The notes under the pieces: generated by a model
Seen by the model: the letters and a program-made list of their open reading frames with translations, nothing else
Database searches by the model: none
Told to the model about the DNA's origin: nothing
Shown here: positions 1 through 64,000 of the stretch, piece by piece
Position numbering within the stretch: the stretch's first letter is position 1
How the letters are laid out: every line of letters begins with the position of its first letter
Origin: an uncultured Aeriscardovia sp.
GTDB taxonomy: Bacteria; Actinomycetota; Actinomycetes; Actinomycetales; Bifidobacteriaceae
Reading direction: 5' to 3'
DNA: 64,000 bases
NCBI GenBank assembly: GCA_903789525.1
Contig: CAIFER010000001.1
Span: 930,001-994,000 of the forward strand
Made by a program: the position numbers and the translations under genes

Positions 1-447
1 TGGGTTATCCTTCGGATTCTTTACGTCATCGAGGGAGCCGACCTCATAGAGCGCAGTGCCATCGAGGAAAACCTGCCCACGATGAGCATGAACTCCCTGA
101 TCGAGCCAATCGCCCTGGATCAGTGCAGTATACGGGTTAAATGAACCGAACATCGTGTTGGGGATTCGCACAGACCAGACGCCATCGGACTCCAACTTCC
201 AACCGGTAACGCGCTCAGCAGCCGTAATCACTGCTTTTCCGCGCTGAACAGACCGATATGTGATGCGCGCGTCCGGACGACCGGCATGCTTCGGATTGAC
301 ATTCTCGTGGTAAACACCCGGAGCGACAAGGACCGTATCACCTGCGAGCGCGATATCAGCCGCTTGCTGAATCGTGCGAAACGGGGTTTCTTGGCTGCCG
401 TTGCCAGGAGAAGAAGCAGCACAATCTACATAAAGCGTGCGAACCAT
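1..447 (-). CDS. GH120-like beta-xylosidase / right-handed beta-helix protein, N-terminal part (truncated by window edge)
   Basis: Reverse-strand ATG at 447 reads MVRTLYVDCAASSPGNGSQETPFRTIQQAADIALAGDTVLVAPGVYHENVNPKHAGRPDARITYRS..., a DUF1565/GH120-type N-terminus; open to window start. Confidence 0.7.
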   Translation of the reverse strand, partial: MVRTLYVDCAASSPGNGSQETPFRTIQQAADIALAGDTVLVAPGVYHENVNPKHAGRPDARITYRSVQRGKAVITAAERVTGWKLESDGVWSVRIPNTMFGSFNPYTALIQGDWLDQGVHAHRGQVFLDGTALYEVGSLDDVKNPKDNP

Positions 448-705
448 GATCAACAATTCCTTTCAGCATGTGCCTTGGATTCCGCGTCCTTGCAGAGCCT
501 CTTGAGACCAATGCATTCGAATAGTTTCGTTATTCATGCTACAACGATTAAAAATGAAACGCGCCGTTAAAGACAGAACTGCTGACTTTTCCTTAAAAAC
601 ACGTCTCTTCACGCTTCTGAAAGATTTCGCCACATTTCGAAAGGTCGGGTGCGGCCAACACGTAAACAGTCATGGGGGAGCGAGAGGACGTCGTCTTTCC
701 CCGGA

Positions 706-765
706 CAAAAAAGAACCCAGCAACTCGCCACCACACGTGAACGTCTGGCAGTAAGCTACTGGGTT
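706..765 (-). terminator. Rho-independent terminator downstream of the C69 dipeptidase
   Basis: Minus strand AACCCAGtAGC...GTTGCTGGGTTC followed by TTTTTT. Confidence 0.55.
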
Positions 766-840
766 TCCTTTCCGATCGCATCAGCGAGCCGGTTTGATGA
801 GCTAGCTAACGCGACCGAAGAATTCAATTAGTTTCGCTGA

Positions 841-2379
841 TCAGTTATCTGACAGGAAGAAGCCGTTCTTCATCCGCATGGACACCGTGTACAGCACTGT
901 GTTCAGCAGATCATCAGTGTTCTTCTTCAGCTTGTCAGCAAGCTGCTGATTAGCGGCCTCCAGCACGCGATGAACGGCTGGATCATCGGTCGAATCGAGC
1001 TTGCCCTTCAGAGACTGATCGGCTGCGATCTTCGCATCGGTCAGGCGCACATTTGCATGACCCTCAGCACCAGTCTTGATCTGATACGCTTCGATCGACT
1101 GCTGATTGTCGGCAAAATGCTCATCTGCGAGCGCTGCAATCACGCGGTTCTCCCAGTAATGGTTTTCCGTCGTCACACGAGTCGTGGTCGCCTCCAAATA
1201 AGCAGGGGTGGAATCCACGTTCGTGTAATACGGTTCGATCGTGTTGAACGGATTGGAGCCGAAGGAGATCCACTGCAGAGCGGCATAAGCTGCTGGCTTG
1301 TCTGGACGAATCTCCATGACGGAGAGCTCAGACTGGCGATTAATGCCGATCGGACGATACATCGTGCGCGTTGCATGCGTACCGCGCTTGCCGTACGGAT
1401 CATACGGAGTGCCCTGATAGTGAGAGCTCAGCACGTACTTGATGTCTTCGATCGTGATCTTGCGCTCTGGCTGACGAGCCCACGGAATGTCATCCGACTC
1501 CGGGTTGTGCAGAGCTTCGTCCGTGTCCCAGTCCTCGTCGTACGGGTTGAGATAGCGCTGCATGAACCACGCACGCGGTGTGTTGTAAACGTGATCAGTA
1601 TCGGAATGCGAACCGAAGGCATCGCGCGGATTGAGATGACCTGTTTCGCCATCGACGGACAGATCGAGGTTATTCGCCTTGACCCACTCGCGCAGATCAG
1701 CGGAGCACATGAAGTTCTCCTGCTTGCCGAATGCGTCCTTCAGATCGAAGTCGTCAATGCCGAGCTGATTTGGCATGGTGACGTAGCAATCATCTGGCAC
1801 GCGACGAGCGATCCAATGATGGCCGCCGACCGTTTCCATCCACCAGATATCATGCGCATCTGAGAAGGCCACGCCGTTCATCTCACTCGTGCCGTACTTT
1901 TCCAGCAACGAGCCGAGACGCTTCACACCTTCACGCGCAGTGTGGATGTACGGCAAAACGGTTGTGAGGAAATCCTCCTCTGTGATGCCACCAGGAACGA
2001 GAGGCTTGTAATCAGGCTGGCCCTTCGTGCCCTGCGCTGGCTGAACTTCAACGAACGGATCTGCTCCGAGAACGCGCTCATTTGTCGTGATGGTTTCCGT
2101 AGCACTCATCGCCACATTGGCAGCGTTGATGCCTGCTTCACCCCAAATGCCGTCCTTCAAATCAGCGTTTGGCGTGGAAGTGTAACGCAGTGGGTCATCT
2201 GGAAGCTGAATATCCAGATGAGAGAGCACAGAATGATACAGACGCGGCTGATCCTGCGGCTGTGTGACGATAAAACGCTTTGGATTGAACTCACCGTTGG
2301 CGGAATCCTCGTTACGAGCAATGATCGGAGCTCCGTCGTAACTGGCTTTCTTCCCCACAAGAATAGTGGTGCAGGCCAT
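841..2379 (-). CDS. pepD: C69 family dipeptidase (Ntn hydrolase)
   Basis: 512 aa; MACTTILVGKKASYDGAPIIARNEDS start with nucleophile Cys3, typical of peptidase C69. Confidence 0.9.
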   Translation of the reverse strand: MACTTILVGKKASYDGAPIIARNEDSANGEFNPKRFIVTQPQDQPRLYHSVLSHLDIQLPDDPLRYTSTPNADLKDGIWGEAGINAANVAMSATETITTNERVLGADPFVEVQPAQGTKGQPDYKPLVPGGITEEDFLTTVLPYIHTAREGVKRLGSLLEKYGTSEMNGVAFSDAHDIWWMETVGGHHWIARRVPDDCYVTMPNQLGIDDFDLKDAFGKQENFMCSADLREWVKANNLDLSVDGETGHLNPRDAFGSHSDTDHVYNTPRAWFMQRYLNPYDEDWDTDEALHNPESDDIPWARQPERKITIEDIKYVLSSHYQGTPYDPYGKRGTHATRTMYRPIGINRQSELSVMEIRPDKPAAYAALQWISFGSNPFNTIEPYYTNVDSTPAYLEATTTRVTTENHYWENRVIAALADEHFADNQQSIEAYQIKTGAEGHANVRLTDAKIAADQSLKGKLDSTDDPAVHRVLEAANQQLADKLKKNTDDLLNTVLYTVSMRMKNGFFLSDN

Positions 2380-2444
2380 GACAACCTCTTTTCTGGACTT
2401 GGTGCCTACCTCAACGATCTTGACGATCTCAACACTTCACGATT

Positions 2445-2993
2445 CTACTTTCGACCGGTCAGATATATCCACGCCGGCTGAATTGCTCCCGCCTTATTTA
2501 GACCGCGATACATCTGATTGAGCCAGAAGCCGTTCTGCAACCCTTCGAGCGGCTTCTTGGTCCCCCACACGCGCAGCTGGTACAGATGATCTTGGTCAGG
2601 CGGATTCGGGCCAGTATACCGCTGATATACGAGTGGATTCGTCGACTTGACGAACCGAGAAGCATTGGAATTCTTGCCTTGTACAGCCTCCGGAATCATG
2701 CTGACCATCTGGCGAGAGAAGTCAGGCGGAATCTGCACCGCATTCGCATCTCCGATATCGAACATGAGCGCCTGAATCGGCACATTGGCGACCGTCCAAT
2801 GGATCCACTGGAAGCCGCACACTGGGATTGAGTCATCATCCGTCAATGCCCAATGCAGATATTGGATGCTCGGATCGAGCTGATCAACGTAAAACGGGAA
2901 CGAGACGATTGGCTGCCCGTCTGTCTTCTCATCCGGCGCGCAGTGTTTGCTGTACTTATCCGGAATCGTGTCAAAATCTGTGGTGATTCGCAT
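2445..2993 (-). CDS. YbhB/YbcL (PEBP) family Raf-kinase-inhibitor-like protein
   Basis: SIQYLHWALTDDD...GFQWIHWTVANVPI pattern of PEBP family. Confidence 0.8.
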   Translation of the reverse strand: MRITTDFDTIPDKYSKHCAPDEKTDGQPIVSFPFYVDQLDPSIQYLHWALTDDDSIPVCGFQWIHWTVANVPIQALMFDIGDANAVQIPPDFSRQMVSMIPEAVQGKNSNASRFVKSTNPLVYQRYTGPNPPDQDHLYQLRVWGTKKPLEGLQNGFWLNQMYRGLNKAGAIQPAWIYLTGRK

Positions 2994-3031
2994 AACTCCA
3001 GTATCCCACGAGTCGATTGAGCTGGGAGAGA

Positions 3032-4513
3032 TTATGAGATACGAGGTCCAGATAACGCGACTGAGCAGCTGACTGTGAGTGCAGTCATGCGCTCCAAACG
3101 ACGATCAGGCGCATTCCATGTGTTCGTCCCACCGCGGCTCGTCCACCCTGAATAGTTCGCACCGATCGCCTTCACATGCCCGAGAACGCGCAGTGACCCG
3201 TCCCGGTCGTCGGTTTCGACACTGTCCCACGCGATCGGAAGATCGGCCCGAGATCCGTTCGAGAGCACGCAGCGAACCATCGGATATGCGCTGGCAGCCT
3301 CGCTGAGAAGACGATCGTGGTCGCCTTTCTGATCCTCCGTTCTGATCGCCTGAATTGTGCCCAAGGAAAGGGGCTCGCCGATTTCCGGGATCCCCTGATC
3401 TGCGCGGGCGGCGAATCCAATTGCATCTGCTGCTCGAACGCGATCGTACTCCGTCCGCGTCAGCGGCAGGACGACCCCGTGCTTCGTGTGGGCAGCCATA
3501 TGGAAGTGAGAAAGCTGATCGGCGCTGAGATAGTGCCAGCCGGAATCGAGATCGTCACTAACAAGCGGACGGTAGCCGATCGATGGGATGACATCGACGA
3601 ACAGCATCCACTGCCTGCCTCCATGCTCGGCAAAGACAGCTGGACCTTCAACTCCGCCGGGATTGCCGTTGACCGCATACTTGGCACCGATTTTCTCCTG
3701 TACGTCATGCCACTGGGATGACTCCCACCACCGCTGATCGTCAGTCGACTGCATGCGGATTCCCCGGCCAAACGAGTTGTCCTTATAGATACGGTACGTG
3801 CGCATCGCGGGGGAATTTGCTGAGGAAGAACCGGATGCGAGAGGACGGCGCACGATCGTGCAGTCGATCGTCTCTCCACCGTCGTCGATGAAGACTCCAC
3901 CCAGCTTGAACGTCGCAGGAGTGAAGTCGGTCGTCGTTGCCCACATCAAACGGCTGTATGGGTTTCCGTTATGCCGGCGAGTACCCGGGTTCATAAGGTC
4001 AGCCGAGAAGATGACCACGAATCCGCCTCTGCCCTTCCCGTACAAGTCAGGTTCCCACGTAGCAACCGGAGCCCACGCCATACCGAGGTTCGCGCGGCTG
4101 CCGTCTTCGCGGATACTCGCGTCCAGGTACTCCGGCTTCCCCCAGTCGATCAGATCGCGCGAGCGCCAGACGATCAGCTTCGTCGATCCGCAGTGCGACC
4201 AGTACGTCCAGCCGGTCAGATTGTCCGGATTGCGTGGCGTTCCAGCCGTGCTAGTGCCATCGTCTCCCCCGAAGACGCGCAGATCCGTGGCGACGATGAA
4301 GTACTCTCCGGTCTGCGGGTTTCTGCAGATGCAGGGGTCACGGATTCCAGTCGTGGACTGTGCCGATGCGAGAACCGGACGTCCTGCGTTGAGCCGATCC
4401 CAGCGCGTGGGGTCATTCCCATGGCTAATGTCCAAATAGAGCTTTTCCGCGTAACCGCGCGCGTTTTCGATGAAGTGCGCCAAAAGGTAGCCGTACGGCT
4501 GATCCATAGTCAT
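3032..4513 (-). CDS. Glycoside hydrolase family 43-like protein (putative arabinosidase/xylosidase)
   Basis: TTGIRDPCICRNPQTGEYFIVATDL five-bladed propeller signature; sits in an arabinan island. Confidence 0.8.
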   Translation of the reverse strand: MTMDQPYGYLLAHFIENARGYAEKLYLDISHGNDPTRWDRLNAGRPVLASAQSTTGIRDPCICRNPQTGEYFIVATDLRVFGGDDGTSTAGTPRNPDNLTGWTYWSHCGSTKLIVWRSRDLIDWGKPEYLDASIREDGSRANLGMAWAPVATWEPDLYGKGRGGFVVIFSADLMNPGTRRHNGNPYSRLMWATTTDFTPATFKLGGVFIDDGGETIDCTIVRRPLASGSSSANSPAMRTYRIYKDNSFGRGIRMQSTDDQRWWESSQWHDVQEKIGAKYAVNGNPGGVEGPAVFAEHGGRQWMLFVDVIPSIGYRPLVSDDLDSGWHYLSADQLSHFHMAAHTKHGVVLPLTRTEYDRVRAADAIGFAARADQGIPEIGEPLSLGTIQAIRTEDQKGDHDRLLSEAASAYPMVRCVLSNGSRADLPIAWDSVETDDRDGSLRVLGHVKAIGANYSGWTSRGGTNTWNAPDRRLERMTALTVSCSVALSGPRIS

Positions 4514-4525
4514 CTCCTGTGATGA

Positions 4526-4539
4526 TGTGACCGTTCACA
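4526..4539. promoter_or_regulatory. Putative LacI-type operator TGTGACCGTTCACA
   Basis: Near-perfect inverted repeat just upstream of the GH43 start at 4513; related to GTGAACGTTCAC upstream of GH51. Confidence 0.5.
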
Positions 4540-4544
4540 ATCAT

Positions 4545-5143
4545 TGTGGCACAGATGATGGCGACAGGTCCACCCTCGTATCAGCCAGCGCGATGAGGTC
4601 TGCATCGTGTGTGGCCGTGATCACACATGTGCCGTAATCGGCAGCCGACCGCAGGAGGTCGTAAACCTTTCTCCGATGGGATAGCTGGAGCAGTCTTCGC
4701 GTCCGGAGATCCACTGTTCGACCCCGTCATCGTGTTTGAGACCGTGTACGACAGTGCTGCGGCTCCCCGCCGTGCCGAGATCTGCGAAACAGGTTTCAGT
4801 CCAATCCATGCGCCCACGTGACCGCGCTTCCCAAGAGAGCCAACGCGCACAGAACCAGCGGCACAATGCTGATAACCAACCAGATTTTTGGTAATGAATG
4901 AGGATGAAAACTATTTTTCGTCGGCCATTTCCATCCCCTCAAATGAGACATCATTCGTTTAAACCACGAATTATCCGGATTATCAGAACGTTGATTAACA
5001 GATTGATCTGGACTATTTATTTCTGCCGTTTCCGACATCGTATCCATAATTTTCCGTGTCTCATCGTGTTCCATCGTTATCGCACTATACACCGGATCAG
5101 AAATGAAAATAGGAGCCCATAAATTAACGATTCCCTTGTTCAA
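4545..5143 (-). pseudogene. Degraded membrane protein / ABC transporter ATPase C-terminal remnant
   Basis: ORF 4796-5143 encodes a TM segment (PKIWLVISIVPLVLCALALLGSAVTWAHGLD). Downstream in another frame: RRKVYDLLRSAADYGTCVITATHDADLIALADTRVDLSPSSVPQ*, resembling the H-loop end of LolD-type ATPases; no intact ORF. Confidence 0.4.
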
Positions 5144-5197
5144 AGGCTTAAAATAATGGCGTTTTCACAGCGGCCAATCCATTCCAGGAGGCGCATC

Positions 5198-5749
5198 ATG
5201 ACAAGAGATCGTTATGGCGAAAGCGAGCTTGCTGGCCACGATAGGGCATTCGTGCGCAAAGAGCTTCGGCTGCGGTCACCGTTCGTCATGGTCGTCGCGG
5301 TCGAGCCCGGCGAAGGGGCTCACGTCATCATGACAGCTCTTTCATACGCGCGTATCGTGCCAGAAGCGCTTGTCTGCTTCGTCTATGCAAATCGCAAGGC
5401 TGACCGGGGCAGTGAGTTCGCTGGAACAACACGCATTGAGGTTCCAGATGACCAGTGGAACCAATCAACGCGTGACCTGCGCGACCGCGTACTCTCTGCA
5501 GCACATGATGCTGAGGTTAGCGCACAGTTCCATCGACTTGCGGGAAATCCTGCGCATGAGATTGCACGTTTCGCCTTCGATCATGATGCACAGCTGATCG
5601 TCATCGGCACCCGCAAGCCAGGTGCGGTCTCCCAAATCCAAGAGAAATTGCGCGGATCTGTTATGGCCGCACTGTCACAATCGCAGTCTGTGCCTGTTTT
5701 GGTTGTCCCCGATCCGAAAGCAGCTTCGCGCAACAAACAGCTCGGCTGA
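5198..5749 (+). CDS. Universal stress protein (UspA family)
   Basis: MTRDRYGESELAGHDRAFVRKE...DAQLIVIGTRKPGAVSQIQEKLRGSVMAALSQSQSVPVLVVP; RBS-like AGGAGG upstream of ATG 5198 (ORF opens at 5156). Confidence 0.85.
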   Translation: MTRDRYGESELAGHDRAFVRKELRLRSPFVMVVAVEPGEGAHVIMTALSYARIVPEALVCFVYANRKADRGSEFAGTTRIEVPDDQWNQSTRDLRDRVLSAAHDAEVSAQFHRLAGNPAHEIARFAFDHDAQLIVIGTRKPGAVSQIQEKLRGSVMAALSQSQSVPVLVVPDPKAASRNKQLG

Positions 5750-5757
5750 GTGAAGGC

Positions 5758-7875
5758 TTAGGCACAGCGAATGCGAGCACTCACCTCACGCAACTGAGGG
5801 GCAACTTCCTCACTGTCCTGCATGTCAAGGATCGGCATTCCGCCAACAGCCCAGTGAACGCGCCGAACTTGCGCATCGCGGCCATGGTATATTCCGTCAC
5901 GATTATTAGCTGCGTGGAATACATAGATCACGTTCCCGTCTTCATCATGAGAAAACATGCCGTGACCTGTTCCTAGCTGCCATGCACCGTTGTACATTCC
6001 CGACTTCTGAAGCGGATAATTGAGCTTCGTCCACGTCGTCGGATCGGTCAGGTCTGCTCCCTTGTCTGCCGGTGCAGTTGCAAGACCAGTCGTATAGTCA
6101 ATCCCCACGAGCGAACCAGAGTAGATGAGGAAAAGCTTTCCGCCGTGGGAGATGACAAACGGTCCTTCGGCGATCGTGTTATCCCACGCAAACTCCGGCA
6201 CAATGATCTGAACAGGGTCACTCGTCAGTCTCGTTGGGTGCTGAGGATCGACGCGCGCAATCCACACACTTCCGACCTGTTGCCAGGCATAGTACGAATT
6301 ACCTGAATCCTCGAAATACGTCATGTCAAGGCTGATGTGCTGAAGAGGATTGAGTTCGCTGCCGTCAGCACGCAGAATCGGCTCAGGGACACTCCAGCTA
6401 GACGGATCTGCTGGATTGAGATCGCGTCCATCTGCGCTCTTCTTGAGTTGCATGATGTGGCAGCAACCCGTCCACATATCCGGTTTGCCATTGCGGTCGA
6501 AACAAGGCATGAAGAGGATGGAGAGCCGGCCACCGATGATATGGAATTCCGGCGCCCAGAAACATCCAGTCATTTTTCTGCCTTGTGAATTGCAGTCTCC
6601 TGCTCGCAGAAGATCAACTTCGCGAGCTCTCCCGCCGCGAACATCAGACAAATCAAGAATGGAGTCAGCCATGCGAACTGGCAAATGCGGCCCACACGCT
6701 GGATCGATGCAGTTGCCGTCTTGATCCTCGGTAGCCGTGAACAAGAAGACCGGCTTGCCATTCCACTTCCACGCGAAGATACTGGGGTCAGCACGCTGAA
6801 CTGCAAAAGGAACTGGCTCATGCACATGGCGTATATGCCCATGGATTCTTATAGTTGTGCCCTGCGCTGCATTCGTTGCATTCAGTCTGGCAGCAATTTG
6901 TTCAGCAGACTCATCCCACTGGACTGCACGTTGAGCTTGCGATCCATCTGAATAATGCAAATGCGCACGAGACTGATTGAGAGCCCGCGCAACCTCTTTC
7001 ACGGCTGTTTGAACAGTGGTTTTCTTATCAGCGCTCTCGGTCCTATCGGCATCCGAACCGTGAGTCGCACCTGAGAGCGTAAGGTCTGGAACCTCGACAG
7101 ATGTGTTATAGATCCTGCCGAACCGCGTCATCAGTCGACGGGCTTCGAATTCGGAAATCTCAATCGCGTTTCCTGGCACGATATCAGGAATCGAGCGCAC
7201 TGATAGATCATCTGCTGGGTACGCCGGATCCGGATTCCCCACCGAGGTCGAGACTGGGCTCACTCTGCTCACGGACGCTTGATCTGCAGCTTCTTGACTC
7301 AGCTCTGTCACAACCGCATGCATGGTCTGATCCTGATCGTCCTGCCAGATCACCTCATATGAGCCAGATTCTGTGAGCGAGAAGTGTGGATGATGCACTC
7401 CTAGATTAATGACATGAAAACATATCACTCCCCGATCGGCCCACGACAGCAAGTCTGCAGACGTCAAAAGAAGGACGGAATTCTTCTCGCTGCCGTCCGG
7501 ATTTCCCCCACGCTCACAACGAGTAGCCATGATGACAAATGTGCCATCCTTCGCACGCCCAATAAACGGATCTTTTAAGGATTTGAGATGAACATCCTTG
7601 CCTGGAACACGACATGCGGTTGTCGAAATCTGCGAGGATTGTGAGGCGTGTGCGGCTGGTGTGGATACGGATGCAGATTTACTCACTCCTCGAGCAAAGC
7701 AAATCCCATAATTTTCATTGAGCGGCTCCCACCGACCTGTGACTGGCGAGCGCAAGGCAAAGTGCACGCTCAGTGCAATGTCTGCATTATTCGCCTCCTG
7801 CCGGCATGTAGGAGTACGCGTGTAAACGAGAAGCGAAGATGAACCATTGTGAGAGATCTCACTTATCACTGCCAT
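5758..7875 (-). CDS. GH43 family glycosidase, 705 aa
   Basis: KDPFIGRAKDGTFVIMATRCERGG and ADPSIFAWKWNGKPVFLFTATEDQDGN...FWAPEFHIIGGRLSILFMPCFD GH43 motifs. Confidence 0.8.
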   Translation of the reverse strand: MAVISEISHNGSSSLLVYTRTPTCRQEANNADIALSVHFALRSPVTGRWEPLNENYGICFARGVSKSASVSTPAAHASQSSQISTTACRVPGKDVHLKSLKDPFIGRAKDGTFVIMATRCERGGNPDGSEKNSVLLLTSADLLSWADRGVICFHVINLGVHHPHFSLTESGSYEVIWQDDQDQTMHAVVTELSQEAADQASVSRVSPVSTSVGNPDPAYPADDLSVRSIPDIVPGNAIEISEFEARRLMTRFGRIYNTSVEVPDLTLSGATHGSDADRTESADKKTTVQTAVKEVARALNQSRAHLHYSDGSQAQRAVQWDESAEQIAARLNATNAAQGTTIRIHGHIRHVHEPVPFAVQRADPSIFAWKWNGKPVFLFTATEDQDGNCIDPACGPHLPVRMADSILDLSDVRGGRAREVDLLRAGDCNSQGRKMTGCFWAPEFHIIGGRLSILFMPCFDRNGKPDMWTGCCHIMQLKKSADGRDLNPADPSSWSVPEPILRADGSELNPLQHISLDMTYFEDSGNSYYAWQQVGSVWIARVDPQHPTRLTSDPVQIIVPEFAWDNTIAEGPFVISHGGKLFLIYSGSLVGIDYTTGLATAPADKGADLTDPTTWTKLNYPLQKSGMYNGAWQLGTGHGMFSHDEDGNVIYVFHAANNRDGIYHGRDAQVRRVHWAVGGMPILDMQDSEEVAPQLREVSARIRCA

Positions 7876-7925
7876 CGTTGACCTTTCAGGAAAGTTGCAG
7901 GGAAAAAGTTATAGAAAAAGGAAAA

Positions 7926-7963
7926 GCCGCAATGGAGAACACCATAACATTCTCCATTACGGC
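7926..7963 (-). terminator. Rho-independent terminator after ABC importer permease
   Basis: 14-bp stem (one mismatch) GCCGTAATGGAGAA/TTCTCCATTGCGGC followed on the minus strand by TTTTCCTTTTTC. Confidence 0.8.
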
Positions 7964-7986
7964 TTGGGGGAGGAAGGCCTCGCCCA

Positions 7987-8856
7987 TTAGCCCTTCATAC
8001 CGGTCATTGCAATGCCCTGAACGAACGACTTTTGGACGAAGAAGAAGACAATCGTGAGTGGAAGTGCGGAAATCAATGCACCAGCCATCACTACTCCATA
8101 TGGAGTGACTGAAGAACCGTGGCCAGTCAGCATTGCCAACCCAACGGTGATCGTGCGTTCTTCCGGAGTAGAAGTCATGATCAACGGCCAAAGAAGATCA
8201 TTCCAATTACCCAAGAGATTGAACATCGTGATCACCAGCAGGACTGATTTCGAGTTCGGCAAAATGATGGACCAGAAGATCCTAAATTCACCGCACCCAT
8301 CAATACGAGCAGCCTCATCCAACTCACGTGGAAGCGAGACGAAGAATTGTCGCATGAGGAAAATGCCGCCGACATCAGCCATTCGAGGAATGATAATTCC
8401 CCAGTAACTGTTGACGAGTCCTATTGACGCGAGCAAACGATAAACAGGAATGAGCAGTGCCATTGCTGGGATCATCATTGTCGCGATCATGAGACCCAAG
8501 AGGAAGCCACGTCCACGAAAGTCAATATGCGACAGAGCATATGCTGCGCATGCATCGAAGAAGACAGAGAATATTGTCACTGCGATTGCAAAGAGCGCAG
8601 CATTCCCGATTTCTCGCATTACCGGAAGTCGCTGGAACAGCGACACATAATTGGCGATCGTAAATCGTTGAGGAATGATCTTCGGTGGCCACTGTTCCGT
8701 TAATCTCTCTGGCGTAAACGACGTAATAATGACAATAAAGAGTGGGAACAGAATAAGCAATGTCACTATCACGAGAATGAGATAGGTCAGTATATTTCCC
8801 CAAATACGGCGGCGATGGATACGTCGACGATCAATTACATCTTTTTCCGATTCCAT
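7987..8856 (-). CDS. Carbohydrate ABC transporter permease (MalG/AraQ type)
   Basis: 289 aa, PRELDEAARIDGCGEFRIFWSIILPNSKSVL EAA loop. Confidence 0.9.
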   Translation of the reverse strand: MESEKDVIDRRRIHRRRIWGNILTYLILVIVTLLILFPLFIVIITSFTPERLTEQWPPKIIPQRFTIANYVSLFQRLPVMREIGNAALFAIAVTIFSVFFDACAAYALSHIDFRGRGFLLGLMIATMMIPAMALLIPVYRLLASIGLVNSYWGIIIPRMADVGGIFLMRQFFVSLPRELDEAARIDGCGEFRIFWSIILPNSKSVLLVITMFNLLGNWNDLLWPLIMTSTPEERTITVGLAMLTGHGSSVTPYGVVMAGALISALPLTIVFFFVQKSFVQGIAMTGMKG

Positions 8857-8858
8857 TT

Positions 8859-9806
8859 TTACCGCCCCAATTCACTCTTCTCACGACGCTGATCTGTGAT
8901 GAGCTGAATAAGTCCCAGGATCAAAGTCATGATGAGAAGAACATACGAAATTGCTGACGCATACGAAATACGTCCGTTGCCAAACGCTTCCGTATAAATG
9001 CGGTACACCAACGTTTCAGTCTGACGATCTGGACCACCAGAAGTCAGGATGAAGACCTGATCGAAGACCTGGAACGAACCGATCAAACCAAAGATAATGA
9101 TGTAATTGAATGTTGGTCGCAAACCTGGAAGTGTAATATGCCAGAATTTCTGCCACGCATTTGCTCCATCAAGTGAAGCCGCCTCATACAGTGACTGATC
9201 AATGCCTTGCAACCCTGCAAGGAAGATGACCATAAAGTAACCGAAATTCTTCCAGACAGTGATCAACACAATAGTGATCATTGCGGTACTTGATGTGCCG
9301 AGCAGATCAAGGTTCTTAATACCGAAAAGACGATTTGCCCAGTAAGGAATAATTCCGACAGCTGGATTAAGGAGGAAGCTCCACGCAATCGCCGCCACAG
9401 TCATTGAAATGATATATGGCAGGAACATCACGGTCCGGAAGAATCCGACACCGTGGATATTCTTACGGTTCAGCAACAGAGCAAGGCACAGAGCAAAAAT
9501 CGTCACTAGAGGTGCGTAAAGAACTGCGTAGAAAACAGTGTTACGAACATCTGTCCAGAAATCCGCTGATGTAAATAATTCTTGATAATTCTTAAAGCCC
9601 ACAAACGGACCGGCCATGTTAATGGTCGAATCGGTCAGTGAGTTAATGAAGGTCTTAATGGCCGGATAGAAGATAAAGACGGTAATGATGATCAATGCCG
9701 GAGCGAGAAACGCGAGCGCGTGAATGGTATTGCGACGGTCAATAACTGACCGATTCTTTTTCAGCTCAGCATTGTTGAAAGTAGCGTCCTTTTCTTGAGC
9801 ACTCAT
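8859..9806 (-). CDS. Sugar ABC transporter permease (MalF/AraP type)
   Basis: 315 aa, QSLYEAASLDGANAWQKFWHITLPGLRPT EAA loop. Confidence 0.9.
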   Translation of the reverse strand: MSAQEKDATFNNAELKKNRSVIDRRNTIHALAFLAPALIIITVFIFYPAIKTFINSLTDSTINMAGPFVGFKNYQELFTSADFWTDVRNTVFYAVLYAPLVTIFALCLALLLNRKNIHGVGFFRTVMFLPYIISMTVAAIAWSFLLNPAVGIIPYWANRLFGIKNLDLLGTSSTAMITIVLITVWKNFGYFMVIFLAGLQGIDQSLYEAASLDGANAWQKFWHITLPGLRPTFNYIIIFGLIGSFQVFDQVFILTSGGPDRQTETLVYRIYTEAFGNGRISYASAISYVLLIMTLILGLIQLITDQRREKSELGR

Positions 9807-9836
9807 GACTACCCTTTCAACACGTTATGGAAGAAA

Positions 9837-9877
9837 GGGGCAGCGAAAAACATCTCTCGTGAGATATTCGCCGCCCC
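9837..9877 (-). promoter_or_regulatory. Intercistronic hairpin between solute-binding protein and permease genes
   Basis: GGGGCgGCGAA/TTCGCtGCCCC 11-bp stem with inner ATCTCacgaGAGAT stem. Confidence 0.55.
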
Positions 9878-9914
9878 ATACAGATCACGCAGATATTAAA
9901 GAAGAAGCAAAGAA

Positions 9915-11234
9915 TTACTTCTCATACTGATCGATGTAACCCTGCATCTTCTGAGCACCCGCCTGCAAAAGCGGTTGAATCGGCTTCTTGGTGCGTGCGA
10001 CATTCTGAGAAATGCCATCAAGGGTTGCAGAAATATCCGCGAATCCTCCATTGAGACCTGCAATAGCAATGTAAGAAGTTGGAGTCCAGGAAACGAACTT
10101 TGCAATAATTGGACGCTTGCTCAGCTCAGAAGCCTTCACTGTGCTGTTGTTCGGTGGATATGCAGAACCAAGAGACCACTTCACCTGATTGGCATGATTG
10201 TTATAGAACTTGAAGAACTCGTAAATGCCCTTCTTCTTCGCTTGATCCTTCACCTGAGAAGTCATCCACCAATACAGTCCAGTTGAGCCCTTGTTAGAAC
10301 CATGAGTTCCATCGAGGAAGGTATATGTGCCAGAGCCATTCGGAACGGCAAAGACATCATGATCGATTCCCTTAGAGGTTGCAGCTTGATCCTCCCAAGG
10401 ACCTTCAATCATCATTGCGGACTGACCAGATTCAAATGAAGCACGGGCAGAAGTATCATCCATGCCAGTCTTTGAATATCCACCCGCATAGAACTGACGC
10501 ATCTTTGTCAGGAACGCGACGTTCTCAGCAGAATTCAGTGTGACCTTATGCTTACCTGTCGCCATATAGAGGCCGCTGCCGTTACCCTTGATATAGTTTG
10601 CCCAACCAACATCTGGCAAAGCAATACCATATTGCTTCTTACCATTCTTTGTGGTTGTCAGCTTCTTTGCAATGTCAAGGAGTTGATCCCATGTCTTTGG
10701 ATAATCTTTTTCTGTCAGTCCAGCTGCCTTCCACATCTTGGTGTTATAGAAGACTGCAATTGACGAGTAAGCCATTGGGACAGCGCACTGCTGCTTCTTA
10801 CCTTGAACAGTGAACTCAGTCTGCTTCGTCACAGACGGATAATAATCATCCGTTCCATTTGATTTATTGTTATAGAAATCCTGAACGCACTGGAATGTTC
10901 CATCGTGCACCCAGCCTTGACCATTATCAGCGCCAGTCGTCACGATATCTGGGCCATTGCCAGAGGAGATCTTCGTGACCATGGTCTCACCAATGGTGCT
11001 CCATGGTTGAAGCTGAGCCTTTACAACGTACTTCTTTTGAGACTTATTGAAGTCTTTAGCAATAGATTCCAAGGTCTTGCCATCGGCCTCAGAGAATCCA
11101 TGCCACATGATGATCTGAATCTTGCCGTCTTTGGTCATTGAATTAGAGCTGTTACCGCAAGCAGAGAGAGCTACCCCTCCCCCGAGCAGTGTTGCCAAGC
11201 TCACCAGAGTTGTTGCAATTTTACTGACTCGCAT
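9915..11234 (-). CDS. Extracellular sugar-binding lipoprotein of ABC importer
   Basis: MRVSKIATTLVSLATLLGGGVALSACGNSS lipobox; ORF extends to 11333 but ATG at 11234 precedes the signal peptide. Confidence 0.9.
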   Translation of the reverse strand: MRVSKIATTLVSLATLLGGGVALSACGNSSNSMTKDGKIQIIMWHGFSEADGKTLESIAKDFNKSQKKYVVKAQLQPWSTIGETMVTKISSGNGPDIVTTGADNGQGWVHDGTFQCVQDFYNNKSNGTDDYYPSVTKQTEFTVQGKKQQCAVPMAYSSIAVFYNTKMWKAAGLTEKDYPKTWDQLLDIAKKLTTTKNGKKQYGIALPDVGWANYIKGNGSGLYMATGKHKVTLNSAENVAFLTKMRQFYAGGYSKTGMDDTSARASFESGQSAMMIEGPWEDQAATSKGIDHDVFAVPNGSGTYTFLDGTHGSNKGSTGLYWWMTSQVKDQAKKKGIYEFFKFYNNHANQVKWSLGSAYPPNNSTVKASELSKRPIIAKFVSWTPTSYIAIAGLNGGFADISATLDGISQNVARTKKPIQPLLQAGAQKMQGYIDQYEK

Positions 11235-11334
11235 GTTTTCTCTTTCCCTGCGAACTTTCTGCTGATCATTCAACAGAAGAATTCGCTCAAAATTGTGTAT
11301 TCCTCTTTGAATCCTTACACCGCCAAATCGCAAT

Positions 11335-11348
11335 TTCTAACGTTGCAA
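11335..11348. promoter_or_regulatory. Putative LacI operator TTCTAACGTTGCAA
   Basis: One of four related 14-mers (consensus TTMYAACGWTGYAA, allowing a mismatch in one arm) upstream of local arabinan genes. Confidence 0.55.
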
Positions 11349-11349
11349 T

Positions 11350-11363
11350 TTCTAACGTTGTAA
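11350..11363. promoter_or_regulatory. Putative LacI operator TTCTAACGTTGTAA
   Basis: Direct repeat of the preceding site, 15 bp apart. Confidence 0.55.
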
Positions 11364-11448
11364 TTTTTAATATAGATAATTTTTGTCAGCTACGCAATAC
11401 CCTTCACAAACTCACACAAGTTTTGTGACTATTGCTCAACGTCGATTA

Positions 11449-12453
11449 TCACAATTGCCGTGGCTTTCCATCTGGAGGCAAGATATCAGTCGTCTGTGGG
11501 GTCCAACGCGTGGCAGGACAAGGTTGCCCAAAATCAGGCATTCCGTCATCTTTCCAGTGCACTTCAGTTACACAAGCGTGCCGGTTAGGATCAGCTAACG
11601 GATCGCCGACGATATGCGTGTAATCGCGGCAATGATAGACCATCAGCGTCTTTGTTCCGTCTTCAGAAACGGTGAAGCAGTTATGCCCCGGTCCATACTG
11701 ATGGTTTGCTGCACACGTTGCGAATACTGGCTTTTCAGACTTCGTCCATGAAGCCGGATCGAGCAGATCAGAACCGAGACGAGCACTCAAAAGTCCGACA
11801 GCATACGGAACGCCAGTTCCAGAAGCCGAATATGTGATAAAGACGCGATCACCGTGAACGAGAATAGCTGGCCCTTCATTGACCTTGAAATCAATGCATT
11901 CCCAGTCATATTCAGGCTTGGAGAGCATAACTGGTTTACTCTTCAACGTCCACGGATTCTCCATCGTTGCAATATAAAGATTCGAATTACCCTCGATATT
12001 CGGATCTTTCTGAGCCCACACAAGATATTGAACGCCGTTAATAACTTCCGTCGTTGCATCCAGAGAGAACGTATCCCACTGCGTGCGAACCTGGCCTTTT
12101 TCTATCCATGTACCGGTCATCGGATCTTCTGAATCATTTTCCAGCACGTAGATACGGTGCGTCGGCAGCTGATCAGGCGAAAAACTCTGTTGTGCAGCAG
12201 CGAAGTAAATGTACCACTTACCGTCAATCCAATGCAGTTCTGGAGCCCAGATATATTTGCTCATCGGTCCAGAATCGTGCTTGTGCCAGATCTCCTTCTC
12301 CGGTGCAGCTTGAAGGTCATTCAGGTGATGCGCAGCTCTCAGACAGATGCGATCATAGGCCGGATATGAACCTGTAAAGTAATACAGGCCATTATGTCGG
12401 ATTACCCACGGATCAGCTCTCTGCAGAACTAGTGGATTTTGATAGACAACCAT
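11449..12453 (-). CDS. GH43 exo-alpha-L-arabinofuranosidase-like protein (GH43_26-like)
   Basis: MVVYQNPLVLQRADPWVIRHNGLYYFTGSYPAYDRICLR...YIWAPELHWIDGKWYIYFAA. Confidence 0.85.
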   Translation of the reverse strand: MVVYQNPLVLQRADPWVIRHNGLYYFTGSYPAYDRICLRAAHHLNDLQAAPEKEIWHKHDSGPMSKYIWAPELHWIDGKWYIYFAAAQQSFSPDQLPTHRIYVLENDSEDPMTGTWIEKGQVRTQWDTFSLDATTEVINGVQYLVWAQKDPNIEGNSNLYIATMENPWTLKSKPVMLSKPEYDWECIDFKVNEGPAILVHGDRVFITYSASGTGVPYAVGLLSARLGSDLLDPASWTKSEKPVFATCAANHQYGPGHNCFTVSEDGTKTLMVYHCRDYTHIVGDPLADPNRHACVTEVHWKDDGMPDFGQPCPATRWTPQTTDILPPDGKPRQL

Positions 12454-12491
12454 GTCCTCTCCAAATCAAGTAATCATTGAATTATCGTTGT

Positions 12492-12505
12492 TTACAACGA
12501 TGTAA
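12492..12505. promoter_or_regulatory. Putative LacI operator TTACAACGATGTAA
   Basis: TTACA-ACGA-TGTAA inverted repeat, overlapping a perfect 8-bp inverted repeat ATCGTTGT-TT-ACAACGAT at 12484-12501; upstream of GH43 start at 12453. Confidence 0.6.
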
Positions 12506-12655
12506 TTATATCTTATCTATTTTCGCATGCCTGTCTAGCCAATCACGCAACCTTTTCCCAGTAGAAAGCAAGAATATGCCAATTCCACGTCACATAAAGC
12601 GAATCATTATGTCGAAATGAATAAATCTCCATTTGTACAGAGCCTTCCAAATAAT

Positions 12656-12669
12656 TTCTAACGTTGTAA
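12656..12669. promoter_or_regulatory. Putative LacI operator TTCTAACGTTGTAA
   Basis: Identical 14-mer to 11350-11363; upstream of the secreted GH43 gene. Confidence 0.55.
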
Positions 12670-12672
12670 AAT

Positions 12673-14307
12673 ATGAGTTACTCAACGAATGGGGATTCAA
12701 TGATGAAACACATTTCGAATTTTCCGCATTGCATTATTTCTCATCAGCATACTGATAGTAAAATGAGCGCTCATCATACTTTTACGCGTGTTATCGCTGA
12801 AATTCTTTGTGCGATACTCGGACTGACAACTGCTGCTTGTGGAAACTCTTCTACAGCGCAATCTGCCGTCGCAGAAAGTGACCGCGTAAGCGTCCATGAC
12901 CCTTCTATTGCTTACGACAAGACTTCCAAGTCCTTCTACGTTTTTGGATCACATCGTGCTTACGCCACTAGCAAGGATGCTGTTCACTGGTCAACTTTTA
13001 CAAATAATCTCAGTAACCACTACTACACAATTCTTGGTTCAATCTGGGATAAATGGCCTTCTCTTCCAACAAACCCCAACATCAAGGGAAATATGTGGGC
13101 GCCGGATGTATCGTATAATCCCGTTATGCACAAATGGTGCATGTATCTTGCGCTCAATGGAGACCAACAGAAATCAGTAATTGTGCTCTTAACCGCTGAT
13201 GGCCCTCACAAGAATTGGAAATACGAAGGACCAGTTGTCTATTCTGGCTTCGATTCTAGCGACGTCACTGAGACTGATGTGCCTCGAGTACTCGGTAAAA
13301 ATGCTGATCTTTCACGTTACCAATCAGTCGAAGATACACGAATTAATGCGATTGATCCGTGTGTGAAGTGGGATAAAGACGGACATCCGTGGATGAGCTT
13401 TGGTTCTTGGTTTGGAGGTATCTATCTTCTTCGCCTTAATCCTCAAACTGGTTTCCGCGATTACACGGTCCACTACCGCACCGTTCCAGATAAGTCCGAT
13501 GCTTATTACGGTCATAAAATCGCCGGAGGTTACGGCAACTCCGGAGAGGGTTCTGCGCTGATGAACGTAGGCCAATGGTGGTATCTCTTCCTGTCTTATG
13601 GGAAATTGACACAAACAGGTGGATATCAGATCCGTTTATTCCGCTCCAAATCAATCACAGGGCCATACGAAGACGAGGCTGGCAACAAAGCTGTTGCAGA
13701 TATGTCATCACCAAATAACTGGTCTGACACAACAGGAATCCGTCTTCTTTCTTCATATCAATGGCCAGGAAGCTCTTCAAAGCACATAGAGGTTGCACAA
13801 GGAGGCAATTCCGTCATCTCTGCTCGTGGAATGATCTTGATGTGCTATCACACGCGTTTTGCTAATACAGGCGAAATGCACCAAATTCGAGTTCGTCAAC
13901 TTCTCCGTACCGCTAACGGGTGGCTGACAGCAGCCCCCTATGAGTATGAGGGAACACCAGCAAAAATCTCGGGCTATTCCCACAAAGACTATGTAGGCAC
14001 GTACAGGATGATCACACATTCGCCGCTCTCTGCGTATAACGGCCGCAAATCCGTCAACTCGAAAGCACTGTTCGGCGTCAACAAACCTCAAGTTATCATT
14101 CTCCATGCTGACGGAAAAGTTAGTGGAACTCATACCGGATCATGGTCTGCGATACAGGGATCAAACACTATGCGTCTCGTTCTCAACGGTAAAACATACG
14201 AAGGCGCATTCGCCCTTCTGCCTACTGAGACAACTGGTAAGCGAGTTATGACTTTCACCGCAATAGGACAAAACATCAGTATTTGGGGAACTAAGGCAAC
14301 CAAATGA
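12673..14307 (+). CDS. Secreted GH43 lipoprotein (putative arabinanase/arabinofuranosidase)
   Basis: ILCAILGLTTAACGNSS lipobox then VHDPSIAYDKTSKSFYVFGSHRAYATSKD...NMWAPDVSYNPVMHKWCMYLALNGD. True start may be an internal ATG. Confidence 0.8.
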   Translation: MSYSTNGDSMMKHISNFPHCIISHQHTDSKMSAHHTFTRVIAEILCAILGLTTAACGNSSTAQSAVAESDRVSVHDPSIAYDKTSKSFYVFGSHRAYATSKDAVHWSTFTNNLSNHYYTILGSIWDKWPSLPTNPNIKGNMWAPDVSYNPVMHKWCMYLALNGDQQKSVIVLLTADGPHKNWKYEGPVVYSGFDSSDVTETDVPRVLGKNADLSRYQSVEDTRINAIDPCVKWDKDGHPWMSFGSWFGGIYLLRLNPQTGFRDYTVHYRTVPDKSDAYYGHKIAGGYGNSGEGSALMNVGQWWYLFLSYGKLTQTGGYQIRLFRSKSITGPYEDEAGNKAVADMSSPNNWSDTTGIRLLSSYQWPGSSSKHIEVAQGGNSVISARGMILMCYHTRFANTGEMHQIRVRQLLRTANGWLTAAPYEYEGTPAKISGYSHKDYVGTYRMITHSPLSAYNGRKSVNSKALFGVNKPQVIILHADGKVSGTHTGSWSAIQGSNTMRLVLNGKTYEGAFALLPTETTGKRVMTFTAIGQNISIWGTKATK

Positions 14308-15950
14308 CATTCACTAACGCTTTTAACACACGATTCCCACAGATCCATGATCCTGCAATTATTCCCTTCGACGGGAAGTTCCTCATTATGGGGACACAGA
14401 GACGTTACGCCGTGAGCAGTGACCTCATTCACTGGACTCAATTGCACAATAACTTGACTGATGACCCGCAATCAGCCCTTGCACATGCATGGAAAGCATG
14501 GCCGTACTCGCCGGCGAATCCACACTTGGAAGCAAATACATGGGCACCCGATTGCATTTGGAACCCGGTCATGGGTAAATGGTGCCAATACATGAGTGTG
14601 AATGGTGATCATTATCAATCCGTTATTGAGCTACTAACCGCCGATCATTTAGACGGGAAGTGGCAGGACGCAGGTCCGGTCATCTATTCAGGATTCTCTC
14701 CTCACACTGCTGACCGCACTGATGTGCCGCGTATCCTCGATTCTCATGCTGACCTTACACGTTATCAGTCGCTAACCGACACGCGTATCAACGCAATCGA
14801 TGCAGGGCTCGTATGGGATGAGAACGGTAAACTATGGATGGATTTCGGCTCGTGGTTCGGTGGCGTATGGATGATTCAGCTTGATCCTCACACCGGCAAA
14901 CGCGATACAACAGTCACGTATCCACTCGTTAAGAATGTGTCTGATCCCTACTACGGCATCAAAATCGCTGGTGGCAATTGGGTCTCCGGCGAAGGTTCGT
15001 ATATCCGCCGAATTGGCCGATGGTGGTATCTGTTCCTTTCTTATGGAGAGCTAACGCAACGCGGCGGCTACCAAATTCGCGTTTTCCGGTCAACCTCAGC
15101 TCACGGCCCATTCGTCGATCAAAACGGCCAGTCAGCAATCGCTCTTCATCCTATTCATAAGAATTGGGAAGAGAAGACAGGGCTCCGCTTAATGGGTTCA
15201 TGGGCATGGACTGCTTCAGACACACTCGATGCCCGGGCTCAAGGGTCAGGTCAAGAAAAACTCGCTCGAATCGAAGTCTCTCAAGGCCATAATTCGGTCT
15301 TAGGTCCACTGAAGAGATCGCAACTTCGTCATCCGTCCTCTTTCCAATCACATCTTGTAGATCAACAGACCGCTTTTATTGTGTATCACACTCGTTTTGC
15401 TGATCTGGAACCTCATACCCGTTACTCAAACGGTCATGATTACTACGAAAGTCGAATTCGCGAACTTGTCACTACTCCTAACGGATGGATCACTGCTGTC
15501 CCATTCCTTTATCAGGGCACTCTCTCCAGCGACCCACAAGCAAGAGTCGAACCTGACAAGGTGATCGGCGCATACGAGATCGTTGCCCACGACCCTGACC
15601 ACTCATTTGACGGCACACTTGAGTCAGATGGGAATCTCTATGGAGTCAATCGCCCGCAGTCTGTGTATATGAAACAAAACGGCTCTCTTATAACGTCAAA
15701 TTCTCGTACTGTGGGCACATGGCGTATCCAACAAGCCCACAAAGATGAAGCAGCCAATATTGAGATTGTATTGACCAATCCACTCCCCTCAATACCTGCA
15801 GGATCATATTCAGGTCGAATCATGAAACTTCCCGATGAAACAGGCGATCTTGAGAAAGGTGAAACCGGCACACCTCGCATCTGCTGGAGTGCAGTCGGAC
15901 AAAACAGATGCGTCTGGGGAGCTAGAATCACCTCTCCGATTCAAGACTGA
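14304..15950 (+). CDS. Cytoplasmic GH43 paralog of the preceding gene
   Basis: Overlaps previous CDS by 4 nt (ATGA); IHDPAIIPFDGKFLIMGTQRRYAVSSDLIHW...NTWAPDCIWNPVMGKWCQYMSVNGD; no signal peptide. Confidence 0.85.
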   Translation: MTFTNAFNTRFPQIHDPAIIPFDGKFLIMGTQRRYAVSSDLIHWTQLHNNLTDDPQSALAHAWKAWPYSPANPHLEANTWAPDCIWNPVMGKWCQYMSVNGDHYQSVIELLTADHLDGKWQDAGPVIYSGFSPHTADRTDVPRILDSHADLTRYQSLTDTRINAIDAGLVWDENGKLWMDFGSWFGGVWMIQLDPHTGKRDTTVTYPLVKNVSDPYYGIKIAGGNWVSGEGSYIRRIGRWWYLFLSYGELTQRGGYQIRVFRSTSAHGPFVDQNGQSAIALHPIHKNWEEKTGLRLMGSWAWTASDTLDARAQGSGQEKLARIEVSQGHNSVLGPLKRSQLRHPSSFQSHLVDQQTAFIVYHTRFADLEPHTRYSNGHDYYESRIRELVTTPNGWITAVPFLYQGTLSSDPQARVEPDKVIGAYEIVAHDPDHSFDGTLESDGNLYGVNRPQSVYMKQNGSLITSNSRTVGTWRIQQAHKDEAANIEIVLTNPLPSIPAGSYSGRIMKLPDETGDLEKGETGTPRICWSAVGQNRCVWGARITSPIQD

Positions 15951-15968
15951 TTGATAATCAGCAGATAA

Positions 15969-17039
15969 TCATACAATCTCTTGAGATCCTGCTTCTGGGC
16001 CACTTCTCTTTGCCGACTTGCGTAGCACAAGGCTAGAAGTGACGACTCGGTTCACGTACCCGTCTTGTCCAGCTAGAGATGGGGTCTTCCCCTGAATTCG
16101 CGCGATGAGCGTCGCTACACTCAATCGCGCCACGGCTGACAAATTTGGCGAGACAGACGCCAGTGGTGGTGTCAAATACTGTGAATCGTCGTTGTTATCA
16201 AAACCGATCACTGAGATATCGTCTGGGATAGAAAGTCCCTTGAGTTCGATAGCGTGAATCGCACCTGCCGCAAGCATATCGTTGAACGCGATGACGCCAT
16301 CGATCTTTACGCCTTGATCCAGCAGCCGAGACATAGCTTCAAATCCGTCATCACGATGCCACATCTCCGAGGGCACGAGATAACGCGGATTCAATTGCAA
16401 ACCCGCTTCCTCGAGCGCCTGAATATACCCCTGCAACCGCAAATACGCAGTACCGTTTTTCTCGCCTTCATGCACGCCAAGCGCCACAATATGCCGGCAT
16501 CCCGAGCGAATAAGGTACGTGGTTGCTCTCTTCACACTCTCGATATTTTCCGTACCAATGTAATCAATCGGACCATGCGTCACTCTCTCCCCGATCACCA
16601 CGAGCGGATAATCGACACGAAACAGATTGATATCCTTTTGCCCGAGCTCCAGAGGACTGAAAATCATGCCATCACTGACCGAATTGACGTCTCCTTGAAG
16701 TGCCTCAACTTCGCTTTGACGGGAATAGAGTGTCGGCCGAATCAGAACGTGGAATCCTGACTGGTGAGCCTCGGCAATGACTAGCGTCGACAGCTCAGCA
16801 AAATACGGCATGCGAATATCTGGGACAGCAAGCGTGATCAGTCCGTGGCGACCGGAGCGAAGATTGCGAGCGGTTGTATTGACCGTGTACCCGAGGTCCT
16901 TAATCGTCTTATTGACCTTGGCACGAGTTTGATCGGAAACGAAACGAAAATTATTGACGACGTTTGAAACTGTTTTGAGGGACACACCTGCCTTCTGGGC
17001 AACATCTTTCATTGTGACCCGTGACTTCTGCGCCGTCAT
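15969..17039 (-). CDS. LacI family transcriptional regulator
   Basis: VTMKDVAQKAGVSLKTVSNVVNNFRFVSDQTRAKVNKTIKDLGYTVN helix-turn-helix. Confidence 0.95.
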   Translation of the reverse strand: MTAQKSRVTMKDVAQKAGVSLKTVSNVVNNFRFVSDQTRAKVNKTIKDLGYTVNTTARNLRSGRHGLITLAVPDIRMPYFAELSTLVIAEAHQSGFHVLIRPTLYSRQSEVEALQGDVNSVSDGMIFSPLELGQKDINLFRVDYPLVVIGERVTHGPIDYIGTENIESVKRATTYLIRSGCRHIVALGVHEGEKNGTAYLRLQGYIQALEEAGLQLNPRYLVPSEMWHRDDGFEAMSRLLDQGVKIDGVIAFNDMLAAGAIHAIELKGLSIPDDISVIGFDNNDDSQYLTPPLASVSPNLSAVARLSVATLIARIQGKTPSLAGQDGYVNRVVTSSLVLRKSAKRSGPEAGSQEIV

Positions 17040-17222
17040 CTTCTTCTAACCTCCATCTCATTTTCTTAGTGCATACAATCTCTCGTCTCTTTTTGAAAGC
17101 GCCGTAAAACGCATTCCTTCAGCCTTTAAAATATCTCAGGGCGTTGAGGCATATATACGCTTTATTGTGGATCACCACTGCGAATACTGCCAAATCTCAC
17201 ATTTTCTCTTTCGATTGTGAAG

Positions 17223-18557
17223 TCAATTGTGAAGTGGGTCAAAAGGTGGGACGAGAGCACACAAGAGAGCTTCTAAATCAAGTTGAGCTGATCCATTGCC
17301 CTGAATGCGACGACGTGCCTTTTCGACTGCTTGGAGCCGGTCAATCGCCTGTCGAGGACTGAGCCGGATGGCAAGATTCTGCACTGCCGTCCGATTTTCA
17401 ACGTTGACGATCCCTGCACTGCCTGCAGCATCAGCTTGGAGGACACAGATATCCCGATACACCGATGCGATGTCATTGAGCACACGATCGTAAATATCGC
17501 GCTCCACACGAGTAGCCTCACGGCGCTGATCAGCAGCTTTCCCCACTGCATCGTTGTATGCCCCACGCAGCGCTGGTGGAATATCACGAGTCGACTTCAG
17601 TCCATTTTCCACCAAAAACTGCTGGCTCTTCTGTTCAGACCGCTGCTGGACCTCGTTTTTTGCCTGCGCTCGCGCTGAATCGACAATCTTTCCAGCGAGG
17701 ACAACGCCATCAGATGACCTGCGTAGACCAAGCACACCACGCACCGTCACGCCCCGATCGCGGACCATTTGCCGATTAAGCGCATATAACACCGCCAAGC
17801 CGATGTGGCCTTGAGCAATGCGGGCATCCTGCCGAGCGATTTCCGGGGTCAGCGGCAGACCGTCATCACCATGAGCAGTTTGCTTACCAGATTTCTTCGA
17901 CTTCGTTTGCCGGTTCGCATGTGCTCGATGGGCTGCTAGGCGCGTCTTCGCAAAATGAGAATCAGGACCATACTGTGCCAATAGAAAATCAGTCACTTCA
18001 TCCGTTGATGGCACTGCCAGCGTTACGAGCCGACACCGCGAGCGAATAGTCGGCAGCACATCTTGCGCGCCTGGAGCGCACAAGATCCACATCGTGTGTG
18101 GGGCCGGCTCTTCGACCTCCTTGAGCAGCACATTCGTTGTCCGCTCTGTCATACGATCGACGTCTTCGATGATCATGATGCGCCATGGTCCGAGCGATGG
18201 CATTTGTTCCGAACTTTCGACGAGCGCACGCACTTGATCGATCGTGATCGTGACACCGCTCGTGGAGAGAACTGTGACGTCTGGATGTGTGCGAGCCAGG
18301 ACACTGCGGCAGCTCTTACACGTCCCATCTCCCCCGTTCGGGCATTCCAGTGCAGCTGCAAACGCGAGCGCTACGTTGACCCTTCCCGACCCTGGAGGGC
18401 CCGTCAAAAGCCATGATTGGGCAAGTTCTTCGGGATGCTTGACTTCATGCTGGAGCTGAGCGATCACTTTCTTCTGTCCGACAATCGAACTCCACACACC
18501 TTGCGATTGCGATGGTGCTGTCTTCGACGTCGCAGCTGCCGTCTTCTCTTCACTCAT
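17223..18557 (-). CDS. holB: DNA polymerase III delta' subunit
   Basis: WSSIVGQKKVIAQLQHEVKHPEELAQSWLLTGPPGSGRVNVALAFA; upstream neighbour tmk. Confidence 0.9.
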   Translation of the reverse strand: MSEEKTAAATSKTAPSQSQGVWSSIVGQKKVIAQLQHEVKHPEELAQSWLLTGPPGSGRVNVALAFAAALECPNGGDGTCKSCRSVLARTHPDVTVLSTSGVTITIDQVRALVESSEQMPSLGPWRIMIIEDVDRMTERTTNVLLKEVEEPAPHTMWILCAPGAQDVLPTIRSRCRLVTLAVPSTDEVTDFLLAQYGPDSHFAKTRLAAHRAHANRQTKSKKSGKQTAHGDDGLPLTPEIARQDARIAQGHIGLAVLYALNRQMVRDRGVTVRGVLGLRRSSDGVVLAGKIVDSARAQAKNEVQQRSEQKSQQFLVENGLKSTRDIPPALRGAYNDAVGKAADQRREATRVERDIYDRVLNDIASVYRDICVLQADAAGSAGIVNVENRTAVQNLAIRLSPRQAIDRLQAVEKARRRIQGNGSAQLDLEALLCALVPPFDPLHN

Positions 18558-19249
18558 TTGGCAGCCCTCGATGCGATCGCGCGATCGTACAGCTGCACAA
18601 AATCTGCTTTAATCTGCTCCCACACGTCGTCTTCACTTCCCGACGCATCAATCACACGATACCGATCCGAACCCGACTGCGCTCCGTCATGCGCCAACTG
18701 GAGAAAGCACTGACGCACACGATTTTGGAATGGATCTGGTTCTGACTCCATCCTGTCAAGCGATTCGTGCCGCTGAACACCAATGCGACGATGAGCAGTC
18801 GTGACAGGCATATCCAGCACATACGTGCGATCCGGGGTAAGATTGCCCGTCGCCCACGCAGAGAGTTTCGCAATCTCATTAGCAGACAGCTCTCGACCGC
18901 CAGACTGATATGCGAGCGACGAATCAATATACCGATCTGAAATGATGACTTTCCCACTCTCAAGCGCAGGTCTGATCACTTCTGCAGCATGTTCTGCTCG
19001 GTCAGCCGCATACAAGAGCGCCTCAGCACGAGCGAGAACACGCGGAGCACCTGGTTGATCTGAAAGCAACAAGTGACGAATCGCTTGCCCTAGCTTCGTT
19101 CCGCCCGGCTCAAATGTGAGCACAGCTGACGGAAACTGACTCTGCTCGTTAATGAAGTGCGCCAGCCGACGTGCCTGCGTCGTTTTACCGACCCCATCAA
19201 TCCCCTCGAACGTAATGAAGAGACCTGCCGACCGATTTCCTGTCCCCAT
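18554..19249 (-). CDS. tmk: Thymidylate kinase
   Basis: MGTGNRSAGLFITFEGIDGVGKTTQARRLA from ATG at 19249; ORF extends to 19606 inside topA. Confidence 0.93.
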   Translation of the reverse strand: MGTGNRSAGLFITFEGIDGVGKTTQARRLAHFINEQSQFPSAVLTFEPGGTKLGQAIRHLLLSDQPGAPRVLARAEALLYAADRAEHAAEVIRPALESGKVIISDRYIDSSLAYQSGGRELSANEIAKLSAWATGNLTPDRTYVLDMPVTTAHRRIGVQRHESLDRMESEPDPFQNRVRQCFLQLAHDGAQSGSDRYRVIDASGSEDDVWEQIKADFVQLYDRAIASRAAK

Positions 19250-19301
19250 GCTCTCTCCTTCCGTTGAAATGATGTGGGATGATGAAGGCTCCCGGAAAAC
19301 C

Positions 19302-22283
19302 TTACTTTTTTGCCGCCGACTTCGTGGTGGATGATTTCCTCGTTGTTGTGCGCTTCGTGGTGCGCTGTGACGCTGCACGAGTCGTTGTTCTACGCGTAGT
19401 CTTCCGTGCAGATGTTGTGCGAGCAGGCGTCTTCCGAGTTGCTGTCCGACGCGTCGACGTTCTCCTCCGCGGCTTACGTGGACCCTGCGCTCGCTTTTCA
19501 GCCAGAAGACGATATGCATCCTCCGGCGTGATCGACTGCACAGTAAACTGTCGCGGGAGCGTGCGATTCGTTGTGCCGTCCGTGATATACGTGCCGTAGA
19601 AGCCATCTTTGATGGTGACCTCCGCGCCTGTCTCAGGATCCTTACCGATTACACGCAGCGGTGGCTTTGGTGTTCGCGACCGGCCACGCCGATACTTCGG
19701 CTGAGCAAACATCTCTTTCGCTTGCTCGAGTGTCACCGTAAAGATCTGATCTTCCGAGCTAAGCGAACGCGTCTCGCGATGAGCTGACCCCACTGTTCTC
19801 GTCAAATATGGGCCGTAACGACCGTTATTGGCTTCAACAGTGTACGTGACTTTTTGACCGGATTCAGCAGACTTCTCAGACTTTTCAGTCTTTTCGGTCT
19901 CACCGGTCTTTCCGGTCTTCTTCGCCTTTGCAGATTTCGTAGACGCAGAACTGGTTGAAGATGCCGGTGCTACAGCCTCATACGTACCGACCAGACGAGG
20001 AAGACTCAACAGCTTTTCTGCCTGCTCGAGCGTGACCGTCTCCGGTGTCATCGACTTGAATAGCGAAGCCATCTGTGGGCGAGTTGCACGCGCTGAGCGA
20101 GTGGAACGAGACGACCGCGACGTTTTTGCAGTCGCCGTCTTTGCAGCAGTACGTTCTGCCTGCATTTCCGGTGTTATACGCTCGACATACGGTCCAAACC
20201 GTCCGACGCGCACCTCGATCGTGTTGCCATTACTGTCCGTGCCCAGCACACGTCCACCACTGGCATTCTGACGGATAAGCTTGCGTGCCACCTCTGCCGT
20301 CAGCTCGTCTGGAGCCATATCCGGTGGGACAGATGCTCGCTGAGGAGTGCCTTGCGCATCCACATTCTTCGTATCCTCAACGTACGGACCATACCGTCCG
20401 ACGCGCACATGCACACCGTCACCGATATCAATCGTGTTAATCGAACGCGCATCGATATCACCAAGCTCAGAGACCTGCTGCTGCAAGCCCTGCTCAGCTT
20501 CTTCCTTACTGGACGCGCTTCCCTTACCGGTGCCGAAGTAGAAGCGAGTTAGCCAATCAAGTTCGCTCTCCTTGCCTCGCGCAATTTCATCCAGACCCTT
20601 TTCCATTTGGGCGGTGAACTGGTAGTCGACGAGCTTCGAAAAATGCTTTTCGAGCAGCTTCGTTACGGAGAAAGCGAGCCAGCTCGGGATCATCGCACGG
20701 CCCTTTTCATACACGTAACCGCGATCGATAATCGTCGAAATGATTGACGCATATGTAGATGGGCGACCGATCTCCTTCGCCTCGAGCGTCTTGACGAGAG
20801 ACGCTTCCGTATAGCGTGCTGGCGGCTGCGTTTCATGCTCAACAGGTTCCACAGACGATGCACTGACAGTGCTACCTTCCGTGAGCTGCGGAAGTCGATC
20901 ATCTGCACTCTTCTGACCGTTTCCCCACACGCGGAGGAATCCTGGGAATGTAATGACCGTTCCAGACGCTTGGAATTCAGCGTCTCCACTCGTGGTAGGA
21001 GCAGTCAAATGGATGGTCTGCGTTGAACCAGTCGCCGGAGCCATCTGCGTAGCAAGCGTTCGCTGCCAAATGAGTGTGTACAGCCGCAACTCTGTAGGAG
21101 AAACACGGCTTGCGATCTCGTCCGGGCGACGGAACACCGACCCTGACGGGCGAATGCACTCATGCGCTTCCTGAACGCCTGCTTCATGATTAGCGAAATG
21201 ACGCGGCCGAGCGGAAAGGAACTTTTCGCCATATTCGTCAGCAACTGCCTTGCGTGCAGCAGCTGTACCTTCGTTGGAAAGAATAATGGAATCCGTACGC
21301 ATGTACGTAATGAAGCCGTTTTCGTACAACGTCTGAGCAGCCCGCATCGTCACGCGCGAACTCATCGACAGCCGATTGCCAGCAGCTTGTTGCAACGTCG
21401 ACGTGGTAAATGGCACGCCTGGATGCCGCGTGTATGCTTTCTGCTCAATCGTTCCAACGGTAAACAGTGCTCGTGTCAGCTCGTCAGCCATCTTGTGAGC
21501 ATCTGCAGCCGATAGCTGAAGGGGATTTTCGCGCACAGCCTTCGGCACAAGCTTTCCGTGCTCGTCAAAATCACGAGACACCGCCAATCGACGCCCTGCT
21601 ACGCCCGTCAAATGCGCATCAAAATGCGGAACCTCGGAATCGTGCGGAGCATCCAAGTGCGCAATCAGATCGCGATATGTGGCAGGAACAAAGGCCATCC
21701 GCTCTTTCTCACGCTCTACAACAAGCTTTGTGGCGACTGACTGTACGCGTCCTGCCGACAGTTTTGGTCCGACTTTCCGCCACAGAACAGGCGAAAGCTC
21801 GTAACCATACAGACGATCAAGAACACGACGCGTCTCTTGGGCGTTCACCATGTTTTGATCAACTTGCCGCGTGTGATTGAGTGAGTCGAGAATCGCCGGC
21901 TTCGTAATCTCGTGGAAGACCATTCGCTTGACTGGAATAGTCGGCTTCAGCGTCTGAACGAGATGCCATGCAATCGCTTCTCCTTCCCTATCCTCATCAG
22001 TTGCCAGATAGAGTTCAGAAGCATGCGACAACGCCTTCCGCAGTTGCGAAACCGTCTTCCGATGGCCTGGATCGATAATGTAATACGGCTTAAATCCATC
22101 CTCGATATCGACACCAAACCGCCCGTACTTCTCCTTGCGTGAGGCAGGAACTTGTGACGGCTGCGCGAGATCGCGAATATGACCAACAGATGCTAGGACG
22201 GTGTAGTCCTTGCCGAGATAACCTTGGATCTTCTTCGCCTTTGTCGGAGATTCGACTATCACAAGCTTGGTACCATCGGCCAT
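19302..22283 (-). CDS. topA: DNA topoisomerase I
   Basis: KLVIVESPTKAKKIQGYLGKDYTVLASVGHIRDL; Lys/Arg-rich actinobacterial C-terminal tail. Confidence 0.97.
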   Translation of the reverse strand: MADGTKLVIVESPTKAKKIQGYLGKDYTVLASVGHIRDLAQPSQVPASRKEKYGRFGVDIEDGFKPYYIIDPGHRKTVSQLRKALSHASELYLATDEDREGEAIAWHLVQTLKPTIPVKRMVFHEITKPAILDSLNHTRQVDQNMVNAQETRRVLDRLYGYELSPVLWRKVGPKLSAGRVQSVATKLVVEREKERMAFVPATYRDLIAHLDAPHDSEVPHFDAHLTGVAGRRLAVSRDFDEHGKLVPKAVRENPLQLSAADAHKMADELTRALFTVGTIEQKAYTRHPGVPFTTSTLQQAAGNRLSMSSRVTMRAAQTLYENGFITYMRTDSIILSNEGTAAARKAVADEYGEKFLSARPRHFANHEAGVQEAHECIRPSGSVFRRPDEIASRVSPTELRLYTLIWQRTLATQMAPATGSTQTIHLTAPTTSGDAEFQASGTVITFPGFLRVWGNGQKSADDRLPQLTEGSTVSASSVEPVEHETQPPARYTEASLVKTLEAKEIGRPSTYASIISTIIDRGYVYEKGRAMIPSWLAFSVTKLLEKHFSKLVDYQFTAQMEKGLDEIARGKESELDWLTRFYFGTGKGSASSKEEAEQGLQQQVSELGDIDARSINTIDIGDGVHVRVGRYGPYVEDTKNVDAQGTPQRASVPPDMAPDELTAEVARKLIRQNASGGRVLGTDSNGNTIEVRVGRFGPYVERITPEMQAERTAAKTATAKTSRSSRSTRSARATRPQMASLFKSMTPETVTLEQAEKLLSLPRLVGTYEAVAPASSTSSASTKSAKAKKTGKTGETEKTEKSEKSAESGQKVTYTVEANNGRYGPYLTRTVGSAHRETRSLSSEDQIFTVTLEQAKEMFAQPKYRRGRSRTPKPPLRVIGKDPETGAEVTIKDGFYGTYITDGTTNRTLPRQFTVQSITPEDAYRLLAEKRAQGPRKPRRRTSTRRTATRKTPARTTSARKTTRRTTTRAASQRTTKRTTTRKSSTTKSAAKK

Positions 22284-22355
22284 CGCAAACTTCCTTTCCG
22301 CGACTGCTGTTGACGACCATACCTTATATAAGAGGGATCCCCCGACGAGTCGACA

Positions 22356-23363
22356 TTACGCCGAGTACGACTGCACCGGCTTAGGAGGAGCACCCACAAG
22401 ACCGATCGCCGAAAGTGGGGATGCCGTCACTTGCCTGAGCGCACACAGCACGCCAAAGCACACGCCGAGCGACCCACAAATCCCGATCACCCAGCTACCT
22501 GTCATTGGATGCATCGTCCATGCTGCATACGTTCCAACAGCGGAAGAAACCTGCTGACCCAAATACAGTGCATACCCACATGCGCAAACACCGACGGTGA
22601 TGAGAACAGTCCCGATAATTTGAACCGTGGCGGATGACTTGCGAGCGCCAACAGGATCCATGCCACTCGAACGTGTAAACGCGAGTGTCAGGGCAGCCAA
22701 ACCAGCCGTCAGCAGGATCGCGGTAAGAACGTCTGACGGGCGATGCCACATCTGCTCTACAACAGCGAGCCCCACTCCGCTCGAGAGAATGACTCCGACC
22801 ACGGCAACAATCGCGCGCCAGAAGGATGGGACTGCCATGAGCAGGATCACGCACGACGCCATCATTGCAGTCGTATGCCCGCTCGGTGCGGAATTGTGTG
22901 AATTGAGAACAGAATGAATGAGCGTCGGCCGTGGGAGGAATGGCTTGAGCAGCTTGACAGCGACGAAGCACAAGAGGCCAAACACCACACCTTGTGCGAT
23001 GACCTCCCAGCGCTTGCGCATAAATGCAATGGCCGCTGCAATGATGCACAGTACGGCCGAGGCCCACAACGAAAACTTTAACGTGACGATCGCACCTGTG
23101 TTGACCCACCTAGGAGCGATGTGATGGAAGGTCTGCAAGGCGATATCATCCATCTCTTGGCCCGTCACTGTGCGAGCCGTCAGCCACCACGTCAAGCCTG
23201 ATAAAACGAGAAAAACAACGCCGAGGACAGCACATGTGACGACCGAACTAACGCGCGGATGCGAAACAAGCGGGTCACGCAACGATTCTTGGAGCGGATC
23301 TGCCTTATGAGACGGATGGCGTCCAACGGAAGAATGCGGAGCTTTCGAACTATTCTCAGTCAT
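22356..23363 (-). CDS. PAP2-family phosphatase, membrane protein
   Basis: KPFLPRPTL...SAPSGHTTAMMAS...WHRPSDVLTA PAP2 motifs; likely start MTENSSKAP at 23363. Confidence 0.8.
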   Translation of the reverse strand: MTENSSKAPHSSVGRHPSHKADPLQESLRDPLVSHPRVSSVVTCAVLGVVFLVLSGLTWWLTARTVTGQEMDDIALQTFHHIAPRWVNTGAIVTLKFSLWASAVLCIIAAAIAFMRKRWEVIAQGVVFGLLCFVAVKLLKPFLPRPTLIHSVLNSHNSAPSGHTTAMMASCVILLMAVPSFWRAIVAVVGVILSSGVGLAVVEQMWHRPSDVLTAILLTAGLAALTLAFTRSSGMDPVGARKSSATVQIIGTVLITVGVCACGYALYLGQQVSSAVGTYAAWTMHPMTGSWVIGICGSLGVCFGVLCALRQVTASPLSAIGLVGAPPKPVQSYSA

Positions 23364-23429
23364 GTTCCCAACTTTAGCGGATTTATGAGAAAGTACGCTG
23401 CGCACGCACACATGTGCACAAAAAAAGAA

Positions 23430-23513
23430 AACCTCTACGCACCTGCCAGAGAGCACGTACCCTTGCTGCATTCCTGCCCTGGGGGATTAAGTGTCGTAGC
23501 ACCGCATAGAGGC
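23430..23513 (-). ncRNA. ffs: Signal recognition particle RNA (bacterial small type)
   Basis: Minus strand GCCTCTATGC...CCCCCAGGGCAGGAATGCAGCAAGGGTACGTGCTCTCTGGCAGGTGCGTAGAGG then T-rich tail; terminal stem CCTCTAYGC. Confidence 0.85.
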
Positions 23514-23603
23514 ATTCTTTAGAATACACCTTTTCAGAATCGACCGCTACTGAACCGCCATCATTGAGTAGCCGATTGCGACAAGGCCTGAGTGAATTAT
23601 TGA

Positions 23604-24262
23604 TTATTGCTTTTGTGTGATGTAGAGATCGAGACCACTCGGTGAATAAGACCACTGGGCTGTCAAACCGTTGAAGTCAAACGTCTGAAGATCTTTCGTC
23701 ACCTTCCGAGCTGCCATCTTCTGCGCTTGATCGTCCGGAATACCGAGCTGCTTAACTACGCATCCGTACAGAGTGAAGTGTGACTTCGCGCCGGAAAGCA
23801 ATGTCAGCGTTCGATTGTCCTTCTCGAGAATGAGCGATTCTTGAGACGTGTTATCTGCGGAGAACGGTTTGCCAGGCCCACAGACCTTGTACGTCTGCGC
23901 AAAGAGATTGCCAGTGCGCTTGCCGATCTTGGGAAGCGGGACACCTTTCGGCTCCTTTTCGCCGTGCGCAGCCTTACCGGTTGTGTCAGGTGTGGCGGCC
24001 TTACCGGCGGTGTCAGACTTCGCGGATTGACCAGCCTGCTGCTTGCCGCTGCGCGAAGAAGAGAGCGACGATGAGGATGAACAGACGAACGAGCCTTCCC
24101 CTCATCTGACCACTGTTGTGACATCAAAGCCCACGACAGCCCAACCATGACTGCAATAACAACCACAATCAGAGCCACAATCAGCGCTGTATGCTGACGA
24201 TTCTGCCGTTGCGATTGCCGCGGATGCTCAGGTTGCTGCGGATTCGCATGTGTGCTGCTCAT
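23604..24262 (-). pseudogene. Membrane-anchored extracytoplasmic protein of unknown function, apparent 1-nt frameshift
   Basis: Frame 1: MSSTHANPQQ...TALIVALIVVVIAVMVGLSWALMSQQWSDEG. Other frame, open throughout: EGSFVCSSSSSLSSSRSGKQQAGQ...VCGPGKPFSADNTSQESLILEKDNRTLTLLSGAKSHFTLYGC...LYITQKQ. Joined by adding one G to a G4 run (CCCC near 24097-24100). Confidence 0.6.
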
Positions 24263-24349
24263 CGCTCTCTCCTTACTGCCAGCCTTCTTGTCAGCTGACT
24301 CTCGGACGGCTTTGAGACCTTACAGATCTCTTTTCTTCTATTATCGCGC

Positions 24350-26059
24350 TTAAATCAGCGGACGACGAGCACCCGTTGCCCTCATGTACCACATGTTGTT
24401 ATTAATGCGAACACGTGGAGGATAGGACTCGATGATAGAAGTACCGCCGAGGTAAATGGCAACGTGACCTGGATAGAAGATGAGATCGCCGCGTCGAATC
24501 TGAGAGAGTGGGACAGACATGAAGTGACCGTCAACACTCATAGCTCCGGCGTAGTGAGAATGATCATGGCCGTAGCGATCAACGCCCCTCAGGTGGTCGA
24601 CAGAGTTGTACCAGCCGAGATTCATGCCATCTGCATACAGGCCTTGCATCACCAGGCCAGCGCAATCAATGCCTTGACCCGGCTGAGCTGCCCAATCCCA
24701 CCGATACGGGGTATTCAGATACTGATACGCACGGCCAATAAACTTCTCAACTGCTTGGTGCCGCGAATCAGCAGCCCACAGTGTAGGGCGAGGAGCCTCT
24801 GGATCGGTCGACGTCTTGCAAGAGCACGTCTGGAATGCCCAGCGCGGATTCTGCCAACCGAGCTTGCAGCCTCTCCATTCGAGCGTTCCATGTTCAAATG
24901 TCTGGCGAATGCCCTCCTGGAAGTACGTCTGTTCGCCCGTTGGGAATCCGAGATTGCCCTGCTCATAACGATGCTGACGATACTGGCCCAACAGAAGCCC
25001 ACGAACAGAGTGAACATCGCCTCTCCTACCGTTCCAGAACAAAGTGCCGCCCTGGAACGTCTGCGAAGCGCCACCCTTAACATGCAGCTCATCGCCGGTC
25101 GGATAGCCGAGGAAACCAAACTCCCAATTGTGAGAAGCCCAGAACGACTGAATTCCACCGTGCGTTGCATGAGCACCCGTACGCGGAGACCAATGAATCT
25201 GGCCATGCTCAAACAGCTGAGAGACGCCACCGCCCTTACGTGAATGACGCTCTTCTGAAGTCGGGAAACCGAGGAAGCCCTTCCAATAGCCTGAACAACG
25301 ATAGGCTCCCAAATTAGCGCCCTTCACAGAGTGGACAGCGCCATTCTTACCGTTCCAGAACAACGTGCCGCCCTGGAATGTTTGAGAGGCAGCGCCTTTA
25401 GTGCTCTCTTCCTCACCGGTCGGGTAACCGAGGAAACCGTTCTCCCAGCCACGCGAAGACCAGAACGACTGAATTCCTGCATGTGTAATATGAGCACCCG
25501 TGCGCCGAGTCCAATGAATCTGACCGTGCTCAAACTCCTGGGAAACGCCACCAGCCTTGCGCAAATGACGCTCATCATTCAGTGGGAAGCCAAGGGAACC
25601 GTCAACAGCCCCCGACTCTGTGTAACGACTGCGGATCGCACCTCTGACTGCGTGCACGGCACCGGTCTGACGCCTCCAGAACAGCACTCCACCTTGGAAG
25701 TCCTGTTCAGTACCACCCGTGACAGGCTTTTCGTCAGACGTCGGGTAGCCAAGGAAACCATTCTCCCAGCCACGAGAGGCCCAATAAGAGTTCATGCCAT
25801 CGTGCGTCCAATGAGTCCCCGCCGTAGGTGACCAATGAACGTCACCATGCTCGAAAGACTGCGTTGCACCTCCGCGGATGCTCCGCTCTGCTCTCGTCGG
25901 TTTACCGAGCTCTGGATGCTCTGAAGCATATTTTTCAATCTCGCCATGAGATGGTGACGGCTGAGCTTCAGGAGCTGCCTGAGCCGGTGCTACAGCTAGA
26001 CCAACTGCAGCTGCGGTTGCAACAACATACCCTATCAATTTTTGTGTCAATACTCGCAT
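24350..26059 (-). CDS. Secreted LGFP-repeat protein with C-terminal NlpC/P60 peptidase domain
   Basis: Signal peptide MRVLTQKLIGYVVATAAAVGLAVAPAQA; repeated NGFLGYPTxxE...Q.FQGGxLFW; C-terminal GIDCAGLVMQGLYADG...GDLIFYPGHVAIYLGG. Confidence 0.88.
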   Translation of the reverse strand: MRVLTQKLIGYVVATAAAVGLAVAPAQAAPEAQPSPSHGEIEKYASEHPELGKPTRAERSIRGGATQSFEHGDVHWSPTAGTHWTHDGMNSYWASRGWENGFLGYPTSDEKPVTGGTEQDFQGGVLFWRRQTGAVHAVRGAIRSRYTESGAVDGSLGFPLNDERHLRKAGGVSQEFEHGQIHWTRRTGAHITHAGIQSFWSSRGWENGFLGYPTGEEESTKGAASQTFQGGTLFWNGKNGAVHSVKGANLGAYRCSGYWKGFLGFPTSEERHSRKGGGVSQLFEHGQIHWSPRTGAHATHGGIQSFWASHNWEFGFLGYPTGDELHVKGGASQTFQGGTLFWNGRRGDVHSVRGLLLGQYRQHRYEQGNLGFPTGEQTYFQEGIRQTFEHGTLEWRGCKLGWQNPRWAFQTCSCKTSTDPEAPRPTLWAADSRHQAVEKFIGRAYQYLNTPYRWDWAAQPGQGIDCAGLVMQGLYADGMNLGWYNSVDHLRGVDRYGHDHSHYAGAMSVDGHFMSVPLSQIRRGDLIFYPGHVAIYLGGTSIIESYPPRVRINNNMWYMRATGARRPLI

Positions 26060-26316
26060 ACTGCTCCCACTGACAAATTCCTTATGAATGGGGCCCACTG
26101 AAACGTGTACATAAAATATTGTAAAAAGACGGAGGAAAACATACGTGAATCGCCGTACTTTCAATCGTACGAATAACTCACTCATGTTTTTCACACATAA
26201 AAGCTTCACGAGTTATTGCGATTCAGTAAACTCAAAAGTAAAAAGGAACATAAAAAGTAACAAAGGATATAGTTATTCCGCTCAAAAGATGCGCTCCATC
26301 CAAGGGAGAGATATCA

Positions 26317-27507
26317 ATGGTTCACAGTGACATGCATGACAACGCAGATCTTGTGATCGTCGGGGCTGGTCTGTTCGGCTTGACGATCGCCCAGCAAGCG
26401 GCCGAAAACGGGTATCGCTCTCACATCATCGACGTCCGCCCACACATCGGCGGAAATGCTTACTCCTACTTCGATAAAGAGACTGGCATCGAAATCCACC
26501 AGTACGGTGCCCACCTCTTCCACACGTCTAACAAGCGCGTCTGGGATTACGTCAACCGCTTCACCTCATTCACGCACTACGTCCACCACGTTTATGCCAC
26601 ACATAACGGTGAGGTCTTCCCACTGCCGATCAACCTCGGCACCATCAACCAGTTCTTCCGTGCTGCCTATACGCCTGATCAGGCTCGCGCACTCATCGAA
26701 AAGCAGGCTGGCGAATACGCAAACGTCACGCCAACGAATCTCAATGACCAGGGCATCAAGCTCATCGGTAAGCCGCTGTACGAGGCATTCATTAAGAATT
26801 ACACGGCCAAGCAGTGGCAGACCGATCCGAGCCAACTCCCTGCGAGTGTCATCCGCCGTCTGCCAGTCCGCTTTACCTATGACAATCACTACTTCCGCGA
26901 CACGTTCGAAGGGCTGCCGACCGATGGCTACACGAAGTGGTTCGAGCGCATGATCGATGATCCGCACATTGAGGTCACGCTTTCCACCGACTTCTTCGAC
27001 GCAAACCAGCCGCTCAACAAGGCAAATCTGCGCGGTAACGTGCCGATCGTTTACACCGGCCCAATCGACCGTTACTTCGACTACCAGCTCGGCACGCTCA
27101 AGTGGCGAACCGTTGACTTCAAGGAGCATCGTTACAACGAGGTCAACCATCTCGGCTGCCCGGTCATGAATTATGTGGACGCCGACGTGCCATTCACCCG
27201 TTCAATCGAGTTCAAGAACTTTAATCCAGAACGCACAAAAGTGTACGAGCAGAAGCGCACAGTCGTCTGGGATGAATACTCTCGCTTTGCTGGCAAGGGC
27301 GACGAACCGTACTATCCGGTGAACACTGCAGCTGATCGCGCTATGTTCGCTCAGTACAAGGCGATGGAAGCGCGGGAGCCCGACGTCGTCTTCGGTGGGC
27401 GTCTTGGCGGATACGCTTACTTCGACATGCACCAGACGATCAACGCCGCACTTGTTGCATGGGAAAAGCAAGTACTACCACTTCTGACAAACCCTGCTGA
27501 AAAGTAA
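26317..27507 (+). CDS. glf: UDP-galactopyranose mutase
   Basis: DLVIVGAGLFGLTIAQQAAENGYRSHIIDVRPHIGGNAYSYFDKETGIEIHQYGAHLFHTSN. Confidence 0.95.
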   Translation: MVHSDMHDNADLVIVGAGLFGLTIAQQAAENGYRSHIIDVRPHIGGNAYSYFDKETGIEIHQYGAHLFHTSNKRVWDYVNRFTSFTHYVHHVYATHNGEVFPLPINLGTINQFFRAAYTPDQARALIEKQAGEYANVTPTNLNDQGIKLIGKPLYEAFIKNYTAKQWQTDPSQLPASVIRRLPVRFTYDNHYFRDTFEGLPTDGYTKWFERMIDDPHIEVTLSTDFFDANQPLNKANLRGNVPIVYTGPIDRYFDYQLGTLKWRTVDFKEHRYNEVNHLGCPVMNYVDADVPFTRSIEFKNFNPERTKVYEQKRTVVWDEYSRFAGKGDEPYYPVNTAADRAMFAQYKAMEAREPDVVFGGRLGGYAYFDMHQTINAALVAWEKQVLPLLTNPAEK

Positions 27508-27577
27508 TAAGGAGAATACATAAAGATTTGCGTCGGTCAGCCATGTGACTCCTGCCTTTTGCCATAACATAGGCACT

Positions 27578-29647
27578 ATGGCACAGTCACAGACTTCCAA
27601 TGCTTCCACCCAGTGGCAGACCGTCAACCGGGTCGTGTACCCCACACACGATGCGGAGCTCACACTCCCTCTGTATGCGATCGAATGGACGCGGCCACGT
27701 GTTCCACAGAGTGCGATTGACGTTCGAGCAACCACACGCACAGCTGATCTGCTGAGCATGAGCAAGACGCAGATCAGCGAGCTTGTGCGGCAAGGCGCAG
27801 GAATCGCTGTTCCGACCCAGCTCTCGTTCTCGACTCCATCGCGTACTCACCTCGTCGTTGCAGCCGGTGGTCACGCCTCACTGTGCACCTATTTCAATGC
27901 TTTTCCGGCCTCTTATTGGCGCTATTGGACGTCAGTGCGCACCGTTCGCTTCCAAGCACGCGTACAGGGGTCGGGCAGACTCACATTCTTTAAATCCAAC
28001 AGCCGTGGTCTTTTCTCCCCGGTCGGCACGCTCAGTATCAACACGTCGAGTCCGCATACTGTCACACAACTTCTCCCACTGACGGGAGTGATTGATGGCG
28101 GATACCTATGGTTTGACGCACAAGCCTCGCCATCGTCTGCTTCCAGCAACGGTTTAACCGTCGACGACGCGCAGTGGCAAGTCCCGCACAGCGACCTCCG
28201 CGACCCTACACATCAGACGAGCCTGTCGATTGCCATTACCACGTTCAATCGCGAGCGCTACTGCTTACGTCAATTGCGATATGTAGCCACCGCCGCACAA
28301 CTGCGCACGCGCCTCGATACTGTATACTGCGTCGATCAAGGAACGCATCCGATCAGTCGTCATCCCGAGTTCAGCGCAATCCGCAAGGACTTGGGCGACC
28401 AGCTCACCTACATTCGACAGGGCAATCTCGGCGGATCCGGCGGTTTCTCGCGCGGTATGTACGAATCGGTTCACGCACATCGCTCTGATTACACGTTGTT
28501 GCTCGATGACGATGCCATCATCGAACCAGAAGCAATTCTTCGAGCCGTACAATTTGCCGACTACGTACGTCGCCCTGCACTCATCGGCGCTGGCATGCTT
28601 CATCTCGACAATCGCACGATGCTCTACACGCAAGCCGAACGCATGAACATGAGGACGCTCCTCCACGAGCAGTATCTCGAAAATCATGACTTCATGACCG
28701 ACCCACTGCGCGATTCGCCGTCCCTTCATCGCCGTGTTGACAGCCAATACAACGGCTGGTGGATGTGCCTCATCCCGAATACTGTCATTCGTCAGATCGG
28801 ACTGGCAATCCCAGCATTCATTAAGTTTGACGACATCGACTACTGCTATCGTGCCGCCGAACACGGCTTCCCCACCATTTCGCTCCCGGGTGTCGCCATT
28901 TGGCATCAGGCGTGGCACTCAAAGGATTCAACTCGTAGCTGGCAGGAATACTTCGAACAGCGCAACCGCGTGCTTTTCGGCATCCTGCACTCACCAAAGC
29001 CGAACTTCCACCTTCCTATCGCAGTCGCCAGCCACGATTCAGCGATGGGATTGCGATTCATCTATTCAGGTATCGCGCTCGACAATATGGCATACCGCGA
29101 TATCCTTCGCGGCCCACAGCATCTCATTTCCGGCTACACGCAGCAGATGAAGAAAGTGAACCAGCTGCGTAACTCGTTCCCCGACGCTCACTACGTGCCT
29201 GATGGGACGCATATTCCGGCTCCAGTTCGCTCGTTTGCCGATCCGCACACGGCTCCCCTCACCCATTCGCAAGTGCTGAAGGGAAGTCTGGTGAGTATCG
29301 CGTCGGCGCTCCTTCATCCGGTCAACGCGCAAGACGCTCAACGTCCAGACATCTCTGTTGATTCACAGGATTCGTATTGGCAGGCATATCAGCACGTTTC
29401 CTCTGCAATCGTCACCGCACCGGGCGCCGATGCTGTCAGTTGGCTCAAACGCGACGACGAACAATACCGCAGAGGACTGGCAGAAAGTTTGCGCTTGTGC
29501 TCGCTCATCTTACACAACTGGAAACAGCTACGGACCGCTTACCTCTCCGCTCACATCAGCAGTTTTGACGTGTGGAAGCGGCTTTTTGCACAGACACAGC
29601 CACTGGAGGAACCGACAGGCTCATCGCAGCCGTCGGCGCAGAAGTGA
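27578..29647 (+). CDS. Galactofuranosyltransferase GlfT2-like glycosyltransferase
   Basis: GNLGGSGGFSRGMYES...DYTLLLDDDAIIEPEAI; large GT2 adjacent to glf; probable ATG at 27578 (ORF opens 27545). Confidence 0.85.
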   Translation: MAQSQTSNASTQWQTVNRVVYPTHDAELTLPLYAIEWTRPRVPQSAIDVRATTRTADLLSMSKTQISELVRQGAGIAVPTQLSFSTPSRTHLVVAAGGHASLCTYFNAFPASYWRYWTSVRTVRFQARVQGSGRLTFFKSNSRGLFSPVGTLSINTSSPHTVTQLLPLTGVIDGGYLWFDAQASPSSASSNGLTVDDAQWQVPHSDLRDPTHQTSLSIAITTFNRERYCLRQLRYVATAAQLRTRLDTVYCVDQGTHPISRHPEFSAIRKDLGDQLTYIRQGNLGGSGGFSRGMYESVHAHRSDYTLLLDDDAIIEPEAILRAVQFADYVRRPALIGAGMLHLDNRTMLYTQAERMNMRTLLHEQYLENHDFMTDPLRDSPSLHRRVDSQYNGWWMCLIPNTVIRQIGLAIPAFIKFDDIDYCYRAAEHGFPTISLPGVAIWHQAWHSKDSTRSWQEYFEQRNRVLFGILHSPKPNFHLPIAVASHDSAMGLRFIYSGIALDNMAYRDILRGPQHLISGYTQQMKKVNQLRNSFPDAHYVPDGTHIPAPVRSFADPHTAPLTHSQVLKGSLVSIASALLHPVNAQDAQRPDISVDSQDSYWQAYQHVSSAIVTAPGADAVSWLKRDDEQYRRGLAESLRLCSLILHNWKQLRTAYLSAHISSFDVWKRLFAQTQPLEEPTGSSQPSAQK

Positions 29648-29700
29648 CGATAATGACAGCGTGAGTGTGAAGTGGGCTCGCTCACCTCACACTCACTCGT

Positions 29701-31092
29701 TTACCACGTGGAGACTTCTTCGATGCCCGTCTCGCCCTGCGCTGGGGAGATGCGCATCTGCGTGTGATTGAGCAACGCATACGAGTGGTCATCGTTGCTC
29801 TTGTTACGGATCATGAACGTGCACGCATTCTGGCCGGTTGCAACGGCGACCATATCTGTGACATTCGGATCCGTCTTGCTCGGCACACGCAGCGACGTAA
29901 AGAGCTTGAAATCACCCGAATTAAACAAGTGCAGCGGCACCTGGAAGCGGACCGTGTGATGCCCGTGCTTCTTCATCTTGAACACCTTGGAACCGGTATC
30001 ATACGAAATACCGCCACGCCGAATATCGTTCAGCGAGATAGCGAGATAGAAGTCGCCCGGCTCATCGTACTGATATTCCACACCGAACGTGAACGTATCC
30101 TTGCTCGTCATCACTGGTGATGAAATCGGGAACGTCCGCAACAGAGGGCACTTGGCGTTCAACCCCTCTGGATACGTCTTCTGCGGCTTTCCTGCAGCAT
30201 TGGACTGCTCGATTTGCTTCGCGCGGTCCTCTTGCTTCTTCTGTTCGACGCGCAAATTCTCGAGCGTATACGCGTCTGCTACAGATTCTGGGTCACCGAT
30301 GATCGAAATATCGCCATCCGTAATGAGCATGGCACGCGTGCAATACCGCTTGACTGCGCCCATATCGTGCGTCACGAGAATGACGGTCTTCGTTGGATCC
30401 TTCTTGACTTCAGAGAAGTAGTTGTCGCACTTGCGCTGGAATGCCTCATCGCCGACAGCGAGCACCTCATCGAGCACGAGGATATCTGCGTGCGCCTTAA
30501 TCGCCACTGAAAACGCCAGACGCACCTGCATTCCAGACGAGTAGTTCTTCAGCTTCTGATCCATGAAGTCCTGCAGCTCAGCAAAATCGACGATATCGTC
30601 ATACATGGCATCGATTTGCTTGTTCGAGAACCCCAGCAAATTGCCGTTCAGGTACACGTTTTCGCGGCCGGTCAGCTCTGGATTGAAGCCCACGCCGAGC
30701 TCGATAAACGGAACGAGCTTGCCTTTGACGGATACTGAACCTTTATTCGGGTAGTAAATCTGCGAAATAATCTTCAAGAGCGTCGACTTGCCACCGCCGT
30801 TGCGACCGACAATCCCGAAGAACTCGCCCTGATGCACCTGGAAATTGATATCTTTCAGGACAACCTGATTGCGATAGCCACGAATGCCCTTGGCCCAATT
30901 GATGAACAGCTGCTTGAGCCCGGTCGCCTGTTCCGTCGGCAGTTTGAAGCTCTTGCCCACGTGATTGACACTCAGGACGACAGGGCGCTTACTGTAGCGA
31001 TCGAGGCCTTCCTCGCCATCGTCAGAATCAGCTGACGTAGTTGTCGATTGTTCGTTGTGATGAGCCGTCTCACTCATGATGTGTATCCTCAC
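29701..31092 (-). CDS. ABC transporter ATP-binding protein, polysaccharide export (Wzt/TagH type)
   Basis: GIVGRNGGGKSTLLKIISQIYYPNKGSVSVKGKLVPFIELGVGFNPELTGRENVYLNG plus Wzt-like C-terminal domain. Confidence 0.9.
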   Translation of the reverse strand: MRIHIMSETAHHNEQSTTTSADSDDGEEGLDRYSKRPVVLSVNHVGKSFKLPTEQATGLKQLFINWAKGIRGYRNQVVLKDINFQVHQGEFFGIVGRNGGGKSTLLKIISQIYYPNKGSVSVKGKLVPFIELGVGFNPELTGRENVYLNGNLLGFSNKQIDAMYDDIVDFAELQDFMDQKLKNYSSGMQVRLAFSVAIKAHADILVLDEVLAVGDEAFQRKCDNYFSEVKKDPTKTVILVTHDMGAVKRYCTRAMLITDGDISIIGDPESVADAYTLENLRVEQKKQEDRAKQIEQSNAAGKPQKTYPEGLNAKCPLLRTFPISSPVMTSKDTFTFGVEYQYDEPGDFYLAISLNDIRRGGISYDTGSKVFKMKKHGHHTVRFQVPLHLFNSGDFKLFTSLRVPSKTDPNVTDMVAVATGQNACTFMIRNKSNDDHSYALLNHTQMRISPAQGETGIEEVSTW

Positions 31093-32963
31093 CGATTCAT
31101 ATCCAAGTAATCACGCCAGAATGCCTGTGATGTCAGCGTGCTGCGTGCGGCTTCATACTGCTTCTTGAGCTGGCGACGGTGTCCGTTGTAATAGTGCAGA
31201 TCGCGATGGAACCGATGCAACAGATCCTGATATTCGTGAATATCCTTTTCACGAATAGCACCCTTCTTGTTCCACCAGTCGATCACAATGATGTACTGCT
31301 TGCCGCGCAACACTCCAGCTGGGTACGCCCATCCGTTGGCCGGAATCACGATATAACCCTTACCGCGCGTGTGGAGCAGACGCTGGCCATTATCCGTCAC
31401 ATAATCTTCGAGACGCTGAACCAGATGCCTCGGCTTATCGCTGTCGATGATCTGACGCGAATAGTTCGAGACCTTGAAGTCAAGCCCGAGCTGTGCGGCT
31501 TGCTTTTCGAGCTCATCAAAACTGACGAGCTTTTCCTTGTTGCGATTAGCGGCAAGGAACGTATCTTCAGCCGTATTCTTTGCCTCGATGAATCGCGGTC
31601 CTTTCAGATAATCCTCAAACGCGTCGAGGCAGAGGCGAGCATTCTGATAGCCGAACTTCTTGAGCTCGAGGCGCAGATCGTTCCGCAGCTGGTAAATGAA
31701 ATCTGAGTACGGCGCAAAACCAGTCGTATCGCGAGCAACAAGTGTATTGCGCAACGTCTGATACCGCTCAACCGCAGCGTTGTAGCGAATCTGGAACGGC
31801 ATGTGCCAAATGCAGATTCCGTTCATCGTGATCAGTGGCAAATGGCAACGGTAACCGTATTCTGCATCGTCACAACGGACAAAGAACGGAAGCGGCATTC
31901 CGACCTTCTTGATGGCAGAAATCGGGATAACGCAATACCACCACGCTGCATACCGTTGAATGGAATGAATCTGCTTTGGCGGGATGAAGTCCTCGTTGTA
32001 AACGAGATCACGGAAGGCAACAAGACGCAGCGGCGGCTTGATCGGGACAAATGCACCGTCCTGATTCATGTAACCGGTGTCCTCGCTCTGCTCATCACCG
32101 ATGATGTAATTGAGCATTGCGCCGCTGATCATGCTGTTCTGATAGTGATCATTGAGAATCTGGAGCAACACGTACGTGCGCTTGATCGATTCGGGTGAAA
32201 TAGAAACATCGTCATCCATGAGGAGAACGTGCGTTGCCTGCGGCTTCTGATCAAGCGCAGCGAGCATTCCGCGCGCAAATCCACCGGAACCACCAACATT
32301 GCGATTTGGAATCACGGTCACGGTCTCGTCGCTGAGTGCCTGTGCATCGAGCGTGCGGCCGTTATCGATGACGTACATGTGGAAATGCTGGGCGATGTCT
32401 TCCGACGAATGGCCGATCGTCCGCTTGATGAGAGCGACGTTCGCAGTGATATAGCTCTCTTTCTTGAACGTCGTCGTCGCAAGAGCAAGATTGATAGGAC
32501 GCAGCGGCTGCGTGACGTCGAGGCTGTAATAACCGTTGCGCACATACACAGGGCCATCCGTGATCAGCTTGAAGCCAGTGATCACCATGTCATCAGTAAC
32601 AGTGAGATCAACATCGAGTGGCTTCCACTGGTCAGAACCCGCAACAGAGACGGGATCGTTCACATCCTCAGGAGCGTGCCCAAAGACTGTGCCCTTCGTC
32701 TGCTGGAATTTGAGGGATGCGCCTTTGACTTCCAAATGCAGATGGAACGCTGTTGCCGTCGTGTACGTGAGGAGTTTGCGGACGGAAAGAGAGTTGAAAT
32801 ATGTGGTGAAGTCATATGTGGCCGCATCACACAACTGCCATGCGCCGTCTGAAGAATCCTTGACAGGAACAAGAGACCCGGTTGCATGGCAATACATCCC
32901 CGGATAGTTCAGTGCGCGCTCATTATTTTCCAACAAGATATGCGCAAAAGTAACTGTTGGCAT
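31089..32963 (-). CDS. GlfT2-like glycosyltransferase
   Basis: NRNVGGSGGFARGMLAALDQKPQATHVLLMDDDVSISPESI; overlaps next gene by 4 nt. Confidence 0.87.
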   Translation of the reverse strand: MPTVTFAHILLENNERALNYPGMYCHATGSLVPVKDSSDGAWQLCDAATYDFTTYFNSLSVRKLLTYTTATAFHLHLEVKGASLKFQQTKGTVFGHAPEDVNDPVSVAGSDQWKPLDVDLTVTDDMVITGFKLITDGPVYVRNGYYSLDVTQPLRPINLALATTTFKKESYITANVALIKRTIGHSSEDIAQHFHMYVIDNGRTLDAQALSDETVTVIPNRNVGGSGGFARGMLAALDQKPQATHVLLMDDDVSISPESIKRTYVLLQILNDHYQNSMISGAMLNYIIGDEQSEDTGYMNQDGAFVPIKPPLRLVAFRDLVYNEDFIPPKQIHSIQRYAAWWYCVIPISAIKKVGMPLPFFVRCDDAEYGYRCHLPLITMNGICIWHMPFQIRYNAAVERYQTLRNTLVARDTTGFAPYSDFIYQLRNDLRLELKKFGYQNARLCLDAFEDYLKGPRFIEAKNTAEDTFLAANRNKEKLVSFDELEKQAAQLGLDFKVSNYSRQIIDSDKPRHLVQRLEDYVTDNGQRLLHTRGKGYIVIPANGWAYPAGVLRGKQYIIVIDWWNKKGAIREKDIHEYQDLLHRFHRDLHYYNGHRRQLKKQYEAARSTLTSQAFWRDYLDMNR

Positions 32964-33013
32964 GAGAAACCTTCTCTCTTCGTCGGGTAAATCCTATCAA
33001 TCGCAGATCGCCC

Positions 33014-33862
33014 TTACATCACTTCCGCGAATCTCTTTTCATACTTCTTAAATACAACAATGCCTAGCACAAAGATAATGGCCGTGATGAGCAGTGGAAT
33101 CAGTTTGATCCACCACTCTGATGCCGAAAATTGGTTCCAAATCGTCGGCTGTGTGGCAGGAGCTATGAGATTGTGCCGAATATCCTGAATGCACTGTGCA
33201 AACGGATTGAGCAGCTCTAGCCGCGCGAGCTTACTGATCAGCCCACCGCCGCCGCGATTAATGACGTACGAAAGAGGATAAATAATCGGCATCGCGTAGA
33301 AGACGAGCTGCTGAAGAACATCCCAAATGTGCGCGATATCACGGTAATAGACGTACATCGTCGCCATAATGAGCGTCCAGCCGAGCGTCACCAAATACAG
33401 TTCGATAAAGTTCAAGGGCAGCAAAATGACTCGCCATGTGAACTGAACGCGATTGAGAATGGCAAACAGGAGAACGACGAGGAGATTGATGCCGTAACTG
33501 ATCAGCCCACCGACGGTGGCCGAAACGACGACGATGTAGTTCGGAAAATGGATCTTGCGCAGCAAATCACCGCGATCAACGACTGACCGCAGTCCCACAT
33601 TCGTTGAATCCGTTACAAACTGCCATGAGCTGATGCCGAGGAGCAACACGACTGGGTACGTCGGCGTGCCATCAGACATGCGCAGGAATCGAGCGAACAC
33701 AAGGTACATGACCGCGAACATCATGAGCGGTTCAAGCACAGACCACAAGACTCCGAGGAAGGAACCTTGATAGCGAAGCCGGAAGTCGGTGTGGACGAGC
33801 CCTCGTAAGACGACAGAGGAATACCCATAGCGCCGATGCAGTGTGCTGATCCAAGACCTCAT
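33014..33862 (-). CDS. ABC-2 type transporter permease, polysaccharide export (Wzm/TagG type)
   Basis: DFRLRYQGSFLGVLWSVLEPLMMFAVMYLVFARFLR. Confidence 0.9.
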   Translation of the reverse strand: MRSWISTLHRRYGYSSVVLRGLVHTDFRLRYQGSFLGVLWSVLEPLMMFAVMYLVFARFLRMSDGTPTYPVVLLLGISSWQFVTDSTNVGLRSVVDRGDLLRKIHFPNYIVVVSATVGGLISYGINLLVVLLFAILNRVQFTWRVILLPLNFIELYLVTLGWTLIMATMYVYYRDIAHIWDVLQQLVFYAMPIIYPLSYVINRGGGGLISKLARLELLNPFAQCIQDIRHNLIAPATQPTIWNQFSASEWWIKLIPLLITAIIFVLGIVVFKKYEKRFAEVM

Positions 33863-33926
33863 GAGAAAAAATTATAGTGTCGTCGTTGAATCGAGACGCT
33901 TCCGAGGACAAATCACCGACTAATCC

Positions 33927-36137
33927 TCACAAAACAATCCGATACAGCTTGTTCTGACCGTCGTTAAGGACGAGTTTCATTCCCGGAATATGGCGGCGGT
34001 GCGCGAGCGCATCCATCTGTCCCCACTCATCCAAGCCGTAGTCAACGCCAGCACCTTTATCGCGCACCCAGCCTGGAATGCTCTTAATAGGCTTAAATCC
34101 GCTGCGATCGCCCAAGACCAACATGTACTTCACGTGAAGTCTGCGCACGGCTGCACGAACAGACGGGTCTGTGAGGTTCCCCATACCGTGGATCAGCGTG
34201 ATCGAATCCTTCGTCGGATCGCCCATCCAGTTGCCGTCCAGCGACTTATACAGCACATTCATGCCATTGAGAGAGTACGCAAAGCAGCTGCCGTCAAATG
34301 GCTGGTTGATCACTACATCTGCGCGCGTGATCTTCTCAGCCCGCTGAACGAAGTCTTGCTCCGCCAACGTGTAGATCTGATGAGACACGTTATGACTGTC
34401 ATTGTCTTTGGCCAAATCGTTGATGACCGGCGAGAACCCTTGCTTGAGTGTGATCTTTCCGAAGCCAAGTTGAGGGCGGACACTGAAAATGGCGAGCACG
34501 ATAACGAGGAACGTAACAAATCCATTGCGAGCAAACGTGTGACCCGAGCCGCTCAAATCTGCAATCACGCCATTAGCCAGCTTGAGAGCGATCGTGGCAC
34601 TGACCCACAGTCCAAGACCAGCCAGTGGAATGGCTGGGAGGATTGCGTTGGCGGCCAACCTGAACGGATCGGTGTACCAAAAGCCCGTCAGCAGCTGTTT
34701 CATCTGCCCCTGCGTCGTTGAGCTCAGCGCATAGAGGAAGAGGAAAAGAACGTACGCACAATCAAGCCACACATATTCGCGGTGGAAGAGCGTATAGCAG
34801 ACGCCAATCACCACCAAAGCTGCCAAAGCGATCTGCGGGGTTGGTTCTTGTGTGAAGCCGAGTGACAGCGCGTTCGAAACTGCCTGCTGAACTCCGAGCA
34901 AATTCGGCCAATTGAAAGTGACCGTCCGCTGCATAAACGGTGCTCGGAAGAGTGCGATCCAAATGACAACAATCGCACCGGCCAACACGATATCAATGAG
35001 AGTCGCCACGCACACGCGCACCCACTGAGCGGTAATACCGGTCTGGCGAACGTACGAAGACACCTGCGAAAAGAGATAAACGGCAAGGATGATCGCTGCA
35101 GTGAAGATACCGTTGGGCTGGCTGATGGCAACGCCGATCGCGCTGACGATGAAAAGTGGAATGAGCGCGCCGCGAGTCCTCCATGATGTCCGCGCATCGA
35201 AGATGGCAAGTCCTTCGAAGAGCAGGATCGGAAGAATGGCAAACGAAAGGAAATTCGAGAAGAGAGGGCCGAAGCTCAGCAAACGCCATGGGTACGGAAC
35301 GAAGAGCATACACACCGCGGCACTCATCGCCCATTGCTGAGCAGAATTCCGGAACAGCCAGCGAGACAGCACGAGCCAACTTGCCGGAACAATGAATGCC
35401 AGCACAGCTGCGTTGACGGCATTTGCAGCAAGCGTGACAGGAGCATGGCAGATCACTGCGGTCAACGCAACGAGCGCATGCCATCCGGTGGGATAAAACG
35501 TCGAACCGACAGTGGGCACAATCGCACCTGAATGCAGCGTAGAGTAATTACCCGAATCCATGAAGTGCTGCACAATCGAGTAATGCCACGCTGTGTCATA
35601 GTGCTGGCTGAACGACAGAGGCCCATCGAGCGCTTTCATATCAATGAACACGGTCAGAATAATTCCCACTGCAAACGGAACGAAGAACCAATATCGTTCA
35701 GAAGCCTTTTGCGGGAATCGCAACACACGAGCGATTGGAGCGAGGCGAGATGGCCGAGGAGATGCATCCCTCGCTGCAGACGAAGACGCTTGGGTGCGGA
35801 CGTGATGTGCATGCGCAATCACTTCGCTGACGCACACGCAGATAATTAACACAAATCCGAGCGGAAGCACAAAAGTCAGAGGCGTCACCCGCACATGCAG
35901 AAGTGAATACGCCATCATCATGATTTGCCCGCACGCTATTGTCACCGGCGCAGAGAGTGCGAGCGCCATGAGCCACGGCAAGCGGAACGTTCTCAAAAGA
36001 AAACAGCCAGGAACAACCAATAGAAGAAGACTCACGAGTGCTGCGATACAAAATAGAATCCACATTCCCATAAGTTTTGACCTCGTGTCTGATCTGGCCG
36101 AAGTGTGACGACAAATCCAGGTAGTCAGTTTACTCAA
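33927..36137 (-). CDS. Large multi-TM protein, DUF6541-like
   Basis: 736 aa with many hydrophobic segments; YSIVQHFMDSGNYSTLHSG...FYPTGWHALVAL and neighbourhood resemble DUF6541 proteins of surface-polysaccharide loci. Confidence 0.65.
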   Translation of the reverse strand: MSKLTTWICRHTSARSDTRSKLMGMWILFCIAALVSLLLLVVPGCFLLRTFRLPWLMALALSAPVTIACGQIMMMAYSLLHVRVTPLTFVLPLGFVLIICVCVSEVIAHAHHVRTQASSSAARDASPRPSRLAPIARVLRFPQKASERYWFFVPFAVGIILTVFIDMKALDGPLSFSQHYDTAWHYSIVQHFMDSGNYSTLHSGAIVPTVGSTFYPTGWHALVALTAVICHAPVTLAANAVNAAVLAFIVPASWLVLSRWLFRNSAQQWAMSAAVCMLFVPYPWRLLSFGPLFSNFLSFAILPILLFEGLAIFDARTSWRTRGALIPLFIVSAIGVAISQPNGIFTAAIILAVYLFSQVSSYVRQTGITAQWVRVCVATLIDIVLAGAIVVIWIALFRAPFMQRTVTFNWPNLLGVQQAVSNALSLGFTQEPTPQIALAALVVIGVCYTLFHREYVWLDCAYVLFLFLYALSSTTQGQMKQLLTGFWYTDPFRLAANAILPAIPLAGLGLWVSATIALKLANGVIADLSGSGHTFARNGFVTFLVIVLAIFSVRPQLGFGKITLKQGFSPVINDLAKDNDSHNVSHQIYTLAEQDFVQRAEKITRADVVINQPFDGSCFAYSLNGMNVLYKSLDGNWMGDPTKDSITLIHGMGNLTDPSVRAAVRRLHVKYMLVLGDRSGFKPIKSIPGWVRDKGAGVDYGLDEWGQMDALAHRRHIPGMKLVLNDGQNKLYRIVL

Positions 36138-36226
36138 TCACCAGAATACCGTCTCAGACGCGGTGACCGGCAATGATTGCTCCTGATTCCTCTCTAGTCG
36201 GTACAATAAAGACGATTGATCTGTAA

Positions 36227-37357
36227 GTGAGAGGGGAAGCAATGGCGGATCAGACAGATCGCGCACATCTTTCAGATCAAGTGAACCGGTCGGTGAACCG
36301 TGATCACACGATCACCGCAGAAGTCAATCAGGCGAATGTCGCCGTGCTGATCCCTTGTTACAACGAATCTGTCACCATCTCGAAGGTCGTCAAGGACTTT
36401 CAGCGTGTGCTTCCCCATGCCACAATTTACGTCTACGACAACAATTCCACCGACGGCACCGCTGATCTTGCTCGCCGTGCTGGAGCCGTTGTCCGCAGCG
36501 AGCCACGGCAAGGCAAAGGCAACGTCATTCGCGCGATGTTCCAAGACATCGATGCGGACGCGTACGTGATGGTTGACGGCGACGACACGTACCCTGCTGA
36601 AGCTGCACCAGCCATGATCGAACGCGTGCTCCACGGTTACGACATGGTGATCGGCGACCGACTTTCGTCCACCTATTTCACTGAAAACAAGCGTCCCTTC
36701 CACAATGCAGGAAATGTGCTCGTCCGTGGTGCCATCAATCATCTGTTCCACGCGCACATCACCGATATCATGACCGGTTACCGCGCTATGAGCTTCAGTT
36801 TCGTGAAAACGTACCCGGCACTCTCTCGCGGCTTTGAACTTGAAACCGAAATGACGATTCACGCGCTCGATAAAAACGTCAAAATCACGTCATTGCCCGT
36901 CAACTACCGTGATCGACCGAAAGGTTCCTACTCCAAGCTCAATACGGTCGGAGACGGCATGCGTGTCTTGGGCACGATTGGACGCATGATTCGCGAATAC
37001 AAGCCACTGCCATTCTTTAGCTGGCTGGGCGGCATCATTGGCGTCATCGGCCTCGGATTCATGATTTCTGTCTTCGTTGACTTTTGGAAGACCCACGAAG
37101 TACAGCGATTCCCGACACTCTTTTGCGCAATCTTTATGATCTTGACCGGACTGCTCTTCTTCATTTCCGGCCTCATTTTGGACGTGATCGCCAAACGAGA
37201 CCGGAAAGATTTCACGTTCCAGTCAAATCTGATTGATTATGAGCGCCGATCGCGAGCACCTCGGAGCACGAGCTCCAGCCAATCGACGCGATCTAGCCAA
37301 TCCAGCGCTGCGCAGTCGTCCGATTTGCTCTCCACGCACGCACATTCGTCCCATTAG
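36227..37357 (+). CDS. Glycosyltransferase family 2 (polyprenyl-phosphate GT type)
   Basis: VAVLIPCYNESVTISKVVKDFQRVLPHATIYVYDNNSTDGTADLARRAGAVVRSEPRQGKGNVIRAMF. Confidence 0.9.
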   Translation: MRGEAMADQTDRAHLSDQVNRSVNRDHTITAEVNQANVAVLIPCYNESVTISKVVKDFQRVLPHATIYVYDNNSTDGTADLARRAGAVVRSEPRQGKGNVIRAMFQDIDADAYVMVDGDDTYPAEAAPAMIERVLHGYDMVIGDRLSSTYFTENKRPFHNAGNVLVRGAINHLFHAHITDIMTGYRAMSFSFVKTYPALSRGFELETEMTIHALDKNVKITSLPVNYRDRPKGSYSKLNTVGDGMRVLGTIGRMIREYKPLPFFSWLGGIIGVIGLGFMISVFVDFWKTHEVQRFPTLFCAIFMILTGLLFFISGLILDVIAKRDRKDFTFQSNLIDYERRSRAPRSTSSSQSTRSSQSSAAQSSDLLSTHAHSSH

Positions 37358-40300
37358 CCATACGGTTCGAATCGACATCGACGACAAAGTCAGGATCGAC
37401 AGCCGAATGCAACACAAATGAATTACCGGTACGAACGGCAACCCACCGCTGAGCACGCGTGCCATTCGACGCAAACTGCCGAATATTCTGCCCATCAGCA
37501 GCACGTCCACTGTCCAAATCCAGGACCTTACCCGTTGCTGCGTTCGTCAGAATGACGTATCCGTTCCGATCGTGGCTGACGACCCACAACTGAGCAGCCG
37601 TCCCATTGGATCGATAAATCTGTACATTTGCGCCGTCAACAGCAGAAGCACCTTTGACATCCAGGGCAAATTCACGATCAGAAGCGCTGAAGAGTCGATG
37701 CGGACCATCCGACAAATCACGACGATGAGCTAGCGCGAGGAGATCTGCCGCTTGAGTGCCGATAGCAGGCGGCTGCGCAATCAGATGCTGACCGTCTGTA
37801 TCATTGAGCTTCCACGCCCGCACGTGCGTTCCATTCGCCATCCGATCCGAGTCGATATCGAGTGCGAAACCCGGATCAACTGCAGAATGGAACGTCAACT
37901 TCGTCCCTGAGCGCTCAACAATCCAGCGTTGAGCCCACGTATTATTCGCCTGCCACAAGTCGATGGCACGCCCTTGCTCAGCACGCGCACCAGAAAGATC
38001 GAGAACTTTCCCGGTTTCCACTTGCGTCAGCGTGACATATCCGACATCGTCATGGGTGACGTTCCACAGCTGGCCTTCCGTCCCATCCTGACTGGCCAGT
38101 TGCACACGAGAACCGCTTCCTGCCAACGCAAAGGATGAGTTACGTGCTGCAGCAAATCGGTATGTGCCGTCCTTGAGAGCAGAGCGATTAGCAGACGCGA
38201 GACGGTCGATAATATCGCGCGTGGACGCTGCCTGAATAATTCTGAACCGCTGAGCGGGCGTGCCGTTGCCGTCGAAGAGCTGCAACTTGGCGCCGTTGTG
38301 CGCCTGACCAGATGGCACGTCGATATACCGGCCAGAATTGCGATTATAAAAGCCGACGGTTCCGTTGCCATTTCCCCGCACATACCAGTTCTGAGATTGC
38401 GTACCGTTTGGCGAATACTGCTGGATTGCAGTGCCATTGGTAGTTCCGCCGTTGCGTACATCGACCGCTTTACCAGAGTTTCGATCGAAGATGCGATACA
38501 CGCCATTGCCCACCGACTCGATCCGGTAGCGCTGAGCAGTCGTGCCGTTGGATTGGTACAGCTGAACCGGCGTGCCGTTGGACGTGCTGGCGGCCGGAAT
38601 ATCTGCGACCTGATTGGTATTGATCGTGCTCTCGATTTTGACACTCGTATTCGTTGGCACGTTGCGCACAGCTGGAACAGACGTCAGCATGAACTTTTGG
38701 TTCGCGCCGACGCCCGGATTCCACAGTTGAACCGTTGTCCCATTCGCTGTACTGCGTCCTGTCAAATCAAGAATGTAATTGCCTAAGGCAGACTGAATGA
38801 AGACAGCTCCCCCACCGGCTTGACGAACGTACCACCTTTGAGCGCGCGTACCGTTGGCCGTATACTGCTGGACTCGCTGACCGTTGCGAGCCGCAGCCGA
38901 CGGGACATCAAGCGCCTTGCCGGAATTCATATTGACGATTGTGTACGTGCCATCTGCATGGCGAGTAAACGTAAAGCGCTGAGCTCGCGTGCCATTCCCT
39001 GTATACGTGCGAACCGTCGTGCCAGCGTGAGTGCTTGCACCAGGAATCTCCACACTGGAAGAATCGGACTGGAACGAGTCGATGTAATAGTCTCCATTCG
39101 GAATTGAAGCGAGCGGGAAACTCGAGGCCTGCAGCAGCGGAGCTGCAGGGGCAACAGGACGGGCGGATCCGTAGCCGAAAGCATCCAAATCAACGCTGTG
39201 CGTCGGAAAACCGTTAATACTGCCCCGATCTGAATACTGCCAACCACGGAAATTACTGGAGAATCGCGTAAATTGCAGTCGCGATCCGTACTGAGCAACC
39301 CATGACACGTGGGAGATAATTGATGGACTGTTGAGCGTCGTATCGAGGTAAGACGTGTACGAATAGACGCCTGTATTCGTGTATCCATGCGAGCGCATTT
39401 GAGCCAGCCATGCGTTCACAATTCCCACATAAGCGCCTGTCCCCGGATGACCTGCGAAGTTCTCCAGATCAAGATAAACCGGGAATGACAACGTCGATGG
39501 CCGCACTCCGTTTTGTTGCAGGATGCGAACCGTGAAATCGGCTTCTTGACGCGCTTGAGCAGCCGTACGAGCTGTCGAATACATGTAAATGCCAAATGGA
39601 ATATGAAGCCGCTTGCACTCGGCAATATTGCGATTGACTTTCTTATCCCGGTACACGCGCCCGTAGTTGGTGCGAATGATCGCTCCCTGCACGCCTGACG
39701 ACCGCGCTGCACTCCAGTTGATATTCGACTGCCATTCTGAAACATCGACGACGCGACGAGCTTGCCGAATAACCGGCTGATTATGCGAGTTCATGAAAAC
39801 TTGTTCAGAACCGATCGAACCCCAATGAGCACCATACAGTCCAGTGAAATTCGAGATGGCGTGAGTGGAGATGTGACTTACTGACGGTGACTGTGAAAGA
39901 CGAGCACCGCGAATGAGATCAGTCCGGATACGCCCACGAACAGTTCCATCAGCTTGTTCGCGTGTTGACACCACTTCTGACGACGTTGTGACAGAGCCTT
40001 CGTGACGGGTCTGCTGTGAGCGCTGGAACGCATCCACCTCGTGCCGGGCGGTTGCAATCGGAACCGGGATAAACCGAATGCCATTTGACTTGGCGAGTGG
40101 ATCGGCCGGCAGATCTGGAGTGCCTACGATCTTCGGGTCAGTTGTGCGGCGACCGCTTTCAACGTTGTAGAGCGTACCGTCAGGAGTTTGCGCGTAGTGC
40201 GTGCCAACAACCTGAGCATCGTCAGGAATCGAAGGAGAAATCGAAGTCGGCAGCTGAGCCGCTGGATTTTCTGTAAAGTATCCGGGCTGTGCGATCGCTT

Positions 40301-40613
40301 GCTGAAAACCACTGACGTTTTGTTCGACCTGTGGTTGCTGTGGCTGCTGGGCTTGCGGAGATTGCTGCTCAGAAACTGTCGCAGAATGGTCGACAGCCTG
40401 CTCAGAGTGTATTGGCTGCGTTGATTGCGCACCATGATGCACTCGTGCTGGTGACTGCGCTTTTTGAGCAATCGGCGTCGGGCGAACAGCCGCAAACATT
40501 TGTGTTGCTTCGGTGACTAACGCCCCTGAAGCCGCAAGCGCGGTGAGAACAGCACCAGCCTTCTTCGCCTGTGCTGACCTATCAGACTTGAGAGCATGCT
40601 TTCCTCGTACCAT
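37293..40613 (-). CDS. GH25 lysozyme-like cell-wall hydrolase with multiple ricin-type beta-trefoil repeats
   Basis: RVVDVSEWQSNINWSAARSSGVQGAIIRTNYG...FPVYLDLENFAG (GH25), then repeated NGTxAQRWxV/QxxNGTxxQ lectin motifs; probable start MVRGKHALKS at 40613. Confidence 0.88.
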   Translation of the reverse strand: MVRGKHALKSDRSAQAKKAGAVLTALAASGALVTEATQMFAAVRPTPIAQKAQSPARVHHGAQSTQPIHSEQAVDHSATVSEQQSPQAQQPQQPQVEQNVSGFQQAIAQPGYFTENPAAQLPTSISPSIPDDAQVVGTHYAQTPDGTLYNVESGRRTTDPKIVGTPDLPADPLAKSNGIRFIPVPIATARHEVDAFQRSQQTRHEGSVTTSSEVVSTREQADGTVRGRIRTDLIRGARLSQSPSVSHISTHAISNFTGLYGAHWGSIGSEQVFMNSHNQPVIRQARRVVDVSEWQSNINWSAARSSGVQGAIIRTNYGRVYRDKKVNRNIAECKRLHIPFGIYMYSTARTAAQARQEADFTVRILQQNGVRPSTLSFPVYLDLENFAGHPGTGAYVGIVNAWLAQMRSHGYTNTGVYSYTSYLDTTLNSPSIISHVSWVAQYGSRLQFTRFSSNFRGWQYSDRGSINGFPTHSVDLDAFGYGSARPVAPAAPLLQASSFPLASIPNGDYYIDSFQSDSSSVEIPGASTHAGTTVRTYTGNGTRAQRFTFTRHADGTYTIVNMNSGKALDVPSAAARNGQRVQQYTANGTRAQRWYVRQAGGGAVFIQSALGNYILDLTGRSTANGTTVQLWNPGVGANQKFMLTSVPAVRNVPTNTSVKIESTINTNQVADIPAASTSNGTPVQLYQSNGTTAQRYRIESVGNGVYRIFDRNSGKAVDVRNGGTTNGTAIQQYSPNGTQSQNWYVRGNGNGTVGFYNRNSGRYIDVPSGQAHNGAKLQLFDGNGTPAQRFRIIQAASTRDIIDRLASANRSALKDGTYRFAAARNSSFALAGSGSRVQLASQDGTEGQLWNVTHDDVGYVTLTQVETGKVLDLSGARAEQGRAIDLWQANNTWAQRWIVERSGTKLTFHSAVDPGFALDIDSDRMANGTHVRAWKLNDTDGQHLIAQPPAIGTQAADLLALAHRRDLSDGPHRLFSASDREFALDVKGASAVDGANVQIYRSNGTAAQLWVVSHDRNGYVILTNAATGKVLDLDSGRAADGQNIRQFASNGTRAQRWVAVRTGNSFVLHSAVDPDFVVDVDSNRMANGTNVRAWRANRTTAQRWIG

Positions 40614-40783
40614 CGAATCCTCCAGATCGCCACGTGATCGCGTATTCACGAGTTACGCAGATACATACTTCTTCTAGATTAATTCGTCATTCTTCTGACA
40701 GGTCGAGTACAACCAGATGCGTACCAGGACTTCACATCTGAATTTGGAAGGGCTTGTGTTATAGTTTCACTGTTGATCACGTT

Positions 40784-40868
40784 GGAGGATTCGCCTAGTG
40801 GTCTATGGCGCCCGCTTGGAAAGCGAGTTGGGTGTATGCCCTCGCGAGTTCGAATCTCGCATCCTCCG
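40784..40868 (+). tRNA. tRNA-Ser (anticodon GGA)
   Basis: GGAGGAT...CTTGGAAAG...GAGTTCGAATCTC...ATCCTCC-G cloverleaf with long variable arm. Confidence 0.95.
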
Positions 40869-40875
40869 CTCATCA

Positions 40876-40906
40876 GGGTTCCAGAATTATTTTTGGAACC
40901 CTTTTT
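40876..40906 (+). terminator. Rho-independent terminator after tRNA-Ser
   Basis: GGGTTCCA-gaattatttt-TGGAACCC-TTTTT. Confidence 0.85.
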
Positions 40907-40958
40907 GTATATGTGGACAGGAACTCGTTCAAACGCCTCGCGCGAGAAGGAGCCAGAT

Positions 40959-43142
40959 ATGGACGACTCTGTAGATAACTCGATAGACGGCTCAGTACCT
41001 CTTTCTCACGAGCCCCTCAACGAACAAGAGGTTGAAAGCGGGTTGCATGCGCGGAAACATCAACCGCAGCATGCGAAAAAGACTCATCGCTCACTGTTCT
41101 TCGAAAAGCTTTCTCGCGTTCAGCACCCGGCCACCATGAACATGCGCGATCATCGCGGTATCCGCATTGCGACGGATATTCTGTATGTCGTCGTCTTCCT
41201 GATGATCAGCAATATTTCCTTGATGACACTGCAGTGGGCCATTAACCCAGGGATTAGTCTCGTCAGAAACTACATCTTCTCGAGCTATCTGTTTACGACT
41301 GTTCTTTTTGGGCCGACGAAAGTTCTCTTCCTCAATCTCATCCTGTTGATGGTGATGTACTTCAGTCTCATCGCACTGTTCAACCACTTTTGGTCTGCAA
41401 CTGCGCTCTTTTCATCTATCATCATCATTTTCAGTATCGCTGACCACCTCAAAGTTGACGCCCGCAACGAGCCGATTCTCGTCTCCGATCTGACGATGGC
41501 AACCGGCAATACCGGCGAAATCATGTCGTTTATCCCGAGCGGCTCAGCTTTGCTGATCGTGATTGGTATTAGCAGCGTTATCCTCGTCATTCTTTTGGCG
41601 CTCGTGTGCTCGTGGTACTTCGGCTCCGGCCATCTGTTCCACATTCAGAACAATCCGATCCGCATCACAGCGCAAATCGTCCTCTTCCTGATTCTTGCGA
41701 TTCCGTTCTCACTCTTTGCCAGCTCGGTCGGAAACATCGAATCTTCTGCTTTTAAGATCAGCAGTAGCACCGGTGATAATCCAATGTTGTGGGACTCAAA
41801 CCGGGACGCAAACACGAACGGCGTCCTACTCAATTTGATGCGTGGGTTCTACGTGAATGTCATTAGCAAGCCGGCAAATTACTCGCAACAGACGATGCAA
41901 GCTGTGGCTCATCGGTACGAAAAGGCAGCAGCCACTATCAACGCTCAGCGCAGTACGAAACTCACTGATCAAAACGTCGTCCTAATTCTCTCCGAATCGT
42001 ACTCGGATCCGCTGCGCGTGCCAGGTATTACGTTCCAGGGCAATCTTGACCCGATGCCGTACATTCGTTCACTCAAGCAGCAGACGACGAGTGGTCTCAT
42101 GTTGTCGTCGGGGTATGGCGGAGGAACAGCCAACTTGGAGTTCCAGGCTCTGACCGGACTCAGTACATCAAACTTCAGTGCGTCACTGAAGTCCCCTTAC
42201 CAACAATTCGTGCCGTCATGGAAGTATCCAACGAGTTTCAATCAGCTGTGGAACACGCCAGGAAGCTCATCTGTCGCATTCCATGCCGCTGATGGATCGC
42301 TTTACTTGCGGCACACGAATTACAAGAAATTCGGGTTCTCTCACTTCTGGACGCTAGACGGACCTGAGTTTGTGAAACACACAGACAAAGTCGAAAACAA
42401 TATTTCTGTTAGTGATGCTGCGTCATATGAGAACGTGACAGACTATCTCAAAGCTCATCCGAATAAGACGCACTTCATCCAGATGGCTACGATCCAAAAC
42501 CACATGCCGTATCCAGGCAACTACTACAGTGGCAACCCTTATATTTCCAACTCATCGCAAGGTGCTCAATCTGCCGAGCTTGGAAATATCAACACGTATT
42601 CGCGTGGTATGAAGTACACCGATGATGCCACGCAACGCTTCCTGCAAACACTCAATTCGCTCAAGCAGCCGACAACTGTCGTGTGGTATGGCGATCATCT
42701 GCCGGGCATTTACCCGAATGAGATCAAGAATTCTCGCTACACGCTCACGATGCACGAATCTGACTACTTCATTTGGTCCAACGCAGCAAGTGGAGATCAG
42801 GGGAAGAAACTTGCCAATGCAGCGTATTCGTCACCGAACTACTTCATTGCACAGGCAGCTGAACAAATGAACGCCAAGGTGACGCCGTATCTTGCCTTCC
42901 TTACCGAGATGCATGAAGCCATTCCAGCTATGGAACCGCAGCTCGATTCGAAAGCGGGCGTGGATTGGACCAAGGCACTTGAGGGCAAGCCAACGTACGT
43001 GGATGGAAACGGCGTTCGGATCCAAAATCTGACCGCCCAGCAAAAGCAGCTCATCAATGACTACAAGCTGATCACGTATGACATCACGTTAGGCAACGAT
43101 TACCTCGGTCAGAGCAAGTTCACGACTGCGGTGACGCAGTAA
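40959..43142 (+). CDS. LTA synthase / sulfatase family membrane protein
   Basis: Five TM segments then NVVLILSESYSDPLRVPGITFQGNLDPMPYIRSLK and TTVVWYGDHLPG; start ATG 40959 after the tRNA terminator (ORF call from 40773 runs through the tRNA). Confidence 0.85.
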   Translation: MDDSVDNSIDGSVPLSHEPLNEQEVESGLHARKHQPQHAKKTHRSLFFEKLSRVQHPATMNMRDHRGIRIATDILYVVVFLMISNISLMTLQWAINPGISLVRNYIFSSYLFTTVLFGPTKVLFLNLILLMVMYFSLIALFNHFWSATALFSSIIIIFSIADHLKVDARNEPILVSDLTMATGNTGEIMSFIPSGSALLIVIGISSVILVILLALVCSWYFGSGHLFHIQNNPIRITAQIVLFLILAIPFSLFASSVGNIESSAFKISSSTGDNPMLWDSNRDANTNGVLLNLMRGFYVNVISKPANYSQQTMQAVAHRYEKAAATINAQRSTKLTDQNVVLILSESYSDPLRVPGITFQGNLDPMPYIRSLKQQTTSGLMLSSGYGGGTANLEFQALTGLSTSNFSASLKSPYQQFVPSWKYPTSFNQLWNTPGSSSVAFHAADGSLYLRHTNYKKFGFSHFWTLDGPEFVKHTDKVENNISVSDAASYENVTDYLKAHPNKTHFIQMATIQNHMPYPGNYYSGNPYISNSSQGAQSAELGNINTYSRGMKYTDDATQRFLQTLNSLKQPTTVVWYGDHLPGIYPNEIKNSRYTLTMHESDYFIWSNAASGDQGKKLANAAYSSPNYFIAQAAEQMNAKVTPYLAFLTEMHEAIPAMEPQLDSKAGVDWTKALEGKPTYVDGNGVRIQNLTAQQKQLINDYKLITYDITLGNDYLGQSKFTTAVTQ

Positions 43143-43159
43143 GAGAAGTCAGCAGAGAG

Positions 43160-44305
43160 TCACTGGGAAGTTACTGGAGAAGATGCCCGGCCGTTATCTG
43201 CCAGCACCTTTTCCGGCAATTGCGGGTCAAACGTCCCTGCACGCAGCTCAGCAATCTCGCGCTTGTATGAGTTGTAACGCGTGTGCTTGTCGGCAGGATC
43301 AGGAATAGCCGGGGTCTCGAGAATCTTCGGGACGTGAGCAAACTGCTTCATTGTGGCAATCCGATACAGCGCATCCCACCCGAGCTTGCCAAAGCCAATA
43401 TTTGCGTGCCGATCCTTATGCGAGCTCAGGCCGAACTTGGAATCATTGAGATGGAAGACGGTCAACTTATCGAGACCGATGTCGTCAGAGAACTGTGAGA
43501 ACACGTCATCCATGTGATTCTTGAGATCGTAGCCGGAGTCATACACGTGGCATGTGTCGAATGTGACGCACAGTCGCGGAGAGCCAACGAGCTTCAAGAG
43601 TTTGCCCATTTGCTGGAAGTTGACGCACACCTCTGAACCCTTTCCAGCCATTGTCTCGACAGCAATGCGCACATGCGTTGTTGTCGTTTTCTCTAATATT
43701 TCGCTGAGCGAGCGAGCCAGCTGATCGATACCTTTCTCCGCCCCGGCACCAACGTGTGCACCTGGATGAAAACTAATATCACTTGCCCCAATTGCTTCTG
43801 CTCGTTTGAGTTCACCGAGCATAAATTGAACACCGAAATCATGCGCATGCGGATTCTTCGTATTTGCCAGATTGATGATGTACGGTGCATGGACGATCAA
43901 CGGAGAAATATGATGCTCGTCCAGTAGCGCGCGGCCTTGCGCAATGTGGAAGCGCGAGATATCTTTGCGACGAGTATTTTGCGGCGCCCCCGTGAACACC
44001 ATGATCGTGGAAGCGTCGAAATCAATCCCCTCTTCCGCCGCCTCGACGAGCATCTTTGCGCCGGACATGCTGACATGCGAGCCGATCAACATGCGCTGTG
44101 ACTGACTCGCTTGCGGCCGACCCAACTGTGGCTCATTCTGATCCGACTGTTTCCCGCTAGACTGCGTATTTTCGTTCATCTCCATGACCCGTTCCTCTTT
44201 TACTTGCTCCAGACAAATATTTGCTGCCGATAAATGCGTGTGATCAGAAAGTCCTTCGAAACCTCTGATTTTCTCTTCTTCTGACAAGGATAGTGAGCAT
44301 GACAA
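43160..44305 (-). CDS. nfo: Deoxyribonuclease IV (endonuclease IV)
   Basis: LIGSHVSMSGAKMLVEAAEEGIDFDASTIMVFTGAPQNTRRK...ISFHPGAHVGAG...CVTFDTCHVYDSGYD; start may be an internal ATG. Confidence 0.93.
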   Translation of the reverse strand: MSCSLSLSEEEKIRGFEGLSDHTHLSAANICLEQVKEERVMEMNENTQSSGKQSDQNEPQLGRPQASQSQRMLIGSHVSMSGAKMLVEAAEEGIDFDASTIMVFTGAPQNTRRKDISRFHIAQGRALLDEHHISPLIVHAPYIINLANTKNPHAHDFGVQFMLGELKRAEAIGASDISFHPGAHVGAGAEKGIDQLARSLSEILEKTTTTHVRIAVETMAGKGSEVCVNFQQMGKLLKLVGSPRLCVTFDTCHVYDSGYDLKNHMDDVFSQFSDDIGLDKLTVFHLNDSKFGLSSHKDRHANIGFGKLGWDALYRIATMKQFAHVPKILETPAIPDPADKHTRYNSYKREIAELRAGTFDPQLPEKVLADNGRASSPVTSQ

Positions 44306-44392
44306 CCGATAATCTTGGAAGCCTAACTCGTAAATCTATCTGACTTATCTGGGCTAATAACGGTGAAATCTGTTCGAATACGCCTATATCTG

Positions 44393-44920
44393 CCTTATAT
44401 GGGGTGCGTGATCGGACGTATCTCGTTTATGTGGGGTGCGTGTGAGCGGATATCTCATCTAATTGGGGCACGTAAATGGGCATATTTCGCCTAATTAGGG
44501 CACTTTCACGCTCTTATCATTTTCAAGACCCGCATGATATCAACGATCCTGTTTCCGCTACTCTCCCCAAAGTGCCCCAATTAGCCCAGATAGGGTGTTT
44601 TTGGTTCCCAGTTAAGGCAGATTCGGTCTTCTTCTGCCGCCTAAGTAGTTCTGATGGCTTATCTGGGTAATCTCTCGCATCTAACTGGGGTCATATATAT
44701 TGCTTTTTGTCTAACTGGGGTAATCGTTTTCTCACTCGATTTCTAAGAATTGCATTATTTCAATGATCCTGTTTTTCGGCTTTCGGGAATCCACCCCAAT
44801 TAGGCGAATTGAAACCCCAGTTAGGCGAGTGAGACCTTTAAAAGACCAAAAAACAACCCCAGATAGGCATGGAAGACATATCCGACCCCAGATAAGCCAA
44901 AGGGACTCCCTTAAATAAGT
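44393..44920 (+). repeat. Composite YTAWNTGGGG repeat cluster A (units A1 ~44393-44626, A2 ~44656-44920)
   Basis: Forward motifs (TTATATGGGG, TTATGTGGGG, CTAATTGGGG, CTAACTGGGG) on the left, reverse complements (CCCCAATTAG, CCCCAGTTAG, CCCCAGATAA) on the right of cores ATCAACGATCCTGTTTCC and TTCAATGATCCTGTTTTTCGG. Confidence 0.85.
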
Positions 44921-44961
44921 CTCATAAACACGAATTAAGACATAAATAGGATCCCCAGACA

Positions 44962-44994
44962 TAAAAATGGCCGGGACCCATCAGAATCCCGGTC
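44962..44994 (-). terminator. Probable rho-independent terminator for the lipoprotein gene
   Basis: Minus strand CCGGGA-ttctgatggg-TCCCGG followed by CCATTTTTA. Confidence 0.5.
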
Positions 44995-45263
44995 AAAATA
45001 CTGCGAACTGAGTAAAGCGAACCAAAAAGAGCAGACCAGATAAAGCGAATAAACAAAAACGATGAAGAGTAAACGGAAACGATCGGCTACCGGCTCAAAC
45101 GATCTCCTGTCCCGCAATGAAGGAAGAGGAAAAGAGCAGAATCAACTCACTTCATCGCGATCGCAATCATCACGCTTGGGCCGGCTCGCTTACGTGAATA
45201 TGCGCTTGCTCGAATACACGATCACCCGAACACACGCAATTACTCGATTGCCTGATTACTCGC

Positions 45264-46900
45264 TTACTTCACCTGCTGGTCGTAAGCCTTCTGCCACAGC
45301 TTGGTATTGTCTTCAATCTTGTACTTCTTGAGGTTGGACTGGAACTCGTTCCACTTCGCATCGTTGTCTGCACCGCCCTTGGTCACAAACCGCGCGACCA
45401 CAGGGATGGCGTAGTTGAACAGTGCGGTATTGGTGTTGGCGAAGTCATTCTGCTCGCTTTCAGGGAGCTGAACGTAGTTCGGCATCATATCCTTCGTGTG
45501 GCTGTAATGCTTGTACTGCTCGTGATAAGCCTCGTCAGCTTTTGCGAAGTGATCAGCAACATAATCACCGGTCACATTGATGTCATCGGAGACCCAGCCA
45601 GCCAGACGATCAGACAGTGCTGGAAGATTTGATCCTTCAGCCATCTTCTTGCGGAAGCCAGGGGTAACCTCGTAGGAATTCGGTCCCTTTTGCAGAACAT
45701 CGGTGCCAATCGTACCGTACTCCTGCTGAATGGAATACTTCTTGGAGTACAGGAGATTGATGACCTTCAGAGCCGCGTCCTTATTGGCCGCATGAGACGA
45801 CATCGCGCACTTGAAGTTCTCGAAACGAGTCATCGGGCCAGAACCATCGGCGACAACCTTGCTCTGCGGAACGCCAGGGGCAGCTGGCATCGGAATGGAG
45901 ATGTACTGATTGGCGATCTTGGAACCGTAGGCACCGAATGCGGAGTCATCCCAACCAAATGCGACGCCGACTGTTGCTGCAGACTTGCCATCGCCGCCAT
46001 TACGAGCGTTGTACTTATCATCATCAGCGGTGACCCAGTCCTGCGGAGTCAGGCCCTCGGAACGCAGTTTGTACAGGAACTCGATGACTTGACGGAACTG
46101 CGGAGTCTGCATGAAGTTGCCGACCTTGCCGTTCTTGACGTAAATGCCATTCTGCGATGGACCAGAGTTCGAAGTGGTCACAATGCCGGTCGAGTTCATC
46201 AGAATTGTCGGCAGATACCAATCGGTGATGCGGTCGGTCTCCAGCTTCTTCGGGTTAAACGGAATCTCATCGGCCTTGCCGTTGCCATTCGGATCACGAG
46301 TCTTGAAGGCCTTGAGCACATTCTCCAACTCATCCCATGTGGTCGGAACCTTCAGACCGAGCTTGTCGAGCCACTGTTTGTTGATCATCAGATGCGAGCC
46401 AGCGCCTTCGAACTTCTTGAAACGACCAGACGGGAGAACATAGATCTTTCCGCCGAGCGTAACAGTCTTCTTGATATCTGGACGATCACGGAAGAACTTC
46501 TGCACATTCGGAAGCTTGTTCAGATCCTTGCCCAGCTCTTCAAAGGCCTCCGGATTATGAGCTGCATCCGACGGGCTAAACGTATCAATATCAACATCAT
46601 CGATCTCGCCAGCTGCCAGAGCCGCATTCTTCTGCTGGCCCCATGCCTGATCAGAGACCTCATGCCATTGAATATGGACTCCAGCGTCCTTAGCGAGCTG
46701 CTGCGCCCACTTCATCTTGGACATCTTGGCTTGATCAGACTTCTTCAGAACAAGAACCTAACGATTGGCTTGCCGTCAGATGCGACAGCGGAATTCGAAT
46801 TCCCGCATGCTGCCAACGAACCGAGTGTTGCAAGTGCTGCGAGGGCGGCAACCGTCTTGACTGCAACGTGCTTTCCTTGTCCGCTATGCTGCTCAGACAT
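45264..46900 (-). pseudogene. Extracellular solute-binding lipoprotein with apparent 1-nt frameshift near residue 45
   Basis: ATG 46900 reads MSEQHSGQGKHVAVKTVAALAALATLGSLAACGNSNSAVASDGKPIVRFLF*; the adjacent frame continues VLVLKKSDQAKMSKMKWAQQLAKDAGVHIQWHEV... for >480 aa. Junction near 46756-46763. Confidence 0.75.
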
Positions 46901-47216
46901 GTTTTTCCTTCCTCTTCTTCAGACCGCCTCTGTGTGGCTTCTGCCTCAGCCTTCACTTCTTGCCTCGCCATCAGCTCCCGCTTCAACTCAGCTTCCGTTT
47001 CAGCCTTGAGCTTCTGTCCCAGCTTCAGCTTCACTGCTGTGCTGTGCTAGAGACGCGCCTGAAACCTGCGATCTCATCTGTGAGACCGCTCCTACAGAGA
47101 AGAATAGCACATTTTTGGTTCAACGGTGTACCTTCTTTATTTTCAAGGGTTTTCGACTTCTTTCCGTTGTTTTCCGACGCGTTTTGCCTCGTTGTGCTAT
47201 GCATCGCCACATATCT

Positions 47217-48375
47217 CACGCACATATCTCTTATCTGGGGTTTCGGATCTCGTTATGTGGGGTTAAAACATGTCTTCCTCGCCTATCTGGGGTGAGGAAC
47301 TCGTCTTATTGGGGGCAGACTTTAGGGAACCGAAAAACGAGATCATTGCAACGAGTGGGATTCTGGAAATTGGGTTAGAAGATGGTGACCCCAGTTAGGC
47401 GAAGAGCAATTTCTCTGACCCCAATTAAGGACGGTAAATCACCCATTTAAGCCAACAAACCTATATGAGTGCGGAAAACCGACTGGATCTCCTCTAAGTG
47501 GGAACCAAAAACACCATATACGGCTCTCTTTGCGATCAATTGGCTCTATCTGCACACTACTGGCCCTATGTGTAGCGGAAAAATAGGAGTTCAACTAAGT
47601 AGTTCGCTTAAGTGAGTGCCCACCCGCGTTAAGTGAGCACATTTCGTGAGTGAGCAAGCGATGAGAATCGTTGGAATCACGCGGTTTCTCAAAAACGTCA
47701 GGAAAAATAGAGGACGCAGATAGACGAGAAGAAGACTCATTTAGGCGAAAAACAATATTTTCATACCCAGATAGAAGCGATATCACTCAAATAACGATGA
47801 TTCCCACTCAGATAGAGTCAATTTGACCTCAGATAAGCGAGACAGGTCCTGTAGGGAGCCCACATAGGTCAATTGTCTGAAGCGAGCGCGGGGAAAGCGA
47901 CCGTATCTCCCCTAACTGGGAACCAAAAACAACCTATATGGGCTAATCGGGGCACTTTGAGGAAAGTAGCGGAAACACAATCGTTGGAATCATGCGGGCC
48001 TCGAAAATGGTATGAGTGTGGAAGTGCCCCAATTAGACTGACTATGCCCAAATACGCACCCAATTAAGGCAGATTCAATCGCCAATCACTTCACCTAGAT
48101 GAGATAGACGCATAAGACAGCTCGCTTGACCCCCTATCTCGCTTAAGTGGATTCAATAACAGCCCTCTCAACAGGTCCGCTCGCCTAAGTGGATGGAAGG
48201 CGAGCAGAGACTAATGGCGAGGGTGAGCCAAGATCGTTGAAACAAGTGGGTTCCCGAAAATGAAAGGCGAAAACCTCGCATCCATTTAAACGCGTATAGA
48301 ATCCACTTAAGCGAGAAGCAATGTTTTTAAATCCACATAAGCGAGATTGAGGTACTTCCCTATCCAAATAAACAA
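47217..48375 (-). repeat. Composite YTAWNTGGGG repeat cluster B (units B1 ~47217-47456, B2 ~47490-47875, B3 ~47905-48075, B4 ~48134-48375)
   Basis: Four units with convergent motif arms around cores (minus strand) TTGCAATGATCTCG, TTCCAACGATTCTC, TTCCAACGATTGTG, TTTCAACGATCTTG. Confidence 0.85.
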
Positions 48376-48453
48376 GAATGACAATCATTTGAGAGGATTT
48401 ACACCGTATATCGAAAAGGCAAGGAGATGCACGCGAAAAATTGCATATAAAAA

Positions 48454-48481
48454 GGGCAGTGCCCGCAAAGGAACACTGCCC
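48454..48481 (-). terminator. Rho-independent terminator downstream of GH51
   Basis: GGGCAGTG-N12-CACTGCCC followed on minus strand by TTTTTATATG. Confidence 0.8.
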
Positions 48482-48558
48482 CTGATAATACTGCCCTGAG
48501 CGATATGGACTAAAGGCTGCTAAATCAGTCAACCGACACCGTCAGTTGGCAGACAGGA

Positions 48559-50187
48559 TCAGTCAATAGTGACAACAGTCCATGAAACTGGCGGAAGATC
48601 GACATGAACCTTCTTGCTGTCGGCCTCGTCCACCCGAACGGTCGTATTCGGCTTAAGCGCCACACGATTCGGATCATCGGCCGTATTTTGAGCGTCGATA
48701 TCCTCGTCGGAAAGCGTCTCTGCCTTCACAGATTCAACGGATTCGGAGGATTCAGCAGATTGAGCATTCACCGGAAGAGTGATCGTGAAGTCGGCCGTCT
48801 GATCGAGCGAACGATTGACAGCAAAGACCGCGAGACCACCATTTGCACGACGGACAGCGACGGAATCGACCATGGAAACATCTCCATAGGTTTCAGTCGA
48901 TGTGCGAGCGCCGGTTTCACGAGGAGTCAAGACTGTTCCGCCCTTCGTCAGCTCGGCAGTCCGAGCAAATGGGAAGAACGTGGTCTGGCGATATGCCGGT
49001 CCAGATTCTGGCACGAAGATCGGCGCAATCACATTGACGAGCTGAGCAATCGAGGCCGCACGCACACGATCGGCATGGCGCAGCAACGTAATCAGCAAGT
49101 CGCCGACAACGACGGCATCCGCCAGCGTGTAGTGGTTTTCGAGCAGATGAGGTCCAACTGGCCAATCGTCAATCGTATGCGGGTGACCCGGCTCATTCGT
49201 GTACCACACATTCCACTCGTCGAAGGAAATGTTGACGTCATGGTTGCTCTTCGCCCGCCCGCGAGCAGCATCAATGCACGCAACCACGTCAGAAATGAAG
49301 CCGTCCATATCGACGCCCGAAGCAAGGAAGCTGCGCATATCGCGAACACCCTTGTCAACACGCGGCTGGTAGTACGCATGGCAGCTGACGAAGTTGATTA
49401 GATCATACGCCTGATCGAGCATCGTCCCTTCCCATGAGCCGAATGTCTTCATACTGTGTGAGCTGGAACCGCAAGCGATGAGCTCTACATTCGGATCAAT
49501 CTGACGCATACCAGCGGCAACCAAACGCACCTTGGACGCATATTCCTGCGCATTCAGATGCCCCAGCTGCCATGGACCGTCCATCTCGTTGCCAAGGCAC
49601 CACAGACGAATATTGAACGGCTTTTCCGCTCCATTTGCCCGGCGCATGTCAGAAAGCTTGGTGCCAGACGGGATATTGGCGTATTCCAGCAAGTCAAGCG
49701 CTGACTCGAGTCCGCGAGTGCCCAAATTGACCGCTTCCATCAGTTCGAGCGGATGCTCTGGATTGACTTCGTGCAGCCACTTTTCCATCTCATGCAGGCC
49801 CATACGGTTTGTTTCTGTGGAGTGCCACGCCAAGTCCAGACGGCGCGGACGCTTCTCAACTGGGCCAACACCGTCTTCCCACCGATATCCAGAGACAAAG
49901 TTACCGCCCGGATAGCGGACAGTCGTAATTCCCAGTTCACGCACAAGCTTCATGACATCTGTGCGGAACCCGTCTGCATTGGCGTACGTGCTCTTCGGAT
50001 CATAAATTCCGCCATACACGCATCGACCCAAATGCTCGACGAGTGTGCCGAACAGCCGATCGCTGACGGTTCCAACTGGGAACTGGTCATCAACGGTGAG
50101 CGATGCTGACTGACGTCCTTTTGCCTGCACGTGCAGATGCGCGTTTTGCTGGCCTTCTGATACGCTCATGAATCTCTTCCTTACCAT
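48559..50187 (-). CDS. abfA: GH51 alpha-L-arabinofuranosidase
   Basis: LFGTLVEHLGRCVYGGIYDP...ELGITTVRYPGGNFVSGYRWEDGVGP...RLWCLGNEMDGPWQLGH...DVNISFDEWNVWY. Confidence 0.93.
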   Translation of the reverse strand: MVRKRFMSVSEGQQNAHLHVQAKGRQSASLTVDDQFPVGTVSDRLFGTLVEHLGRCVYGGIYDPKSTYANADGFRTDVMKLVRELGITTVRYPGGNFVSGYRWEDGVGPVEKRPRRLDLAWHSTETNRMGLHEMEKWLHEVNPEHPLELMEAVNLGTRGLESALDLLEYANIPSGTKLSDMRRANGAEKPFNIRLWCLGNEMDGPWQLGHLNAQEYASKVRLVAAGMRQIDPNVELIACGSSSHSMKTFGSWEGTMLDQAYDLINFVSCHAYYQPRVDKGVRDMRSFLASGVDMDGFISDVVACIDAARGRAKSNHDVNISFDEWNVWYTNEPGHPHTIDDWPVGPHLLENHYTLADAVVVGDLLITLLRHADRVRAASIAQLVNVIAPIFVPESGPAYRQTTFFPFARTAELTKGGTVLTPRETGARTSTETYGDVSMVDSVAVRRANGGLAVFAVNRSLDQTADFTITLPVNAQSAESSESVESVKAETLSDEDIDAQNTADDPNRVALKPNTTVRVDEADSKKVHVDLPPVSWTVVTID

Positions 50188-50202
50188 TCTTCATTGAGTG
50201 AC

Positions 50203-50214
50203 GTGAACGTTCAC
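50203..50214. promoter_or_regulatory. Putative LacI-type operator GTGAACGTTCAC
   Basis: Perfect 12-bp palindrome immediately upstream of GH51; similar site at 4526-4539. Confidence 0.55.
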
Positions 50215-50408
50215 ATTCACTACAAGCATACCTATTTCGACACGGAACACGACACCTACGAGCGAAATGTTTTCTGTTATCTTTCCACCAGTGCCCCATT
50301 CGTCTTCGTCTCGTAACATTTTGGAATTCAAGCCGACACACAATTGCTTTAGATTGTCACGTTGTTACAGAGCAGTAGTGCTCAATCACGAAGAAAGTTG
50401 TCGGTTTC

Positions 50409-51440
50409 ATGCGTTATTTCGTCACTGGTGCTGCAGGTCGTCTCGGAACTGCACTTGTCAATCGTCTCGCCACCAAGGTTCCTGCTTCAGATATTCAGCT
50501 CGGCGTGTACGACATCACTGACGAGTCGCCGTTCATCGGTCGTGGATTTGAGATCGGTCGCATTGATTACTCCGACCGCAACATCCTGACTGCCGCTTTT
50601 TATAACGAATGTGTCGTCATCTTCATCCCGGCTCATGATCCTGACAGCTACCACGCTGTCCGCGATCTCGAGCATGTCATCGATGCCTCCAAGCGCGCTG
50701 GCGTCAAGCACATCGTTACCACCGGATTTATCGGCGACCAAGCCAACAATCCCTTCGCTCGTTCCGCTTATTACGGGTACGTCTCCCGCAGACTCGCAGA
50801 ATTCCATTCCATCGGGTGGACGCTCGTGCGTGAAGGTGTTTTCACCAGCACCATCACTCGTCATCTCGACTTGATTCGCGCCAATAAGGCGATCACAGCG
50901 CCGTGCCGAGAAGGAAAAGTGAGCTTTATTTCTATTGACGATATTGCTGAAGCGATCGCCGATATCGTTACAGATGAGAATCTGCTTCAGACGGGAAAGA
51001 CGTATACTCTGACCCAAACTGAGCCGGCCAGCATGGCGGAGGTCGCGCAGATTCTCACCTCAGTGACGGGAACTCCTCTTTCTTACTCTCCAATGAACAG
51101 CGACGACTTTGAACGCCGTTGCAACGAACTGGCAAATGAGAAAGCTCAGCGACAGTATGCCGCTTTGCACCCTCACCAGACTCGTGAGGCCATGCCAGAA
51201 GAGCACTTCATTGGGGGTGTCTCGGAGAGCGACCGCGAAAATGGACACGGCACGATCGGTCATATGCTGGCTTCTGAATGCGAGGCAGCGGCCCAAAGTT
51301 TGCTGACGGAAACATCGGATGACTTCGAAAAGATCACTGGGCACGCTCCTTTGACTCTTGAAGAAAGCCTGCGTAAAGCGTGGGAGGGAAAGCAGACGAA
51401 GCAGGCTGCGCAGACAGAAGCAGTTCCAGCGGCCGACTAA
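50409..51440 (+). CDS. NmrA-like / SDR-family NAD(P)-binding protein
   Basis: MRYFVTGAAGRLGTALVNRLA Rossmann motif; KRAGVKHIVTTGFIGD. Confidence 0.85.
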   Translation: MRYFVTGAAGRLGTALVNRLATKVPASDIQLGVYDITDESPFIGRGFEIGRIDYSDRNILTAAFYNECVVIFIPAHDPDSYHAVRDLEHVIDASKRAGVKHIVTTGFIGDQANNPFARSAYYGYVSRRLAEFHSIGWTLVREGVFTSTITRHLDLIRANKAITAPCREGKVSFISIDDIAEAIADIVTDENLLQTGKTYTLTQTEPASMAEVAQILTSVTGTPLSYSPMNSDDFERRCNELANEKAQRQYAALHPHQTREAMPEEHFIGGVSESDRENGHGTIGHMLASECEAAAQSLLTETSDDFEKITGHAPLTLEESLRKAWEGKQTKQAAQTEAVPAAD

Positions 51441-51827
51441 ATCTTCCACTCATATCTCCCATCAATCTCCTATCTTTTTCAGCGAAATCGCCTCGGCGTC
51501 CCCTGCGGGTAGCCTTGCAAGTAGCTGAAACAGAACAAGACTCTGACAGGGCGAAGCGGCAGCGCCGCCGTCCTGAACGGTCGCGCGTACCGACTCGCGG
51601 ACAGCTCTCGCCCCAGCGGTGAATCGTCTTTCTCGGCGTCACGAATGGCAGATGTACCGCACCACGAAAACCGCGTCAAACTCAAACGAAAATGCCGTCA
51701 TCCGACTGTTGCCAAGCCGGAGGAGACCAGATCACGCCGAGCTGCTGTCTTGCGCTTGTCCTGTCTTCTTCCCTCGTGGTTCCTTTCGCTTCACGGCACA
51801 TCAGCGAATTGAGAGAATGGAGGGAAA

Positions 51828-53792
51828 ATGAGCCAGCCGAAAAGCGCTGACGGCACATCGAGCACGGTAAAAAATGACGACCGGAATAACTCGCCTGAAA
51901 ACGAACAGCAGCTCGTCTCACCGGGTCAGAAGCTTCTCGAGCAGCGTGAAGAAGCCGAGTACCAGCGTGATTTGGGATCCGCAAAGGATTTCCGTTATCT
52001 GTTTCCCAGCTTGAGGCAGTATCGTGCCCCTTCGATTTGGGCAATTATCTGCATCTGCCTCGAGGCGTTCGTCGAACTATGCATCCCGATGCTGACTGCG
52101 CGCCTGATCGACGACGGTGTTACCCGCAAGAACATGCAAGCTGTGCTGTACTGGGGTGGCATTCTTGCTGCTCTATCCCTCGTCGCACTTGTCTTTGGAT
52201 CACTCGCCGGCATCTTCTCAGCGAAGGCATCGGCAGGATTCGCCCGTAACCTGCGCCATGACCTGTTCCACAAGGTTCAAGGCTTCTCATTTACCAACAT
52301 CGACCACTTCTCGACAGGCTCGATCATCACACGTCTAACGACCGACGTCACCAATGTGCAGTTCGCTTACCAGCTCACGATCGTCATCGCCTTCCGCGCG
52401 CCAGTCCTCATGGTGGTTGCGTGGATCCTCTCCTTCCAGTTGAGCCATTCGATTTCGCTGATGTTCCTGCTCATCTTCCCAGCAATGGGCATCATTATTA
52501 TTTTGATCGCTGCGCAAGTGCACCCGTACTTCGTCCGGGTTTTCCACACGTACGATCGTTTGAATTCGAATGTGGACGAGGACCTCAATGGTATGCGCGT
52601 GGTCAAGTCCTTCAACCGCGAGAGCTACCAGCAACAGCGCTTTGAGCGCGTCTCGCAGCGCATTTACGACCTCTTCGCCAAGGCTGAGTACCGCCTCGCC
52701 ACGCTCAATCCGATCGTCAATTTCTTCATGTTTGCGGCCATGATCGCCCTGTCGTGGATGGCAGCCAATCAGATCGTTGCATCTGGCAACAATCCTGCAA
52801 ACGGCCTCACGACCGGCGATCTCGCTTCACTCATGACCTACCTCGTGGCAATGCTCTCCGCAGTTCTAATGATGCTAGACGTCTTTATCATGATCATCAT
52901 TTCCCGCGCTTCTGCCTCCCGCATGGCAGCAGTGCTCCGTGAAAAGAACACAATGAAGATCGCCGATCACCCACTCACGGATGTGCCAGATGGATCCGTT
53001 CAGTTCGACCATGCGATCTTCCGCTATGACGCAACCGGCACCGGCGATGCGGTGATTGATGATGTCTCGCTGACCATTCCTTCTGGCTCAACCGTCGGCA
53101 TCATCGGCGGCACCGGGTCTGCAAAGACGAGTCTCGTCCAGCTCATCCCACGCCTCTATGATGTCCAGCGCGGAAGCGTGAAGGTTGGCGGTCACGATGT
53201 GCGTGATTATGACCTGAAGGCTTTGCGTACAGCCGTCTCCATGGTCCTGCAGAAGAACACGCTCTTCGCCGGGACTGTCGCAGAAAATCTGCGTTGGGGC
53301 AATCCTGACGCCACTGACGAAGAGGTCCTGCGTGCCTCGAAGCTCGCTCAAGCTGACGAATTCGTCCAGCAGATGCCCGACAAATACGAGACCAAGATTG
53401 ACCAAGGCGGAGCGAATGTCTCCGGCGGTCAGAAGCAGCGCCTGTGCATTGCCCGTGCCTTGCTGCGTCGGCCGAAGGTCTTGATTCTCGACGACTCCAC
53501 GTCAGCTGTTGACACCAAGACCGACGCACTCATTCGTCACGCTCTTGCGACAGAAATCCCGGACACAACGAAGATCATCATCGCCCAGCGCCTCTCCTCC
53601 GTGCAGGACGCCGATCAGATCTTCATGATGGATAACGGTCGAGTCGTTGCACATGGCACGCACAAAGAGCTTCTCGCCTCCAACGAGGAATATCGCGCGA
53701 TCTACGATTCGCAGAACCAAAACAAGCGTGAAGCCCGTCGTGTCAAGGAAAAGATCGAAGGAACCATGCAGAAGGGAGGCCAGAATGACTGA
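51828..53792 (+). CDS. ABC transporter ATP-binding/permease protein (heterodimeric exporter subunit 1)
   Basis: Fused TMD-NBD; VGIIGGTGSAKTSLVQLIPRLYD, NVSGGQKQRLCIARALLRRPKVLILDDSTSAVD. Confidence 0.92.
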   Translation: MSQPKSADGTSSTVKNDDRNNSPENEQQLVSPGQKLLEQREEAEYQRDLGSAKDFRYLFPSLRQYRAPSIWAIICICLEAFVELCIPMLTARLIDDGVTRKNMQAVLYWGGILAALSLVALVFGSLAGIFSAKASAGFARNLRHDLFHKVQGFSFTNIDHFSTGSIITRLTTDVTNVQFAYQLTIVIAFRAPVLMVVAWILSFQLSHSISLMFLLIFPAMGIIIILIAAQVHPYFVRVFHTYDRLNSNVDEDLNGMRVVKSFNRESYQQQRFERVSQRIYDLFAKAEYRLATLNPIVNFFMFAAMIALSWMAANQIVASGNNPANGLTTGDLASLMTYLVAMLSAVLMMLDVFIMIIISRASASRMAAVLREKNTMKIADHPLTDVPDGSVQFDHAIFRYDATGTGDAVIDDVSLTIPSGSTVGIIGGTGSAKTSLVQLIPRLYDVQRGSVKVGGHDVRDYDLKALRTAVSMVLQKNTLFAGTVAENLRWGNPDATDEEVLRASKLAQADEFVQQMPDKYETKIDQGGANVSGGQKQRLCIARALLRRPKVLILDDSTSAVDTKTDALIRHALATEIPDTTKIIIAQRLSSVQDADQIFMMDNGRVVAHGTHKELLASNEEYRAIYDSQNQNKREARRVKEKIEGTMQKGGQND

Positions 53793-55887
53793 ACCAGAGA
53801 CCAAGACTGATACGCAGACAGTCGAAGCGCAGGCAACACAAAGTGCTGAACGCGCTGATCATGTCGAAACCGCTGGAAGCGTGATAAAGACGAAGAACGC
53901 GAAGAAGAAGCACACCATGTTCGGCGATGACGTGCGACCGGGAACGTTCCGACGTCTTGCCGCGTACATCATGCACTATCGCTGGCGTGTGATTGTCGTC
54001 TGCATCCTCCTCATCATTGACGCGGGCATCATCGCGCTGTCTTCCGTGGCGAATCAGAACCTCGTGGATGACTACATCATGCCACTGCTAGGTAAGCCAC
54101 ATCCCGATTTCAGCCCTCTGATCCGCTTCCTCACCATCCTTTCTCTTCTCTACATCATCAGCGCGTTGACAGCTTGGGCCCGCCCACTCGTCCTCGTTAA
54201 GGTAGAACAAGGCACCCTCAAGCGCATCCGCGATCAAATGTATGCACACATGCAGCGTCTGCCGATCGGTTACTTTGACCGCAACGAGCACGGCGACATC
54301 ATGTCCCGCTACACGAACGACACCGATACCTTGCGCCAAGCCATTTCCGAAGCCTTCCCGCAAATCCTCTACGATGGCTTCTCCGTTTTGTGCACACTCA
54401 TCGGCATGCTGTGGGTCTCCGTTCCACTCACGCTCGTGACCGTCGTGCTCACAGTGGCAATCATGGCCGGCAACAACGTCCTCGTCTCGCGCTCAGGCCG
54501 ATATTTCGGTAAGCAACAGAAGGATCTTGGCACAGTCAACGGCTTTGTGGATGAATCTGTCAACGGTCAGAAAGTCATCAAAGTCTTCACGCACGAGGAT
54601 GCCACACAGGCGCAGTTCGATCACGTGAACGACGCGCTGAATCACTCGAGTTCGCTCGCAAATATCTACGGAAACCTTCCGGGACCCGTTGTTAACAATC
54701 TTGGCTATCTGGTCTACGTGATCGTGGCAATCATTGGGTCAGCTGGAGCTCTCGGAAATTGGGGGAACCCAACCCTGCACGGTGGTACTGTCCTCACCAC
54801 CGGCGCCATTATTGCGTTCCTGACTCTGTGCCGTTCATTCATCAATCCGATGGGTGAGATCGCGCAACAAGTTACTCAGGTCTTGATGGCTCTGGCAGGC
54901 GCATCCCGCATCTTCGAGCTTCTGGATGAGCCCGTCGAAGAGGATCACGGAACTGTCACCCTCATCAATGCAAACGTGGCAAAGGATGGCACGATCACGC
55001 CATCTGATCACCGCACTGACAAGTGGGCGTGGGATGTCCCTGCCGGTGTCAAAGTCAATACCAAGGATGCAGAAGTCACAGTCGCTCACAGCGCAACCGG
55101 TACCACTGATCCTACAGAAGCTGATGCCACAAAAGCTGAAGCATACACGCGTTTGCGGGGCGATATCCGCCTCGACCACGTGGACTTCTCCTATGTGCCA
55201 GGTCATCAGATTTTGCACGACATCAGCATTCATGCCACTCCAGGTGAAAAGGTTGCCCTCGTCGGCGCGACTGGCGCTGGCAAGACGACGATCACGAACC
55301 TCGTCAACCGGTTCTACGACATCGATGCAGGCAAGATTACCTATGACGGCATCGATATCACTGATATCGCCAAGCCAGATCTGCGCCGCAGCCTTGGCAT
55401 TGTGTTGCAAGATGTGAACCTCTTTACTGGCACTGTCATGGACAACATTCGCTACGGGCGACTGAATGCGAGTGATTCCGATTGCGTTGCGGCGGCTAAG
55501 CTCGCCAATGCAGATGGCTTCATTCGCATGCTCCCGGACGGCTACCGCACGATCCTCACGAACAACGGCTCTGACCTCTCCCAAGGCCAGCGCCAGCTGA
55601 TCTCAATTGCTCGTGCTGCTGTCGCCGATCCACCGGTCATGATTCTCGATGAGGCGACCAGCTCCATCGATACGCGTACTGAGCAAATCGTCCAGCAAGG
55701 AATGGATCGGCTCATGGAAGGCAGGACCGTTCTCGTGATCGCTCATCGCCTTTCCACGATCCGCAACTCCGACCAGATCTGCGTAATTGATCACGGCCGA
55801 ATTATCGAGCGCGGCAACCACGATCAGCTCATTGCCAAACGCGGCGAGTACTACCAGCTCTACACAGGAGCTCTCGAACTCGAATAA
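53785..55887 (+). CDS. ABC transporter ATP-binding/permease protein (heterodimeric exporter subunit 2)
   Basis: VALVGATGAGKTTITNLVNRFYD, DLSQGQRQLISIARAAVADPPVMILDEATSSID; ATG at 53785 overlaps previous CDS (ORF opens at 53647). Confidence 0.92.
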   Translation: MTEPETKTDTQTVEAQATQSAERADHVETAGSVIKTKNAKKKHTMFGDDVRPGTFRRLAAYIMHYRWRVIVVCILLIIDAGIIALSSVANQNLVDDYIMPLLGKPHPDFSPLIRFLTILSLLYIISALTAWARPLVLVKVEQGTLKRIRDQMYAHMQRLPIGYFDRNEHGDIMSRYTNDTDTLRQAISEAFPQILYDGFSVLCTLIGMLWVSVPLTLVTVVLTVAIMAGNNVLVSRSGRYFGKQQKDLGTVNGFVDESVNGQKVIKVFTHEDATQAQFDHVNDALNHSSSLANIYGNLPGPVVNNLGYLVYVIVAIIGSAGALGNWGNPTLHGGTVLTTGAIIAFLTLCRSFINPMGEIAQQVTQVLMALAGASRIFELLDEPVEEDHGTVTLINANVAKDGTITPSDHRTDKWAWDVPAGVKVNTKDAEVTVAHSATGTTDPTEADATKAEAYTRLRGDIRLDHVDFSYVPGHQILHDISIHATPGEKVALVGATGAGKTTITNLVNRFYDIDAGKITYDGIDITDIAKPDLRRSLGIVLQDVNLFTGTVMDNIRYGRLNASDSDCVAAAKLANADGFIRMLPDGYRTILTNNGSDLSQGQRQLISIARAAVADPPVMILDEATSSIDTRTEQIVQQGMDRLMEGRTVLVIAHRLSTIRNSDQICVIDHGRIIERGNHDQLIAKRGEYYQLYTGALELE

Positions 55888-55912
55888 GTCCATTCGAATT
55901 CCATTTCTGTTC

Positions 55913-55942
55913 ACCCCATGCGTGATTCGCTCCACATGGGGT
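55913..55942 (+). terminator. Rho-independent terminator after first ABC pair
   Basis: ACCCCATG...CATGGGGT followed by TTTCTTTTTCTC. Confidence 0.8.
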
Positions 55943-55970
55943 TTTCTTTTTCTCTGAGGGATAAAAGATA

Positions 55971-55984
55971 GTTGCGCATGCAAC
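55971..55984. promoter_or_regulatory. Putative MarR operator GTTGCGCATGCAAC
   Basis: Perfect 14-bp palindrome upstream of marR-like gene. Confidence 0.65.
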
Positions 55985-56001
55985 AATTCCGGATTAATTT
56001 A

Positions 56002-56015
56002 GTTGCTTATGCAAC
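56002..56015. promoter_or_regulatory. Putative MarR operator GTTGCTTATGCAAC
   Basis: Same GTTGC-N4-GCAAC arms, 31 bp centre-to-centre from the first, overlapping the regulator start codon. Confidence 0.65.
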
Positions 56016-56593
56016 GACTTGATGAAGATGAGAAAGAGAAGGTTACCCGATCCCGGTATGCCAATTTATCCCGCAAACTCACCGCAGACGACTTTGTGAC
56101 TGATCCCACGCTCTCGTCCGAAGAACTACTCGTCAATATACATATCGTCGGGAGCGTTGCTGATCGTTACTTTTCCCGCACCGAGCCGAGTGACCTACCC
56201 ATCACAGGAACAAACGCTCGCTTTATTGGTCTTCTTGCGCGATCTGACCGATGCGGTCGCACATTACACCAGACAGATTTCGAACACGCGCTGTCGCTGA
56301 ACCGCTCAACCGTCAGCCGAACTCTGGACCGCATGGAAGAGATGGGACTCGTCCAGCGAGTTCCGGATCCGCACGACGGCCGTCAGCTTCAGATCGTCTT
56401 AACTGAGCAAGGTCACAATACCAACGAAATGCTGCACAGCGAGATCCAGAAGCGCGGCGAAGCGTTGATCCACGGCATCCCGCCTGAAGATCTTGCCGCT
56501 GCTTTACGTGCTATTCAAGCGATCATCGACAACGCTCGAAAACTGACGAAGCAAGCAGAAGAACAAACGACAGAAACAGAAAAGGAGAGGTGA
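56003..56593 (+). CDS. MarR family transcriptional regulator
   Basis: winged-HTH: FEHALSLNRSTVSRTLDRMEEMGLVQRVPDPHDGRQLQIVLTEQG; start TTG 56003 or ATG 56009. Confidence 0.9.
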   Translation: MLMQRLDEDEKEKVTRSRYANLSRKLTADDFVTDPTLSSEELLVNIHIVGSVADRYFSRTEPSDLPITGTNARFIGLLARSDRCGRTLHQTDFEHALSLNRSTVSRTLDRMEEMGLVQRVPDPHDGRQLQIVLTEQGHNTNEMLHSEIQKRGEALIHGIPPEDLAAALRAIQAIIDNARKLTKQAEEQTTETEKER

Positions 56594-56594
56594 T

Positions 56595-58565
56595 ATGGCA
56601 ACTGCTCAATCGACGCGGACCGGACAATCCTCACGTCTTGCACAAAAGGAAGCTCGGCAGCTGACCAATGAAGAACGCCATCGCGCAGCTCAGCAAGCGG
56701 CCGAATACAAACGCGATCTTGGTTCGGCTAAAGACTTCAAGTATCTGTTTCCAAGCCTGCGCGAATATAAAAAGCCAGCCATCATTGCCCCGATTCTCGT
56801 CGCACTTGAGGCACTCGCGGAAATGTTCATCCCCGCATTGATGGCAAATCTCATTGACCAAGGCATTACACCAAAGAATATGGGCGAGATCTGGCATTGG
56901 GGCATCATCCTTCTGCTCCTCGCCGCCGTCGCCTTACTCTGCGGAATGGGATCGGCTCGCGCTTCCGCCATCGCATCCGCTGGTTTTGCGAAGAATCTAC
57001 GTCAAGACCTGTTCGATCAGGTCCAAGGCTTCTCCTTCACGAATATCGACCACTTCTCGACCGGCTCAATCATCACCCGTCTGACCACCGACGTGACCAA
57101 CGTACAGAACGCTTTCCAGATGATCATCATCATCGCGTTCCGCGCCCCACTCATGGTCATCATCGCCTGGATCTTGACGTTCCGAATCAGTCACCAGATC
57201 TCGTGGATCTTCCTGGTTGCCCTGCCGATCATGTTCGCTGTCCTCATGGTGATCGCCATGCACGTTCATCCGATCTTCATTCGCGTCTTCCACACCTACG
57301 ATGAGCTGAATGCGGACGTGGAGGAAGACTTGAACGGCATGCGCGTGGTCAAGTCCTTCACCCGTGAGGACTATCAAACCAAGCGCTTTACGGACGTCTC
57401 CCAGCGCATTTATGACCTGTTTACCAAGGCTGAACGCCGGCTCGCATGGAACAACCCGATCGTCACCTTCTTCATGTACGCAGTCATGCTGATCATGAGC
57501 TGGATGGCCTCGACCGCGATCGTCGCGTCCGGGAACAATGCAGCTCGTGGTCTGACGACCGGCGATATGACCAGTCTCTTCGCCTACGCCGCTCAGATGC
57601 TCATGGCCATGATGATGCTCACGATGGTCTTCGTTCTCATCATCATCTCCCGCGCTTCCGCCTCTCGTATGGCAGCAATCCTGCGCGAGAAGAACACGAT
57701 GCCGTTCGCGAGCGCCGAGAAAGCAATCACGACGGTCCCGGATGGGTCCGTACACTTCGATCACGTCACCTTCCGCTACGACACTGAAGGCACTGGTACC
57801 CCGGTCCTCAACGACGTTTCGCTCGAAATTCCATCTGGCTCGACCGTCGGCATTATCGGCGGAACTGGTTCAGCAAAGTCCAGTCTTGTTCAGCTCATCC
57901 CCCGCCTGTATGACGCCACTTCCGGTCGAGTGTCGGTCGGCGGTCACGATGTGCGCGACTATGAGCTATCTTCTCTCCGTCACGATGTGGCAATGGTTTT
58001 GCAGAAGAACACACTCTTCGAGGGCACGATCGCCGAAAATCTGCGCTGGGGTAATCCCAACGCCACCGACGAGGAGGTCCTGCACGCAGCTCAGGCAGCC
58101 CAAGCCGATGAGTTCGTTCAGCAAAAGGCTGACAAGTACGACAGTCACGTTGAACAAGGCGGTGCGAACTTCTCCGGCGGTCAGAAACAGCGTCTCTGCA
58201 TTGCTCGAGCGTTACTCCGCCGTCCAAAGGTGCTCATTCTCGATGATTCCACTTCTGCAGTGGATACGAAGACCGATGCACTAATTCGCCAGGCTCTGCG
58301 CGAGGAACTGCCGGACACGACGAAGATCATCATCGCCCAGCGTCTCTCCTCCGTTCAGGATGCCGACCAGATCTTCATGATGGACAACGGCCGCATCATA
58401 GAGCACGGCACGCATGAGGAGCTCATGAGGGCTTCTGCTGAGTACCGCGCGATCTACAACTCGCAGAATCAGAACAGGCGCGAAGCAGAGAAAGCTAAAG
58501 CCGAAACGGGAAACTCTGAAAGCCTTGGAAACTCCGAGAATTCCGAAAGCGAGGCGAAGGACTGA
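56595..58565 (+). CDS. ABC transporter ATP-binding/permease protein (paralog of 51828-53792)
   Basis: Shares FSFTNIDHFSTGSIITRLTTDVTNVQ and the NBD with 51828-53792. Confidence 0.92.
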   Translation: MATAQSTRTGQSSRLAQKEARQLTNEERHRAAQQAAEYKRDLGSAKDFKYLFPSLREYKKPAIIAPILVALEALAEMFIPALMANLIDQGITPKNMGEIWHWGIILLLLAAVALLCGMGSARASAIASAGFAKNLRQDLFDQVQGFSFTNIDHFSTGSIITRLTTDVTNVQNAFQMIIIIAFRAPLMVIIAWILTFRISHQISWIFLVALPIMFAVLMVIAMHVHPIFIRVFHTYDELNADVEEDLNGMRVVKSFTREDYQTKRFTDVSQRIYDLFTKAERRLAWNNPIVTFFMYAVMLIMSWMASTAIVASGNNAARGLTTGDMTSLFAYAAQMLMAMMMLTMVFVLIIISRASASRMAAILREKNTMPFASAEKAITTVPDGSVHFDHVTFRYDTEGTGTPVLNDVSLEIPSGSTVGIIGGTGSAKSSLVQLIPRLYDATSGRVSVGGHDVRDYELSSLRHDVAMVLQKNTLFEGTIAENLRWGNPNATDEEVLHAAQAAQADEFVQQKADKYDSHVEQGGANFSGGQKQRLCIARALLRRPKVLILDDSTSAVDTKTDALIRQALREELPDTTKIIIAQRLSSVQDADQIFMMDNGRIIEHGTHEELMRASAEYRAIYNSQNQNRREAEKAKAETGNSESLGNSENSESEAKD

Positions 58566-60634
58566 TGGCTCAGCAAAACGAAAAGATGACAGCAACATCA
58601 CAGAAGCGCAGTCGCGGTCGCGGCAGGGATATTCGCCCCGGCACTCTCAAGCGGCTGCTCGGTTACGTATCGCAATACCGTTTCCGTCTGATTCTCGTCG
58701 GTATCTGCCTGATTGTGATCGCCGTCGCGCAGGCGCTGTCTTCACTGGCACTGCAAACGATGATCGATAACTACATCATGCCGCTGGTCGGTAAATCGCA
58801 TCCGGATTGGGGACCGCTGATTCGCCTGCTGTGCGGCCTCGGTGCGATTTATGCGTGCGCCGTCATCGCCTCACTCGTCTCCCAGCAGCTGCTGGTCGTC
58901 ATCGAGCAAGGAACCCTCAAGAAGGTGCGTGACGACATGTACACGCATATGCAGCGCCTGCCGATCGCCTACTTTGACCGCAACGAGCACGGCGACATCA
59001 TGTCCCGCTACACGAACGATACTGACACGTTGCGTCAGGCTATCTCACAATCCCTGCCGCAGATGGCGTCGTCCCTGCTGACCATGACCGCCGCCTTCAT
59101 TTCGATGTGCTGGCTGAGCTTGCCGCTGACCCTGCTCACTCTTGTGCTCACCTTCGGTATCCTCGCCATCACGCGCATTATCGTCTCCCGTTCTGGCCAC
59201 TACTTCGTCAAGCAGCAGAAGGACCTCGGTGCGGTCAATGCGTTCGTCGAGGAGGCTGTCAACGGCGAAAAGGTGATCAAGGTCTTCACTCATGAGGATG
59301 CGACGAAGAAGAAGTTCCGCGCGCTCAACAACAGCCTCTTCACTGCCAGCTCGACTGCGAATGCCTACGGTAACATCGTCATGCCGATCATCAACAACCT
59401 CGGCTACCTGATCTACGTCATCATCGCGCTCGTGGGTGGTGCCAGCCTGATTGCCGGACTCGCTAACCCAACTTTGCATGGGATGGCCTCGATCACTGTT
59501 GGCACGATCGTCTCGTTCCTGACGCTTTCACGTTCATTCATTAACCCGATTGGCCAGGTTTCTCAGCAGTTCACGATGATCATGATGGCCCTCGCTGGCG
59601 CCTCCCGTATCTTCCAGCTGCTCGACGAGCCGGTTGAGGAAGATCACGGAACTGTCACCCTCGTCAACGCGCATATCGCCAAGGATGGAACCATCACACC
59701 TGCTGATCACCGCACTGATGACTGGGCTTGGCGCGTTCCAATAGGAGTCAAGGTCAACACTCACGATGCTGAGCTGTCGGTGGCAAAGGACGCGGGACGA
59801 GCTGCAATGGCTCAGTCTGTTGCTAATGCCGATGCGATTGCTGATTTGATCGGGTCTGCTCCGCGTACTTCGAAGCAGCAAGCCGGCGCTTACACGCGTC
59901 TCCTAGGCGATATCCGCCTCGACCACGTCAACTTCTCGTACGTGCCAGGACGCCAGATCTTGCATGACATCAGCATTCACGCGCATCCGGGTGAGAAGGT
60001 CGCGCTCGTGGGAGCGACCGGCGCCGGCAAGACGACGATCACGAACCTCGTCAACCGGTTCTACGATATCGACTCCGGCTCCATCACTTACGATGGCATC
60101 AATATTCGCGATATCGCTAAGCCAGATCTGCGCCGCTCAATGGGCATCGTCCTCCAGGACGTGAACCTCTTCACCGGCACGGTCATGGACAACATCCGCT
60201 ACGGCCGTCTTGACGCGACCGACGAGGAGTGCATCGCCGCCGCCAAACTCGCGAACGCGGACGACTTCATCCGCATGCTTCCGGACGGGTACGAGACAGT
60301 TCTCTCCGGGAACGGCGAGGATCTATCTCAGGGCCAGAGGCAGCTGATCTCGATTGCTCGAGCAGCCGTCGCCGATCCGCCAGTCATGATTCTCGATGAG
60401 GCAACGAGTTCCATCGATACTCGGACTGAGCAGATCGTCCAGCAAGGAATGGATCAGCTCATGAAGGGACGCACGGTGTTCGTCATCGCGCACCGTCTCT
60501 CCACGATTCGCAACTCCGACCAAATCTGCGTCATTGATCACGGCCGCATTACCGAACATGGCGACCACGATCAGTTGATGGATCTGCGCGGCGAGTACTA
60601 CCAGCTCTACACTGGGGCTCTCGAGCTGGAGTAA
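58565..60634 (+). CDS. ABC transporter ATP-binding/permease protein (paralog of 53785-55887)
   Basis: Shares IAYFDRNEHGDIMSRYTNDTDTLRQAIS and VALVGATGAGKTTITNLVNRFYDID with 53785-55887. Confidence 0.92.
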   Translation: MAQQNEKMTATSQKRSRGRGRDIRPGTLKRLLGYVSQYRFRLILVGICLIVIAVAQALSSLALQTMIDNYIMPLVGKSHPDWGPLIRLLCGLGAIYACAVIASLVSQQLLVVIEQGTLKKVRDDMYTHMQRLPIAYFDRNEHGDIMSRYTNDTDTLRQAISQSLPQMASSLLTMTAAFISMCWLSLPLTLLTLVLTFGILAITRIIVSRSGHYFVKQQKDLGAVNAFVEEAVNGEKVIKVFTHEDATKKKFRALNNSLFTASSTANAYGNIVMPIINNLGYLIYVIIALVGGASLIAGLANPTLHGMASITVGTIVSFLTLSRSFINPIGQVSQQFTMIMMALAGASRIFQLLDEPVEEDHGTVTLVNAHIAKDGTITPADHRTDDWAWRVPIGVKVNTHDAELSVAKDAGRAAMAQSVANADAIADLIGSAPRTSKQQAGAYTRLLGDIRLDHVNFSYVPGRQILHDISIHAHPGEKVALVGATGAGKTTITNLVNRFYDIDSGSITYDGINIRDIAKPDLRRSMGIVLQDVNLFTGTVMDNIRYGRLDATDEECIAAAKLANADDFIRMLPDGYETVLSGNGEDLSQGQRQLISIARAAVADPPVMILDEATSSIDTRTEQIVQQGMDQLMKGRTVFVIAHRLSTIRNSDQICVIDHGRITEHGDHDQLMDLRGEYYQLYTGALELE

Positions 60635-60664
60635 AGGAATCCGCTTCTTACCAGCCGGTCCCAT

Positions 60665-60705
60665 AAAATGCCATACAGCACCTGCGCGTGTTGTATGGCA
60701 TTTTT
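60665..60705 (+). terminator. Rho-independent terminator after second ABC pair
   Basis: AAAATGCCATACA...TGTATGGCATTTTT followed by CTTTCTTTTTC. Confidence 0.8.
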
Positions 60706-60742
60706 CTTTCTTTTTCTGCCGTCCAACGGGATAATAGAAACT

Positions 60743-62923
60743 ATGTCTTTCAACGATGAAAATGCTCAAATGACGCAGTTTTTACGACCAGTCGATATGT
60801 CCAACGTTGTACTGCAGGACAACTGGCTGCTCAATGCTTCTCGCCGCGAGATTACCTATCTCCTGTCCTTTAATATCGATCGTTTGCTTGTTGAATTTCG
60901 GTTGCGAGCCGGTCAAGATACGCATGGTCTCAAGAATTACGGCGGATGGGAAGCTGGCGAGGACACGCGTACTAATCCGGAAGATGCCAATACACAAGAA
61001 GGCCCGGATCACCCTCACCATTACACCGGTCACTTCATTGGTCACTATCTGGCTGCTCTTGCTCAAGCCAGCCGAGCCACGATCGCTACCGCTGAGCAGA
61101 AGAGAGATCTGAACGCCCATCTGCGTGCTCTCATCGATGGAATTCGCCGTTCTCAGCTCGCTTATGGACGTCTTCACCCTGACGATGCCGGTTTTCTCCC
61201 CGCTTTCCGCGTCTCTTGCTTGCCGCACGGAACGGATGTCAACGCGGATCCTGCCAACAAGACACGCGCTGACCGCAATCTCGTGGTGCCTTTCTACGAT
61301 CTACACAAGCTCGAACAGGGATTGATCAGCGCCGTCCAGCTCTCTCATGATCCTCATATCCGTCAGACTGCGCTGGCAGCAGCTTCTGATTTCGGCGATT
61401 TCATCTATCACTGGCATGAGGCCCATCCCGAGGAAGATCTCCTCTCCACGGAATACGGCGGAATGAATGATGCTCTCTATCAGCTTTTTGCTCTGACGGG
61501 TAAGCCTGAGCATCTCACGGCCGCTCATCTTTTCGATGAAATCCCGCTCTTTACATCGTTGGAACAGGGGAAGGATGTGCTTTCGGGTCTGCATGCCAAT
61601 ACCACGATTCCGAAGTTCATCGGCGCTGTTCGCCGCTATCTGGTGCTCAGTAATCTCGATTCCACTGTCCCTCACAACGTCCAGCTCTCTGACCGTGACC
61701 GTCGCGATCTGACCGATCTGTATCTCGCGGCTGCTATCAACTTCTGGACGATCGTTACTGAACACCACAGTTATGCCAACGGAGACAACTCTTCTGCCGA
61801 GCATTTCCACGAGCCAGACGACCTGTGGGCAGATGCGACGCAGCGCGGTGAAGATATCGATGCGACGACATGTGAGACCTGCAATGCCTATAACATGCTC
61901 AAGTTGACGCGTCTGCTCCTCCAGATCACGCATGAAACCAAGTATTCCGAGTACTACGAGCACACGCTAACGAACACAATTCTCCCGTCCCAGAACCCTG
62001 AGACAGGTATGTCGATGTACTATCAGCCGATGACTGCCGGGTACCCGAAAATTTTCGGTCTCCCGTTTGGCACGTTCTGGTGCTGCCAAGGCACAGGTGT
62101 CGAGAACTTCACCAAGCTCACCGACTCGATCTTTCTGACTGGTCAGGCAACCGACAGTGCTGCTACTGGTGCCGACAGTTCACATGACGCTGCCAGCTCT
62201 GTCCCGGCGATCTACATCAACCAGTTCCGTGCCTCAACTCTGTGCGATCCCGTCACAGGACTGCGCGTGCACATCGACGCCAATCTCCCGGCAAGTCAGA
62301 CGATCACGATCTTGGTCTCTTCCGCTTCAAACTCTGTTTCCCATGCTGCCATCAAAGTTCGCGAACCGAAGTGGTCTTCTGCCACGACGATCTTCGTCGG
62401 ATCTGCTAACGCTGCGACTGGTTCGATGACGTTGAAGCGCGTTGACGTTCACCATGACTCGCAGGGTTGGGCCGAGATTCCAGTCGTTGCAGGATCTGTC
62501 ATCCGCATTCATGTCACTGAGCACGTCATTGCGCGACCGGACAAAGTGCACCCGAACTGGATGGCGTTCCAATACGGTCCTGCCCTGTTCTCTGCGCCTC
62601 TGACGCCGACGGATCCGAAGACGAATTGGAAGCAAAACGGCTACTACGTCCGCGCGGGGAAGCTTGACCGCAAGGCGGCTCAGATGGCTGTCATCACACC
62701 AGCGAATGGACTGAGCGCACAGCAATGGGCGGACGCTGATCACATTGATGCCGATTGTGTCCGCGTCGACCAGAGAGATCAAGCTGATGATTCCGCGCAG
62801 GTGGCTCTCGCCTTCAAAAATGTGGCAGGTCCGGCCAGCCATCTCCGCCTTTACCCTCATTACGCGGTCTGGCGCAGCACCTACGCGCTCTACTTCACCG
62901 TCGCCAACGCGAAAAATGAATGA
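60743..62923 (+). CDS. GH127 beta-L-arabinofuranosidase (former DUF1680)
   Basis: GHFIGHYLAALAQAS..., CETCNAYNMLKLTRLLLQ..., FGTFWCCQGTGVENFTKL metal-binding Cys motifs; ATG at 60743. Confidence 0.92.
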   Translation: MSFNDENAQMTQFLRPVDMSNVVLQDNWLLNASRREITYLLSFNIDRLLVEFRLRAGQDTHGLKNYGGWEAGEDTRTNPEDANTQEGPDHPHHYTGHFIGHYLAALAQASRATIATAEQKRDLNAHLRALIDGIRRSQLAYGRLHPDDAGFLPAFRVSCLPHGTDVNADPANKTRADRNLVVPFYDLHKLEQGLISAVQLSHDPHIRQTALAAASDFGDFIYHWHEAHPEEDLLSTEYGGMNDALYQLFALTGKPEHLTAAHLFDEIPLFTSLEQGKDVLSGLHANTTIPKFIGAVRRYLVLSNLDSTVPHNVQLSDRDRRDLTDLYLAAAINFWTIVTEHHSYANGDNSSAEHFHEPDDLWADATQRGEDIDATTCETCNAYNMLKLTRLLLQITHETKYSEYYEHTLTNTILPSQNPETGMSMYYQPMTAGYPKIFGLPFGTFWCCQGTGVENFTKLTDSIFLTGQATDSAATGADSSHDAASSVPAIYINQFRASTLCDPVTGLRVHIDANLPASQTITILVSSASNSVSHAAIKVREPKWSSATTIFVGSANAATGSMTLKRVDVHHDSQGWAEIPVVAGSVIRIHVTEHVIARPDKVHPNWMAFQYGPALFSAPLTPTDPKTNWKQNGYYVRAGKLDRKAAQMAVITPANGLSAQQWADADHIDADCVRVDQRDQADDSAQVALAFKNVAGPASHLRLYPHYAVWRSTYALYFTVANAKNE

Positions 62924-63044
62924 AAATATATAAATAAAGAAATAAATCAGGAAATAAATGAATTTATAAACGAATAATAGAATAAATTCAATGGGTGAGC
63001 GGGCTCGTTGGCAAGATTGTTATTGAATCTCGTCAGCGTGCCCG

Positions 63045-63855
63045 CTATCTCGCTTATGTGGATTTTAAAATATCGCTTCTCGGTTAAGTGGGTTTCGTGC
63101 GAGTTTAAATGGATGCGAGATTGATGTCACTTGTTTTCGGAAACCCACTCGTTTCAACGATCCTGATTTGTCACGTCTTCCGGTCTCACCTTCACGTCCA
63201 TCCACTTAAGCGAGATAGCCGTCAAGAAGAGGATTTCGCGCGCCTATCTCGCGTATTTGTGTAGATAGGTGCTTGCATCCGCCTATATGGGGTGCATGTG
63301 AGCGGATATCTCATCTAATTGGGGCACACAAATGGGCATATTCCGTCTAATTGGGGCACTTTCGCGCACTCACCATCTTGAGGATCCGCGTGATTTCAAC
63401 GATCCTGTTTCCGTTCTCTTCCCTCAAGTGCCCCAATTAGTCCATATATGGTGTTTTTGGTTCCCAGTTAGAGGAGATTGAGACGGTTGACGTACGCAGA
63501 TAGGATAAGTGATCTAAATGGGAACACAATTAAAGGAGATATAGTCGCTTCCCACACCCAGATAGGATTGTTGGCTTAACTGGGTGAATTATGGCCGCTA
63601 TCTGGGGTCAGAGAAATTGCTCTTCGCCTAACTGGGGTCACCATCTTCTAACCCAATTTCCAGAATCCCACTCGTTGCAATGATCTCGTTTTTCGGTTCT
63701 CTAAAGTCTGCCCCAATAAGACGAGTTCCTCACCCCAGTTAAGCGAAGAAGACATGTTTTAGCCCCACATAACAGGACTCAAAACCCCACTTAAGCGGAG
63801 TCGAGACCATTTCAGCCCCAAATAAGCGCGACAGCCATCATCTCAATCCAAAAAT
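63045..63855 (+). repeat. Composite YTAWNTGGGG repeat cluster C (units C1 ~63045-63220, C2 ~63278-63480, C3 ~63570-63855)
   Basis: Three units with convergent arms around cores TTTCAACGATCCTGATTT, TTTCAACGATCCTGTTTCC, TTGCAATGATCTCGTTTTTCGG; C3 has about 90-100 nt identical to reverse complement of B1. Confidence 0.87.
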
Positions 63856-64000
63856 AGTGGCAAAGATCACGCAGATCAGTGAAATGAATTCCCAAAAGTA
63901 ATGAGAAGCTTCCGGCAAAAAGTATGGAAGCATAAATGCCCACAGAACGACGATGATAACAACCTTTCAGAGGACTTATGGACCGGACCTATGGCCCATA

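What the first reader, a model, noticed from the sequence alone, without database searches (positions are those of the whole stretch)
63361..63427. Conserved core TTTCAAYGATCYTG in all nine units
Oriented alike, cores read: A1 CCCGCATGATATCAACGATCCTGTTTCC; A2 GAATTGCATTATTTCAATGATCCTGTTTTTCGG; B1 CCCACTCGTTGCAATGATCTCGTTTTTCGG; B2 CCGCGTGATTCCAACGATTCTC; B3 CCCGCATGATTCCAACGATTGTGTTTCC; B4 CCCACTTGTTTCAACGATCTTGG; C1 CCCACTCGTTTCAACGATCCTGATTT; C2 TCCGCGTGATTTCAACGATCCTGTTTCC; C3 CCCACTCGTTGCAATGATCTCGTTTTTCGG. The CAAYGAT heptamer is invariant apart from Y, while flanks differ by subtype. This suggests a recognition or functional core rather than simple sequence decay.
Basis: seen in the sequence. 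Interest (0 to 1): 0.75.

Follow-up and report, generated by a model that had tools for sequence, protein, structure and literature searches.

The report
Symmetric intergenic DNA repeat with core
The nine look-alike stretches belong to a large, apparently undescribed family of roughly 105-120 base-pair repeats between genes in Bifidobacterium, Actinomyces and Schaalia relatives, each a mirror-symmetric DNA site with a fixed centre and matching outer arms whose sequence changes from species to species, probably a docking site for DNA-binding proteins.

Summary
In detail: CAAYGAT is invariant in all nine units, though the 14-mer of the title is exact in only four. In Schaalia-type genomes, units found by their outer arms alone (74 scored) all carry CAACG (1.95 bits; spacers 0.3-0.7, flanks 0.2).

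The core is one part of a larger element: arm - about 35 bp - 20-bp core (AACCGCATGA|TTYCAACGWT; palindromic form AWCGTTGSAA|TTSCAACGWT) - about 35 bp - inverted arm. The arms' axis of symmetry falls on the centre of the core (65 of 74 units within 1 bp; 0 of 15 random positions); most exceptions are one helical turn off. Arm spacing is rigid: 92/93 bp in Schaalia-type, 100/101 in Actinomyces, 86/87 in the window. Arm sequence differs between species and forms classes within a genome. Both arms of a unit share a class, but (in one genome) match only at class-determining bases. Together with the absence of pairing around the core, this favours protein-read double-stranded DNA over RNA.

It resembles RIP/BIME-1 and REPIN repeats, but Y1/RAYT transposase is absent from the ten genomes tested. 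Best reading: a two-fold symmetric nucleoprotein site. The proteins and biological role are unknown.

The parts
44340..44898 (+). Cluster A: units A1 and A2 with arrays of box CCCCAVWTARGCG (left arms inverted, right arms direct)
44528..44547 (+). Unit A1 core 20-mer ACCCGCATGATATCAACGAT, axis 44537.5
44488..44504 (-). Unit A1 left inner arm
   Evidence: IR score 13, axis shift 0; box 44488
44571..44587 (+). Unit A1 right inner arm
44748..44767 (+). Unit A2 core 20-mer AATTGCATTATTTCAATGAT
   Evidence: boxes at 44678, 44708 | 44794, 44815
47228..48343 (-). Cluster B: units B4, B3, B2, B1 in minus-strand order, with box arrays
47342..47361 (-). Unit B1 core 20-mer ATCCCACTCGTTGCAATGAT
47667..47686 (-). 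Unit B2 core 20-mer AACCGCGTGATTCCAACGAT
   Evidence: arms TTCGCCTAAAT/ACTTAAGCGAA, axis shift +1
47980..47999 (-). Unit B3 core 20-mer GCCCGCATGATTCCAACGAT; arms CTAATTGGGGCACT/AGTGCCCCGATTAG symmetric about its centre
   Evidence: IR score 12, axis shift 0
48233..48252 (-). Unit B4 core 20-mer AACCCACTTGTTTCAACGAT
   Evidence: arms ATCTCGCTTATGTGGATTT/GAATCCACTTAAGCGAGAT, axis shift +2, also -10
63051..63828 (+). Cluster C: units C1, C2, C3 with box arrays
63142..63161 (+). Unit C1 core 20-mer AACCCACTCGTTTCAACGAT
   Evidence: axis shifts -10/+11
63384..63403 (+). Unit C2 core 20-mer ATCCGCGTGATTTCAACGAT, the finding itself, axis 63393.5
   Evidence: strongest symmetry at axis shift 0
63344..63361 (-). 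Unit C2 left inner arm (CTAATTGGGGCACTT)
63426..63443 (+). Unit C2 right inner arm (AAGTGCCCCAATTAG)
63312..63324 (-). Unit C2 left second box, symmetric with 63462-63474
   Evidence: axis (63312+63474)/2 = 63393
63462..63474 (+). Unit C2 right second box
63665..63684 (+). Unit C3 core 20-mer ATCCCACTCGTTGCAATGAT
   Evidence: axis shifts +21 and -9; inner boxes 63625/63711 at 86 bp

Best explanation
Each unit is a two-fold symmetric double-stranded DNA docking site. SHOWN: a conserved, partly palindromic 20-bp core; inverted arms with the same symmetry axis; arm-to-arm distance fixed to about 1 bp within a genome; arm sequence particular to the lineage; arm classes matched within a unit; misplaced axes mostly shifted by one helical turn. 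INFERRED: a conserved dimeric protein reads CGTTG-N6-CAACG at the centre, perhaps bending the DNA. A second, fast-evolving protein (with paralogues, one per class) reads the two arms on the same face of the helix, so that the folded unit is one compact complex. The most likely role is a chromosomal protein-assembly or architectural site between genes, comparable to E. coli RIP/BIME-1. The role is the least certain step.
For: Axis coincidence: 65 of 74 units with arm IR>=10 are within 1 bp of the core centre, 71 of 74 within 1.5 bp of helical multiples, 0 of 15 random IRs within 1 bp. Same-axis arms in window units A1, B3, C2, B2; shifts of about one or two turns in A2, B1, C1, C3. Arms paired at 92/93 bp: 84+85, 51+56, 98+99 and 77+78 arms in four genomes, controls 0-6 per strand; 52 of 52 identified pairs at 100/101 bp in three Actinomyces genomes. 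Nearly every apparently lone arm checked in G586 had a partner at 92-94 bp. CAACG conserved in 74 of 74 arm-ascertained units, one base excepted. Arm classes: 71 of 78 units ACGT/ACGT or ATGC/ATGC, none ACGT/ATGC. In G589 positions 10-13 clearly co-vary between partner arms (0.88-1.0 observed, 0.44-0.58 expected), while most other variable positions match at or near chance, so the arms are read rather than paired. No excess pairing beside the core. Orthologous Schaalia units changed both arms together while staying in place.
Against: No binding protein was identified. The left half of the core is often not palindromic (CCGCATGA). Inverted arms could also form a stem in RNA or single-stranded DNA. 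Fixed-spacing, class-matched doublets with diverged spacers are also what a mobile REPIN-like unit would show. The position-by-position class test is clear in one genome (G589); G588 and G590 are smaller and weaker. Window boxes lie in arrays, so their helical-turn shifts are not independent.
Confidence: 0.5

Rival explanations
1. REPIN-like or MITE-like mobile unit: the arms are recognition ends for a transposase supplied in trans (one per arm class), the core is an internal site that helps synapsis, and copies are non-autonomous.
For: About 50-100 copies per Schaalia-type genome, inverted doublets at fixed spacing with diverged spacers and several classes per genome, as described for REPINs with 71- or 110-bp spacing and class-specific RAYTs (PMC3116915). 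Tandem 202-bp copies (G584 C1:475462-475970). A gene flanked by units is present in L164 and L159 but missing in L094.
Against: No Y1/RAYT transposase (PF01797) in ten genomes that carry units, while five control genomes were found. No GTAG tag noticed on the arms. No element with a gene between arms in the G586 stretches examined. Arms switched class in place at orthologous sites while the unit stayed. One core is shared by unrelated arm families in two bacterial families.
Confidence: 0.28
2. Structured RNA: the arms form a long stem and the core is a conserved apical or internal motif of a small RNA or mRNA element.
For: The arms are inverted repeats with changes on both sides, and all orientations relative to genes occur.
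Against: No Rfam match. No covariation beside the core (observed 7.46, permuted 7.33 +/- 0.43). No GT-over-AC wobble bias in arms (within positions 0-11: 6 GT, 8 AC). Arms conserve sequence, not just complementarity, and in G589 match mainly at class positions. Axis shifts come in helical turns.
Confidence: 0.07
3. Origin-like or DnaA-linked control site: the core is an accessory element of replication origins and the other units are copies with other initiator boxes.
For: In B. tissieri and two relatives the core lies between DnaA boxes in the rpmH-dnaA region, and four more of that group have degenerate or related sequence there; a weak match in the window's genome lies in a DnaA-box cluster.
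Against: Absent from the rpmH-dnaA region of the other genomes examined. The DnaA boxes are not symmetric about the core (10 versus 16 bp away). Arms elsewhere are not DnaA boxes, and up to about 100 copies per genome is unlike origins.
Confidence: 0.05

Closest known systems
RIP / BIME-1 elements of E. coli (two REP units around a central IHF site; recalled from general knowledge, no primary paper read here)
   Same: About 100-bp intergenic repeat; two inverted species-specific units around a central protein site; tens to about 100 copies
   Different: The core is a 20-bp pseudo-palindrome, not an obvious IHF site; arm classes co-vary; spacing is fixed to about 1 bp; the core is shared across two families with unrelated arms
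REPINs of Pseudomonas (PMC3116915)
   Same: Inverted doublets at fixed distance, several classes per genome, diverged spacers, intergenic
   Different: No Y1/RAYT transposase found; no GTAG tag noticed; an invariant central core; almost no lone arms in the stretches examined
GTAG- and CGTC-tagged REPs (PMC3733652)
   Same: Short palindromic intergenic repeats; CGTC REPs also lack a transposase
   Different: Reported from other phyla (Bifidobacterium, Actinomyces and Actinobacteria are not named in the text); 20-40 bp hairpins without a core-plus-arm dyad
Tyrosine-integrase att sites (core plus arm-type sites; recalled from general knowledge)
   Same: A core with accessory arm-binding sites in fixed helical phase
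   Different: Many copies per genome between ordinary genes; arms symmetric on both sides

Membership tests
REPIN | Inverted doublet of a short repeat at fixed spacing, mostly intergenic | tested here: met
   92/93 and 100/101 bp spacing; 29 of 38 units overlap called genes by less than 20%
REPIN | Cognate RAYT/Y1 transposase encoded in the genome | tested here: not met
   PF01797 absent from 10 of 10 unit-bearing genomes, five control genomes positive
REPIN | GTAG/GTGG tag on each arm | not tested
   Read by eye only: arms such as TCGCAYGYAATTC, TGTCCRAATYSGKSACAAAS and CTAATTGGGGCAC carry none
RIP/BIME-1 | Two inverted REP-like arms around a central protein-binding site | tested here: inconclusive
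   Inverted arms around a conserved core on one axis; protein binding itself untested
RIP/BIME-1 | Central site binds IHF | not testable with these tools
   Core CGTTG-N6-CAACG compared by eye with the recalled IHF consensus WATCAANNNNTTR; no clear fit
MITE | Terminal inverted repeats with target-site duplication and an autonomous partner | tested here: inconclusive
   Arms resemble terminal repeats; no gene-bearing partner in the G586 stretches; no clean empty site found
Known Rfam RNA family | Covariance-model match | tested here: not met
   No match over any unit at the thresholds used

The most novel reading that the evidence does not exclude
A new kind of two-component chromosomal site: a core read by a protein conserved across Bifidobacteriaceae and Actinomycetaceae, plus arms read by a rapidly diversifying family of paralogous DNA-binding proteins that act only in same-class pairs, at about 20 to 100 places per genome in the richer genomes. 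Arm specificity appears to turn over in concert while sites stay in place.
Probability: 0.35. Interest if true: 0.85.

Novelty: new variant of a known kind. Interest (0 to 1): 0.7.

Why it matters
This is an abundant, apparently undescribed intergenic repeat family in gut and oral actinobacteria whose geometry (1-bp rigidity, helical phasing, matched arm classes) points to protein-read DNA. It gives concrete baits (unit C2; an A. oris unit) for finding the proteins, and a natural case in which DNA-binding specificity seems to have turned over across many unlinked sites while a central site stayed constant.

Tried and rejected
Motif alone is not enriched; exact hits elsewhere in the genome are coding. 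Rfam: nothing. Core as hairpin loop: no covariation. Phage origin: no 20-mer in viral contigs, and 16-mer hits that look like chance; no phage similarity. DUF559/MTES_1575 endonuclease next to units in Schaalia: not in the window's genome. Origin element: only in the B. tissieri group. RAYT transposase: absent. Autonomous arm-flanked element: none in the stretches checked. Family-wide 2-mismatch hits include coding matches, so 105 of 189 genomes is an upper bound. The palindromic-core pattern in other families partly hits hairpins next to tRNA genes. Literature searches found no description. The gene arrangement around units rests on a rough ORF caller. One attempted computation, the per-position profile for Actinomyces units, caught only three units and was not used.

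Full report
WHAT WAS CLAIMED AND WHAT IS THERE. All nine cores are present and CAAYGAT is invariant in all nine. The 14-mer of the title is exact in four. The heptamer alone is not over-represented in the window and exact hits elsewhere in the genome are coding; what is specific is the unit. The nine units lie in three intergenic clusters (A 44340-44898, B 47228-48343 on the minus strand, C 63051-63828), B and C sharing the subtype order I-II-III with B2 added. The surroundings include arabinose- and arabinan-related genes (GH127, an alpha-L-arabinofuranosidase, GH43, ABC transporter parts). A profile search finds no further unit in the 1.43-Mb genome.

ANATOMY IN THE WINDOW. The arms are arrays of a box with consensus CCCCAVWTARGCG, inverted on the left of the core and direct on the right. 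Successive boxes are often 22, 30, 32 or 42 bp apart, and the inner boxes of six of the nine units are 86 or 87 bp apart across the core. The best inverted repeats of A1, B3 and C2 are centred exactly on the core 20-mer and B2 is off by 1; most of the others are off by values near one or two helical turns.

RELATIVES. The profile found related cores in other genera of the family, with entirely different flanking boxes. AACCGCATGATTYCAACGWT exactly occurs in 95 stretches of 85,488 species genomes, nearly all Bifidobacterium, Actinomyces or Schaalia; single hits in other taxa look like chance, and contigs named Sanguibacter or Xylanimonas carry Schaalia-type units. A sample of 396 genomes of the class gave one hit outside the window's own genome at up to one mismatch. 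With two mismatches 105 of 189 family genomes are hit against one control hit, though many of those hits read as coding.

THE ARMS SHARE THE CORE'S AXIS. Of 141 core copies, 74 have arms of IR score >=10; in 65 the axis is within 1 bp of the centre of AACCGCATGA|TTYCAACGWT and in 71 within 1.5 bp of a multiple of 10.5 bp. Of 423 random positions in the same loci 15 reach that IR score, none within 1 bp (first seen, where 75 of 142 units reached score 10 against 7 of 142 with a random right half).

UNBIASED TEST OF THE CORE. In four Schaalia-type genomes the arm TCGCAYGYAATTC occurs 84+85, 51+56, 98+99 and 77+78 times (controls 0-6 per strand), in pairs 92 or 93 bp apart. Arms without an exact partner in the listing were fetched from G586: nearly all have one at 92-94 bp, one pair is 60 bp apart and one arm is left over. 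Of 75 units found this way, 74 were scored: CAACG is conserved in all but one base of one unit. Information: CAACG 1.95 bits, core 1.33, arms about 1.0-1.4, spacers 0.32 and 0.69, flanks about 0.2. The most symmetric form is AWCGTTGSAATTSCAACGWT; Schaalia-type units also carry TTCAA-N-TTGAA on one side.

PROTEIN-READ DNA OR PAIRED STRANDS? (1) No covariation beside the core. (2) No wobble bias in arms. (3) Two arm classes coexist in Schaalia-type genomes, and 71 of 78 units have two arms of one class, none one of each. (4) In G589, the genome of locus L102 (A. glycerinitolerans), partner arms agree at positions 10-13 (0.88-1.0 against 0.44-0.58) but at positions 5, 6 and 8 agree at or near chance; positions 4 and 9 lie in between. 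Base pairing would tie all positions; reading by a class-specific protein ties only the contacted ones. The smaller sets G588 and G590 point the same way more weakly. (5) All 52 identified Actinomyces pairs are 100 or 101 bp apart.

IN PLACE OR MOBILE? Orthologous units of HPA0247 (L164) and ORNL0103 (L094) keep position and alignable sequence, yet both arms differ in class, ATGC against ACGT. That favours constraint in place. The REPIN parallel remains serious: doublets, fixed spacing and several classes are what PMC3116915 describes. But the Y1/RAYT family is absent from ten unit-bearing genomes while five control genomes were found, no arm-flanked gene was found where looked for, and I found no clean empty site. 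Only one transposase family was tested.

MECHANISM. Shown: sequence, symmetry, spacing, class matching. Inferred: a conserved dimeric protein on CGTTG-N6-CAACG, and a lineage-specific protein with paralogues on the arms, forming one symmetric folded complex. The role between genes (architecture, insulation, regulation) is a guess; the gene arrangement around units shows no strong preference (10 convergent, 18 tandem, 4 divergent).

RELATION TO KNOWN THINGS. It works like RIP/BIME-1 (arms around a protein site) and is distributed like REPINs, but fails the transposase criterion of REPINs and its core is not obviously an IHF site. The searched literature holds no description, which is not proof of absence. 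I file it as a new variant of a known kind.

Noticed in passing
G000:C1:280274-285901 and beyond (own genome, outside the window): CCCCGCATAGGCGG recurs about every 61 bp, the look of a type I-E CRISPR array of about 90 or more repeats; the likeness to the arm box is probably coincidental.
   Followed up: no
L101 (B. tissieri) 4498-4734, and the same place in G152 and G160: The core lies between DnaA boxes in the rpmH-dnaA region; G155 has a degenerate form, and G153, G156 and G157 have related palindrome-like sequence there. Not seen in the other genomes examined.
   Followed up: partly
L281, L284, L285, L287, L246 (Schaalia-type genomes): A second GC-rich interspersed repeat (GTGCCCGTGGGCGGTGGC ... 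GCCGCCGCCCACGGGCAC) lies beside many units.
   Followed up: partly
L164 4508-5867 against L094 near 3688: A gene flanked by two like-oriented units is present in HPA0247 and G587 but missing in ORNL0103, which has one unit there: recombination between units may add or remove genes.
   Followed up: partly
G584 C1:475462-475970: Three tandem copies of a unit with 202-bp period.
   Followed up: no
L046/L075 and L357, L360, L373-L375: Core-like palindromes next to tRNA genes, some followed by T runs and looking like terminators; they inflate palindrome counts in other families.
   Followed up: partly
L164 3392-4327, L106 623-1579: A DUF559/MTES_1575-type protein gene sits between units in Schaalia-type genomes; none in the window's genome.
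   Followed up: partly
window 37293-40649: A 1118-aa GH25 protein with several ricin-B-type lectin repeats, next to a predicted tRNA at 40784-40868.
   Followed up: no

Follow-up and report, generated by a model that had tools for sequence, protein, structure and literature searches.

The DNA analysed here, hereafter the window, is a stretch of 64,000 nucleotides from an uncultured Aeriscardovia sp. It carries nine repeat units in three intergenic loci, A (44340-44900), B (47230-48370, on the opposite strand) and C (63050-63830), and a core region of ~36 nt is common to all nine. The loci adjoin genes for a substrate-binding protein, an alpha-L-arabinofuranosidase and a GH127 enzyme, locus C lying downstream of the GH127 gene. 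The substrate-binding protein gene located between loci A and B (window:45264-46724) is paralogous to that at L011:7183-9072. Two other inverted repeats are found in the window: a strong terminator-like hairpin (AAAATGCCATACAGCAC/GTGTTGTATGGCATTTT, window:60665-60704) that follows an ABC transporter gene and precedes T-rich DNA, and, just upstream of unit C1, a distinct inverted repeat of 21 bp around a 7-nt loop (window:62998-63046). The units and the parts of unit C2, in which the arms were first described, are as follows.

44391-44620, + strand: unit A1, GGGGCAC subtype; core 44530-44547
44655-44899, + strand: unit A2, GGGGT subtype; core 44751-44768
47227-47454, - strand: unit B1, GGGGT subtype; core 47342-47359; half-site spacings 30 and 22 either side, 113 across
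47600-47871, - strand: unit B2, GAGT subtype; core 47667-47684
47903-48072, - strand: unit B3, GGGGCAC subtype; core 47980-47997
48134-48376, - strand: unit B4, GGAT subtype; core 48233-48250
63049-63214, + strand: unit C1, GGAT subtype; core 63144-63161
63278-63475, + strand: unit C2, GGGGCAC subtype; converging half-sites at 63284, 63316, 63348 (+) and 63439, 63470 (-)
63347-63361, + strand: C2 inner left arm, CTAATTGGGGCACTT
63386-63403, + strand: C2 conserved core, CCGCGTGATTTCAACGAT
63426-63440, - strand: C2 inner right arm, AAGTGCCCCAATTAG, fully complementary to the left one
63571-63830, + strand: unit C3, GGGGT subtype; core 63667-63684; half-site spacings 22, 30, [112], 30, 22, 31

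The initial annotation held that the inner arms of each unit are complementary across the core and that both change together with the subtype. For C2 this is exactly what the letters give, since CTAATTGGGGCACTT and AAGTGCCCCAATTAG match at 15/15 bp with 64 nt between them, and the likeness drawn to A1 (TAATTAGGG) and B3 (CTAATCGGGG) is also borne out, with one mismatch each. The GGGGT pair is exact in A2 (CTAACTGGGGT/ACCCCAGTTAG) and nearly so in C3, but inexact in B1, whose innermost right arm reads CTATCTGGGGT. The GGAT pair needs correction: the left TTAAGTGG site of C1 is TTAAGTGGGT and not GGAT, and in B4 the quoted pair is present but not innermost. Rather than a single arm per side, a unit contains multiple half-sites that converge on the core, in most cases from both sides, and those within one unit tend toward the same flavour. 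These sequences did not arise by chance, because the window contains 14 copies of TAAYTGGGG where 0.32 would be expected and half-sites reach 25-27/kb in the loci versus 1.2/kb elsewhere, a ~20-fold enrichment. A profile built from the nine units finds only those nine as strong matches in the genome; one half-site-like match (genome coordinate C1:434413) was dropped as lying inside a coding sequence.

The three loci are block copies of one another with their units in the same order (C3/B1, 88% over 271 bp; C2/A1, 86% over 197 bp). The units are therefore not independent, and the sharing of subtypes between loci mostly reflects duplication.

Helical phasing and the stem model

The spacing of the half-sites is regular. 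Distances between successive half-sites on the same strand cluster at 21-22, 30-32 and 42 bp, with a Rayleigh z of 22-25 at a period of 10-10.5 bp. Across the core, the six subtypes give distances of 91.5, 102, 102, 112.3, 113 and 123 bp (R=0.99, p<1e-4, in a test set up after the distances had been seen), of which the 123-bp and one of the 102-bp values come from two G003 units; the ranges 91-92, 102, 111-113 and 123 bp are thus separated by steps of ~10.5 bp, or one helical turn. Related elements in other genomes are also rigid, with an inner gap of 76 in 36/36 Bifidobacterium elements and an arm-to-arm span of 105 or 106 bp in 26/26 Schaalia elements. The sites are spaced by whole helical turns, as in a phased array on double-stranded DNA. 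Such quantised spacing fits a protein assembly on duplex DNA, whereas neither a loop nor a stem requires it.

The annotation had offered an RNA stem, a DNA cruciform or palindromic binding sites as the reason for the complementarity. To compare these readings, the similarity of arms able to pair was set against that of arms unable to pair, with permutation within each element. In the largest set, the 48 elements and 160 palindromes of related Bifidobacterium, partners score 0.562 versus 0.556 for the permuted arms (p=0.30), while arms score 0.557 within an element versus 0.434 between elements (sd 0.016). Partners are therefore no more alike than non-partners, yet arms are alike within an element, and the shared flavour belongs to the element as a whole. 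The window's genus behaves differently: the nine window units and the two G003 units represent six subtypes, and their mirror partners resemble each other more closely than shuffled positions do (0.644 vs 0.558, p=0.0002), most clearly in the innermost pair (0.747 vs 0.557). This symmetric signal fits dyad-symmetric protein binding and a stem equally well. In Schaalia, the two arm flavours of an element always agree (15+11 = 26/26) and the alignment displays compensatory changes in the outer arms together with a small inner hairpin; since each element has one arm pair, these changes are compatible with the stem and protein-site models alike. Likewise, C2 and C3 fold with low energies (z-scores about -5), but the two strands do so about equally, and the low energy is not stem-specific because any inverted repeat would give it.

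A structured non-coding RNA, in which the arms pair across the core of a transcript, would account for the mirror symmetry in the window's genus, the Schaalia compensatory changes and inner hairpin, and the fold z-scores. We nevertheless judge it quite improbable: the largest set has no partner-specific covariation, C2 and C3 fold about as well on one strand as on the other, the spacing is quantised by the helical turn, the elements keep no consistent strand relative to genes (see below), and no Rfam covariance model scores above its gathering threshold over the element. Recognition of a DNA structure, either a cruciform or a single-stranded hairpin, in the manner of attC sites or REP/RAYT, agrees with inverted arms of varying sequence and with the quasi-palindromes present in every group of elements; it is very improbable in our view, given that complementarity is often broken mid-arm, as in the Actinomyces arms, that several half-sites lie on each side, and that their phased spacing is rigid. 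Of the readings originally offered, the stem is thus not favoured, and it is the binding-site alternative that gains from the element-wide homogeneity of the arms and the ~10.5-bp phasing.

A constant core with group-specific arms

BLASTN of the window's array matches only its own genome among 189 family genomes and nothing among phages and plasmids; the relatives emerged with a profile and a core pattern. The core, CCGCRTGATTYCAACGAT, is found across Bifidobacteriaceae and Actinomycetaceae. With one mismatch allowed, ten genomes contain 82 copies versus 0 for a reversed-pattern control, and with up to two mismatches it occurs in 152/189 Bifidobacteriaceae genomes, far above the same type of control, although lone sites in many of these may be chance. 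In GTDB genomes the core 20-mer yields 53 stretches versus about two expected from base counts. Nearly all of them are in Actinomycetales, and nearly all come from Bifidobacterium, Actinomyces, Schaalia and the strains that carry the names Sanguibacter and Xylanimonas. Around this core the arms differ by group (species names of Bifidobacterium and Actinomyces are presumed):

Window's group: TANNTGGRG
B. primatium, simiarum, saimiriisciurei and pluvialisilvae: GATGGATTRCG...CGYAATCCATC
B. boum and thermophilum: GGGAGATTAT
Schaalia: TTTCGCAYGYAATTCC
Actinomyces ruminicola: TGTCCNNNATCGGCACAAACG

Core matches at the start of a cysS-like coding sequence were set aside, as was an exact core in L070 (G023:C1:705907) that is contained in a terminator-like hairpin, perfect over 14 bp (AAGGGCCGCATGAT-TCCAACG-ATCATGCGGCCCTT). 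Seven viral contigs carry the core pattern. In B. thermophilum (L258:12980-13770), there is a cluster of five cores with an arm motif of another type, several of the cores being separated by exactly 125 bp.

The elements are intergenic in 52/57 cases, with the core on either strand and in no consistent orientation relative to genes. Of the 52 intergenic sites, 16 lie between convergent and 8 between divergent genes, and co-directional contexts occur too; a leader or terminator RNA therefore does not fit. These contexts also bear on the possibility that the units are operator or nucleoid-architecture arrays, in which a host regulator or nucleoid protein would occupy phased half-sites and control the neighbours, here arabinoside-use and transporter genes. 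Phased sites converging on a core, next to the substrate-binding protein, arabinofuranosidase and GH127 genes, are what such arrays would look like, but elsewhere the neighbours are unrelated, convergent contexts are found as well as divergent ones, and locus C is downstream of its GH127 gene, so that we consider this explanation unlikely.

The Schaalia elements end in sharp terminal inverted repeats of 18-19 bp (94-100% complementary) amid unrelated flanks, as MITEs do. The units might accordingly be inert, non-autonomous MITE- or REP-like repeats bound by nothing, their arms homogenised by template switching or gene conversion and their copies spread by block duplication. Arm homogeneity that is element-wide rather than partner-specific, the block relationship of A, B and C and the intergenic position in all contexts all agree with this. 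However, inert repeats predict neither helical quantisation of the spacing nor a near-identical core maintained across two families despite replaced arms, and inspection by eye of the aligned element ends gave no clear target-site duplication; we regard the explanation as fairly unlikely.

Nuclease genes flanked by elements

Nine genes for MTES_1575/DUF559 (Vsr-like) nucleases have the core in direct orientation on both sides, and correspond to about three independent loci. When 18 genomes were searched with a profile of these nucleases, the eight top-scoring matches were all core-flanked, the ninth flanked gene being that of A. bouchesdurhonensis. Six of the nine flanked proteins, picked for lying between elements, had gone into the profile, so that the nucleases of G153, G495 and L157 are the less selected cases. 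Among 18 further paralogs (L282 excluded), 4 have strong flank-to-flank repeats (E<=1e-8) versus 9/300 control placements, and these repeats have other arms and partly similar cores. At L271:1230-1400, the flanks of an MTES_1575 nuclease gene carry GTCCAGCACG arrays in ~19-20-bp steps and a palindromic core, CACCATCGTTGAAATTTCAACGATGGTG.

By sequence, the element-flanked nucleases resemble Vsr-fold homing endonucleases (PADLOC HEase), the nearest solved relative being PDB 3r3p, a 'Mobile intron protein' (E=0.00045); the predicted structure of the Schaalia nuclease is of low confidence (mean pLDDT 46). The genes examined beside elements encode either a Vsr-like nuclease or unrelated enzymes, with no linked integrase or transposase found among them. 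In G495 (L193:4370-5750) and G453, a gene lies between two direct elements. At the corresponding place in Schaalia G366 (L151:3560-3720) that gene is absent and one element is left, whose left flank is that of the first element and whose right end is like that of the second; this single element is possibly the product of a solo-element event. No DUF559/MTES_1575 nuclease gene turned up in either the window's genome or those of its three relatives in the genus, and the window's array may for this reason be an orphan.

Proposed model and likeness to known systems

Based on these observations, we propose that the units are duplex DNA assembly sites, that they belong to a dispersed element family linked to homing-type nucleases, and that in this genome they are orphans, a proposal that we rate as close to an even call. 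In this model, a putative sequence-specific DNA-binding protein would sit on several converging half-sites of ~15 bp (CTCGCYTANNTGGRG plus a subtype suffix), all facing the same side of the helix and placed on both sides of the conserved core. Each unit would belong to the intergenic elements of Bifidobacteriaceae and Actinomycetaceae that combine the constant core with group-specific arms, and core and arms together would serve a Vsr-fold homing-type nuclease (MTES_1575/DUF559) as the site of recognition and of cutting or recombination. The nine window units may then be orphans that multiplied by block duplication. Our confidence is restrained because the window's genome is without the nuclease and the protein on the half-sites is putative. 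Also counting against the proposal are the unrelated genes next to some elements, the mirror symmetry in the window's genus, which a stem would give as well, and the joint flavour switches and compensatory changes of the Schaalia arms together with their small inner hairpin.

A more far-reaching version, which we find possible but doubtful, is that these elements belong to a selfish nuclease-element system of Actinomycetales, with a Vsr-fold nuclease encoded between two direct constant-core elements whose arms carry the specificity. Cutting and repair would spread the element, arms and nuclease would diversify together, and recombination between copies would delete the gene to leave solo elements; the nine window units would represent copies, solo or in arrays, that outlasted the nuclease.

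No description of the element was found in the literature covered, which lay outside subscription journals, and the family in bifidobacteria and their relatives is apparently undescribed. If the proposal holds, one unrecognised element family would have left its marks at hundreds of intergenic sites in the genomes of bifidobacteria and Actinomyces, which are common in the gut and mouth, and the common but little-understood MTES_1575/DUF559 nucleases would gain a candidate DNA target, the constant core and replaceable arms of which would make nuclease specificity directly testable.

Several known systems share part of this organisation. Like MITEs, the elements are short, have terminal inverted repeats and contain no gene, but no clear target-site duplication is seen here by eye, and across genera it is the core in the interior, not the ends, that is better conserved. 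Phage attachment and transposon-end arrays, such as those of Mu, Tn7 and lambda, consist of a core and arm sites; the present arrays similarly join a core to several phased, oriented arm sites, but their two sides mirror each other and a linked integrase or transposase was not found. Vsr-fold homing endonucleases (PDB 3r3p; PADLOC HEase) resemble the nucleases described here in sequence and in having the gene at its putative target. The putative target, however, recurs between genes, has arms specific to each element and is present in many solo copies, and homing itself is presumptive in the present case. REP/BIME sequences with their RAYT transposases are also dispersed intergenic inverted repeats that sometimes flank the gene of their own enzyme. 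By comparison, the elements reported here are larger (105-300 bp), combine a constant core with replaceable arms in phased multi-site arrays, and are linked to a Vsr-fold nuclease rather than to a Y1 transposase.

Follow-up and report, generated by a model that had tools for sequence, protein, structure and literature searches.

The window analysed here, a 64,000-nucleotide stretch of the genome of an uncultured Aeriscardovia sp., carries three repeat arrays in its intergenic regions. Array A (~44390-44900) lies between the genes for deoxyribonuclease IV and a 486-aa protein, array B (~47230-48375) between the 486-aa protein and an arabinofuranosidase, and array C (~63040-63830) between a GH127 gene and a lactate dehydrogenase gene situated just outside the window. 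The 486-aa protein (45264-46724) is probably an extracellular sugar-binding protein; it gave no Pfam or NCBIfam match, relatives were present in 73 of the 189 family genomes, and at C1:1000185 (L012) a 66% copy adjoins sugar-permease-like genes. Repeats of other kinds were also observed in the window, including two successive ABC exporter pairs (51828-60634) that form a tandem duplication approximately 4.7 kb apart and are 71-80% identical in stretches, and a 321-bp repeat present in three copies within a predicted coding region (25005-25721). The motif that characterizes the arrays, YTAWNTGGGG, has 26 exact matches within the window in comparison to 0.55 expected, all of them inside the three arrays, which lie within 20 kb, and 32 matches in the genome as a whole.

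Arrays A, B and C consist of nine core-centred elements in three clusters, in which the core is 18 nt long and reads about AACCGCATGATTTCAACG. Array A holds A1 (44392-44620, forward strand; core 44528-44545) and A2 (44656-44900, forward strand; core 44748-44765) and is paralogous, in the same orientation, to the final two elements of array C, with A1 showing 85% identity to C2 over 196 nt. Arrays B and C are inverted paralogues separated by about 15 kb. On the reverse strand, array B comprises B1 (47228-47480; core 47344-47361), an inverted homologue of C3 supported by inverted repeats I1 (166 nt, 91%) and I5 (85 nt, 87%); B2 (47545-47870; core 47669-47686), with motifs of the TGAG flavour; B3 (47885-48085; core 47982-47999), an inverted homologue of C2 and A1 (inverted repeats I2 and I3); and B4 (48125-48375; core 48235-48252), of the TGGAT flavour and covered by inverted repeat I4. 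Array C, on the forward strand, comprises C1 (63020-63220; core 63142-63159), again of the TGGAT flavour, C2 (63280-63480; core 63384-63401) and C3 (63549-63830; core 63665-63682), which includes the region highlighted by an earlier sequence-only reading together with the outer right motifs.

Around the cores of the window genome the lineage motif is TTCGCYTAWNTGGGGT. Motif copies are found to the left of the core at distances of -49, -70 or -80, -100, -113 and -131 and to the right at +37, +47, +59, +69, +90, +101, +111, +130 and +142, and nearly all are oriented inward. Motif positions on both arms were helically phased with a period of 10.25-10.5 bp (R 0.87-0.90; p 0.044 and 0.012 for the two arms against random positions of equal minimum spacing), as measured from few independent spacings after positions had been reduced by hand to non-redundant values. 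The motif tail differed by element, being GGGGT in A2, B1 and C3, GGGGC in A1, B3 and C2, and GGATT in B4 and C1, and was common to both arms of each window element (label-shuffle p 0.0005).

Phage attP sites are built on a similar design, with helically phased arm sites pointing inward on either side of a core. One alternative is therefore an attP-like recombination site, where a tyrosine recombinase would act at the core while its arm-binding domain reads the lineage motifs, and where the inverted B and C copies would allow the genes between them to invert. The inversion of B and C around 15 kb is consistent with such a site, as are the paired copies that flank gene blocks in other genomes (inverted in G026; 6 kb apart in G158). 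Unlike phage attP, however, the element is present in many copies per genome and has no adjacent integrase; the window genome (92% complete) contains two tyrosine recombinases (PF00589) above cut-off, probably XerC and XerD, and both are located away from the arrays. Cores are additionally positioned inside the copied units rather than at unit ends, and we consider a recombination site of this kind improbable.

The near-identical stretch that had been proposed between C3 and reverse-complemented B1 is a block of 97 nt (63603-63699) that is identical throughout and holds the core and the -49 motif as one unaltered copy, CGCCTAACTGGGGT. All of the letters previously quoted were present in the sequence. 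The variant motif pairs attributed to these two elements (CTATCTGGGG/TTAATTGGGG, CTTAACTGGG/CTTAAATGGG, CCCCAGTTAAGCGAA/CCCCAGATAGGCGAG and CCCCACTTAAG/CCCCAGATAAG) were all recovered outside the block, and the variants quoted for A1 and C2 were likewise found in the sequence. From these variants the W and N positions had appeared to swap while the spacers stay fixed, hinting at motif-targeted diversification, gene conversion or a combinatorial code. For B1/C3 the swap was borne out, as the Y, W and N positions differed at 9 of 24 sites compared with 16 of 175 sites outside the motif (one-sided Fisher p 0.0007, post hoc), or at 9 of 21 compared with 16 of 87 when the identical block was left out (p 0.02). 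This pattern did not extend further when seven homologous element pairs were aligned and scored for differences at each motif position, a set in which the pairs are not independent since A1/B3/C2 and A2/B1/C3 each give three. The other six pairs had no significant Y/W/N excess and B4/C1 had a deficit. Over all seven pairs, Y, W and N differed at 0.333, 0.250 and 0.341 per site in comparison to 0.266 outside the motif (stratified odds ratio 1.26, z 1.2), a neutral-like divergence that resembles that of the spacers, and the fixed letters T, A, T, G, G and G differed at 0.091, 0.045, 0.068, 0.045, 0.023 and 0.106 per site. Circular shifts of the motif mask gave p values from 0.27 to 1.0, so that the motif as a whole was not enriched in differences.

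A similar map was obtained from nine element pairs of genus g6, where free motif positions differed at 51 of 340 sites and spacers at 232 of 1336 (z -1.0), the core differed at 0.028 per site versus 0.175 for the spacers, and the fixed motif letters were conserved. Since the substitution maps of both the window genome and the related genus show no enrichment, the broader proposal of motif-targeted diversification or a combinatorial code is unsupported; a map of this kind is the outcome that the earlier reading had itself named as refuting it. A dedicated mutator or such a code would accommodate the B1/C3 excess and also the five substitutions that separate one recently copied pair of elements (L140/L141), all of which fall in motif copies; four of these five changes, however, are in a single motif close to the boundary of the segment that was copied, and the excess is absent from the other pairs of the window genome and from g6, making this explanation very improbable. 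The differences mark motif positions at which change is tolerated, and not a mutation hot-spot.

C3 used as a BLAST query within the family matched its own genome only, because the arms differ between lineages. All nine elements were recovered with a sequence-only profile of 90 columns, which in other genomes matched the core alone. AACCGCATGATTTCAACG allowing up to two mismatches was present in 113 of 189 family genomes in up to 23 copies, with 4 hits for the reversed control, although the core matches include some coding and accidental ones as judged by eye. Core matches elsewhere in the order were concentrated in one other family (f3). The arrays represent one local version of an intergenic element that occurs in many copies and has a conserved core and lineage-specific arms, and this element is common to bifidobacteria and the neighbouring actinobacterial family. 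A literature search that included the core sequence itself returned no description of the element, which does not prove that none exists. BLAST searches of phages and plasmids returned nothing for the element and, for the core, only three weak matches on Sinorhizobium plasmids. The exact motif had 3 matches in assembled genome contigs, which is about chance, and 19 single matches without clusters in viral contigs. One of the three contig matches, in a Burkholderiales MAG (L011), belongs to a different, GGGGTCAG-type repeat; TTAAGTGGGGTCAGATTCGATTTAA repeats are clustered at positions 1-260 of that locus and represent another kind of intergenic repeat whose motif only looks similar.

Arm motifs surrounding the shared core were ATGGAYNRCGNYGCA in the g6 genomes G155-G158, CTATCTGCGTTTCGAGGGGTTG in G023, GGGAGTT-type in G113 and G026, and GCATGCAATT or GCACGTAATT in f3, and the arms formed inverted repeats in every lineage while differing in sequence between lineages. 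In G155-G158 the motif occupies slots at -102, -68, -41, +46, +73, +107 and +134 in alternating orientation, with the inner slots occupied in 36 of 37 elements and same-strand motif spacings of 61 and 114 bp. Several loci in these genomes have an arrangement of their own. Five element copies, partly as a 125-bp tandem repeat, occur in G113 (L066, 6900-7860), and in f3 genus g85 four to five elements are placed between successive genes in steps of approximately 1.1-1.7 kb over part of the locus, with surroundings that are alike in four genomes (L192 to L195). The inverted copies of G026 (L067, 1452-6566) flank genes for a sucrose phosphorylase and an MFS transporter; the phosphorylase aligns over its full length to 1R7A, the Bifidobacterium adolescentis sucrose phosphorylase, with only about one fifth of residues different, and on this basis the family is regarded as Bifidobacteriaceae. 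The paired copies of G158 are found around a rhamnosidase gene.

Gene neighbours at 20 loci from G023, G156 and G158 were tandem at 13, convergent at 6 and divergent at 1, as determined with a simple gene caller, and the flanking genes had unrelated functions. A regulon operator was rejected on the basis of these unrelated functions and the single locus between divergent genes. Two pairs of loci (L145/L146 and L140/L141) carry near-identical copies, 98.7% over 238 bp in one case and 98.2% over 283 bp in another; since identity of about 98% at separate loci ends abruptly, the elements are being copied. Recent copies at new loci, functionally unrelated neighbours and the near absence of divergent flanking genes would also be expected of plain selfish repeats, namely MITE- or REP-like debris to which no protein binds and in which the core is kept because copying needs it. 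The element resembles MITEs as a short, sharply delimited non-coding unit of which copies have recently arisen at new loci, but its centre is more conserved than its ends, and inspection of four boundary pairs showed no evident target-site duplication. It also resembles REP, BIME and REPIN sequences, which are likewise multi-copy, intergenic, promoter-avoiding inverted repeats with lineage-specific sequence. These families differ in that a REP or REPIN is a palindrome of 20-40 bp in tens to hundreds of copies, whereas the element forms units of approximately 200-280 bp with no more than about 23 cores in any genome, a conserved central core and many short arm sites at fixed, phased distances. 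RAYT transposase (Y1_Tnp, PF01797) was detected in 0 of 10 carrier genomes while controls were positive in 5 of 14, and mobilization as a RAYT-dependent REP/REPIN was rejected on this result. Given the conserved centre, the fixed arm slots and the lack of this transposase in the ten carriers, selfish repeats are the least probable of the explanations weighed here.

The presence of inverted-repeat arms in every lineage despite their differing sequence can also be interpreted as a hairpin, where the arms pair in RNA, single-stranded DNA or a cruciform with the core in the loop and only arm complementarity is selected; variant motifs would then represent partly compensated stem changes. Among known systems, integron attC sites are likewise imperfect inverted repeats between genes whose structure is conserved more than their sequence, but the element differs in its conserved 18-nt core, which by inspection is not an attC box, and no integron integrase was identified. 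Single-strand folds of the element were moderately stable (z -1.9 to -4.3), and complementarity between an element's own arms in the window genome exceeded that across elements (36.9 versus 26.4). In f3 genus g85, two linked variable columns agreed between arms in 21 of 21 and 20 of 21 elements, giving compensated states (TGC/CGT) that form standard pairs. This same observation, that the arm states GCATGCAATT and GCACGTAATT nearly always match between an element's two arms, is what the earlier suggestion of gene conversion would predict, and with only two arms pairing and conversion explain it equally well.

Elements with more motif copies provide a comparison between pairing and conversion, and similarity within elements was assessed in G155-G158 by permuting partners within genomes. 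Variable letters agreed more often within an element for motif pairs on the same strand (0.588 versus 0.526), which are unable to pair, as well as for pairs on opposite strands (0.564 versus 0.515), and agreement was lowest for pairs nested across the core (0.553 versus 0.527, p 0.057). Own-arm complementarity was also similar to cross-element complementarity in both G155-G158 and G023. In the window genome W showed no within-element similarity (p 0.94), and the W pairs across the core of B1 were mismatched in three of three cases. Helical phasing of about 10.5 bp is not expected of RNA, and Rfam covariance models returned no relevant match to the element. As similarity within an element occurs whatever the motif orientation, homogenisation inside an array fits better than base pairing and is favoured over it, and the gene conversion suggestion gains support, as variable positions in either orientation resemble each other more inside one element than across the different elements of a genome. 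The hairpin is the main rival to our preferred explanation, and we consider it unlikely, if clearly less so than a recombination site.

Our preferred explanation, to which we give about an even chance, is a dispersed intergenic element, with C3 and B1 among its paralogous copies, that is putatively protein-binding and would form a nucleoprotein structure. The motifs would be double-stranded DNA sites bound repeatedly by a protein whose sequence preference differs by lineage, the core may be a second and conserved protein contact site, and the element would wrap into a nucleoprotein complex. Y, W and N would be positions that the putative protein tolerates and that drift, while motif copies inside one array may be homogenised by conversion or template switching, which is proposed to act on motifs because they are the only sequence shared between copies. 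Tolerated drift together with homogenisation could thereby yield variant motifs in unchanged surroundings with no need for a dedicated mutator. We count in favour of a nucleoprotein element the nine one-core units with inward motifs, helical phasing, fixed slots in g6, the spread and conservation of the core, free positions that diverge like spacers, similarity on both same and opposite strands, arm complementarity that is alike within and between elements, and discrete near-identical copies. Arm co-variation in f3, own-arm complementarity in the window genome, fold z-scores reaching -4.3 and the absence of within-element similarity at W are counted against it.

More specifically, and only tentatively, this could be an actinobacterial nucleoprotein element in which a putative protein occupies phased arm sites around the 18-bp core, the motif is rewritten in concert in each lineage as part of a co-evolving protein-site pair, and copies are homogenised within each array. 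On the nucleoprotein explanation, the arrays also caution that tolerated variation in a degenerate binding motif, combined with homogenisation inside an array, can mimic directed diversification. If the nucleoprotein explanation is true, a single core-centred intergenic element is repeated many times in bifidobacteria and the neighbouring family, and its arm motif has been replaced wholesale from one lineage to another while the core was retained. This would constitute a natural experiment in the co-evolution of a protein and its site, and may provide a handle on a putative protein that organizes or recombines the chromosome in these bacteria.
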